Below, piece by piece: positions 1 through 37,504 of a stretch of DNA of 37,504 nt. Every line of letters starts with the position of its first letter. The first letter of the stretch is position 1. The translations under genes were made by a program, and so were the position numbers. The DNA comes from Chromatiales bacterium (GTDB lineage: Bacteria > Pseudomonadota > Gammaproteobacteria > Thiohalomonadales > Thiohalomonadaceae). Where the stretch lies: the NCBI GenBank assembly GCA_003251535.1, contig QKFD01000125.1, positions 1-37,504 on the forward strand. Reading direction: 5' to 3'. Under the pieces are notes generated by a model. It had not been told where the DNA came from. It was given only the letters and a program-made list of their open reading frames with translations, and did not search any database.

Positions 1-140
1 CTTCCTTTGACTCCATCACGGGCAATTTTGGCTTGGTACCAGCGCTGAACATCCGGATCCTTGTAGATGAGGCGAAGCACTGCAAAGTAGATGTATTTGC
101 GGACCACGCTCGGTCCTCGCTTCGTCAGCTTGAGGCGTCC
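1..140 (-). pseudogene. IS110-family transposase, C-terminal remnant
   Basis: Read on the minus strand from 140 down to the window edge, one frame encodes residues such as [20 protein letters not shown] followed by a stretch with RDGVKG. This resembles the C-terminal transposase_20 region of IS110/IS116/IS902 elements, where a helix-hairpin-helix part is followed by an arginine-rich helix. A TAG codon lies in frame at 141-143, so nothing upstream in this frame belongs to the gene. The fragment continues beyond the left edge, so its 3' end is unseen. It abuts a different transposase remnant on the other strand, showing that the N-terminal part was lost by rearrangement. Confidence 0.65.
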
Positions 141-294
141 CTACGCGGGCTGTGGTGAGGATGCCGAAAGTGGCCGGAGTTTTGAGCATCGTCGCGGCTG
201 GACACAGGAGCGGCTACTCGAACTGGCCACCCTGTTTGCTCTCGATCTCTGCGCCTATGCCGTGATGTCCAACCACTACCACCTGGTCGTGCGT
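141..294 (+). pseudogene. REP-associated tyrosine transposase fragment (Y1/IS200-like)
   Basis: The plus-strand frame covering about 145-294 encodes [15 protein letters not shown] and then [15 protein letters not shown]. The second motif is the HUH-type signature (NHYH) of REP-associated tyrosine transposases (TnpA-REP, formerly DUF1568). Neither the N-terminal part nor the region carrying the catalytic tyrosine is present, so only the middle third survives. The match stops sharply after the Arg codon at 292-294, where a phosphatase remnant begins on the opposite strand. It cannot be functional. An open frame of 114 codons (91-435) spans it, but the codons outside 145-294 are unrelated sequence. 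Confidence 0.7.
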
Positions 295-498
295 AAACTT
301 CTTTGTCACCCTGTTTCTGTGATGGTTTTCCATCACAAAAATGATATCCGCCCATTCAATGAGATCTCCACTGATTGGTCGCTCTGCGTCTTTGTTTGTC
401 CCACACCCAATGGCATTGACACCTTCATAGTGTGAAAACACTGCTTCAGCCGTTGGGCTGCGCAATCGATTTTCACTACAGACAAACAGTCAATTCAT
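295..498 (-). pseudogene. Low-molecular-weight tyrosine phosphatase-like, truncated and stopped
   Basis: Minus-strand translation gives LFVCSENRLRSPTAEAVFS, containing the phosphatase loop C-x5-R-S of the low-molecular-weight protein tyrosine phosphatase family, followed by [15 protein letters not shown], typical of the short (about 110 residue) bacterial versions. Two lesions are visible. An ATG at 496-498 is followed two codons later by an in-frame TGA (490-492), just before the loop. The coding match also ends at KKF (295-297), so the last third, with the usual Asp-Pro-containing segment, is missing and replaced by antisense transposase sequence. The TGA may derive from CGA, because Arg is common there; this is inference. 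Translation could in principle restart at CTG or TTG codons after the TGA, but the truncation alone makes activity unlikely. Confidence 0.7.
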
Positions 499-545
499 AT
501 TTGATTCTATTGCACACCACGAGGACTACTCAGCCCCTCATTCAA

Positions 546-600
546 CGCACTTGCCAAAATAGTGCGTATCTGCAAGCCCATATAAAACTTCAATTTTATA
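546..600. repeat. Two adjacent perfect inverted repeats in an intergenic gap
   Basis: CGCACT at 546-551 is the reverse complement of AGTGCG at 561-566 (9-nt loop). TATAAAA at 581-587 is the reverse complement of TTTTATA at 594-600 (6-nt loop). They lie in the 499-754 gap between the phosphatase remnant and the end of the flavoprotein gene. Neither is followed by a convincing U-tract, so they are recorded as hairpins of unknown role. No credible gene was found in the rest of the gap. Confidence 0.5.
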
Positions 601-754
601 GTGGCCGGGGACCTTGCTAAAGCCAAGAACGAAGCCCGTCAGCCTGGAGGGGGCGCGTCCCCGATGGCTCGACGGCCTACCGACCTTGAAGCACTTTCCC
701 CTCAAAGCACTGGCCCCGAGGTCCCACCACAGCGCCCCGCCGCTGCACTCCGTG

Positions 755-1882
755 TCAGCGCAACTTACGCAGATACCACTGCTCAAAGATCCGCTTTGAC
801 CAGTGACCGAGCCGTAGCGGCGGTAGCATCAGGCTGCGTCGCTCGGAGCGGGTGACTAGCATCCCTTTATCGAGGCTATCGACGATGCAGGCCAACTCCA
901 TCTTGAAGGTGGCGTCGGCTGGGCGGCCGGCTAAGCTGGCGACCAGGTTGCTGGCGGCAGCGGCGGCCTGGAGATCGGCCATATGGGCCTGTTTGGGCAT
1001 CCACTCTGGGCTGGGGAAGCTACCGGCGTCACCCGCCACATACACCTTTTCGAAGCCCTCCACCTTGCAGTGGCTATCGGCCTTGAGCAGACCACCCGGG
1101 CTGCGTGGTAGTTCGGTGTTGTCAAACCAGGCGTTACCGGTCATGCCGGGGAGGAAGAGGATCAGATCGACAGGGAATTCGCCCCCCTCGGTCATCACTT
1201 TTTCCGTGGTGAAACCCTTCAACTTATGCCCCAAGTGGGTCTCGATGTCGCGCTCGCGCATCTCTCGCATCAGCCCTTCGAAGGCCTTGGGTCCGAGTCG
1301 ATTGCCGGGCTGCGGGGCAGGACTGAAGAAGGTGAGCTTGAACTGATCGCGCCGCCCATCCCGCCGCAATAGGGTATCGATGCCAAAGAGGAACTCGAAC
1401 ATCGGTCCCCCTCGCATAGCCTGCGGCTCGTTGGGGTTACCGGCAAAACCGACGGCGATACTGCCCGACTTCATCTGGGCCAACCGATCCCGCAGGGCGA
1501 CCGTGGCCTCGATCCCCTCGCAGGGGGCAATGGAGTGCTCGATGCCGGGGAGCTTTTTGATGAATCGGCCACCGCTGGCAATGATAAGACCATCGTTCTC
1601 CAGCTCGCCCGTGGTGGTCACCAGCTTGCGGCCCCCCTCCAGCAGGCCAGTGGCCTCCCCTTGATGGAACTGGATCCGATGACGGCGCAGGAACGGCTCC
1701 AACGGCACCCGTAGGTCGTCGGGTTGGCGCATCCCGGAGGGGATCCAAATGAGACTAGGCAGGAACACAAACTCGGGCCGGGGCGCCACCAAGGTGATGG
1801 TGCTGGCGGGATCCAGACGGCGGCACTCGCGGGCGGCGGTCAGGCCGCCGAAGCCGGCGCCGACGATGGTGATGCGGCTCAT
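755..1882 (-). CDS. SQR-like NAD(P)/FAD-dependent oxidoreductase
   Basis: A 375-residue flavoprotein of the sulfide:quinone oxidoreductase/flavocytochrome c sulfide dehydrogenase superfamily. The N-terminus has the Rossmann dinucleotide motif GAGFGG (residues 8-13). A second FAD contact, VYVAGDAGSFP, lies at about 280-290. The C-terminal tail is amphipathic and basic, compatible with monotopic membrane attachment. Canonical SQRs have three redox-relevant cysteines. Here Cys121 and Cys332 fit the first and third, but the position of the middle one (around 155-158, QAMRGG) has no cysteine. Sulfide oxidation with quinone as acceptor is therefore plausible but not assured. The start ATG is preceded by GGAGGAG. 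It is the last gene of the long minus-strand block. Confidence 0.8.
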   Translation of the reverse strand: MSRITIVGAGFGGLTAARECRRLDPASTITLVAPRPEFVFLPSLIWIPSGMRQPDDLRVPLEPFLRRHRIQFHQGEATGLLEGGRKLVTTTGELENDGLIIASGGRFIKKLPGIEHSIAPCEGIEATVALRDRLAQMKSGSIAVGFAGNPNEPQAMRGGPMFEFLFGIDTLLRRDGRRDQFKLTFFSPAPQPGNRLGPKAFEGLMREMRERDIETHLGHKLKGFTTEKVMTEGGEFPVDLILFLPGMTGNAWFDNTELPRSPGGLLKADSHCKVEGFEKVYVAGDAGSFPSPEWMPKQAHMADLQAAAAASNLVASLAGRPADATFKMELACIVDSLDKGMLVTRSERRSLMLPPLRLGHWSKRIFEQWYLRKLR

Positions 1883-1917
1883 GGGTCTCTCCTCCGATGG
1901 ATGCGGGGTGCGGGGAC

Positions 1918-2316
1918 TCAGGTGTGGCAGAGGGGGCGGTTGTCGGGATTCTGCACCGCGCTAGCGACGCTCTGCACCAGGTCGTGCAGCTCCTCTAGGC
2001 TGATGCAGCCCAGCATCCGCGCCAACAGATCGGGATTGAGGCGGATCATGCAAGGGCTACCGTCATCCAAGGTGACCTGTACCCCGGCGACGTTCTTCTC
2101 TAACGCGGCATCGGTCCCCTCCAACATGGCGGCATTCTCTTGCAGCAGCTTCTCGTAACAGTGGTCGATCTCCGCGGATAGATCGTCGTCCAGGTCCTCG
2201 GAGATGGAGGCGACAAATCCGTCTTCATCGGAGATAACGACCTCAGCGCTGCGCTCACGGACAAAATCGGCAAAGCGGTCCCGCAGGCTGGCGTCAAAGA
2301 AGATGTAGTTGAGCAT
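1918..2316 (-). CDS. Uncharacterised acidic cytosolic protein
   Basis: A 132-residue protein beginning MLNYIFFDASLRDRF. It is rich in Asp and Glu, with no signal peptide or membrane segment, and probably folds as mixed alpha/beta. GGGAGA lies 5 nt before the ATG. It lies between acpS (26-nt gap) and the SQR-like gene (35-nt gap), on the same strand and with matching codon use, so it is probably co-transcribed. I do not recognise a named family. The pairing with the flavoprotein suggests a possible joint role, but nothing in the sequence identifies it. Confidence 0.8.
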   Translation of the reverse strand: MLNYIFFDASLRDRFADFVRERSAEVVISDEDGFVASISEDLDDDLSAEIDHCYEKLLQENAAMLEGTDAALEKNVAGVQVTLDDGSPCMIRLNPDLLARMLGCISLEELHDLVQSVASAVQNPDNRPLCHT

Positions 2317-2342
2317 GATCTCTCCCGGCAGTGGATAGGATT

Positions 2343-2744
2343 TTAAGTGGTTTTTAGTGCGCCTTCGCGGCGCAGTAGGGTGACGAAGGCGACCGCATAT
2401 CGCTTTTCGTCGGAGAGGCTGAGAAAGGCCTCACCCGCGCCTAGCCGCTCGGCTAGGCGCATGGCACGGTCGCTGAAATTGAGCAGCGGACGACCGCGCG
2501 GATCGTGACCGACGGCGATATCTCGCAGGGTCAAACCGTCGGCAAAACCGGTTCCCAGCGCCTTGGCCGCCGCCTCCTTGGCGGCAAAACGCTTGGCTAA
2601 AAAGTGGGCCGGTAGGGGGTGGTTATCGAATGCCAGCAACTCGTTGGGGGCCAGGATGCGTTCGGCGAAGCGGCGACCATACCGCTCCAGACTACGCGCC
2701 ATCCGCGGCACGGCCACGATGTCGGTGCCGATCCCGAAGATCAA
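2343..2744 (-). CDS. acpS: Holo-[acyl-carrier-protein] synthase
   Basis: Transfers the 4'-phosphopantetheine arm of coenzyme A to the serine of acyl carrier protein, activating fatty-acid synthesis in the cytosol. The protein has 133 residues, slightly longer than E. coli AcpS. The N-terminal IGTDIV motif supplies the metal ligand Asp8. The second motif [15 protein letters not shown] supplies Glu57 and the CoA-contacting lysines. The start is TTG at 2742-2744, overlapping the pdxJ stop in the string TTGA, so translation is probably coupled. No ATG lies in frame nearby that would keep the conserved N-terminus. pdxJ-acpS adjacency is common in gammaproteobacteria. Confidence 0.95.
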
Positions 2745-3481
2745 CTGCGTCGCGCCTCCAGCATGAGCCGCTTCATCTCCCGTACGGCTTCAGCCAATCC
2801 GCTGAACAGCGCCCGGGCGATGATGGCGTGGCCGATATTGAGTTCACGCACCTGGGGCAGCCGGGCGATAGCAGTGACGTTGTGGTAGTGGAGTCCATGA
2901 CCCGCATTGACCTCCAGCCCCAGCGACTCTCCCAACACCATCGCCTCGACGATGCGCTGTAGCTCCTCGGCGCGGGCATAGCGCCCCTCGGCATCGGCAT
3001 AGCGGCCCGTATGGATCTCCACTACCCGCGCCCCCACCGCAGCGGCGGCCTCCAATTGGACCGGATCGGGATCGATAAATAGCGATGCCCGCACCCCCGC
3101 CTCGGCCAGGCGCTGACACGCCTCCCCTATGCGCGCTGGCTGGCCGGCCACATCCAGGCCACCTTCCGTTGTTAGCTCTTCACGGCGCTCTGGCACCAGG
3201 CAACAGTCGCTTGGCCGCACGCGCTCGGCAAAGGCCAGCATGGGCTCCGTCACCGCCATCTCCAGGTTCATGCGGGTCTCAAGCACCTCCGCCAACAGCA
3301 GGACGTCTCGCTCCTGGATGTGACGACGGTCCTCGCGCAGATGGATGGTAATACTATCGGCCCCCGCCTGCTCCGCCACCCCAGCGGCCTGTACCGGATC
3401 GGGATAACGGGTGCCTCGCGCCTGACGCAGGGTGGCCACATGATCGATATTGACGCCGAGCAGGATCTCTTGCGCTCTCAT
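2741..3481 (-). CDS. pdxJ: Pyridoxine 5'-phosphate synthase
   Basis: Condenses 1-deoxy-D-xylulose 5-phosphate with 3-amino-2-oxopropyl phosphate to make pyridoxine 5'-phosphate, the last ring-forming step of the DXP-dependent vitamin B6 route. The protein has 246 residues and is a TIM barrel. The N-terminal motif [15 protein letters not shown], the [10 protein letters not shown] segment and the [10 protein letters not shown] segment are hallmarks of the family. The reading frame is open further upstream to 3541, but the ATG at 3481 gives the family N-terminus, and GGGGAG lies 13 nt before it, just past the recO stop. The gene ends in an overlap with acpS. Confidence 0.95.
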
Positions 3482-3491
3482 TGCCTTTGCT

Positions 3492-4220
3492 TCACTCCCC
3501 TTGGTCGGTGTGGCGAACGAACATCTGGCGAAACAGCTCACGGCTGCGGAGGGGACGCCCTCCTAGGTGGTGGTGTATCACCGCCCGCAGCAGCCGCTTG
3601 GCCTCCCGCTCCGCCCCCAGCTGCGGCGGTGAGTGGCCATCTAGGGCCAACAGCGTCTCCCCACTAATGGTAAGCGGGCAGGGGGCCTCCCCTTGCAGGG
3701 GGAGCGGGCCACGCTCTAGATGGTAGCAGTAGCGGCTGTCAGGCCGCAGCGGCCGACCATCACCATCGCAGTGGAGTAACAGCCCGTACCCCAACTCCGC
3801 CAATAGGACCACCTCGAACCGCCGTAGGGTCCACTCCTCTGCACCTGCCACCAGTTGCCAGAGCAACCACTGGTAGTGTTCAAACAGCTCCGGCTGTGGA
3901 TCATGACGCGAGGTCAGGCGCAGAAGCAGCTCATTGACATAGAACGCGGTAAACAGCGCGCGCCCGGTCAGTGACAGAGGTGGTGGGCGCAGCTCTACAT
4001 GGGCAAGGGTGGCCAGATCGCCCTGCCCTGTCCAGGAGAGCCAGAGTGGCACAAATGGCTGCACGATGGCGGCGATGCGGCTGCGTTTACCGCGTCCCCC
4101 TCGGGCCACCAGGCCAAGGCGGCCACTGGGGGTAAACACCTCCAGTAGCAGGCTGCTCTCCCGGAAGGGGGTGCGGTGGAGGACAAATCCAGGCAGCAGC
4201 GGATCGTCCGCGTGCCCCAT
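3492..4220 (-). CDS. recO: DNA repair protein RecO
   Basis: Recombination mediator that, with RecR, loads RecA onto SSB-coated single-stranded DNA during gap repair. The protein has 242 residues, the usual length. The N-terminal OB fold is recognisable from [20 protein letters not shown] and the following [15 protein letters not shown]. The C-terminal part is helical, as expected. The zinc-binding cysteine set of some bacterial RecO proteins is not present. The ATG at 4218-4220 follows the era stop by 6 nt, and pdxJ begins 10 nt after its stop, as in many gammaproteobacterial rnc-era-recO-pdxJ operons. Confidence 0.92.
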
Positions 4221-4226
4221 GCCACG

Positions 4227-5120
4227 TTACTCGTCGGTATAGCCTAGGGAGCCTAGGGCGCGCTCATCGTCGGACCACCCCTCGCGCACCTTGACCCACA
4301 GCTCCAGGAACACCTTGCGTTCAAACATCCGCTCCAACTCTTCGCGCGCCTGACGGCCCACTTCACGCAGCCCCTCGCCCCCTTTACCGATCACAATCCC
4401 TTTCTGCGTCTCTCGCTCCACCCAGACCACTGCGGCGATCCGGGCCAACCCACCCTCCTCCTTGAAGAGTTCGATCTCCACGGTAAGGGCGTAGGGCAGC
4501 TCCTGGGAGAGGCGCCGCATCAGCTTCTCCCGGATCACCTCTGCCGCGAGAAAACGCTCACTGCGATCGGTGATCTGATCTTCTGGGTAGATGGGCTCAG
4601 AGAGGGGCAAGCGCGCCACGATGAGCTGCTCCAGGCGCTTGAGGTTGTCACCTTTGAGGGCGGATACCGGCACCACCTCCTGGGCGTTCAGTTGTCCGCT
4701 CACCTGCTGTAGAAATGGCAGCAACCGCGCCTTCTCTTTGACCTGGTCCACTTTGTTGACCACCAAGAGAATAGGACCCTCGAACTCCCGCAGACGGTCG
4801 GCCACCGCCTGATCCTCGCTGCCCCACTGCCCAGCCACCACTAAGAACAACACCAGATCCACCCCTTCTAAGGTGCCGGTGGCGGCGCGATTCATATAGC
4901 GGTTGATCGCCTTCCGCCCCCCCTGATGGATCCCCGGGGTATCGACGAAGACGATCTGGTAGTCCGTTTCGCTCTTGATACCAATGATGCGGTGACGGGT
5001 GGTCTGCGGTTTGGGAGAGGTGATGCTCACCTTCTGCCCAATGAGGTAGTTCATGAGCGTCGACTTGCCGACATTAGGACGGCCAACGATAGCGACATAA
5101 CCGCAGCGGAATTCAGACAT
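4227..5120 (-). CDS. era: GTPase Era
   Basis: Essential GTPase that binds the 3' end of 16S rRNA and promotes 30S subunit maturation. The protein has 297 residues. The GTPase part carries the P-loop GRPNVGKST (about 13-21), the G3 motif DTPG and the G4 motif NKVD. The C-terminal KH domain carries the GKGGEGL loop. The frame is open back to a GTG at 5231 directly after rnc, but the extra 37 residues are Pro-rich and unlike the family. The ATG at 5118-5120 (MSEFRCGYVAIVG) gives the normal N-terminus. The intervening 111 bp is then an untranslated spacer without a clear ribosome site, so the start is less certain than the gene. Confidence 0.93.
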   Translation of the reverse strand: MSEFRCGYVAIVGRPNVGKSTLMNYLIGQKVSITSPKPQTTRHRIIGIKSETDYQIVFVDTPGIHQGGRKAINRYMNRAATGTLEGVDLVLFLVVAGQWGSEDQAVADRLREFEGPILLVVNKVDQVKEKARLLPFLQQVSGQLNAQEVVPVSALKGDNLKRLEQLIVARLPLSEPIYPEDQITDRSERFLAAEVIREKLMRRLSQELPYALTVEIELFKEEGGLARIAAVVWVERETQKGIVIGKGGEGLREVGRQAREELERMFERKVFLELWVKVREGWSDDERALGSLGYTDE

Positions 5121-5231
5121 AACAGGTGCGATGCTCGGTGCTTGGAGCGGAAGGGGCTCGGCCCCCGTGGGCGGACACTCTTCGCCGAAGGGGGGCCGAA
5201 ATAGGGGTATGCGAGGGGATTGCCTCGGCAC

Positions 5232-5906
5232 TCACGGGGTGAGTAGCTCCAGGGCCTTGGCCGCCGCCTCCTGCTCGGCCCGCCGGCGACTACTACCAAC
5301 GCCCCGGATAGGTTCAGCCAACTGCTCTATCCGGCACTCCACCTCAAATAGCTGGGCATGGGCCTCACCCTGCACCGCAAGCACGCTATAGAGTGGGAGG
5401 GGCAGGCGCCTTGACTGAAGATATTCTTGGAGCCGCGTCTTAGGGTCTTTGACCGCCTTGCCAGGCGAAGCATCGACCAGACGTTGCCCCATCATGTGGA
5501 GGATAAGCTCCCGCACGGCCTCAATCCCGGCATCGAGATAGACAGCGCCGATCACCGCCTCCATGGCATCAGCCAAGATGGAGTCACGCCGATAGCCACC
5601 ACTCTTCAGCTCACCAGAGCCAAGGTGGAGGAGATCCCCCAATCCTATCTGGCGAGCCAACTCGGCCAGGGTATCGCCCCTCACCAAGGTGGCCCGCAGC
5701 CGACTCAGGCTCCCCTCATCGGCATAGGGAAAGCGACCAAACAGCTCCGCTGAAATAACAAAATTGAGGATGGCATCCCCCAAAAACTCCAACCGCTCAT
5801 TGTTGTTGCTACCCGCACTGCGGTGGGTCAGCGCCGCCTGCAACAGTTGCGAGTCATTAAAGCGATAGCGGAGGGTGCGGGCGATCGCCTGCGCAGCGTC
5901 GATCAA
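5232..5906 (-). CDS. rnc: Ribonuclease III
   Basis: Double-strand-specific endonuclease that processes rRNA precursors and structured mRNAs. The protein has 224 residues. The catalytic domain carries the signature [12 protein letters not shown] (Glu40, Asp44) and [15 protein letters not shown] (Asp113, Glu116), matching the four acidic metal ligands of E. coli RNase III. The C-terminal double-stranded-RNA-binding domain runs from about residue 152 and ends in [17 protein letters not shown]. The start codon is TTG at 5904-5906, overlapping the stop of the upstream gene in the string TTGA, the same arrangement as pdxJ/acpS. RNase III commonly cleaves its own leader; no site can be assigned here. 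Confidence 0.95.
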
Positions 5907-6283
5907 CTGGCGGGCACCTGCACAACTTTATTGAATTTAACGACGAAATCGATATTCCCCATATAGGGAACTCGCACCTCATAGTCCGCCGTCACGTCGT
6001 AATTGGGTCCATTGCGCTCGATGGTGATAATACTGGCATTCAGGTCACGAACGCCGTTGATATCCAGGAGCTTAGTGAACTTTGAGCGGATCTCAGCAGG
6101 CGTGCTACTGCCCCCTTGATCAGAGAGCGAGGTGAGCGACGAACTCACGGTCATATAATCCAGATAGGGGGTGAAGAGTTTCAGCGCCGCCGTCAGGATC
6201 AAGGCGGCAACTCCGACGATCAATACCAGACTGATAGCAGTTAATCCCCGCTGTCTAGCAGCTCCCTTAATCACACGCTGCAT
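5903..6283 (-). CDS. DUF4845-type single-pass membrane protein
   Basis: A 126-residue protein with a short basic N-terminus, one hydrophobic helix (about residues 14-34, [20 protein letters not shown]) and a periplasmic domain with alternating beta segments ending in [14 protein letters not shown]. Size, topology and place between lepB and rnc match the DUF4845 family of proteobacterial proteins, whose function is unknown. The ATG at 6281-6283 is preceded by GAGGAGG. The frame is open upstream to 6337, inside lepB, but that extension has no family character. The N-terminal region resembles a type IV pilin-like export signal only loosely. Confidence 0.8.
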
Positions 6284-6296
6284 CGCCCCATCCTCC

Positions 6297-7112
6297 TCAG
6301 TTGAGAATCGTTCCGATCCGTCGCCAGGCCACACCACCTGCGGCGGAGTCCCAGCTCATCCAGATCATGAATGCCTTGCCGACTAGATTGCGATCGGGGA
6401 CAAAGCCCCAAAAACGACTATCGCGGCTATTGTCACGATTGTCACCCATTACAAAGTACTGCCCCTCCGGCACCTTGACGTCAAAATCTCGGTCAAACCG
6501 GCTGGTCATGATCAGGATATTGAACTCCTCGTCCTCAATCTTCTCATGCCGTACATTGGCGCCATTCATGGACGCACTGGACCCCTCTCCGGTATAGGTA
6601 CCCACTAGGGTCTGGGGGATCCGCTGGCCGTTGATGAGGAGTGTCTTGTTGCGGTAAGAGATGCTATCACCCGGGACGCCAATGACCCGCTTGATATAGT
6701 CCAAAGAGGGGTCTTCCGGATAGCGGAAGACGATAATATCGCCCCGCTGGGGGTCCCCTAGCGACAGCACCTTGGAGTTGATCACCGGCAGGCGCAGGCC
6801 ATAGGCAAACTTGTTCACCAGAATAAAATCCCCGGTGAGCAGGGTCGGCATCATCGACCCGGAGGGGATCCGAAACGGCTCCGCCAGGAAGGAGCGAATT
6901 ACCAGGACGATGAGAATAATGGGGAAAAAGGCGCGGGCATACTCCACCATCAGTGGCTCTTTGGCGGCCCGCTCCACCGCCTCAGGGGGGCTACCGGCCG
7001 CTTTAAGGGTAGCGATCTCGGCTCGCCGTTTGCGCGCCCACCACAGCAGATCGAGCCCCCACACGCCCCCGGTAATAAAGGTGAGAATGACTAAGAGGGT
7101 TGGAAAATCCAC
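6297..7112 (-). CDS. lepB: Signal peptidase I
   Basis: Inner-membrane serine/lysine protease that removes signal peptides from exported proteins. The protein has 271 residues. A first membrane helix lies near residues 4-25 and a second near 61-76, followed by the periplasmic catalytic part. Box B reads PSGSMMPTL with the nucleophile Ser86. Box D reads DYIKRVIGVPGD with the general base Lys141. Box E reads GDNRDNSRDSR. The start is GTG at 7110-7112, sharing one base with the lepA stop (TAGTG), so the two are probably coupled. The sigma-E genes upstream and lepA-lepB together form a protein-export and quality-control cluster. Confidence 0.96.
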   Translation of the reverse strand: MDFPTLLVILTFITGGVWGLDLLWWARKRRAEIATLKAAGSPPEAVERAAKEPLMVEYARAFFPIILIVLVIRSFLAEPFRIPSGSMMPTLLTGDFILVNKFAYGLRLPVINSKVLSLGDPQRGDIIVFRYPEDPSLDYIKRVIGVPGDSISYRNKTLLINGQRIPQTLVGTYTGEGSSASMNGANVRHEKIEDEEFNILIMTSRFDRDFDVKVPEGQYFVMGDNRDNSRDSRFWGFVPDRNLVGKAFMIWMSWDSAAGGVAWRRIGTILN

Positions 7113-8917
7113 TATTTATCCTTTCCGACATGGAGCACGGCAAAAAACGCATCCTGGGGGATCTCAACGGCCCCCACCTGTTTCATACGTTTTTTACCCG
7201 CTTTTTGCTTCTCTAACAATTTACGCTTGCGGCTCACGTCCCCACCATAACACTTGGCCAGCACATTTTTGCGCAGTGCCTTGATGTTGGTGCGGGCGAT
7301 GATGTGGGAGCCGATGGCCGCCTGGATCGCCACATCGAACATCTGCCGCGGGATCAACTCCCGCATCTTGTCCGCCAACTCCCGTCCCCGCGTCTGTGAC
7401 TGGTCACGGTGCACAATGATGGAGAGGGCGTCCACCTTCTCACTGTTGACCAGGATATCGAGCCTCACCAGCTCCGCCGCTTGGAAGCGCTTGAAAGAGT
7501 ACTCCAGGGAGGCGTAGCCGCGACTCACTGACTTTAGGCGATCAAAGAAGTCGAGCACCACCTCATTCAGCGGCAGTTCATAGGTGAGCTGCACCTGCCG
7601 CCCCATGTACTGCATCCCCTTCTGCACCCCACGCTTCTCCACGCAGAGGGTAATGACGTTACCCACATACTCCTGGGGCAACAAGATGTTGGCACTGATA
7701 ATGGGTTCCCGGATCTCGGCGATCTGGTTCACCGGCGGCAGGTTGGAGGGGTTATCCACCCGCACCAGCTCCCCCTTGGTGGTCTCCACCTCATACACCA
7801 CGGTGGGGGCGGTGGAGATCAGGTCGAGGTCATACTCCCGCTCCAGCCGCTCCTGCACGATCTCCATATGCAGCATCCCCAGGAAGCCGCAACGGAAACC
7901 AAAGCCGAGTGCCTGGGAGGTCTCCGGCTCGTAAAAGAGCGCGGCATCGTTGAGCCGCAACTTGCCGAGCGCCTCCCGCAGGTCTTCATAGTTCTCCGCA
8001 TTGATGGGGAAGAGGCCGGCAAAGACCCGCGGCTGGACCTGCTGGAAACCTGGCAACGCCTTGGGGGCCGGTCGATCGGCGTGGGTGATGGTATCACCCA
8101 CCGGCGCGCCATCGATCTCCTTGATACTGGAGATGACGAAACCAACAGCGCCAGCTGCCAACAGCTCCGTATCTTGCATCTTGGGGGTGAAGATCCCCAG
8201 CCGATCCACCTGGTAGGTGCGGCCGGAAGACATCACCAACATCTTCTCTTTGCGGCGTAAGGTCCCCTGCTTGACCCGCACCAAGGAGACCACCCCTAGG
8301 TAGTTGTCAAACCAAGAGTCGATGATGAGCGCCTGTAGTGGCGCCTGCGGGTCCCCCTCGGGAGGAGGGATGCGCTTCACCAGGTCCGCCAGGAGATCGG
8401 GGATACCGATCCCCGTCTTGGCGCTTACCCGCACCGCCTCATGGGCCTCAATACCGATGATCTCCTCGATCTCGTCGATGACCCGATCGGGATCCGCGGC
8501 AGGGAGATCGATCTTATTCAGTACCGGTACCACCTCCAGCCCTTGGTCGATGGCGGTATAGCAGTTGGCCACCGATTGCGCCTCAACGCCCTGGGAGGAG
8601 TCCACCACCAGCAGCGCCCCTTCACAGGCGGAGAGCGAGCGGGAGACCTCATAGGAGAAGTCAACGTGGCCGGGGGTATCGATGAAATTCAGCTGATACG
8701 AGTCGCCTTCCGGCGCCGTATAGGTCAGTGTGACGCTCTGCGCCTTAATGGTGATGCCGCGCTCCTTCTCCAGATCCATGGAGTCGAGCACCTGCTCCGA
8801 CATCTCCCGGTCGGTCAGCCCGCCACAATACTGAATGAAGCGATCGGCCAGGGTCGATTTGCCATGGTCGATGTGGGCAATGATAGAAAAGTTGCGAATT
8901 CGCTTGAGGTCCGTCAC
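7112..8917 (-). CDS. lepA: Elongation factor 4 (LepA), ribosome back-translocase
   Basis: Translational GTPase with 601 residues, the usual length. The P-loop AHIDHGKST is at about 14-22, the G3 motif DTPGHVDF and the G4 motif NKID follow. The domain order is that of EF-G without domain IV and with the LepA-specific C-terminal domain ([20 protein letters not shown] near the end). LepA acts on the ribosome, proposed to assist translation under ionic stress and initiation or biogenesis. The start is GTG at 8915-8917 ([15 protein letters not shown]). No clear Shine-Dalgarno is visible before it, but the N-terminus matches the family. Confidence 0.96.
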
Positions 8918-8979
8918 GGGTCAGGGGCGTCGACTTGGGGTTAGGGCGGTAGCTTGACCGCCGCCGCAGGATGCGTGGT

Positions 8980-9001
8980 GCCCCCTGATATCAAAGGGGG
9001 C
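8980..9001 (-). other. Hairpin between the glutaredoxin-like gene and lepA
   Basis: GCCCCC at 8980-8985 is the reverse complement of GGGGGC at 8996-9001, enclosing 10 nt. It sits in the 110-bp gap upstream of lepA. On the transcribed strand no U-run follows, so it is more likely a leader structure or processing site than a full terminator. Confidence 0.3.
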
Positions 9002-9027
9002 TTGCAACCGCGGGATTCTATAGGAAC

Positions 9028-9270
9028 TCAGCCGCCTGCGAAATAGCGCTCCAGGGCATCGGGATCAAGGAAGTAGTGGCAGATCTCCCCTCGCTCCCCC
9101 ATCAGCACTGGCACCCAATGGCCGTAACGCTGCCTCAGTTCGGGGTCACTATCGACATCTATCTCATCGATCTGGAAGGGTTGCGGTCCACTGGCCAAGG
9201 GGCGTAGCTCCTCCTCCATGGCCTCGCATAGACCGCAACCCAACCGGGTATAGAGCGTCAGTCGCTCCAC
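9028..9270 (-). CDS. Glutaredoxin-like protein
   Basis: An 80-residue thioredoxin-fold protein of the glutaredoxin-family (DUF836-like) type. LTLYTRLGCGLCEAM has the redox pair Cys12-x-x-Cys15 after the first beta strand. The cis-proline region reads HWVPVLM. The residue before the proline is Val, as in other glutaredoxin-like proteins. It probably reduces a protein or low-molecular-weight disulfide, but the partner is unknown. The start GTG at 9268-9270 immediately follows the mucD TAG, so it lies in the same operon. The family is often found between mucD and lepA in gammaproteobacteria. Confidence 0.85.
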   Translation of the reverse strand: MERLTLYTRLGCGLCEAMEEELRPLASGPQPFQIDEIDVDSDPELRQRYGHWVPVLMGERGEICHYFLDPDALERYFAGG

Positions 9271-10698
9271 CTACTCCGGAACCTTGAGCGCCAAGAACAG
9301 CGGGCCGGAACGGCGCTGTACCAGCAGAGGCACCGACTTACCTGCATTGAGATCCCGTACCAACTGCCGGAATTGGGCTGGAGAGGTGATATCCACCCCG
9401 TTCATTTTGAGCAGGATATCGCCGGAACGGACCCCAGCCTCATAGGCCGGACCGGGCTCGATATCCTTCACCACCACCCCTTTGTCCCCCAGCTCCATCT
9501 GCTGGCGCTGCTCGGCCGTCAACTCCTCCACCACCAAGCCCAGCTTGCTATCGCTCGCCTTGCTTGATGAGCTGGCCGGGGCCTCAGCCAACTTCTCCTC
9601 TGCCGGCAGCTCCTCCAGTTTGAGGGAGATCTCTTCGGTGCGCCCCTCTCGAATCACCTTCAGATGGGCCTCGCTCCCCACTGGGGTACGCCCCACCAGA
9701 GGGGGCAGATCCGAGGAGAGATCCACCTTTTGGCCATTAAATTCGATGATCACGTCACCCACTTTGAGGCCAGCCTTGGCGGCTGGGCCATCTGCCACCA
9801 CCTTGGCCACCAGGGCACCGGAGGGGGTAGTCATACCAAACGATTCGGCCAAGTCTCGGGTTACATCTTGGATCAGCACCCCCAACCAACCGCGGGAGAC
9901 GTAACCCTGGTCGCGCAGCTGGGACACCACATCCATCGCCATATCAATAGGGATGGCGAAGGAGAGCCCCATATAGCCCCCCGTGCGGCTGTAGATCTGG
10001 GAGTTGATACCCACCACCTCGCCATCCAGGTTGAACAGCGGCCCACCGGAGTTACCCGGGTTGATGGCCACGTCGGTCTGGATGAACGGCACGTAGCTCT
10101 CGCTGGGCAGGGCACGGCCTACGGCACTCACCACCCCCACTGAAACCGAGTGGTCAAACCCAAACGGTGAGCCGATGGCCATCACCCACTCACCTACCTG
10201 GAGATTGTGGGAGCTGCCGATCTTCACCGCCGGCAGGTCATGGGCGTTGACCCGCAGGAGGGCGAGGTCAGAGCGGGGATCGGTCCCCACCACCTCAGCG
10301 GTCAATTCACGCCGGTCGGAGAGCCGCACCACCACCTCTTCCGCCCCTTCGACCACGTGGTTGTTGGTGAGGATATAACCATCACTATCGATCACGAAGC
10401 CAGAGCCGAGCGAACGGGACTCGATATCGGGCGCCTCCCCCTGTTCGCCATCAAAGAAGTGGCGGAAGAGGTCCTCCCAACGACCCCCATCGGGGAGATC
10501 CGGCATCGGGATCCCCTTTGGTAGATGGGGCATACCACCACCGGTATCGGCCTTGGTTTTGGTGCTGATATTGACCACAGAGGGGCCATTGTTGGCTGCC
10601 AGCTCGGTAAACTCAGGCAGTTCCCGGGCGGCAACAGACCCAGATAGCAGTAGGGCGGCAGCGCAAGAGAGCGCCCGCCACGTGCGGGGAGTAGACAT
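9271..10698 (-). CDS. mucD: Periplasmic serine protease MucD (DegP/DegQ family)
   Basis: HtrA-type protease and chaperone acting on misfolded envelope proteins. The protein has 475 residues. A signal peptide covers about 1-24 (ALSCAAALLLSGSVAA then ARELPEF). The trypsin-like domain has the triad His114 (LTNNHVV), Asp144 (SDLALL) and Ser217 (NPGNSGGP). Two PDZ domains follow at about 255-360 and 385-470, joined by a Ser/Ala/Lys-rich linker. It lies downstream of rseC in the sigma-E operon, as in Pseudomonas algU-mucABCD, so it is likely induced by envelope stress. The choice of the ATG is supported by the signal peptide. Confidence 0.96.
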   Translation of the reverse strand: MSTPRTWRALSCAAALLLSGSVAARELPEFTELAANNGPSVVNISTKTKADTGGGMPHLPKGIPMPDLPDGGRWEDLFRHFFDGEQGEAPDIESRSLGSGFVIDSDGYILTNNHVVEGAEEVVVRLSDRRELTAEVVGTDPRSDLALLRVNAHDLPAVKIGSSHNLQVGEWVMAIGSPFGFDHSVSVGVVSAVGRALPSESYVPFIQTDVAINPGNSGGPLFNLDGEVVGINSQIYSRTGGYMGLSFAIPIDMAMDVVSQLRDQGYVSRGWLGVLIQDVTRDLAESFGMTTPSGALVAKVVADGPAAKAGLKVGDVIIEFNGQKVDLSSDLPPLVGRTPVGSEAHLKVIREGRTEEISLKLEELPAEEKLAEAPASSSSKASDSKLGLVVEELTAEQRQQMELGDKGVVVKDIEPGPAYEAGVRSGDILLKMNGVDITSPAQFRQLVRDLNAGKSVPLLVQRRSGPLFLALKVPE

Positions 10699-10721
10699 GG
10701 GTAGACTCCTGAAGGTGTGCC

Positions 10722-11207
10722 TTAATCGGACGTGACGAAATCAACTTTGTGGACAGAGGGACCACCGGCATGGCGCAGGATGCGGGCATGCCAACGGGGA
10801 TCCCCGGCGATGCGATGGCTAAGCCAGAATAGCCATGTGAAACCGGCGCCGAGACCCAACAACCCGCCCAAGGCGGCGGCGCCATCACTACTGACGTTCC
10901 CCCATTGCGGGGCCAGCGCCTCAAACAGCAGACCGCCCCCCAACATGGCGAACAGCGGGACCAGGTAGACCAGGAAGGAGCCGCGCAACATCGTCCCCTC
11001 CTCTACGCCGATCACGACCGTATCACCCACTTGGGCGTCGATCCCATTTTCAGCCCGCACCCGATGGGGGCGAGCGGCAAAGAAGCGGGTCAGGGTACCG
11101 GTACCGCAGCTGCCAGAGTGGCAGGAGCTACAGGCGCTTTGGCGCTGGGTCTCGACCCAGGCGAAACGGCCCTCTAGGTGGGTAATTCGACCCGACTGCT
11201 CGATCAT
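10722..11207 (-). CDS. rseC: RseC/MucC-type membrane regulator
   Basis: A 161-residue inner-membrane protein of the SoxR-reducing/RseC family, which modulates sigma-E signalling and, in some bacteria, the redox state of SoxR. The N-terminal soluble part contains Cys26, Cys29 and Cys34 in the pattern C-x2-C-x4-C, typical of the family. Two membrane helices follow at about 77-97 and 108-130, then a short cytoplasmic tail. It lies between rseB and mucD on the same strand. The ATG at 11205-11207 is preceded by AGGA. The 146-bp gap separating it from rseB is unusual for this operon and contains a structured repeat. Confidence 0.9.
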   Translation of the reverse strand: MIEQSGRITHLEGRFAWVETQRQSACSSCHSGSCGTGTLTRFFAARPHRVRAENGIDAQVGDTVVIGVEEGTMLRGSFLVYLVPLFAMLGGGLLFEALAPQWGNVSSDGAAALGGLLGLGAGFTWLFWLSHRIAGDPRWHARILRHAGGPSVHKVDFVTSD

Positions 11208-11274
11208 TCCTGGGTCCTCGTGCGGCCGCTAGCAGCGGTGTGAAGCGCTCTTGCCCCACCGGCCCCGCAAGGGG

Positions 11275-11351
11275 GGGTGGGAGTTGCACTGCATTTATCA
11301 GACTTCGATGGATAGCGCAGATGGCAGTTCCCACCCGCGCACCATAAATGC
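11275..11351. repeat. Interleaved inverted repeats between rseB and rseC
   Basis: Two inverted repeats cross each other. Arm A at 11275-11287 (GGGTGGGAGTTGC) pairs with 11324-11336 (GCAGTTCCCACCC), with two wobble or mismatch positions. Arm B at 11291-11298 (GCATTTAT) pairs perfectly with 11344-11351 (ATAAATGC). The order A-B-A'-B' allows either two alternative hairpins or a pseudoknot, in the leader of rseC. The flanking 11208-11274 is GC-rich and contains no gene. Confidence 0.5.
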
Positions 11352-11353
11352 CG

Positions 11354-12373
11354 CTATTTTTCCCCACCCTCGCCCTGCGCGGGGGCGTGGTTTCCAAGGA
11401 GGGGACGAATCCCGCGACCAATCAGTTCCACCGTCGCTACCGGGACCTCCCCCACCACCGTCACCCGGTGGTCACCCACTATCCGTGCATAGGCGTTGAC
11501 CGCCCCCATGCGGGTGGAACCAAGGAAAGGGTTGCTCCCCACCCGGTGGGGCTCAATGAAGGCGGAGACAGAGGCGAGGCCGTCAGAGAAAACCATGTGC
11601 TCCACCGCCGGCCCGACCCCAGGCATGTTGTGACGCCGACGCACATCCAGCGTGAACCCTTGCGGTAGCTGGGTGGCCTCCCACTGCGCCTCATAGGCGG
11701 GCCTTTGACCATCCTCACTGGCGGTCTGCCAGGTGAGTCCGCGGCCACTGGTTTGGGGCTTCAACCGCTCCGGTGGGAGGCGATCCTCCACCGTGAGTTC
11801 GGTAAATAGCACCTGTTCCACCACCTCAGAGGAGGGATCGATCAGCCGCGACTTCAGCATCAGCCCCGATTGGGTATCCACCCATAACTCCAATCCATAG
11901 CGCAATTTGTCGTGGGGCTGAACCAGGAGTTCGATCGCCTCGCGGTCAGCCACGCGGTCTATCCCGCCTAGGGAGAGGGAGTAGTTACCGGCGATGCGAT
12001 CAACATTGGGGGCGATGGCGAGGGGCAGCGGCCGTTCTGGACCGGCGTGATCCACCGCCATGGAGTTGCTGTCAGGGATGATGCAGGTAACGCTGCCGGC
12101 ATCGCGGACCACCTCCCGCGAAGGGCCACTCAGGGTCACCATCCGCTCCCGCTCAACCCCATCAGCGGCACTGTGGAGCAGGCGCACGGCCTGGAGCTGG
12201 CCGCTGTGCTGGTAGACGAAGGTACCCTCATAATCGAGGGTGTGGGCCGCGGTTGCCATTCGGTCGAGCCACTGACGCGCCTCATCCACCTCATCGCCTT
12301 GGGCCGCGGCGGGGAGTAACAGAGCACAACAGAACCACAGTGCTGCACGGGCAGACTTCGGTTGAACGGACAT
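11354..12373 (-). CDS. rseB: Sigma-E factor regulatory protein RseB/MucB
   Basis: Periplasmic protein that binds the anti-sigma factor RseA and shields it from DegS cleavage until mislocalised lipids or lipopolysaccharide release it. The protein has 339 residues. A signal peptide covers about 1-26 (ALWFCCALLLPAAAQG). A large LolA-like domain starts with DYEGTFVYQHSGQLQAVRL and a smaller C-terminal domain follows (GFTLDVRRRHNMPG onward). It lies 11 bp after rseA on the same strand, the conserved order. The final residues are Gly/Glu-rich and differ from better known members. Confidence 0.94.
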   Translation of the reverse strand: MSVQPKSARAALWFCCALLLPAAAQGDEVDEARQWLDRMATAAHTLDYEGTFVYQHSGQLQAVRLLHSAADGVERERMVTLSGPSREVVRDAGSVTCIIPDSNSMAVDHAGPERPLPLAIAPNVDRIAGNYSLSLGGIDRVADREAIELLVQPHDKLRYGLELWVDTQSGLMLKSRLIDPSSEVVEQVLFTELTVEDRLPPERLKPQTSGRGLTWQTASEDGQRPAYEAQWEATQLPQGFTLDVRRRHNMPGVGPAVEHMVFSDGLASVSAFIEPHRVGSNPFLGSTRMGAVNAYARIVGDHRVTVVGEVPVATVELIGRGIRPLLGNHAPAQGEGGEK

Positions 12374-12384
12374 CGGTTCGACTC

Positions 12385-12951
12385 TCAGCGGCCACTCTCC
12401 TGACTGACCAGGCGGGCGTAGGGGATCATGCCGTGCATTCCGGAGGCAGCGGAGTACTCGTTGTGGTTGACGATGTAAGGGCCAAGCCGCGGATCGGGAC
12501 GAGACTCCTCCGAATCGGCTACCACAGTGCCCACTCGGAACGGCACCACGGGCGCAACCGGCGCGGGCGCCTCCGCCAGCGGCGTGACCAGCGGCAGCTC
12601 CTCCCCACCCGGATGCTGAATGGCGAGGATGGCCACCGCACTAACCGAGGCGGCCAGGGCAAAGCCGATAGCTCGCTTACCCAACTCATGGGCCCTGCGC
12701 GAGCGGGGAGGTGCCAGCACCGTCGGCTCCTGTTCGAGGGCGGCGGAGACCCGCGCCGCAAGATCCACCGGCACGCCGCCGGTGACATTCTTGCGCAGCA
12801 CGTCGCCCATGAGGTGATAACGCCCCCACTGCGCACGCAGTTCTGGGGCGTCGTGAAGGCGAGAGATCAGGCGACCCGCATCCCAGGGATCCAGCTCGCC
12901 GTCCACCAATGCCGAAAGCCGTTCTTCATCAGTAGCCATAGTCATACCCAT
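12385..12951 (-). CDS. rseA: Anti-sigma-E factor RseA/MucA
   Basis: Single-pass inner-membrane protein that holds sigma-E inactive until regulated proteolysis. The protein has 188 residues. The cytoplasmic RseA_N domain carries EERLSALVDGELDPWD and RAQWGRYHLMGDVLR, the sigma-binding helices. A membrane helix lies at about 94-112 (AIGFALAASVSAVAILAI). The periplasmic part is short and Pro/Ala-rich, ending in the segment that should contact RseB. ATG codons at 12951, 12945 and 12939 are all possible starts; the first is given. It follows rpoE by 39 bp. Confidence 0.93.
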   Translation of the reverse strand: MGMTMATDEERLSALVDGELDPWDAGRLISRLHDAPELRAQWGRYHLMGDVLRKNVTGGVPVDLAARVSAALEQEPTVLAPPRSRRAHELGKRAIGFALAASVSAVAILAIQHPGGEELPLVTPLAEAPAPVAPVVPFRVGTVVADSEESRPDPRLGPYIVNHNEYSAASGMHGMIPYARLVSQESGR

Positions 12952-12990
12952 TCGCAGAGGTCGCAGAATGACGACGTGTTGTTCCCTTTG

Positions 12991-13563
12991 TCACTCAAGG
13001 AGTGGCCGAAGTTTCTTATCAATGGCCTCGCGGGCACGAAAAATACGTGAACGCACCGTTCCGATAGGACACTCCATAGTCTGCGCGATCTCCTCATAGG
13101 AGAGTCCCTCCAATTCGCGCAGGGTAATGGCCGTCCGTAACTCCTCAGGCAGTGCCTCGATCGCCTGAAAAATGACCTGTTCTATCTCATCAGTCAGCGC
13201 AATGTGCTCCGGTGAATCACCCACCTTGAGCGCTGACTCGCCATCGAACTGTGCCGCATCCTCGGCGTCGATATCGGTATCGGGCGGGCGTCGCCCCTGC
13301 GAGACGAGATAGTTTTTAGCCGTGTTGATAGCGATCCGGTAGAGCCAGGTGTAAAACGCGCTCTCGCCCCGGAATCGTCCGACGGCCCGGTACGCCTTGA
13401 TAAACGTCTCCTGTGCCACATCGAGCACCTCGGCATGATCACGAACATACCGCGAGATCAATTTGATGATCTTGTTTTGGTACTTGAGGACCAGGAGGTC
13501 GAAGGCGCGTTTGTCCCCCTTCTGGACACGCTCCACCAGTTCCTGATCGACGCTGTTGCCCAC
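12991..13563 (-). CDS. rpoE: RNA polymerase sigma-E factor (RpoE/AlgU)
   Basis: ECF sigma factor directing the envelope stress response. The protein has 190 residues, close to E. coli RpoE (191). Region 2 spans about 20-90, with LVLKYQNKIIKLISRYV, EVLDVAQETFIKAYRA and FRGESAFYTWLYRIAINTAKN. Region 4 spans about 130-185, with LRELEGLSYEEIAQTMECP and GTVRSRIFRAREA. The start is GTG at 13561-13563, preceded by AAGGGGAG. It is the first gene of the minus-strand block and is divergent from nadB, as in many gammaproteobacteria. A sigma-E-like promoter 50 bp upstream suggests positive autoregulation. Confidence 0.97.
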   Translation of the reverse strand: MGNSVDQELVERVQKGDKRAFDLLVLKYQNKIIKLISRYVRDHAEVLDVAQETFIKAYRAVGRFRGESAFYTWLYRIAINTAKNYLVSQGRRPPDTDIDAEDAAQFDGESALKVGDSPEHIALTDEIEQVIFQAIEALPEELRTAITLRELEGLSYEEIAQTMECPIGTVRSRIFRAREAIDKKLRPLLE

Positions 13564-13612
13564 AGGGCTCCCCTTTCAGGCATAAGGGTCAGACCTTAAT
13601 GCCTACAAATCG

Positions 13613-13640
13613 TGAGACAATACCTCTTACAGGTAGTTCA
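13613..13640 (-). promoter_or_regulatory. Putative sigma-E-dependent promoter of rpoE
   Basis: On the minus strand TGAACTA (13634-13640) is followed after exactly 16 nt by TCTCA (13613-13617). The known sigma-E/AlgU consensus is GAACTT, 16-17 nt, TCTGA or similar, so five of six bases match at -35 and four of five at -10. Transcription would begin near 13606, leaving a leader of about 40 nt before the GTG. Identified by eye only. Confidence 0.5.
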
Positions 13641-13772
13641 CCCGGTCGCGGTGGCTCCCGTAACATCGAGCCTATCTTAAAATAACCGGCGTCGGCCGAA
13701 CCAGATGACGGCCGCTGTAATTGGCTGTTTTTTCGAGTCATCCCGCCCTTGTCAAACGCGACCACCGTCCCC

Positions 13773-15410
13773 ATGGAACACCCCCCTCAAGCCCGCCACC
13801 GCGACTGCGATGTTCTCATCGTCGGTGCCGGTGCCGCCGGACTCACCCTGGCCTTGCAGCTGGCCCCCCATGTCCGCGTTACGGTGCTGGCCAAATCGGC
13901 CCTGTTGGAGAGTTCTACCCTTTATGCCCAGGGTGGTGTTGCTGCCGTCTTCGATGAGCAGGACTCCATCGACTCCCACGTCCAGGATACCCTGGAGGCG
14001 GGTGCGGGATTGTGCCATCTCGATGCGGTACGCTTCACCGTCGAACATAGCCGTGCCGCTATAGAGCGGCTGGTGGCGGCAGGAGTTCCCTTCACCCACG
14101 ACGAGACGACCCACTCCCTCCACCTGACCCGCGAAGGGGGCCACAGCCACCGGCGCATTATCCACGCCGCTGACTCCACCGGCCGCGCCATCGAGACCAC
14201 TCTGGCAGAGCTGGTGCACCGCCACCCCAACATCGACGTCCATGAGCGCCACATCGCCGTGGATCTCATCACCGCCGCCAAGCTGGGGCGGAGCGAACCG
14301 CGCTGTCTCGGCGCCTATGTGCTCGACCGCGAACATGGGATGGTCAAGACCTTCGCCGCCCGCTTTACGGTACTGGCCACCGGCGGTGCCAGCAAGGTCT
14401 ATCTCTACACCAGCAATCCAGACCTCTCTACCGGTGATGGCATCGCCATGGGTTGGCGCGCCGGCTGTCGGGTGGCCAACATGGAGTTCAACCAGTTCCA
14501 CCCCACCTGCCTCTACCACCCTAAGGCCAAGAGCTTCCTGGTCACCGAGGCGCTACGGGGCGAGGGGGCGGTGCTACGGCTGCCCGATGGCAGCCGATTC
14601 ATGCCACGCTTCGATCCCCGGGCAGAGCTGGCGCCGCGTGATATCGTCGCCCGCGCCATCGACCATGAGATGAAGCGCCTGGGGGCCGAGTGCGTCTATC
14701 TCGACATCAGCCACAAGCCGGCTGAGTTCATCCAGAGCCACTTCCCCACCATCTATGCCAAGTGCCTGGAGTTTGGCTTTGATCTCAGCCGCGAGCCGAT
14801 CCCGGTGGTACCGGCAGCCCACTACACCTGTGGCGGGGTGATGACGGATCTCAACGGCGCCACCGATCTCCCGGGGCTCTATGCGGTGGGCGAGACCGCC
14901 TTCACCGGCCTCCATGGAGCCAACCGGATGGCGAGTAACTCGCTGTTGGAGTGTCTGGTGTTCGGGCAAGCGGCGGCGGAGCAGATCCGCGCCCAGCTGG
15001 AGCAGATAGCCGCCCCCCAGGGCCTGCCACAGTGGGACGAGAGCCGGGTGACCGATTCGGATGAGGAGGTGGTGGTCTCCCACAACTGGGAGGAGCTGCG
15101 CCACTTTATGTGGGACTACGTGGGTATTGTCCGCACCGACAAGCGCCTCCAACGGGCCAAACGGCGCGCCAATCTACTGCTCGGTGAGATCGCCGAATAC
15201 TACGGCAACTTCCGCGTCACCAACGACCTGCTGGAGCTGCGCAACCTGACCCTGGTCGCCGATCTCATCATCCGCTCGGCGATGCAGCGGAAAGAGAGCC
15301 GCGGCCTCCACTACACCCTCGACTACCCCGAGCCCGACGCCAGTCGCCAGCCGCAGGACACCATCTTGGTGCCACCCAACTACCGTCAAGCGCCCCGCTC
15401 AGGGGGTTAA
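13773..15410 (+). CDS. nadB: L-aspartate oxidase
   Basis: FAD enzyme oxidising L-aspartate to iminoaspartate, the first step of de novo NAD synthesis with NadA. From the ATG at 13773 the protein has 545 residues. The FAD motif is [16 protein letters not shown], followed by YAQGGVAAV. The substrate-binding region reads [10 protein letters not shown]. Later motifs include [19 protein letters not shown] and [17 protein letters not shown], and the helical C-terminal domain starts near residue 430. A TTG at 13749 in frame would add eight residues. Neither start has a clear ribosome site; the ATG is chosen for length. The gene is divergent from rpoE. Confidence 0.96.
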
Positions 15411-15419
15411 CGGCATAGT

Positions 15420-15440
15420 GCCGGCGCCGTGGGCGCCGGC
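15420..15440. terminator. Hairpin between convergent nadB and ydbL-like gene
   Basis: GCCGGCGCC (15420-15428) and GGCGCCGGC (15432-15440) form a perfect 9-bp stem with a GTG loop, 9 bp after the nadB stop and 8 bp before the end of the convergent gene. A T-run (15452-15456) lies too far away for a classical terminator on the plus strand, so its strength is uncertain. The position between convergent genes supports a termination or 3'-end stabilising role. Confidence 0.5.
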
Positions 15441-15448
15441 CTGCACGA

Positions 15449-15772
15449 CTACTTTTTGATCCACTTCCCAGAGGGGAGCTGCACAAACTCCCCTGGCGGG
15501 GTCTTTTCGATCGCCTTCTTGCCCGCCAGCTGCTCCACGGCCGACAGCTCGATCTTGTTCTGCCGAGCGATATCCTGGTATTTGGCCCGCCGCTGGGCGT
15601 TGATCCCATCCACCAGCTGCTTCGCCTCACCCCCGCCTTTGACCGCTGCCAGATAACCGGAGGGGGTCTCACCCACCAGCCCCTGACTCTTGGCCGCAGC
15701 CAGATCCAAGGCCCAGACCGGCAGGGCGAGGAGACTCAACAGAAGGGCGCTAAGGATTGCCTTTGCTTTCAT
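15449..15772 (-). CDS. ydbL: YdbL-like periplasmic protein (DUF1318)
   Basis: A 107-residue exported protein. The signal peptide is AILSALLLSLLALPVWA (about 4-20). The mature part reads LDLAAAKSQGLVGETPSGYL and then a coiled segment with QRRAKYQDIARQN, the DUF1318 hallmark of YdbL. In E. coli YdbL is a periplasmic partner of the YdbH-YnbE intermembrane bridge. Here the order ydbH-ynbE-ydbL is the same, with a 13-bp gap to ynbE. The ATG at 15770-15772 follows AGGAG. A longer open frame to 15844 runs through ynbE and lacks a signal peptide, so it is not used. Confidence 0.88.
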   Translation of the reverse strand: MKAKAILSALLLSLLALPVWALDLAAAKSQGLVGETPSGYLAAVKGGGEAKQLVDGINAQRRAKYQDIARQNKIELSAVEQLAGKKAIEKTPPGEFVQLPSGKWIKK

Positions 15773-15785
15773 CCCGCCTCTCCTC

Positions 15786-15980
15786 TTAAAACAGCCCGCT
15801 GTCTTTGGAGAGCAGCTCATCCAGCTCTTTCTCCACCTTGACACGGATCTCGTGTTCGATTTTTACATTCAGGTTGATCGTGATCGGTTTGTCCGGCACC
15901 GCCACCTGGACGGTGGGCGTGCACCCTGCAAGGCCAAAGACCCCCAGGATCAGGACCAGATAGACACCCTTCATCGCCAT
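15786..15980 (-). CDS. ynbE: YnbE-like outer-membrane lipoprotein
   Basis: A 64-residue lipoprotein. The signal sequence MKGVYLVLILGVFGLAGC ends in the lipobox LAGC, with Cys20 as the acylated residue. The mature part TPTVQVAVPDKPITINLNVK contains the beta segment typical of YnbE, which in E. coli augments the C-terminal beta edge of YdbH and anchors it at the outer membrane. AAGGAG lies 6 nt before the ATG at 15978-15980; an ATG two codons later is also possible. It sits between ydbH (79-bp gap) and ydbL. Confidence 0.85.
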   Translation of the reverse strand: MAMKGVYLVLILGVFGLAGCTPTVQVAVPDKPITINLNVKIEHEIRVKVEKELDELLSKDSGLF

Positions 15981-16059
15981 GGTTCTCCTTTCGGACCGCC
16001 GGCAGCTTATCACACCGATCTGGCCGGTGGGCGGGACCGAACTCACGCCCAACCACGCC

Positions 16060-18639
16060 TCAACGCCGCATCCGCTCCTGCACCCGGCGGTCGATCTCGC
16101 GCCCCAGGTCATCACCAATCCGCAGACTGCGCAGCAGGGCCGGCACGTTCTCCTCCAGATTGACATTGAGTTCGATGGGCTGTGGCGCCGCCTCTGGGTT
16201 ACGACCGCGGATATAGAGTCCGAGCAGCAGACGGCCATCGGGGTGGTAGTCGATGAGGGAGCGTAGATACTCATAGCGATAGTCGGCGAGGGCCCGTAGG
16301 GCAAAGTCGATCCCTGGATTGCTGGCCGCCAGCGAGAGGGCCGCCTCATTGGGCTGATAGCGGATCACCCCACCCTCCCGCCGGGCCGCGACCACCCCCT
16401 CGGCCACCGCCACCCCCTCGCTCCCTACCCACATTGGCAGCCGACCATCGAGGGTGCCACTCCCACTCACCCCCTGCTGCTGCTCCAGGGCCAACAGCTC
16501 TGCCAGATCGATCCCCTCCATCACCACGGCCAAGGGGTTGCGAGGGCGCTGGGGCTGATAGTCAAACGCCTCAGTACTCACGGTCCCCCCCAGCAGCTGC
16601 GCCGTACTGCGCGCAACACTCAACTGCGGCATCCCGTCCCATCCCCCCTGTGCCGTTGCCGTCAGCTCAATGGCCGTGATGGGGAGGCCAACATCCAGTT
16701 GACGGGCGGTAACGGTTACCGGGCTGCGGGTACGCCAGGCCGCCGACTCCAAGCGCAACTGCGGGGCCAGCGTCACCCCCTCAATGCGGCTCGGCTGCTC
16801 GCCCTCCCCCCAGCGTGCCGCCCCCTCATCGATCTGGAGATCGAGATCCAGACGCGGCGCAGCGCCCCAACGCAGCCGAGCCCCCCCCGTGACACGGCCG
16901 GCAGTGAGCGCCAACGCAGTAGGGAGGTGAAAGGGCTGCATGAGATCACCCAATTCACTTAAGGGGAGCGAGGCCAGCGTCAAGCGTCCGCTGCCACTGC
17001 CAGCGGCAAGCCCCTGCTCCAACTGCCCCTTGAGCCGCAGGGCGCTACCCGGTGCAGTGACCACCGGATCCAGAATCAACTTATCCCCGCTGAGTGCAAT
17101 CCCGGTCTCGATCCGCAGCGGTCGGCTGCGACCGGCCGCGAGATCAACCGCAACCTCCTGGGCTACCACCCGCCCCTTCAGACGGATCCCCTCCCCCTCG
17201 CCCTGCAACTGACTGAGGCGCAACTCACCCTGGAGGGGGGCCAACGCGACGCCCGCCAACTCACCCCCTTGTGGCAGCTGCACCTTTGACTCTAGCGCTG
17301 CCTCCAGCTGCCACTGCTCCCCCCAACTGAGGGAGAGTGGAGAGGCCATGTCGAGTGCCGCCTCTGGGAGGAGCACCCCTCGCCCCTGGCCAGAGGTCAG
17401 CGTCAATCGCCCCCCGCCACTACTCCACCGCCCGGCCGTTGGCGCCATGGTGATCTGGAGCGGCGCCGTCATGCTGAGATCGAGGGCGTCTGCCTGTAGC
17501 GACTCCGCGGCCACCTTAGCCGGCAGCACCAAGCCACGGCCATGCAGCTCCCAGCCTCCCGCGGTGAGCGCCCCTCCCGCCTCTGGCGTATAGGTGTAGT
17601 GCAGCGGATCTGGGACGGAGAGGCTCAGCGCCTGGCCCCGCAGCGCCACCGCCGCCTCCGCTTGCAGCTCAAGCCCCTCGCCATGCAGTTCAAGCCCCGC
17701 CACCGTTAGCTCCAGCGGGTCAGAGGTCGTCCACTGGAGTTGCCCGCCATCACGGAGGGTGGCCACCAGCGCCGTAGCCCGTAGCGGACCCAAAACTGGC
17801 GCCGCCAGCCGCAGCTCCGCCCCCGGCAGCAGCGCGAGATGCAGCCGATCAGGGGTGATTCCGACCTGCCATTGGCTATTCAGTGACCCGGCGGGCAGGG
17901 AGATCCCCGCCACCTCGGAGAGGGCCAGCCACGGTTGCAAGCTGGCCAGATCCAGCTGCACCTGCCCACTTGCCGTCAGACCATCCGCCGCGCTCAGCCG
18001 TCCCTGTAGCGCCAGCTCCGCCCCTGTACTCGCCAGGCTCAACCAGAGCCGATCACCCACCTCATCGGCCGTCCCCTTTAACCGCCATAGCGGCTGGTCA
18101 TGCAACGCCACGCTCATATCCAACTTGGCGTTAGCGCCATGGTGCACCTCGATACGCCCCGCCAGCAGCAGCAGTAACGGCGGACCCTCGGCCCGCGCCA
18201 CCTCCACCGTCAGCGGCTGCAAGAGCAGATCGGCAAACGGCACCCCCGGCAGCCACTGGGAGGGGAGTGGCGGCAGGGGAAGCGCCGCGCTCGTTTGGGC
18301 CCCGCCTGGAGGGGCCGCCAGTGAGAGCCGCCCCCCGCCGATCTGGACGCTATCGATCTGACCGGCCACCAAGCGCCGCCAGCGGTAGTCGAGGGCGATA
18401 TCGTGTAGCTCCAGCACCCAACCGGTGGTCGGGTCACGCACCACCAGGCGCGAGATCCGGGCCGAGCGAAAGCGGGGCCGTTCCAGCTCCAACACCTCCG
18501 CCACCAGACCCAGACGAGTCAGCTCTGTCCCAATGATCCCGGAGAGCAGCTGCGGCAGCCGATACCAGGCCCCCCCCAGCGAGGCCAGCATCAACAGTAG
18601 CAGCAGAAGTAGCAGACGCCGCCGGAGAGGCCGACTCAT
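16060..18639 (-). CDS. ydbH: YdbH-like AsmA-family intermembrane lipid transport protein
   Basis: An 859-residue protein, close in length to E. coli YdbH. An N-terminal membrane anchor (about 7-24, a Leu-rich run after MSRPLRRR) is followed by a very long region of alternating beta strands with repeated GQLQLDLASLQPWL-like segments, forming the hydrophobic groove of AsmA-like/TamB-type proteins. The YdbH domain proper lies in the last third, ending in PIELNVNLEENVPALLRSLR and RIGDDLGREIDRRVQERM. With TamB and YhdP, YdbH moves phospholipids between inner and outer membranes in E. coli. The ATG overlaps the ygfX stop by 4 bp (ATGA), so the two are translated together. Confidence 0.88.
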   Translation of the reverse strand: MSRPLRRRLLLLLLLLMLASLGGAWYRLPQLLSGIIGTELTRLGLVAEVLELERPRFRSARISRLVVRDPTTGWVLELHDIALDYRWRRLVAGQIDSVQIGGGRLSLAAPPGGAQTSAALPLPPLPSQWLPGVPFADLLLQPLTVEVARAEGPPLLLLLAGRIEVHHGANAKLDMSVALHDQPLWRLKGTADEVGDRLWLSLASTGAELALQGRLSAADGLTASGQVQLDLASLQPWLALSEVAGISLPAGSLNSQWQVGITPDRLHLALLPGAELRLAAPVLGPLRATALVATLRDGGQLQWTTSDPLELTVAGLELHGEGLELQAEAAVALRGQALSLSVPDPLHYTYTPEAGGALTAGGWELHGRGLVLPAKVAAESLQADALDLSMTAPLQITMAPTAGRWSSGGGRLTLTSGQGRGVLLPEAALDMASPLSLSWGEQWQLEAALESKVQLPQGGELAGVALAPLQGELRLSQLQGEGEGIRLKGRVVAQEVAVDLAAGRSRPLRIETGIALSGDKLILDPVVTAPGSALRLKGQLEQGLAAGSGSGRLTLASLPLSELGDLMQPFHLPTALALTAGRVTGGARLRWGAAPRLDLDLQIDEGAARWGEGEQPSRIEGVTLAPQLRLESAAWRTRSPVTVTARQLDVGLPITAIELTATAQGGWDGMPQLSVARSTAQLLGGTVSTEAFDYQPQRPRNPLAVVMEGIDLAELLALEQQQGVSGSGTLDGRLPMWVGSEGVAVAEGVVAARREGGVIRYQPNEAALSLAASNPGIDFALRALADYRYEYLRSLIDYHPDGRLLLGLYIRGRNPEAAPQPIELNVNLEENVPALLRSLRIGDDLGREIDRRVQERMRR

Positions 18640-19082
18640 ACCCCACCTCCATCCGCCAACTCCAACTCCAACTCCGCCGGCGAGCGGCTAAAGCGCAACC
18701 GCACCCGTAACCGCCGATGGAGATCGGCCGCAAGGGTATCGTCCGGCAGCACTAGGGTGAGGCGCCGACCACTAGCGTTACGGAGTTGGAGGATCACCAG
18801 CCATGGGGTGACAAAAGACTCCCCGTGCAGCGCCCACTCGCCCCCCTGTAGGTCTCGCCAACGCCCATCGCCCCCCCAACTGAAGGCGGGTGCCAAGACG
18901 GCGCGGCGACTGCGCAGGTAGCTGAGGAGGATCACCAGATCGAGGAGGAGCAGCGGCGCCATGGGGAGTGGCAGGGACCAGATCGCGCCGGCAGCCGCGC
19001 CGTGGAACAGGATCAGCAGCCGCGCTAGGCGGCGCGATGGACGCGGCTCAAGCCGCAGTGGCGCGAATGGCGGCAACCACAT
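18636..19082 (-). CDS. ygfX: YgfX-like inner-membrane protein
   Basis: A 148-residue protein with two closely spaced membrane helices (about 20-56, LLILFHGAAAGAIWSLPLPM then APLLLLDLVILLSYL) and a cytoplasmic tail ending in RRLTLVLPDDTLAADLHRRLRVRLRF, the signature of YgfX (CptA). In E. coli it is encoded next to sdhE; an earlier toxin-antitoxin reading of that pair is disputed. Its start overlaps sdhE by 35 bp and its end overlaps ydbH by 4 bp. The N-terminal MWLPPFAPLRLEPRPSRRL matches the family, supporting this start. Confidence 0.85.
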   Translation of the reverse strand: MWLPPFAPLRLEPRPSRRLARLLILFHGAAAGAIWSLPLPMAPLLLLDLVILLSYLRSRRAVLAPAFSWGGDGRWRDLQGGEWALHGESFVTPWLVILQLRNASGRRLTLVLPDDTLAADLHRRLRVRLRFSRSPAELELELADGGGV

Positions 19083-19308
19083 CGCTCAGCGGATCCGGTG
19101 GCGGCGCAAGCCCCAGCAGTAGCTCCAGCAGGGTGGGATCGGGGAGATCGAGTAGCCGCCAAAAGGCCTCTTTGGCAGTCGGGTCAAGCCCGGCCCAACC
19201 GCGCTCGACGAAGGGGAGTAGCAGCAGATCCAGCTCCAGCATCCCGCGCCGACAGCGCCAACGCAGACGGGCCAGCTCACTGTCGGCCGCCGTATCCGGG
19301 TGGCTCAT
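19048..19308 (-). CDS. sdhE: FAD assembly factor SdhE
   Basis: An 86-residue helical protein (DUF339) that helps attach FAD covalently to SdhA. The invariant RGxxE motif is present as RGMLELD (Arg21-Glu25), followed by LLLLPFVERGW. The remainder forms the expected helical bundle, with FWRLLDLPDPTLLELLLG. It begins 31 bp after sdhB, and GGAGGGG precedes the ATG at 19306-19308. Its position directly behind sdhCDAB fits the role. Confidence 0.93.
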   Translation of the reverse strand: MSHPDTAADSELARLRWRCRRGMLELDLLLLPFVERGWAGLDPTAKEAFWRLLDLPDPTLLELLLGLAPPPDPLSDVVAAIRATAA

Positions 19309-19339
19309 CCCACCCCTCCAGCGAGTGGGCCGACCGGCA

Positions 19340-20035
19340 TCATAACTGCCGCTCCACCATCATGCGTTTGATCAGCCCCACGGCACGAGCCGGATTGAGC
19401 CCCTTGGGACAGACAACGGTGCAGTTCATGATGGAGTGACAGCGAAACAGGCGGTAGGGCCCCTCCAGCTCCGCCAACCGCTGCTCCTGCGCCCCATCGC
19501 GGCTATCGATGAGGAAGCGATAGGCCTGGAGCAGCGCTGCCGGGCCGCGGAAGCGGTCCGGGTTCCACCAGAACGACGGGCAGGCGGTGGAGCAGCAGCC
19601 GCAGAGGATGCACTCATAGAGCCCATCGAGCCGATCCCGCTCCTCCGGCGACTGGCGATACTCCACCTCCGGCTCCGGCCCCTCCACCTGGAGCCAAGGC
19701 TTGACTGCCCGATAGTGGCCATAGAACTGGGTCATATCCACCACTAGATCGCGGATCACCGGCAGCCCGGGCAGGGGACGCACCTCGACGGGTTGCCGCA
19801 GTGTGGCCACCGGAGTAATGCAGGCGAGGCCGTTGGTGCCATTGATATTGAGGGCATCTGAACCGCACACCCCCTCGCCACAGGAGTGGCGAAAGGTGAG
19901 CCCCTCATCCTGTTCCGCCTTGAGACGCAACAGCGCCTCCCGCAACATCATGCCGGGGCTTGGCTCCAGCTCAAACGGCTGCATATGGGGCTTGGCGCCG
20001 CTTTCAGGGTCATAACGATAGATGAGAAAGCGCAT
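19340..20035 (-). CDS. sdhB: Succinate dehydrogenase iron-sulfur subunit
   Basis: Carries electrons from the SdhA flavin to quinone. The protein has 231 residues. The [2Fe-2S] ligands are Cys52, Cys57, Asp60 and Cys72 (HSCGEGVCGSD, LAC), with the Asp ligand as in E. coli. The two further clusters are bound by YECILCGCCSTACPSFWW near residue 140 and FRCHSIMNCTVVCPKGLNP near 200. The ATG at 20033-20035 lies one base after the sdhA stop. The frame is open far upstream through sdhA, but that part is antisense-like and not coding. Confidence 0.96.
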   Translation of the reverse strand: MRFLIYRYDPESGAKPHMQPFELEPSPGMMLREALLRLKAEQDEGLTFRHSCGEGVCGSDALNINGTNGLACITPVATLRQPVEVRPLPGLPVIRDLVVDMTQFYGHYRAVKPWLQVEGPEPEVEYRQSPEERDRLDGLYECILCGCCSTACPSFWWNPDRFRGPAALLQAYRFLIDSRDGAQEQRLAELEGPYRLFRCHSIMNCTVVCPKGLNPARAVGLIKRMMVERQL

Positions 20036-20036
20036 G

Positions 20037-21800
20037 TCAGTAGACCCGCTCCGCCGGGGGGATGGTGTCAACACTGATGGGTTTGAGGCGCACCGGCTTA
20101 AACTCCAGCCGCTCACCTTCAAGGTAGTAGAGGCTATGTTTGAGCCAGTGGCGGTCATCCCGCTCGGGATAGTCGATGCGGCTGTGGGCACCACGGCTCT
20201 CGGTCCGCCCCAAGGCGGAGACCAAGGTGGCGATCCCCAACTCCACCAGGTTCTCCAGCTCCAGCGCCTCAATGCGGGCGGTGTTGAAGATGCGCGAGTG
20301 GTCCTTCAAGATGGCATGGGCCAGCCGGTCACGGATCTCCCGCACCTTGCTCAACCCCTCCAGCAACACCGCCTCACTGCGGAAGACCCCACAGTGGCGC
20401 TCCATCGTCTCCTGTAGTGCCCGCCGCAGGCCATCCACTGACTCCCCTTCACCGCGCCGATCCCAACGCTGCAACCGCTCCAACGCCCGCTCCAGGCTCT
20501 CGGGCGGCAACGGCCGGTGGGTGCGCTGCTCTTTTAGGAACTCGATGATGTGGTTACCGGCCGCACGGCCAAACACTACGATATCCAGCAGCGAGTTACC
20601 CCCCAGCCGATTGGCGCCGTGGACCGAGACACAGGCGCACTCGCCGATGGCGTAAAGCCCCGGGATGGTCTCCTCCCCTGCCCCCAACGGCACCACCACC
20701 TGGCCGTGACGGTTGGTGGGGATCCCACCCATGGTGTAGTGGGCAGTGGGGTAGACCGGGATGGGGTGGTGCAGCGGATCGACATGGAGAAAGGTCTGTA
20801 CCATCTCGCGGATCCCAGGCAGCCGCTTGGCGATCACCTCCTCCCCCAGGTGCTCCAATTTGAGCAGGACGTGATCCCGCTGCGCGCCACAACCGCGCCC
20901 CTCCGCCACCTCCTGATAGATGGCACGGCTCACTACATCACGGCTGGCGAGGTCATGCGCCTTGGGGGCGTAGCGCTCCATAAACCGCTCGCCGGCGCCA
21001 TTGACCAGATAGCCCCCCTCGCCCCGCACCCCCTCACTGATCAACATCCCTTTGCCGGCAATCCCTGTCGGGTGAAACTGGAAGAACTCCATATCCTCCA
21101 GCGGGATACCGGCGCGCAGCACCATCGCCAGGCCATCGCCGGTATTGATATGGGCGTTGGTGTTGGTGCGGAATAGCTGGCCGGCCCCCCCGGTGGCGAT
21201 GAGGGTACTCTTCGCCTCGATGACCAGGAGTTCGCCGGTCTCGATCTCCAGCACCAGCGCCCCCAAGATGTAGCCCTGCTCGTCCCGCAGGAGATCGATA
21301 GCAAAGTACTCATCGAAGAAGTGGGTGCGGGCCCGCAGGTTCTGCTGGTAGAGGGTGTGCAACAGGGCGTGGCCGGTGCGATCAGCGGCGGCGCAGGTAC
21401 GGGCCGCCTGGGCACCGCCGAAGTTTTGGCTCTGACCGCCAAACGGGCGTTGGTAGATCCGCCCATCCGGCAGACGGGAGAAGGGGATCCCGGCGTGCTC
21501 CAGCTCCACCACCAGATGGGCGGCGGCGCGGCACATATACTCGATGGCGTCCTGGTCACCCAGGAAATCGCTCCCCTTGACCGTATCGTACATATGCCAA
21601 TGCCAGTTATCGGCGGTGACATTGGCCAGGGCGGCGTTGATCCCCCCCTGGGCGGCCACGGTGTGGGAGCGGGTAGGAAAGACTTTAGAGACCACTGCCA
21701 CGTGGGCATCGGCCCGCGCCAGGGAGAGGGCAGCCCGCAGACCGGCCCCGCCGGCCCCGATCACCAAGGCATCAAAACGACGACGCTCCAATCCGCTCAT
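20037..21800 (-). CDS. sdhA: Succinate dehydrogenase flavoprotein subunit
   Basis: Oxidises succinate to fumarate with covalently bound FAD. The protein has 587 residues (588 in E. coli). The FAD motif is DALVIGAGGAGLRAAL. The covalent-flavin histidine is His46 in PTRSHTVAAQGG. The substrate region contains FQFHPTGI, and the catalytic-arginine segment is ASRDVVSRAIYQEV. Later motifs are PTAHYTMGGIPTN and VHGANRLGGNSLLDIVVFG. The C-terminus is the helical domain. The ATG overlaps the sdhD stop by 4 bp (ATGA). Confidence 0.97.
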   Translation of the reverse strand: MSGLERRRFDALVIGAGGAGLRAALSLARADAHVAVVSKVFPTRSHTVAAQGGINAALANVTADNWHWHMYDTVKGSDFLGDQDAIEYMCRAAAHLVVELEHAGIPFSRLPDGRIYQRPFGGQSQNFGGAQAARTCAAADRTGHALLHTLYQQNLRARTHFFDEYFAIDLLRDEQGYILGALVLEIETGELLVIEAKSTLIATGGAGQLFRTNTNAHINTGDGLAMVLRAGIPLEDMEFFQFHPTGIAGKGMLISEGVRGEGGYLVNGAGERFMERYAPKAHDLASRDVVSRAIYQEVAEGRGCGAQRDHVLLKLEHLGEEVIAKRLPGIREMVQTFLHVDPLHHPIPVYPTAHYTMGGIPTNRHGQVVVPLGAGEETIPGLYAIGECACVSVHGANRLGGNSLLDIVVFGRAAGNHIIEFLKEQRTHRPLPPESLERALERLQRWDRRGEGESVDGLRRALQETMERHCGVFRSEAVLLEGLSKVREIRDRLAHAILKDHSRIFNTARIEALELENLVELGIATLVSALGRTESRGAHSRIDYPERDDRHWLKHSLYYLEGERLEFKPVRLKPISVDTIPPAERVY

Positions 21801-22129
21801 AACAGCACCACCGGCACCAATGCCCTTAATAACCACAACCCCTCGCCCACCAAGCCCAGGGCCAACAGCGCCAGCAAGGTAAAGCGCACCCCAACGTGCC
21901 ACGCAACATAGTCGAGGATCACATCCCGCATCCCCACCCAGGCATGTAGCAGCAGCACAAAGAAAAACAGCGCTACCGCCAGCGCCATGGCCGGGGTGGC
22001 GAAGAGATGACGCCAAGCGGCATAGTCGGCCGGTGGAAGGAACCACACCAGCAGTAAAAACAGCGGAATGAACAGGGTCATGTAGAGGGCGCTCACCCGC
22101 TGCACCACAAAGGCGCGGGTACCGCTCAT
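21797..22129 (-). CDS. sdhD: Succinate dehydrogenase membrane anchor subunit D
   Basis: A 110-residue membrane anchor with three hydrophobic helices at about 15-33, 46-65 and 83-108. The second helix reads FFFVLLLHAWVGMRDVILDY, the conserved part that contributes to heme and quinone sites; the preceding QRVSALYM fits the family. The ATG at 22127-22129 lies 8 bp after the sdhC stop. The end overlaps sdhA. With SdhC it forms the quinone-reducing membrane domain of complex II. Confidence 0.92.
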   Translation of the reverse strand: MSGTRAFVVQRVSALYMTLFIPLFLLLVWFLPPADYAAWRHLFATPAMALAVALFFFVLLLHAWVGMRDVILDYVAWHVGVRFTLLALLALGLVGEGLWLLRALVPVVLL

Positions 22130-22137
22130 CAGCGGGC

Positions 22138-22518
22138 TCACCAGATCACCCCCAAGGTCAGCAACGCAATGACCACACCACCGGCAATGACCGCACTGGC
22201 TCCCCCCTTGGCACTGCGCCGATCGAGACCTATCTCTACATCGGCCAGCAGCAACCGTATACCTGCCAGGAGGTGGTGACCCAGGGCCCAGGCCACCAGC
22301 ACAATGGCCCCTTTGCCGAGGGGTGTCGCCAACAGATGGGCCGCCTCGGCAAAACCGGCAGCCCCCATCAGTGAATGCTCCAACAGCCAAATGGCCGCCG
22401 GCAGCATCAGAAACAGCACCACCCCTGAGAGGCGATGGAGCAGGGAGACGATGGCACCAGCAGGGAAAGTAATGTGACGGAGTTCAAGAAATACGGGACG
22501 TCTAGCGGGTGCAGACAT
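22138..22518 (-). CDS. sdhC: Succinate dehydrogenase cytochrome b556 subunit C
   Basis: A 126-residue membrane anchor. The N-terminal RPVFLELRHITFPAGAIVS leads to SLLHRLSGVVLF, the typical quinone-site motif in which Ser and Arg follow the conserved His. The second helix ends in ALGHHLLAGIRLLLAD, with the likely heme-ligand histidines. A third helix ends the protein. ATG codons at 22518 and 22530 are both possible; the later one is used, though neither has a strong ribosome site. It is the first gene of the sdh block, divergent from ygfZ. Confidence 0.92.
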   Translation of the reverse strand: MSAPARRPVFLELRHITFPAGAIVSLLHRLSGVVLFLMLPAAIWLLEHSLMGAAGFAEAAHLLATPLGKGAIVLVAWALGHHLLAGIRLLLADVEIGLDRRSAKGGASAVIAGGVVIALLTLGVIW

Positions 22519-22614
22519 GGAGGTAACCATCCTAGAAATTGAGTCCAGTATTACCAACCCCACCCTATTTGGATATCATCCGGCATCAGCTGAAATTAGT
22601 GAGGGCGTTTCACC

Positions 22615-23661
22615 ATGATCGATGATTGGCAGCAACTTCTGCAACCGTCGGGTGCACTCTTCGAGCACGGTACCATCGCCCACTTTGGTTCCGCCAGCGC
22701 GGAGCGGGCAGCCGCCGAGGGAGATACCATCACCCCGCTGGTCCACCTGGCCCTGCTGCGCCTGAGTGGCGAAGATGCCGTCACCTTCCTACAAGGACAG
22801 GTGACCAACGATGTGCGTCGTGTCTCTCCCAGCTTGAGCCAGCTCTCCGCCTATTGCAGCCCCAAGGGGCGGGTCCAGGTCTCATTCCGGGTCTTCCAGC
22901 GCGACGCCGATCTCTACCTGCGCCTGCCGGCAGAGCTGGCGGAGCGCACCGCCAAACGGCTCGCCATGTTTGTGCTGCGCTCCCGCGTCAGCCTCACCCT
23001 TGCCGATGATCTCTTCGGCCTCGGCGTCGCGGGGACGGGTGCCGCCGCCTGGTTGGCCCAGCGTCTCGGCACACTGCCGGAGGAGAGCAACGCCAGCAGC
23101 AGCTGCGGCGAATTCACCGTGATCCGGGTGCCGGGTGAGACACCCCGCTATGAGATCTACGGGCCACAGCAGGCGATCGGCGAGCTTTGGTCGGCGCGCC
23201 CAGAGGGTGTCACGGCGGTGGGAACACCGGTGTGGCAGTGGCAGGAGCTGCACGCGGGACTCCCCCAGGTCTACCCCGCGACCAGCGAGCTATTTGTCCC
23301 GCAGATGATCAACCTGCAACTGGTGGAAGGGGTGAGTTTTCAAAAAGGTTGTTACACCGGTCAGGAGATCGTCGCTCGAATGCAATATCTGGGGAAACTT
23401 AAGCGTCGCATGTATCTGGCCCACATCGACAGCGACACCCCACCCCCACCAGGCGCTGAGCTGTTTGTGGCCGGATCGGAGAGTGGTCAAGGTCCCGGCA
23501 ACGTGGTGGAGGCGCAACCAGCCATGGCCGGGGGATACGATCTCCTCGCAGTCATCGAGCGGAGTGCCGTCGATGCAAATGCGGAGATCCGCTTGTACAA
23601 TGACAACGGTCCAAAGTTGTTTTTACAAACCTTACCCTATCCTTTCCCTGTCGATGCCTGA
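22615..23661 (+). CDS. ygfZ: YgfZ-like folate-binding iron-sulfur maintenance protein
   Basis: A 348-residue protein of the GcvT/YgfZ family. The signature FQKGCYTGQEIVARMQYLG contains the conserved Cys246 needed for activity in E. coli, where YgfZ uses a folate to support a subset of Fe-S enzymes. The N-terminal domain reads HLALLRLSGEDAVTFLQGQV, typical of the family. The ATG at 22615 gives the family N-terminus but has only a weak GAGG ribosome site. It is divergent from sdhC with a 96-bp gap. In E. coli ygfZ lies next to sdhE-ygfX; here sdhCDAB sits between them. Confidence 0.93.
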   Translation: MIDDWQQLLQPSGALFEHGTIAHFGSASAERAAAEGDTITPLVHLALLRLSGEDAVTFLQGQVTNDVRRVSPSLSQLSAYCSPKGRVQVSFRVFQRDADLYLRLPAELAERTAKRLAMFVLRSRVSLTLADDLFGLGVAGTGAAAWLAQRLGTLPEESNASSSCGEFTVIRVPGETPRYEIYGPQQAIGELWSARPEGVTAVGTPVWQWQELHAGLPQVYPATSELFVPQMINLQLVEGVSFQKGCYTGQEIVARMQYLGKLKRRMYLAHIDSDTPPPPGAELFVAGSESGQGPGNVVEAQPAMAGGYDLLAVIERSAVDANAEIRLYNDNGPKLFLQTLPYPFPVDA

Positions 23662-23691
23662 TCCCATTGCCCACCACCACAGGAGCCACCT

Positions 23692-24528
23692 GTGAGTCCC
23701 ATTGCCGATGCATTCCTCTCCGAGGTCCTACTGGATCTCGAAAACAAACGCCTGGTACTCCCCACCCTGCCGGAGGTCGCGCTGCGGGTGCGCGACGCGG
23801 TGGAGGATGAAGAGGCCTCCATCGGTGATATCGTCAAGATCATCTCCAGTGATGCCGCCCTCTCTGCCCGCCTGATTCAGGTGGCCAATAGCCCGCTGAT
23901 GCGCGCCACCCGGCCGGTGGAGACCCTCGAATCGGCGGTCACTCGTATGGGAATGAAACTGGTGCGAGACCTCGCCACCAGTATGGTGATGGAACAGATG
24001 TTCCAAGCCACCAATGACCTGACCGACCGCAAACTGCGCCAGGTGTGGGAGCACCACACCGAAGTCGCCGCCATCGCCCATGTGCTTGCCGCCCAGTTCA
24101 CCAAACTCCGCCCTGAACAGGCGATGCTGGCCGGTCTGGTGCATGACATCGGGATGCTCCCCATCCTCACCAAGGCCGAGGATCACCCCGAGGTGTTGGA
24201 GAACGAGGCGGTGTTAGACAAAGTGCTGAAGGATCTCCACCCCAAGGTGGGCGAGGCGATCCTGACCGCCTGGAACTTCCCGCCGGAGCTGGTGCGGGTA
24301 GCAGCTGAGCACGAAAACCTCTACCGCGACAGCCCTGAGGTGGATTATGTTGACGTGGTGATCGTCGCCAACCTCCAGAGCCATGTGGGACAGTCCCACC
24401 CGCTTGGGAGTGTCGATTGGAGTGCCGTCCCCGCCTTCGCCAAACTCGGTCTCTCGCCAGAGGTGAGCGTCATCGAGATGGAGGAGACGGCGGAGGATAT
24501 CGCCGAAGCAAAGCGGATGCTGTGCTGA
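23692..24528 (+). CDS. HDOD-domain signalling protein
   Basis: A 278-residue protein. The HDOD domain spans about 18-215, with LPTLPEVALRVRDAV at its start, IGDIVKIISSDAALSARLIQ and LAGLVHDIGMLPILTK following. HDOD domains are HD-like but lack phosphohydrolase activity and usually mediate regulatory contacts in signalling, biofilm or motility pathways. There is no additional GGDEF, EAL or receiver domain. The start is GTG at 23692 after AGGAG. It begins 30 bp after ygfZ and may be co-transcribed. The partner is not evident. Confidence 0.88.
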   Translation: MSPIADAFLSEVLLDLENKRLVLPTLPEVALRVRDAVEDEEASIGDIVKIISSDAALSARLIQVANSPLMRATRPVETLESAVTRMGMKLVRDLATSMVMEQMFQATNDLTDRKLRQVWEHHTEVAAIAHVLAAQFTKLRPEQAMLAGLVHDIGMLPILTKAEDHPEVLENEAVLDKVLKDLHPKVGEAILTAWNFPPELVRVAAEHENLYRDSPEVDYVDVVIVANLQSHVGQSHPLGSVDWSAVPAFAKLGLSPEVSVIEMEETAEDIAEAKRMLC

Positions 24529-24534
24529 TCCAAC

Positions 24535-24558
24535 GTGGCGGGGCAGTCGCCCCGCCAC
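24535..24558. terminator. Perfect hairpin between convergent HDOD gene and lysS
   Basis: GTGGCGGGGC (24535-24544) and GCCCCGCCAC (24549-24558) form a flawless 10-bp GC-rich stem with a 4-nt loop. It lies 6 bp after one stop codon and 13 bp before the end of the convergent lysS gene. No T-tract follows on either strand, so it may act as a bidirectional barrier or 3'-end protector rather than a classical intrinsic terminator. Confidence 0.6.
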
Positions 24559-24571
24559 AGAGACCACCGAA

Positions 24572-26074
24572 TCAACTACCGCTTGGCCGCATGTGGGGGA
24601 ACAGCAACACATCGCGGATAGAGGGAGAGTCGGTGAAGAGCATCACCAGACGATCGATACCGATCCCCTCCCCCGCCGTAGGCGGCAGCCCATGCTCCAG
24701 GGCGACGATGTAATCGGCATCGAAGTGCATCGCCTCTAGATCGCCCGCCGCCTTCTCCTCCACCTGCTTGCGGAACCGCTCCGCCTGATCCTCCGGGTCA
24801 TTCAGCTCGGAGAAGCCATTGGCGATCTCCCGCCCACCCACGAAGAACTCAAAGCGGTCGGTCACCAATGGGTTGTGATCACTGCGGCGGGCCAGCGGTG
24901 ACACCTCAGTGGGATACTCGGTAATGAAGGTGGGCTCCTTCAGGCGATGCTCCACCGTCTTCTCGAAGATCTCAATCTGCACCTTGCCAAGGCCATAGCT
25001 CGGCTTGAGCGGGATCGCCAGCCGCTGCGCCACAGCGGTAGCGCGCTCCAGGGTGGCGAGGTCATCGGCGCTGAGTTCGGGGTTGAAGTGGAGAATGGAC
25101 TCCACCACCGTCATGCGCCGGAACGGCTCGCCAAAGTGATACTCCTCCCCCTGATAGCCGATGGTGGTGGTGCCAAGCACCGCCTGCGCCACCTCGCGCA
25201 GCATCTGTTCGGTGAGGTCCATCAGGTCATGGTAGTCCGCATAGGCCTGATAGAACTCCATCATGGTGAACTCGGGGTTGTGGCGGGTGGAGAGCCCCTC
25301 GTTGCGGAAGTTACGATTGATCTCAAACACCTTCTCGAACCCGCCCACCACCAACCGCTTGAGATAAAGCTCCGGCGCAATGCGCAGATAGAGTTCCATA
25401 TCCAGGGCGTTGTGGAAGGTGACAAACGGCCGCGCCGTGGCCCCTCCCGGGATCGCCTGCATCATCGGCGTCTCCACCTCCAGATAGCCGCGCGCCACCA
25501 TAAACTCGCGGATCTGCTGGATGATGGCGGAGCGCACCCGGAAGGTATTGCGGGTGACATCGTTGATGATGAGATCGACATAGCGCTGGCGATAGCGGGT
25601 CTCCTGATCGGAGAGGCCGTGCCACTTCTCTGGCAGCGGTCGCAGAGCCTTGGTGAGCAGACGCAGGCTATCCACCTTCACCGACAACTCGCCGGTCTTG
25701 GTGCGGAACAGCACCCCCTCGGCACCGACGATATCGCCGATATCGAGCCGCTTAAACTCGTCGTAGACCCCTTCCGGCAGGTTCTGCGCCTGTAGAAAGA
25801 GCTGGATGGAGTCGGACATATCTTTGATCTTGGCGAACGCCGCCTTACCCATAATGCGGCGCAGCATCATGCGTCCCGCCACCGCCACCCGCACCGGCTC
25901 TGCCTCCAGCGCCTCGGCCGGCGTCTCGCCATATTTGGCGTGCAGCTCGCCCGCCACCACATTGCGGCGGAAATCATTGGGGAAGGCGACGCCCCGCTCA
26001 CGCAGTGCCGCCAACTTGGTACGCCGCTCGGCGATCAGCTTGTTATCGTCCAGGGTCTGTTCGTTGTCGCTCAT
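24572..26074 (-). CDS. lysS: Lysyl-tRNA synthetase (class II)
   Basis: Charges tRNA-Lys. The protein has 500 residues. The N-terminal anticodon-binding OB fold carries [20 protein letters not shown]. Class II motif 1 is near [11 protein letters not shown], motif 2 reads [20 protein letters not shown], and motif 3 reads [20 protein letters not shown]. The ATG at 26072-26074 gives the family N-terminus ([18 protein letters not shown]). A longer open frame to 26143 has no family character. It lies 107 bp downstream of prfB on the same strand, as in E. coli. Confidence 0.97.
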
Positions 26075-26181
26075 AACGGAAATCCAGATTGACCAAGGGG
26101 CGCCACCGACCGACCGCGGACTACCGCGCTCAGGAGATGGCACCCAGGGTTGTGGGGCGTGTTGCAGTGGGCAGAGGGGGA

Positions 26182-27280
26182 CTACAGCCCGCTCTTCAAG
26201 CTCGCCTCAATAAACTCGTCGATATCGCCATCCAGCACCTTCTGGGTATTACCCTCTTCGATCCCGGTGCGCAGATCTTTGATACGCGATTGATCGAGCA
26301 CATAGGAGCGGATCTGACTCCCCCAACCGATATCGGCCTTGGAGTCCTCCAGCGCCTGTTTCTCGGTATTGCGTTTGAGCAGCTCCATCTCGTAGAGCTT
26401 GGCACGCAACTGTTTCATCGCGCGATCTTTGTTCTGGTGCTGGGAGCGCTCGGTCTGACAGGCCACCGCAATCCCGGAGGGGTTATGGGTGATACGCACC
26501 GCTGACTCGGTACGGTTGACGTGCTGGCCACCGGCACCGGAGGCGCGGTAGACATCGATGCGCAGATCGGCCGGGTTGATCTCAATAGCGATATTCTCGT
26601 CCACCTCGGGCGAGACAAAGACCGAGGCAAAAGAGGTGTGGCGCCGATTGCCAGAGTCGAATGGCGATTTGCGCACCAGGCGGTGGACACCGGTCTCGGT
26701 GCGCAACCAACCATAGGCATACTCCCCTTCAAAGCGGATAGTGGCCCCCTTGATGCCGGCCACCTCACCCTCGGAAAGCTCCATCAACTCGGTCTTAAAG
26801 CCGCGCCGCTCACCCCAGCGCAGATACATACGCAGCAGCATCGAGGCCCAATCTTGTGCCTCGGTCCCACCGGAACCGGCTTGGATATCGAGGAAGGCGG
26901 GGCTGCCATCCATCTCGCCGGAGAACATGCGGCGGAACTCCAGCTCACCCAGCTGCTTCTCCAGCCGATCCAGATCCGCCTCCACCGCCTGGGCGGTGCC
27001 GGCGTCCTGGTCGGCCTCGGCCATCTCCAGCAGCTCATGGCTATCCTTGAGGGCCCCCAACAGTTTGCGGATGGTATCCACCACCAGCACCAACTGGGCG
27101 CGCTCACGGCCGAGCGTCTGGGCCTTCTCGGGGTTATCCCAGATCTTTGGATCTTCGAGTTCGCGTTCGACCTCAGTCAGCCGTTCGCTACGGGTCTCGA
27201 AGTCAAAGATACCCCCTCAGGGCGTCAAGGCGCCCTTGCATATCGTCAATGCGACGGAAAATGGCGTTAAGTTCTAGCAT
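26182..27280 (-). CDS. prfB: Peptide chain release factor 2, programmed +1 frameshift
   Basis: Terminates translation at UGA and UAA. It is encoded in two frames: 25 codons from ATG 27278-27280, then an in-frame TGA at 27203-27205, then the +1 frame from the GAC codon at 27204 to the end. The full product is 365 residues, identical in length to E. coli RF2. The tripeptide anticodon-like motif SPF is in [12 protein letters not shown], and the peptidyl-tRNA hydrolysis motif GGQ is in [13 protein letters not shown]. The frameshift makes RF2 synthesis depend on RF2 levels. lysS follows on the same strand. Confidence 0.97.
27202..27217 (-). promoter_or_regulatory. prfB +1 frameshift site
   Basis: The minus strand reads AGGGGGTATCTTTGAC: an internal Shine-Dalgarno-like AGGGGG, three bases, then the slippery CTT codon followed by TGA and C. 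This is the classical autoregulatory recoding signal of prfB, identical to the E. coli sequence as I recall it. Confidence 0.95.
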
Positions 27281-27372
27281 GGGCTTGGGGTGTCAGAGGC
27301 AAAAGAAAGCCGGCAAGCATACACCAGCGCCCCCCTCGGCAGCCAGGCGCGCCCCCGCGGCAGCGCACCCGA

Positions 27373-27498
27373 TCAGCGCCCTGGACCCGAGCGGATCGCC
27401 CACACCACCACCGCCACCAATGCCACCAAAATGGCCAACTCTACAAATGCCAGCACACCCGCGCCCTCTCCCAAGTGGTTTAACCAACAGACCGCCAC
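27373..27498 (-). CDS. Possible small membrane protein upstream of prfB
   Basis: In the 338-bp gap 27281-27618 the minus strand has an open frame from about 27630 to a TGA at 27373-27375. Starting at the GTG 27496-27498 it encodes 41 residues with one uninterrupted hydrophobic helix, GVLAFVELAILVALVAVVVW, then a short basic tail. No good ribosome site is visible, and the frame is open upstream without any usual start codon, so the coding status is uncertain. A plus-strand frame across the same DNA (27290-27586) is compositionally odd and is not called. Nothing else was recognised in the gap. Confidence 0.25.
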   Translation of the reverse strand: MAVCWLNHLGEGAGVLAFVELAILVALVAVVVWAIRSGPGR

Positions 27499-27618
27499 CG
27501 CCGGCAGCGCCCTACCCAGGCGCCAGCATAACAGTGCAGCAGGTACATTCGGCCGGGTTGCCAGCAGACGCCCCGGACAGGCGTAATAGGTGCGCCCCGG
27601 CCTAGGAGCCTGTCGCCC

Positions 27619-30600
27619 ATGTACCGCACACTACTATTGGTCCTCTTGCTCGCCCCCCTGCTGCTCACTGGACCCGCCCGCGCCACCGCCAGTGACCCGC
27701 TGCCCGCCCCGCTCGAACCCTGGCGCCAGTGGGTACTGGAGGAGCACCCTGAACTCCACTGCCCCGCCCGTTATGACCAGGGCGAGGAGCGCCACTGCGC
27801 CTGGCCCAGCCGGCTCCAGCTCACCCTGGATGAGCAGGGGGGACACTTCAGCCAGCAGTGGCAGATCTATGAAGAGGGCTACCTGCCGCTCCCGGGCGGC
27901 CGCGGTCAGTGGCCACAGGCGGTGACGGTGGATGGCGTAGGGCGGCCGGTGGTAGCCCGCCAGGGGCGGCCGACAGTGCAACTCCCTCCGGGTCAACACC
28001 AGGTAGCCGGTCAGTTCCGCTGGGCGCGGCTGCCGGAGCTGCTCAGCCTGCCACCAGAGAGTGCCCTTATCGACCTCACCTTAGCCGGTAGCCCCGTGGC
28101 CCAGCCCCGGATCGAGCCGGACGGTCGCCTCTGGCTGCGCCCCCGCGAGCAAGAGAGTGGGGCACCGGAGCGGTTGGAACTCCAGGTATTCCGCCATATC
28201 GATGACGACATCCCCCTGCGCCTCACCACCCTGCTGCGTCTGGAGATCTCCGGTCAACCGCGGGAGGTGGTATTGGGACCGCTCTTCGCGGCCCCCTTCA
28301 TCCCCCTCGACCTCAGCAGCCCCCTACCCGCACGACTAGAACCAGACGGCCGCCTGCGGCTCCAGGTACGCCCCGGTAGCTGGCAGATCCGCGCCGTAGC
28401 CCGCCACCCTGGCCCGGCCCAGCAGATCACCCGTCCCGCCGCCCCACCCCCCTGGCCACAGGAGGAGGTGTGGGTATTCAGTGCTCAACCGAGCCTGCGC
28501 CGGGTAGAGGTGAGCGGCGCCCCAACTATCGATCCCAATCTCACTCGCCTACCCGCAGAGTGGCGCGAGCTGCCGAGCTACCTACTCCCCCCCGGCGCGG
28601 CCCTCACCCTCAACGAGCAGGAGCGCGGCGACCCGCAACCGGAGGCCGATCGCCTCACCCTAGAGCGGAGCCTGCTGCTGGACTTTGATGGCGCGGGCTT
28701 CACCCTCCACGACCGCATCCACGGCACCCTCCACCGCGCCGATCGGCTCGACCTACTCCCCCCCGCCCACCTGGGGAGGGTCAGCGTTGATGGGGAGGCG
28801 CAGCTGGTAACCCGCGGCCCCAACGGTGCAGGAATCGAGGCCCGTCCCGGCCCCCTCGCCCTGGAGGGGACCGGACGCATCGAACAGCGCCCCACCACCC
28901 TGCCGCTAACCGGCTGGAACCGCGACTTCGACCAGGTGACGCTCCACCTGGAGCTACCCCCCGGCTGGTCGCTACTGGCCGCCACCGGACCCAACACCTT
29001 CAGCGCCCACTGGTACGACCGCTGGACCCTGCTCGATCTCTTCCTAACCCTGGTGATCGCCATCGCCACCGCCCGCCTCTGGCACTGGTCGGCCGGCCTG
29101 TTGGCCCTCGCCGCCCTCGGCCTGAGCTGGTACACCCCCTTCGTCCCCCACTGGCTCTGGCTCTATCTACTGGCAACCATTGCCCTGCGCCGAGCCCTGC
29201 CAGCCGGTCGGCTACAGCGCTTGCTGGGGCTATTGCGGGGGGCCGGGCTACTGCTCCTCGCCGGCTGGCTGCTGCTGTTTACCCTCGCCCAGATGCGGCA
29301 GGCGCTCTACCCGCAGCTGCCCGAACTCACCACCATGACCAACAACTACAGCCCACTAGCGCCCCCCATAGCCGCCCGTGCCCTCCCGGCCGAGGCCGCG
29401 CCTGAGCCGCTGATGGAGAAGCGTGCCTCCATCCCTGGCCGCCTTAACGCCATGACCATGCCGCCGAGCGCCGACAGCATCGACTCCTCCCTGCCCCAGA
29501 GTCCCGCCCCAGTCCCCCCGCCACCGCGCAAGCTGGCCACCTACGACCCTGAGGCGCAGATCCAGACCGGCCCCGGTCTACCGCAATGGCAGTGGCATAG
29601 CTACGACCTCGCCATCCCCAGTCCGGTCAACCAGGCGGCAACCCTGACCCTGCAACTGCTCCCCCCCTGGGTCAACCGCCTACTGGCCCTACTCCAACTG
29701 TTGCTGGTGCTCGCCCTCGGGGCACGCCTGGCGGAGCTGCCACCGTGGCGGCCGCGCACCACTGGCGCCATGCCGTTACTCCTAGGCCTCCTACTATTGA
29801 CCGGGGGGCCGCAGGGACCGCAACCAGCAGTGGCCGCCGAGTTCCCCCCAGCAGAGCTACTCGACCAGCTGGAGACGCGCCTCACCCGCCCACCGGAGTG
29901 CCTACCGGAGTGTGTCGCCCTCGCCCAACTGCGGCTCAGTGCCAGCCCCAACGCCATCACCCTGGAGCTGGAGATCCACAACGACGCCCTCCTCGCCATC
30001 CCGCTACCCCTCCACCCGGCCGAGTGGCTACCCACCACCATCTCCGTCGATGGCGAGCCAGCCAGGGCGCTCGCCCGCAATGCCGACGGCGGCCTCTGGG
30101 TGGCACTGCCCCCCGGGATCCATCGCCTCCACCTCAGTGGTCCTCCCCCCGCCCGTCCAGAGTTCAGCCTCCCCCTCCCCCTCCCGCCGGCCCGGGTAGA
30201 GGTGGATGCCGAGCACTACAGCGTGGAGGGGGTACGCCCGGATGGCAGCGCCGAGGGGCAGCTACTGCTGCGCGCCGAACGCGGCAGCAGCGGCGCCGCG
30301 CAAGCGCTGGAGCCGACCCCCATTCCCCCCTTCCTGCGGGTAGAACGCACCCTGCGCCTCGGCCTGGAGTGGCGGGTAGAGAACCGGATCAGCCGCCTCT
30401 CCCCGGCCGACAGTGGCATCGCCTTACGGGTCCCACTGCTACCCGGGGAGTCGGTGGTGGATGACAACGTGCGCAGCGAGGCGGGCACGGCGCTGATCCA
30501 ACTCGGCATCGGTCAGCGCCAACTCAGCTGGCAGTCAACCCTCAACCGCGTCGATCAACTCACCCTCACCGCCTCCCAACACCACGACTGGAGCGAGGTG

Positions 30601-31677
30601 TGGCGGATTGAGGTGAGCCCCATCTGGCACTGGACAGCCAGCGGCCTACCCCCCAGCAAGCGTGCCGACCCTGCGGCCCTCCCCGAGTGGCAGCCGTGGC
30701 CAGGCGAGAGCCTCCACCTCACCATCGACCGCCCCGCAGCCCAGGTGGGCCCCACCGTCACCGTAGAGCAGGTTGAGTTGGCCCTCACCCCCGGCGCCGA
30801 CACCACCCACGGCCACCTCAGCGCCAGCCTGCGCAGTAGCCGCGGCGGCCACCACACCCTTCGCCTACCCGCAGGGGCCACCCTCCAGGGGATCACCCTG
30901 GATGGAGAGCCCCAGCCAATCCCCACCGGCCATGAGGTGACCCTGCCCCTCCGGCCGGCCACCCAGACACTCAGCCTCGACTGGCGCGAGGCGCGCGGCA
31001 TGGAGGGGCACTTTACGACCAGTGAGGTCGATCTCGGCGCCGCCGGGGCCAACGCCCGCCTCCAGCTCACCCTGCCGGAGGGGCGTTGGCTCATCTGGAC
31101 CAGCGGCCCCCTACTAGGGCCAGTGGTACTCTTCTGGGGCACCCTGCTCCTCACCGCCGTTGCCGCCCTGCTGGCCAGCCGCTGGCGCGCCCTGCCCCTC
31201 CACTATGGCCACTGGCTACTGCTCGGGGCCGGGCTACTCCAGGCCGCCCCGCTCACCCTGCTACCAGTACTACTCTGGTTGGCGACCCTGGCCCTCCGCC
31301 GACGGCTGGCCGACGGCAGCGCCCCGTGGCGCCTCGCCCTATTGCAACTACTGCTCCCCCTGCTCACCATCGGCGCCCTGCTGGCCCTGCTCTACGCCAT
31401 CCAGCACGGACTACTCGCCTACCCCGACATGCTGGTGAGCGGCAATGGCTCCAGCGGCCACTGGCTCGCCTGGTACCAAGACCGCTTCACCAGCCAGCTC
31501 CCCACCGCCACCGCCATCACCCTGCCACTCTGGGTATTCCGGCTGCTGATGCTGGGTTGGGCGCTCTGGCTCGCCTTTGCCCTCATCCGTTGGCTACGCT
31601 GGGGCTGGGAGAGCTACACCCTGGGCGGCCTCTGGCCGCCCCTACCGTGGCAGCGGCGTAAACCGGCCAACCCATAA
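27619..31677 (+). CDS. Large membrane protein of unknown function, internally duplicated
   Basis: A 1352-residue protein that I do not recognise by name. A signal peptide covers about 1-23. Residues 30-455 form a beta-rich, probably periplasmic part. About 468-562 hold several membrane helices. A Pro-rich linker runs to about 645. Helices near 683-705 and 715-733 follow. Residues 738-1163 form a second beta-rich part, and about 1165-1330 hold further membrane helices. The two beta-rich parts look homologous: both start with a paired-cysteine segment (HCPARYDQGEERHC and ECLPEC), contain VTVDGVGRP versus ISVDGEPAR followed by LPPGQH versus LPPGIH, and end in LPPGWSLLAATGP versus LPEGRWLIWTSGP. 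AGGAG lies 11-12 bases before the ATG. Extreme Pro and Leu content reflects the GC-rich codons. Confidence 0.85.
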   Translation: MYRTLLLVLLLAPLLLTGPARATASDPLPAPLEPWRQWVLEEHPELHCPARYDQGEERHCAWPSRLQLTLDEQGGHFSQQWQIYEEGYLPLPGGRGQWPQAVTVDGVGRPVVARQGRPTVQLPPGQHQVAGQFRWARLPELLSLPPESALIDLTLAGSPVAQPRIEPDGRLWLRPREQESGAPERLELQVFRHIDDDIPLRLTTLLRLEISGQPREVVLGPLFAAPFIPLDLSSPLPARLEPDGRLRLQVRPGSWQIRAVARHPGPAQQITRPAAPPPWPQEEVWVFSAQPSLRRVEVSGAPTIDPNLTRLPAEWRELPSYLLPPGAALTLNEQERGDPQPEADRLTLERSLLLDFDGAGFTLHDRIHGTLHRADRLDLLPPAHLGRVSVDGEAQLVTRGPNGAGIEARPGPLALEGTGRIEQRPTTLPLTGWNRDFDQVTLHLELPPGWSLLAATGPNTFSAHWYDRWTLLDLFLTLVIAIATARLWHWSAGLLALAALGLSWYTPFVPHWLWLYLLATIALRRALPAGRLQRLLGLLRGAGLLLLAGWLLLFTLAQMRQALYPQLPELTTMTNNYSPLAPPIAARALPAEAAPEPLMEKRASIPGRLNAMTMPPSADSIDSSLPQSPAPVPPPPRKLATYDPEAQIQTGPGLPQWQWHSYDLAIPSPVNQAATLTLQLLPPWVNRLLALLQLLLVLALGARLAELPPWRPRTTGAMPLLLGLLLLTGGPQGPQPAVAAEFPPAELLDQLETRLTRPPECLPECVALAQLRLSASPNAITLELEIHNDALLAIPLPLHPAEWLPTTISVDGEPARALARNADGGLWVALPPGIHRLHLSGPPPARPEFSLPLPLPPARVEVDAEHYSVEGVRPDGSAEGQLLLRAERGSSGAAQALEPTPIPPFLRVERTLRLGLEWRVENRISRLSPADSGIALRVPLLPGESVVDDNVRSEAGTALIQLGIGQRQLSWQSTLNRVDQLTLTASQHHDWSEVWRIEVSPIWHWTASGLPPSKRADPAALPEWQPWPGESLHLTIDRPAAQVGPTVTVEQVELALTPGADTTHGHLSASLRSSRGGHHTLRLPAGATLQGITLDGEPQPIPTGHEVTLPLRPATQTLSLDWREARGMEGHFTTSEVDLGAAGANARLQLTLPEGRWLIWTSGPLLGPVVLFWGTLLLTAVAALLASRWRALPLHYGHWLLLGAGLLQAAPLTLLPVLLWLATLALRRRLADGSAPWRLALLQLLLPLLTIGALLALLYAIQHGLLAYPDMLVSGNGSSGHWLAWYQDRFTSQLPTATAITLPLWVFRLLMLGWALWLAFALIRWLRWGWESYTLGGLWPPLPWQRRKPANP

Positions 31678-31754
31678 GCCCAATCCCGCCCGCAGAGTAG
31701 GTCATTGCGGACTACCCTGTGGGGCGGTGCCCACCCCACCCGAGAGCCAAGCCT

Positions 31755-31997
31755 ATGTCCAGCAACGACCAAGAGACCCTAGTCCTCCTACCGGCCCACG
31801 ACTTCCAACAGATCCGGCTGGTGGCCGTCCCCGCCGACTTCAGCGAACGTGACGCCGTGCGCCACCTCACCGCCCTCATCGCCACCGTGCAGCAGGAGAA
31901 CCCCGACTGGAGTTGGGAGCAGCTGGCCCAAACCCTGGAAGACCACGGCATCCATCCCGTCGATTTCATACTGGGACCAGAGCTGAACCGCCCCTAA
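31755..31997 (+). CDS. Uncharacterised small cytosolic protein
   Basis: An 80-residue protein starting MSSNDQETLVLLPAHDF, with a helical middle rich in Gln, Trp and Glu and the C-terminal segment EDHGIHPVDFILGPELN. No signal peptide or membrane helix is present. It begins 77 bp after the large membrane protein on the same strand and may be co-transcribed. The frame is open upstream to an ATG at 31719, but the extra 12 residues are Pro/Arg-rich and less convincing. No clear ribosome site supports either start. Function not recognised. Confidence 0.7.
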   Translation: MSSNDQETLVLLPAHDFQQIRLVAVPADFSERDAVRHLTALIATVQQENPDWSWEQLAQTLEDHGIHPVDFILGPELNRP

Positions 31998-32022
31998 CAG
32001 CGGCGGTGGACACAAACAACGA

Positions 32023-32052
32023 GTGACAGGGAACAACCACCACCGTTACACT
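32023..32052 (+). promoter_or_regulatory. Sigma-70-type promoter of ssrA
   Basis: GTGACA at 32023-32028 matches the -35 consensus in five of six bases. TACACT at 32047-32052 is a reasonable -10 after an 18-bp spacer. Transcription would begin around 32059, leaving a short leader to be trimmed by RNase P at the mature 5' end. A second TACACT at 32062-32067 is too close to the gene to be used. Confidence 0.5.
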
Positions 32053-32068
32053 AACCAGCTCTACACTT

Positions 32069-32435
32069 GGGGGCGACATGGCTTCGACGTGGGTCGCAAA
32101 ACCTAAGGTGCATGCCGAGGTGCGGTGCCCTCGTTAAACACGCTGCAAACTTACAGACGCCAACGACGACGTCTACTCTCTCGCCGCTTAAGGCGTGAGC
32201 CTTCGCCCGGGTGTGCCTGTACGCCCGGAGCCCCGCAAGGGGCATCGGGGGTCATCTCATACAGGATCGCGAGGGGGTTCCTGGCCCGGGAATGCCCAGC
32301 TAAAACCAACGGGCTCGCCGTCTGTCTTCCCTGCCCGTCGGGTAGCAGCCGGTTAAATCAATCGACCGGGCTAAGCATGTAGAGCCGAGGGCGGAGGGCT
32401 TACGGACGCGGGTTCGATTCCCGCCGCCTCCACCA
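32069..32435 (+). ncRNA. ssrA: tmRNA (SsrA)
   Basis: Transfer-messenger RNA that rescues stalled ribosomes and tags the unfinished protein for proteolysis. The 5' end GGGGGCGACATGGCTTCGAC is typical. The acceptor stem pairs GGGGGCG (32069-32075) with CGCCTCC before the encoded ACCA at 32432-32435, with one G-U pair. The T-arm is GGTTCGATTCC. The tag frame at 32159-32191 encodes ANDDVYSLAA. The intervening region fits pseudoknots PK2-PK4 by position. Length is 367 nt, in the normal range for one-piece tmRNA. The 3' end borders the accessory island. Confidence 0.96.
32159..32191 (+). CDS. tmRNA proteolysis tag peptide ANDDVYSLAA
   Basis: Translation resumes at GCC (32159-32161) and stops at TAA (32189-32191), encoding ANDDVYSLAA. 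The LAA end is the usual ClpXP and ClpAP degron. The middle residues VYS differ from the commoner ENYA and DNYA of gammaproteobacteria. The resume codon is chosen by its place in the conserved ACAGACGCC context. Confidence 0.85.
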   Translation, partial: ANDDVYSLAA

Positions 32436-32450
32436 TTTATATTTAAAGAC

Positions 32451-32497
32451 AAACCCGTCTACTAACCGCGTCCGGTTGGTGGACGGGTTTTGTTTTT
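32451..32497 (+). terminator. Rho-independent terminator of ssrA
   Basis: AAACCCGTCTACTAACCG (from 32451) pairs with CGGTTGGTGGACGGGTTT (ending 32490), interrupted only by mismatches or wobble pairs in the middle. The loop is about 4 nt. TTGTTTTT follows. This is a strong intrinsic terminator 15 bp after the tmRNA 3' end. Confidence 0.85.
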
Positions 32498-33045
32498 CTG
32501 CGTATTGTCAGCGAGTTGCGTCGCTTTCAGGCGGTCGGCGCAGCCACCCCGATCACTCCCTTTTCGGGAAATCCATCACACCCGGCTTCTCTTTCGGCTC
32601 CAAATTCTCCGCATTGTTACCCCCCTTCTCCGGACCTCGTCCAGACGCTTGTATTTTTTTCCTGCAACCGCTGTTCGGCGATCTGATGAACAGGGATGTT
32701 CGAATGCCGCGAAGCACAGGACGTGCGAGAGCGGCCTTCGGCAAACGGGTTGATACTTTTCATGATTCCGTCAAACAGATCGTTGATATCCATGGATGGT
32801 CGCTCCTCGTTGTGAATTCTGACTGCTTCCCCGCTTACTTATTGGAGAGACGGAGAAAGTGTCGGGTGGTGGCTGAAATTTTTTCGTGTTGACCTCCTGG
32901 GGCTTACTTACCGGGGGGCGCTGGGACGTGTCGGAAAAATCCAGCAACTGGCCAGATCCCCTGTTTTCTTCTTGTTTTTATAGGTGGCCAGGGTTATCTC
33001 TTTTCATCAATTTTTCACTACAAATCTCTTCCGAACGGTGAGGTC
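32498..33045. other. Island leader region, mostly non-coding
   Basis: This 548-bp stretch separates the ssrA terminator from the first island gene. It is lower in GC and different in texture from the genes to its left. Apart from one small minus-strand frame (32617-32793), described separately, no gene is recognisable. A 9-bp direct repeat GCTTACTTA occurs at 32833-32841 and 32902-32910. CTGGCCA (32948 region) and TGGCCAG (32986 region) flank an AT-rich segment just upstream of the regulator gene and may mark its promoter or operator. No tRNA, integrase or second copy of the ssrA 3' end was seen. Confidence 0.5.
32617..32793 (-). CDS. Possible small ORF in island leader
   Basis: A 58-residue frame starting at ATG 32791-32793, beginning MDINDLFDGIMKSINPFAEG and ending at TAA 32617-32619. 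GAGGAG lies 9 nt before the ATG, which is the main support. The N-terminal half looks protein-like, while the C-terminal half (EKNTSVWTRSGEGG) looks less so. A second minus-strand frame over the same DNA (32553-32744) continues past this stop, so a frameshifted remnant is possible. No family recognised. Confidence 0.3.
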   Translation of the reverse strand: MDINDLFDGIMKSINPFAEGRSRTSCASRHSNIPVHQIAEQRLQEKNTSVWTRSGEGG

Positions 33046-33258
33046 ATGGATAAAATCGACAAATGGCTGACCATTGATGAACTGGCGGGCTACATCAAGA
33101 TGAGCCGGACCAAGCTCTACGGCATGGCCCAGCGCGGCGAGGTTCCTGCCTCGAAGATCGGCACCCAGTGGCGTTTCGACCGGGAGGAGATCGATCAGTG
33201 GATGAAGGCGCACGCGACCGGAAATGTCGGAGCTGACAATAAGGACAAGAAGCAATGA
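33046..33258 (+). CDS. Excisionase-family/HTH DNA-binding protein
   Basis: A 70-residue protein with a MerR-like winged helix of the excisionase (HTH_17) type: WLTIDELAGYIKMSRTKLYG, then GEVPASKIGTQWRFDREEID and a short basic tail. Such small proteins act either as recombination directionality factors or as regulators in front of type I restriction operons. The second is favoured because the gene overlaps the hsdM derivative by 4 bp (ATGA at 33255-33258). GGTGAGG lies a few bases before the ATG. No integrase is visible for it to serve. Confidence 0.85.
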   Translation: MDKIDKWLTIDELAGYIKMSRTKLYGMAQRGEVPASKIGTQWRFDREEIDQWMKAHATGNVGADNKDKKQ

Positions 33259-33884
33259 ACGGTGAAACCCACAGCCAACTGGCCCACTTTATCTGGTCCA
33301 TCTGCAACCTGCTGCGCGGCCCCTACAAGCGCAACGAATACCGCAAGGTCATCCTGCCGCTGACGGTCCTGCGCCGCTTCGAGTGCCTGCTGGAGCCGAC
33401 TCGCCAGGCCGCCCTTGAAGCGTTCCCGTCGCTGAAGACCAAGCCCGAGCGTGTCCAGCAGGCACGGTTGCAGCAGATTACCGGCCACCGCTTCTACAAG
33501 CTGACCCTGCGCGAGGTGGATCGGGCAAGAAACGTCAAACTCTCCACCCCCGAGCTGAAGGCGGTGCTGGTGGCCCTGGGCGAACGCGACGAGAGCGCCG
33601 AGATCTGTCGCGACAAGCGGGGCGAGCCGGAGCCGGACAGCGACCTGCGCGACACCGAAACCGTGCCGCTCAAGGAGGAGAACGAGGAGTACTTTCGGCG
33701 CGAGGTGCTGCCCCACGTGCCCGACGCCTGGATCGACCACGCCAAGACCAAGGTCGGCTACGAGATCCCCCTCAACCGCCACTTCTACCGCTACGATCCG
33801 CCGCGCGAGCTGGAGGAGATCGAGGCCGAGATCAAGGGGTTGGAGGGGGAGATTCTGGAGCTGCTGAGAGAGGTGACGGCGTGA
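33255..33884 (+). CDS. HsdM-derived protein lacking the methyltransferase core
   Basis: A 209-residue protein. Residues 1 to about 85 match the N-terminal helical domain of type I restriction methyltransferase subunits (LAHFIWSICNLLRGPYKRNE, ILPLTVLRRFECLL). Residues about 97-209 match the extreme C-terminus (VALGERDESAEICRDK, VLPHVPDAWIDHAKTKVGYE, then EEIEAEIKGLEGEILELL). Full-length relatives have roughly 650-700 residues. The S-adenosylmethionine site and the NPPY/F catalytic motif are absent, so it cannot methylate DNA. The join lies near residues 85-97 and keeps the frame. N- and C-terminal ends are the parts that contact HsdS and HsdR, so a structural or dominant-negative role is conceivable. 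It overlaps both neighbours by 4 bp. Confidence 0.85.
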   Translation: MNGETHSQLAHFIWSICNLLRGPYKRNEYRKVILPLTVLRRFECLLEPTRQAALEAFPSLKTKPERVQQARLQQITGHRFYKLTLREVDRARNVKLSTPELKAVLVALGERDESAEICRDKRGEPEPDSDLRDTETVPLKEENEEYFRREVLPHVPDAWIDHAKTKVGYEIPLNRHFYRYDPPRELEEIEAEIKGLEGEILELLREVTA

Positions 33885-35350
33885 GCATCGACCGGCCGGA
33901 AAGCGCGCTCCCCGGCATCTTGAACGAGCTGCGGAAGCTACCCCGCGAAACCGAATGGGTGGAGTTCAAGCACAACAATGCCGAGCCGGATGAGATCGGC
34001 GAGTACCTCTCCGCCTTGGCCAACGCCGCCGCCCTGATCGGCAAGGTAAGCGCCTGGCTTGTCTGGGGCCTGGATAACGGAACCCACGAGATCATCGGCA
34101 CCACCTTCAACCCGGCATCAACCAAGGTCGGCAACGAGGAGTTGGAAAGCTGGTTGCTGCGCCTGCTCTCGCCCAAGATCAACTTCCGCCTTTATGCCTT
34201 TGAGGCCAAGGACAAACCGGTCGTCCTGCTGGAGATCGGCGCGGCCTTCCGCCACCCGGTGCAGTTCAAGGGCACCGAATACATCCGCATCGGCTCCTAC
34301 AAAAAGAGGCTGAAGGATTTCCCGGAAAAGGAGCGTGAGCTTTGGCGGGTATTCGACCGCACCCCCTTTGAAAAGGAGATTGCCGCCGAAAGCGTCGCCG
34401 CCGAGGAGGTGCTCAAGCTGCTCGACTATCCGGCCTATTTCGACCTGCTCTCCCTCCCGCTACCCGAAGGCCGGGAGGGCATTCTGGCCGCCCTGGCGGC
34501 CGACGACATGATCGCCCCGGGCAAAGGCGGCAAATGGGATATCACCAACCTGGGGGCCGTGCTGTTGGCCAAGCGGCTGGCCGATTTCCGTACGCTTGCG
34601 CGCAAGGCGGTGCGGGTGGTGCAGTACAAAGGCGCAGGCCGGGTGGAGACGATTCGCGAGCAAGTGGGCGCCAACGGGTACGCTGCCGGCTTCGAGGGGC
34701 TGATCGGCTCCGTCACCAACCTGCTGCCCAGCAACGAGGTGATCGGCCAGGCCCTGCGCAGGCAGGTGCCCATGTTCCCGGAACTGGCCATCCGCGAGCT
34801 GGTGGCCAACGCCATCATCCATCAGGATTTCCACCTCACCGGTACCGGGCCCATGGTGGAGATCTTTGCCGACCGCATGGAGATCACCAACCCCGGCCTG
34901 CCGCTGGTGCAGACCGACCGCTTTCTCGACAGCCCGCCCCGCTCCCGCAACGAGGCGCTGGCCTCCTTCATGCGCCGCATTGGCGTCTGCGAGGAGCGCG
35001 GCAGCGGCGTGGACAAGGTCGTCTCCCAGACCGAGCTCTACCAGCTCCCCGCACCGCTCTTCGAAACCACGGATGAACACACCCGTGCCGTGCTCTTCGC
35101 CCACCGTGAGTTGAAGGAGATGGACAAGGCCGATCGTATCCGTGCCTGCTACCTGCACGCCTGCCTGCGCTACGTGCAACGGGACTATATGACCAACACC
35201 ACCCTGCGGGAACGGTTCGGGATCGACGAGAAGAACAGCGCCGTGGCCTCCCGCTTGATCAAGGATGCGCTGGATGCCGGTCTGATTGTCCCCTATGACG
35301 AAAAGGCCGGGCGTAAATACATGAAATACCTGCCAGGATGGGCCAGATGA
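33881..35350 (+). CDS. AlbA/Schlafen-domain ATP-binding protein
   Basis: A 489-residue protein. The N-terminal AlbA_2 (Schlafen-like) domain spans about 20-145, with ETEWVEFKHN and FKGTEYIRIGSYKKRLKDF. A GHKL-type ATP-binding domain (HATPase_c_4) follows: FPELAIRELVANAIIHQDFH near 298-318, MEITNPG near 332 and CEERGSGVDKVV near 370. A C-terminal winged-helix part covers about 420-489. Members, often annotated as transcriptional regulators or RecG-like, are common inside type I restriction and other defence loci; AlbA-like folds bind RNA or DNA. The start GTG at 33881 overlaps the upstream stop in GTGA. The enzyme seems intact. Confidence 0.88.
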   Translation: MSIDRPESALPGILNELRKLPRETEWVEFKHNNAEPDEIGEYLSALANAAALIGKVSAWLVWGLDNGTHEIIGTTFNPASTKVGNEELESWLLRLLSPKINFRLYAFEAKDKPVVLLEIGAAFRHPVQFKGTEYIRIGSYKKRLKDFPEKERELWRVFDRTPFEKEIAAESVAAEEVLKLLDYPAYFDLLSLPLPEGREGILAALAADDMIAPGKGGKWDITNLGAVLLAKRLADFRTLARKAVRVVQYKGAGRVETIREQVGANGYAAGFEGLIGSVTNLLPSNEVIGQALRRQVPMFPELAIRELVANAIIHQDFHLTGTGPMVEIFADRMEITNPGLPLVQTDRFLDSPPRSRNEALASFMRRIGVCEERGSGVDKVVSQTELYQLPAPLFETTDEHTRAVLFAHRELKEMDKADRIRACYLHACLRYVQRDYMTNTTLRERFGIDEKNSAVASRLIKDALDAGLIVPYDEKAGRKYMKYLPGWAR

Positions 35351-35598
35351 GCAAGCGACTTTTATTTGACGGTCATTTGATGGATAGCCCCTTCTCGCTG
35401 GGGTATGTCAGCGTTAACTGCCGCAATAACAAGGGGTTAGTCCTGTGGGGTTTATTTGATGGTTATTTGACTGAGAGGGGCTTCCTAAGTTGGGCCAGAG
35501 CGGCGATGGGCCCACGGAAAACACTGAAAGACATGGACGGGGTTTCTCGGTTCAGTGAGTTCCGTGCCTTCCGCGAACGGAAAAGGGGACTGGCATGA
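35347..35598 (+). CDS. Small operon ORF with repeated LFDG[HY]L motif
   Basis: An 83-residue frame. The ATG at 35347 overlaps the upstream stop (ATGA 35347-35350), and its own stop overlaps the hsdS start (ATGA 35595-35598), which supports real translation. An ATG three codons earlier is also possible. The protein reads LLFDGHLMDSPFSLGY near the start and VLWGLFDGYLTERGF 30 residues later; the underlying DNA repeats 18 of 20 bases at 35361-35380 and 35451-35470, exactly 90 bp apart and in frame. The C-terminus is strongly basic (RFSEFRAFRERKRG). No family is recognised. It may instead be a repeat-bearing spacer whose frame is open by chance. Confidence 0.5.
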   Translation: MSKRLLFDGHLMDSPFSLGYVSVNCRNNKGLVLWGLFDGYLTERGFLSWARAAMGPRKTLKDMDGVSRFSEFRAFRERKRGLA

Positions 35599-36980
35599 GG
35601 CATCCGGCGTATCCCGAATACAAAGAGAGCGGCGTCCAGTGGCTCAGGCAGGTGCCGGGGCATTGGGAGGTGAAGCGGCTGAAATACTCAGCCACGATAA
35701 ATGATGAAGCCTTGCCGGAAACGACTGACCCAGACTTTGAGTTCAGCTATGTCGATATCGGCAGCGTGAATCCGGTAGAAGACATCACGAACATGGAAAC
35801 AATGACTTTTGAAAATGCTCCTTCAAGGGCACGGCGTAAGGTCGCGCCGGGAGATACGATTGTTTCCACGGTCCGAACTTATCTTCGAGCAACTGCTCCC
35901 ATTCTAGAATCCGCCGAAACCCTTATTGTTTCAACAGGATTTGCGGTCATTCAGCCTAGAAAATTGCTCTCAGGTTTTCTGGCGTATGCGCTACGAGAGT
36001 CTTCTTTTGTCGAAAGCGTTGTCGCGCGATCGACAGGGGTCAGCTATCCAGCTGTGAATGCTTCAGAGATTGGCGACATTGCGATCCCATTACCCTCTGA
36101 AGATGAACAAACCGCCATCGCCGACTTTCTCGACCGGGAGATGGGGCGGATCGATACGCTGGTGGCGAAGAAACGGCGACTGATCGCGCTGCTCAAGGAG
36201 AAGCGCACCGCGCGCATCTCCCGCACCGTTACCTGTGGCCTGCCCGCAGACGCCGCCCGCGAATTCGGCCTCGAACCCCACACCCGCTTCAAGGATTCCG
36301 GCATCGAATGGCTTGGTCAGGTGCCGGAGGGGTGGGAGGTACTGCCGTTCACAAAATTTGTTAATGACAAGTCGGACTATCGAGGCAAAATGCCAGAGAA
36401 AACAGATAATGGCATCTTTCTTGTGACGGCGAAAAATGTCCAGATGGGTTTCATCGATTATGAGACGTCTAAAGAGTACGTTGCCGAAGAAGATTACGAT
36501 GCAATCATGCAGTGAGGCCTGCCAAAGTTAGGCGATATTCTCTTTACAACAGAAGCACCATTGGGGAATGTTGCGCTTGTAGACAATGAAAACATTGCGA
36601 TGGCCCAACGAATAATTCGCTTCCGGATGACAGCAGCCAGATTCGAATCCAAGCTCACACTCTATGGCATGATGTCAGATCATTACCAAAATCAGCTTAA
36701 AAGCCTATCCACAGGCTCGACTACCGAGGGAGTGAAGGCCAGCAAACTCACAATATTGAGATCAATTTGTCCTCCTCTCCCGGAGCAAACCGCCATCGCT
36801 ACCTACCTCGACTGCGAAACTACCAAGATAGACAAACTGGTGGAGAAGGTCGATGCCGCCATCTCCCGCTTGCAGGAGTACCGCACCGCCCTGATCACCG
36901 CCGCCACCACCGGCAAGATCAGTGTGCGCAATCAAGAAACGAACAGAGGAGTACGCCATGCGTCTGCTGCACTACCTTGA
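35595..36980 (+). pseudogene. hsdS: Type I restriction specificity subunit HsdS, split by TGA
   Basis: One continuous frame of 461 codons is interrupted only by TGA at 36513-36515 (codon 307). Before it lie the first target-recognition domain (about 1-170), the conserved coiled-coil spacer EDEQTAIADFLDREMGRID (about 170-208) and the start of the second recognition domain (FKDSGIEWLGQVPEGWEV). After it come LPKLGDILFTTEAPLGNVA and the second coiled coil with PEQTAIATYLDCETTKIDKL. Relatives usually carry Arg at the stopped codon (MQ-R-GLPKLGD), so CGA to TGA is the likely mutation. The first half could still yield a half-HsdS, a form known to dimerise in some systems. The ATG follows AGGGG and overlaps the upstream ORF. 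It overlaps the next gene by 23 bp. Confidence 0.88.
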
Positions 36981-37308
36981 AATCCAGAACTTCAAACGGT
37001 TTGGCGACAAGCAACGCATTGAACTCGACCATCCTGCCGTGCTGATCGGACCGAACAACTGCGGCAAGACAACGGCCATTCAGGCGATCGCGCTCTGGTC
37101 GCAGGCGGTCAAGACATGGCTGGATGCCAAACGCAATTCCAGCGCCAAGGAGCGTACCGCCACAGCACTCAACCGTTTGAATATCGTCGCTGTGCCAGTG
37201 CAGCGTACCCGTTACTTTTGGCACAACACCCATGTGCGTACCGGCAGCATGGATATCCCGCTGCTGATTACCTTGGGCGTGATGCATGACAACAAGGTCG
37301 AGCCCTGA
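36958..37308 (+). pseudogene. AAA-family ATPase, N-terminal part only, cut by an IS
   Basis: The 116-residue frame begins MRLLHYLEIQNFKRFGDKQ, has the Walker A motif IGPNNCGKTTA (about 30-40) and then DIPLLITLGVMHDN. This is the start of an SMC/OLD-like ATPase (AAA_15/AAA_21 type) normally several hundred residues long, with Walker B, signature and often nuclease parts later. All of that is missing. The stop TGA at 37306-37308 appears to be supplied by the incoming element. AGAGGAG precedes the ATG at 36958, inside the end of hsdS. Similar ATPases accompany type I restriction loci. Confidence 0.8.
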
Positions 37309-37504
37309 GGAATCCCCACGAATTCTTGACCTAACTTGTTGAATAAATTATGCGGTAGGAGTGGCGTACATCGGAAAAACATGATCTCCTAGAGGCGCCA
37401 ACCTAACGAGGAGAACGCCGATGCACGCCACCGACCTGATTGAGACCCACATCCGCCCGCATTGTCAATCGCTTCACAAGAAGCGCTTCGATGTGCTCCC
37501 GATC
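37303..37504 (+). mobile_element. Left end of an insertion sequence, probably IS4-like
   Basis: The ATPase match stops near 37303, and 37309-37420 is non-coding with a ribosome site before a new start codon. The terminal inverted repeat cannot be delimited because the right end is outside the window. GAGGAATCCCC near 37307 is a candidate tip. Confidence 0.5.
37421..37504 (+). CDS. IS4-like transposase, N-terminal fragment at window edge
   Basis: The ATG at 37421 follows CGAGGAGA. The 28 visible residues begin MHATDLIETHIRPHC and continue with SLHKKRFDVL. This resembles the N-terminus of some IS4-family transposases, in which a short helical DNA-binding part precedes the DDE domain. Too little is visible to see catalytic residues or to be certain of the family. 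The gene runs off the right edge. Confidence 0.5.
   Translation, partial: MHATDLIETHIRPHCQSLHKKRFDVLPI

What the first reader, a model, noticed from the sequence alone, without database searches (positions are those of the whole stretch)
33046..35598. Five genes chained by four exact 4-bp overlaps
HTH regulator/mini-HsdM (ATGA 33255), mini-HsdM/AlbA ATPase (GTGA 33881), ATPase/small ORF (ATGA 35347) and small ORF/HsdS (ATGA 35595) all overlap by four bases. Such uniform coupling argues that the set was selected as one stoichiometric unit, including the unknown small ORF. A type I derivative with a Schlafen-type ATPase, HsdS and an OLD-like ATPase is a candidate for an undescribed defence or regulatory system.
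Basis: partly seen in the sequence, partly recalled or inferred. Interest (0 to 1): 0.6.

Follow-up and report, generated by a model that had tools for sequence, protein, structure and literature searches.

The report
Schlafen regulator with its own DNA switch
A broken bacterial anti-virus gene cluster still holds one intact protein that, by comparison with its relatives, most likely grips a matching double DNA landing site placed directly behind its own gene, which makes a widespread but poorly understood defence protein testable as a DNA-bound controller.

Summary
The four 4-bp overlaps are real, but the five genes are not a selected machine: HsdM lacks its methylase core, HsdS has an in-frame stop, the OLD-like ATPase is cut at an IS, and no cognate HsdR was found in the assembly. 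It is a wrecked type I restriction locus near tmRNA. Intact and interesting are the Schlafen-GHKL-winged-helix protein and the DNA behind it. The 'small ORF' lies over a conserved element: pairs of 11-bp direct repeats (TTTRYTTGAYSGTTRYTTGAYKG), two pairs usually 86-90 bp apart, otherwise near multiples of 11. A strict pair follows the stop codon in 77 of 83 loci, window included. The base two before TTGA covaries with wing residue 478 (R/K in 31 of 34 A-class, 0 of 40 G-class loci; all 12 base changes on a tree coincide with residue changes); the few independent further loci agree. So the protein most likely binds its own 3' element. Because hsdR or hsdS often comes next, I propose a DNA-anchored controller and backup RNase of type I systems: binding strongly supported, regulation inferred. 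The protein family is known; I found no description of the element in the papers searched.

The parts
32069..32435 (+). tmRNA gene beside the island
   Evidence: ARAGORN; a tmRNA also lies in the fetched loci L030 and L041
33046..33258 (+). HTH_17 / excisionase-type DNA-binding protein (70 aa)
   Evidence: Pfam HTH_17 2e-15; NCBIfam MAD1 model 66 bits, below its cut-off of 80; PADLOC mad1 33.7 bits; no significant match upstream of hsdM in 7 relatives
33255..33884 (+). HsdM remnant (209 aa): N-terminal 84 and C-terminal 129 residues joined in frame, methylase core absent
   Evidence: matches L027 HsdM 1-84 and 579-707 of 707; NPPF at residue 299 of L027 HsdM has no counterpart
33881..35350 (+). 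Schlafen AlbA_2 - GHKL ATPase - winged-helix protein (489 aa), intact
   Evidence: Pfam SLFN_AlbA_2 1.5e-17, HATPase_c_4 2.8e-23; E23, E28, K30, E306, N310 invariant in 60 aligned sequences; AlphaFold2 mean pLDDT 88.2, pTM 0.69
35126..35341 (+). codons of the C-terminal winged helix (residues about 416-487); wing residues R478 and Y480 at 35312-35320
   Evidence: model: helices 416-432, 439-446, 450-465, strands 469-471 and 483-485; covariation; residues read
35364..35385 (+). operator-like pair 1: two 11-bp direct repeats ATTTGACGGTC ATTTGATGGAT
   Evidence: at least one strict pair after the stop codon in 77 of 83 loci, window included
35454..35475 (+). operator-like pair 2: ATTTGATGGTT ATTTGACTGAG, 90 bp after pair 1
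   Evidence: the pattern TTGAYNGNYNNTTGAYNG occurs only at these two places in the 4.6-Mb assembly
35386..35453 (+). spacer between the pairs; in the 40 loci (window included) with 86-90 bp spacing A/T content repeats every 10.5-11 bp
   Evidence: 0 of 1000 shuffles reach the observed power at 10.5 or 11 bp; these 40 spacings were picked by eye
   Evidence: frame open between the pairs in 6 of 7 frame-compatible loci of the hsdM-ATPase-hsdS group (expected 2.7, loci related)
35595..36980 (+). HsdS broken by an in-frame TGA at 36513-36515 (306-aa piece, then 154-aa piece)
36958..37308 (+). N-terminal fragment of an AAA_15/OLD-like ATPase (116 aa)
   Evidence: AAA_15 2e-9; PADLOC matches to NsnB, AriA, GajA and Old; ends where IS-like sequence begins
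37296..37504 (+). start of an IS-like element with matching stretches on contigs C96, C97 and C3; contig ends here

Best explanation
The locus is the wreck of a type I restriction-modification island in which a Schlafen/GHKL/winged-helix protein and its DNA site survive. The protein binds, through its C-terminal winged helix, a bipartite site directly behind its own stop codon: two pairs of 11-bp direct repeats set a near-whole number of helical turns apart on phased A/T-rich DNA. Two protomers per pair, bridged or wrapped across the turns in between, would form a nucleoprotein complex. From there it controls transcription into the next genes (hsdS or hsdR in many relatives) and its own operon, while the Schlafen domain is held as a ribonuclease that can act if the complex is disturbed. 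Shown by computation: conservation, phasing and protein-DNA covariation. Inferred: the oligomer, repression, control of restriction genes, RNase activity and its trigger.
For: Strict pair within about 320 bp after the stop in 77 of 83 loci. All half-site dinucleotides identical in 22 of 43 loci with four or more half-sites, shuffle mean 0.97, maximum 6. Of 39 loci with a second strict pair, the 15 outside 86-90 bp have Rayleigh R 0.85 at 11 bp, 0 of 20,000 random sets as high. Spacer A/T period 10.5-11 bp, 0 of 1000 shuffles. Residue 478 carries the most information on the dinucleotide, then 480; R/K in 31 of 34 A-class against 0 of 40 G-class; on a tree of residues 1-425 all 12 base changes coincide with 478 changes in the matching direction, with 3 residue-only changes; best-ranked columns 478, 480, 476. 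These lie in the modelled wing. Further loci not close to the first set (under 92% identity): G-class in 3 of 3 with T at 478, in 0 of 8 with R/K. L031 and L108 are 91% identical yet differ as predicted: R478 with four AT half-sites, T478 with GC. Diverged relatives L189 and L190 carry their own different word twice, 66 bp apart. Next gene has HSDR_N in 19 and Methylase_S in 9 of 72. Schlafen glutamates aligned: E28 with E211 of SLFN14.
Against: No binding or expression data. Copies with the element lie beside genes that are not restriction genes (QueC in L070, aldose epimerase in L088 and L095), so control of restriction genes is not general. Three A-class loci lack R/K at 478 (L006, L050, L075). 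L108 has a third pair of another class (GG/AT). No -10-like hexamer is enriched at canonical spacing from the TTGAC half-sites. Six of 83 loci lack a strict pair (L043, L045, L054, L062, L073, L094), as do 7 of the 21 further loci, one of which (L182) has a looser form. Joint replacement of the gene's 3' end with the adjacent element could help create covariation, though it should not single out residues 478 and 480. The window's restriction genes are dead, so here the controller controls nothing known.
Confidence: 0.6

Rival explanations
1. Pure autoregulator and backup effector: the protein binds its 3' element only to limit its own level or park its RNase, and does not control restriction genes; it is an abortive-infection RNase carried next to many defence systems.
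For: Copies with the element whose next gene is not a restriction gene (L070, L088, L095); the same architecture is described as a backup RNase in BREX (PMC12839542, passages); active-site glutamates present.
Against: A 3' site is an odd place for simple autorepression; the next gene carries HSDR_N in 19 and Methylase_S in 9 of 72 loci.
Confidence: 0.25
2. The element is the right end (recombination site) of a small mobile cassette, protein gene plus element, and the protein acts in its movement.
For: Directly repeated flanks around gene plus element: L041 (213 nt), L053 (about 187 nt at the hsdR 5' end), L030 (175 nt), L028 (79 nt), L032 and shorter ones; short gene fragments abut the gene in some loci (L029, L053, L055, L079).
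Against: No matching left end seen; duplication length varies; no transposase or recombinase domain in the protein; helical phasing and wing covariation fit a regulator equally or better.
Confidence: 0.12
3. The element works as RNA, like a repeat antitoxin of a toxin-antitoxin system restraining a Schlafen RNase.
For: It lies directly 3' of a predicted RNase gene.
Against: No Rfam match over it at gathering score in 11 loci, and only one chance-level match (E 1.4) in the window stretch; 7 of 8 elements fold no better than shuffles, L027 z -2.3; phasing by DNA turns and covariation with a winged-helix wing point to DNA.
Confidence: 0.04
4. One reading: five genes selected as one stoichiometric defence unit with a working mini-HsdM.
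For: Four exact 4-bp overlaps; a second in-frame deleted HsdM (101 aa) exists in L032.
Against: HsdS stop, truncated ATPase, no cognate HsdR in the assembly; intact relatives have full HsdM and HsdR; L032 also has a split HsdR; HTH not conserved.
Confidence: 0.03

Closest known systems
Schlafen RNase + minimal histidine kinase + wHTH proteins of BREX and related systems (PMC12839542, passages read; it cites the preprint bioRxiv 2025.07.24.666596, not held)
   Same: Domain order Schlafen - GHKL - wHTH; linked to defence loci with methylases
   Different: Described there as a backup suicidal effector; 'operator' and 'direct repeat' occur 0 times in that text
RptR, type I RMS-proximal repressor (PMC12255303; abstract, passages and discussion read)
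   Same: Regulator tied to type I systems, binds several direct repeats, conserved with its site
   Different: 79-aa single-domain protein, 9-bp repeats with TAGCTA in the promoter upstream of its own gene; no Schlafen or GHKL domain
HsdC, controller protein of Mollicutes RM systems (PMC5282649, abstract read)
   Same: Binds direct repeats of 11-bp period, (GTGTTAN5)2, at its operon promoter
   Different: Mollicute C-protein; site at the promoter of its own operon; unrelated site sequence
DIP2311 of Corynebacterium diphtheriae (PDB 3lmm), structural genomics
   Same: Best solved relative: Foldseek E 4e-20, VIA Z 22.0 with 335 residues aligned
   Different: Function not given in the entry title; large rmsd (11.6)
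PrrC/RloC anticodon nucleases linked to type I systems (recalled; not tested)
   Same: RNase guarded by a type I system as a second line of defence
   Different: Different nuclease fold and ATPase; no DNA operator known to me

Membership tests
Functional type I restriction-modification system | HsdM with catalytic N6-methylase core (NPPF) | tested here: not met
   residues about 85-578 absent, no NPPF
Functional type I restriction-modification system | Uninterrupted HsdS with two target-recognition domains | tested here: not met
   in-frame TGA at 36513
Functional type I restriction-modification system | Cognate HsdR | tested here: inconclusive
   HSDR_N matches only on contig C119, where an unrelated HsdM lies (30% identity); the assembly is 95.6% complete and the window contig ends in an IS, so loss is likely but not proven
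Bacterial Schlafen - GHKL - wHTH family | Schlafen AlbA_2 domain with active-site glutamates | tested here: met
   E23, E28, K30 invariant in 60 sequences, aligned to E206/E211 of SLFN14; E205/E210 of rat SLFN13 needed for cleavage (PMC5862951 passages)
Bacterial Schlafen - GHKL - wHTH family | GHKL ATPase domain and C-terminal winged helix | tested here: met
   HATPase_c_4; model; histidine-kinase ATPase domains at residues 241-408 and a 67-residue ESCRT-II match at 413-489
Bacterial Schlafen - GHKL - wHTH family | RNase activity | not testable with these tools
   needs protein
C-protein-like controller of RM systems | Binds a specific repeat element in the RM locus | tested here: inconclusive
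   covariation and conservation imply it; no binding assay
C-protein-like controller of RM systems | Regulates restriction gene expression | not testable with these tools
   placement before hsdR/hsdS only
MADS (methylation-associated defence system) | MAD1, MAD3 and MAD5 proteins above NCBIfam cut-offs | tested here: not met
   HTH 66 of 80 bits; HsdS pieces 15.1 and 14.1 of 400; ATPase fragment 25.6 of 420 (the last three are broken genes)
Transposon or integron-type cassette | Two defined ends or a recombinase | tested here: inconclusive
   flank duplications but no left end seen; no recombinase domain in the protein

The most novel reading that the evidence does not exclude
A DNA-leashed ribonuclease: the Schlafen protein is kept inactive as a looped or wrapped complex on its own two-pair operator, and loss or titration of that complex during infection frees the RNase and the restriction genes together. 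Viral contigs carry the same double-pair pattern (47 stretches against 5 for a control pattern; 20 of 47 with 65-67 bp spacing; 31 of 47 inside a mechanically called ORF; no such protein found in the 25 and 28 records searched), either as the trigger the defence senses or as a decoy that titrates it.
Probability: 0.13. Interest if true: 0.85.

Novelty: new variant of a known kind. Interest (0 to 1): 0.62.

Why it matters
Schlafen-GHKL proteins of this kind are frequent neighbours of defence genes and are annotated mostly as 'ATP-binding protein' or 'RNA-binding domain-containing protein' in the plasmid records seen here. A precise cognate DNA site with a readable specificity code (wing residue 478 against the base two before TTGA) turns a vague annotation into a direct binding experiment, and offers a candidate answer to how many type I systems, which move between hosts, are switched and guarded.

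Tried and rejected
Functional mini-HsdM unit: rejected by the intact relatives and the broken neighbours. Small ORF as a conserved protein: no family; stops in L028, L032, L040 and L041; the apparent protein conservation (LFDG...LFDG) is the DNA repeat read in the one frame that each pair leaves open. Element as RNA: no Rfam match, no folding signal in 7 of 8. TTGAC half-sites as -35 boxes with a -10 at 16-18 bp: no enrichment. A -10-like peak inside the spacer coincides with the general 11-bp A/T periodicity, so I do not claim a promoter there. No match to the protein in viral contigs with the element: whole-protein profile against 25 of the 47 records, winged-helix profile against 28 of 47 (it did find the window's own gene); many records are fragments. 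Among the 47 viral stretches several are tandem arrays or near-copies of each other (for example L124, L132 and L142), so 47 is not a count of independent cases. VIA list: no named DNA-binding regulator stood out for the winged helix. Cassette or transposon reading kept as a rival. Element search over 369 genomes of the class found 7, the window's own included (control pattern 0): 4 with this protein directly upstream (window, L108, L110, L111), L106 with a diverged Schlafen-GHKL ORF, L107 after an unrelated ORF between hsdS-like and hsdM-like sequence, L109 unexplained; over 398 genomes of the phylum with another gap range, 2, the window's own included. Selection effects: the 80 relatives are the best 80 of 353 by similarity to the window protein; class assignment dropped 6 of 83 loci without a strict pair and 3 with rare dinucleotides (TA, CA, TG). 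The 54 spacings, used, were picked by eye from scored sites; the unbiased spacing count is. Further loci: of 21, 4 are near copies of loci already used (L162 100% to L064; L178 and L179 99% to L077; L181 99% to L086) and are left out of the 3-of-3 and 0-of-8 counts; with them the counts are 5 of 5 and 0 of 10. Among the 8, L183 and L184 are 98% identical, L185 and L186 are 82-87% identical to these and to each other, and L182 was scored on a looser motif. In one search L008 and L010 showed the 66-bp repeat no better than shuffles, L009 was equalled by 1 of 40 shuffles, and L011, L187, L188 and L192 showed none.
Full report
OBSERVATION. The four overlaps are exact. Overlaps of this kind are common: 67 of 508 adjacent same-strand ORF pairs in the 80 related loci have them. 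The genes themselves are another matter. The mini-HsdM equals residues 1-84 plus 579-707 of the 707-residue HsdM of L027, with the NPPF methylase core missing. HsdS is interrupted by an in-frame TGA at 36513. The OLD-like ATPase is a 116-residue fragment that stops where an IS-like sequence begins, and the contig ends in it. HSDR_N is found in the genome only on contig C119, the contig of an unrelated HsdM at 30% identity. The island lies beside tmRNA; the fetched stretches of L030 and L041 also hold a tmRNA. It is a decayed type I locus.

RELATIVES. The Schlafen-type ATPase is common: 353 candidate stretches encode relatives, of which the best 80 were fetched. Loci with the same hsdM-ATPase 4-bp coupling carry full HsdM and a downstream HsdR wherever the flank reaches and the genes are unbroken (L027, L030, L038, L040, L041: 5 of 5). 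L032 is a second wreck, with a 101-residue HsdM remnant and a split HsdR. In other loci the ATPase gene follows hsdS and precedes hsdR (for example L046, L051, L092). Across the loci the first ORF behind it has HSDR_N in 19 of 72 and Methylase_S in 9 of 72; the ORF before it has Methylase_S in 19 of 70 and N6_Mtase in 10 of 70 (ORFs of at least 100 aa chosen mechanically, except that the hsdS ORF of L038 was put in place of its leader ORF and the hsdM ORF of L030 was added by hand). Annotated plasmids show similar orders: hsdM-hsdS-ATPase-hsdR on pAQ3 of Picosynechococcus, hsdS-ATPase-hsdR in Acidovorax, hsdR-hsdM-ATPase-hsdS in Aliarcobacter, and a DUF1156 anti-phage protein, the ATPase and a phospholipase-D-like anti-phage protein in Desulfosarcina BuS5.

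THE ELEMENT. The region read as a small ORF holds a repeat that recurs behind the ATPase gene in relatives, in different frames and often with stops. It is a pair of 11-bp direct repeats, TTTRYTTGAYSGTTRYTTGAYKG (consensus from 121 sites), often present twice. Of 39 loci with a second strict pair 40-125 bp on, 24 are at 86-90 bp and the others fall at 56, 66, 76-78, 99-101 and 108-111 bp; those 15 alone have Rayleigh R 0.85 at 11 bp, not reached in 20,000 random sets. The spacer's A/T content is periodic at 10.5-11 bp in 40 aligned loci, 0 of 1000 shuffles. Eight elements were folded as RNA: seven have z between -0.5 and +1.2, one -2.3. This looks like DNA contacted on one face.

WHO BINDS IT. 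The two bases before TTGA (AT 26, GC 26, GT 14, AA 6 and five singletons among 77 loci) tend to be the same in all half-sites of a locus: 22 of 43 loci with four or more, against a shuffle mean of 0.97. Among the columns of the ATPase alignment the most informative about this dinucleotide are residues 478 and 480. R or K stands at 478 in 31 of 34 loci whose first base is A and in 0 of 40 whose first base is G. On a tree built from residues 1-425 only, the base changes 12 times, each time together with residue 478 and in the matching direction, with three further residue-only changes; when every column is split in two by its own best rule, the best are 478 (11 of 12), 480 and 476. The AlphaFold2 model (mean pLDDT 88.2) places them in the wing of the C-terminal winged helix. 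Twenty-one further loci were looked at: six lack the motif, four are near copies of loci already used, and the remaining eleven agree: G-class in 3 of 3 with T at 478 (L108, L110, L177) and in 0 of 8 with R or K, of which several are related to each other and one was scored on a looser motif. The sharpest contrast is L031 and L108, 91% identical proteins: R478/F480 with four AT half-sites against T478/A480 with GC half-sites (L108 has a third pair of another class). Diverged relatives extend the architecture: L189 and L190 carry a different word twice, exactly 66 bp apart, just behind the stop codon (16 of 16 and 14 of 16 identical, 0 of 40 shuffles as good); L009 is similar (1 of 40), L008 and L010 no better than shuffles though also at 66 bp, four others show none. 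An arginine or lysine wing with an A-T pair and a small side chain with G-C makes structural sense (inference).

FUNCTION. The protein keeps the Schlafen glutamates (E23, E28; E28 aligns with E211 of SLFN14, the residue named as mutated in the title of PDB 9uie, and E205/E210 are required in SLFN13, PMC5862951 passages) and the GHKL asparagine N310. It is therefore a probable RNase with an ATP-binding domain and a DNA anchor. Its anchor lies between it and the next gene, often hsdR or hsdS. The simplest model is a nucleoprotein complex that regulates the transcript running into those genes and its own operon and keeps the RNase in check; binding I hold at about 0.85, control of restriction genes at about 0.5. 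In the window only the controller and its site remain intact.

THE SMALL ORF. Each pair leaves one reading frame open, and the frames match at spacings divisible by three. In the ten hsdM-ATPase-hsdS loci 7 of 10 spacings are of this kind and 6 of these 7 are open between the pairs (expected 2.7, p about 0.013, loci related); these six run on to an ATGA or GTGA before hsdS (in L025 the contig ends there). So a coupling leader in this subgroup is possible; outside it, 5 of 18 are open (expected 3.1).

LITERATURE. Searches for Schlafen/AlbA with restriction systems, COG2865 and the Pfam names, type I regulators with repeats, and bacterial Schlafens (listings seen, passages read in a few) showed no description of this element. 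PMC12839542 (passages) describes Schlafen - kinase-like - wHTH proteins near BREX core loci in at least 1017 taxa as backup RNases and cites a preprint I could not read. RptR (PMC12255303; abstract, passages, discussion) and HsdC (PMC5282649; abstract) are precedents for repeat-binding regulators of RM systems; HsdC's repeat also has an 11-bp period.

VERDICT. The reported five-gene unit is a wreck; the real find is a regulator-effector with a coevolving, helically phased DNA site in a widespread defence-linked family.

Noticed in passing
L115-L161 (viral contigs): The double-pair pattern occurs in 47 viral stretches against 5 for a control pattern; 20 have 65-67 bp spacing; 31 lie inside a mechanically called ORF (29 of them antisense, as expected from the stop codons), four in ORFs over 1200 aa with GC-type sites (L133, L136, L146, L154); no matching protein was found in the records searched.
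   Followed up: partly
L041, L053, L030, L028, L032, L038, L067, L098, L050: The ATPase gene plus element is flanked by direct repeats (213 nt of hsdM 3' end in L041, about 187 nt at the hsdR 5' end in L053, others shorter or weaker), as if acquired by insertion or recombination.
   Followed up: partly
L032:7699-8004: A second HsdM with its core deleted in frame (101 aa) sits before the ATPase gene, with hsdR split in two ORFs behind: decay that spares the ATPase and element recurs.
   Followed up: partly
L107: In genome G126 the element lies between hsdS-like and hsdM-like sequence after an ORF that looks DUF3800-like (labels from memory), with no such ATPase adjacent; the genome has a weaker match to the ATPase profile elsewhere (residues 214-396, E 4e-16).
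   Followed up: partly
L029, L055, L079: Fragments resembling Fic or RhuM-type genes (names partly from memory; one Fic-like_C match) abut the ATPase gene through ATGA overlaps.
   Followed up: no
window 37296-37504; L002, L003, L004: The IS-like end of the contig has matching stretches on C96, C97 and C3 of the same genome; beside the C3 stretch lies an ORF that looks caspase-like (label from memory).
   Followed up: no
window 32069-32435; L030:2220-2579; L041:1605-1958: Three of these type I islands have a tmRNA gene nearby, a possible shared integration site.
   Followed up: no
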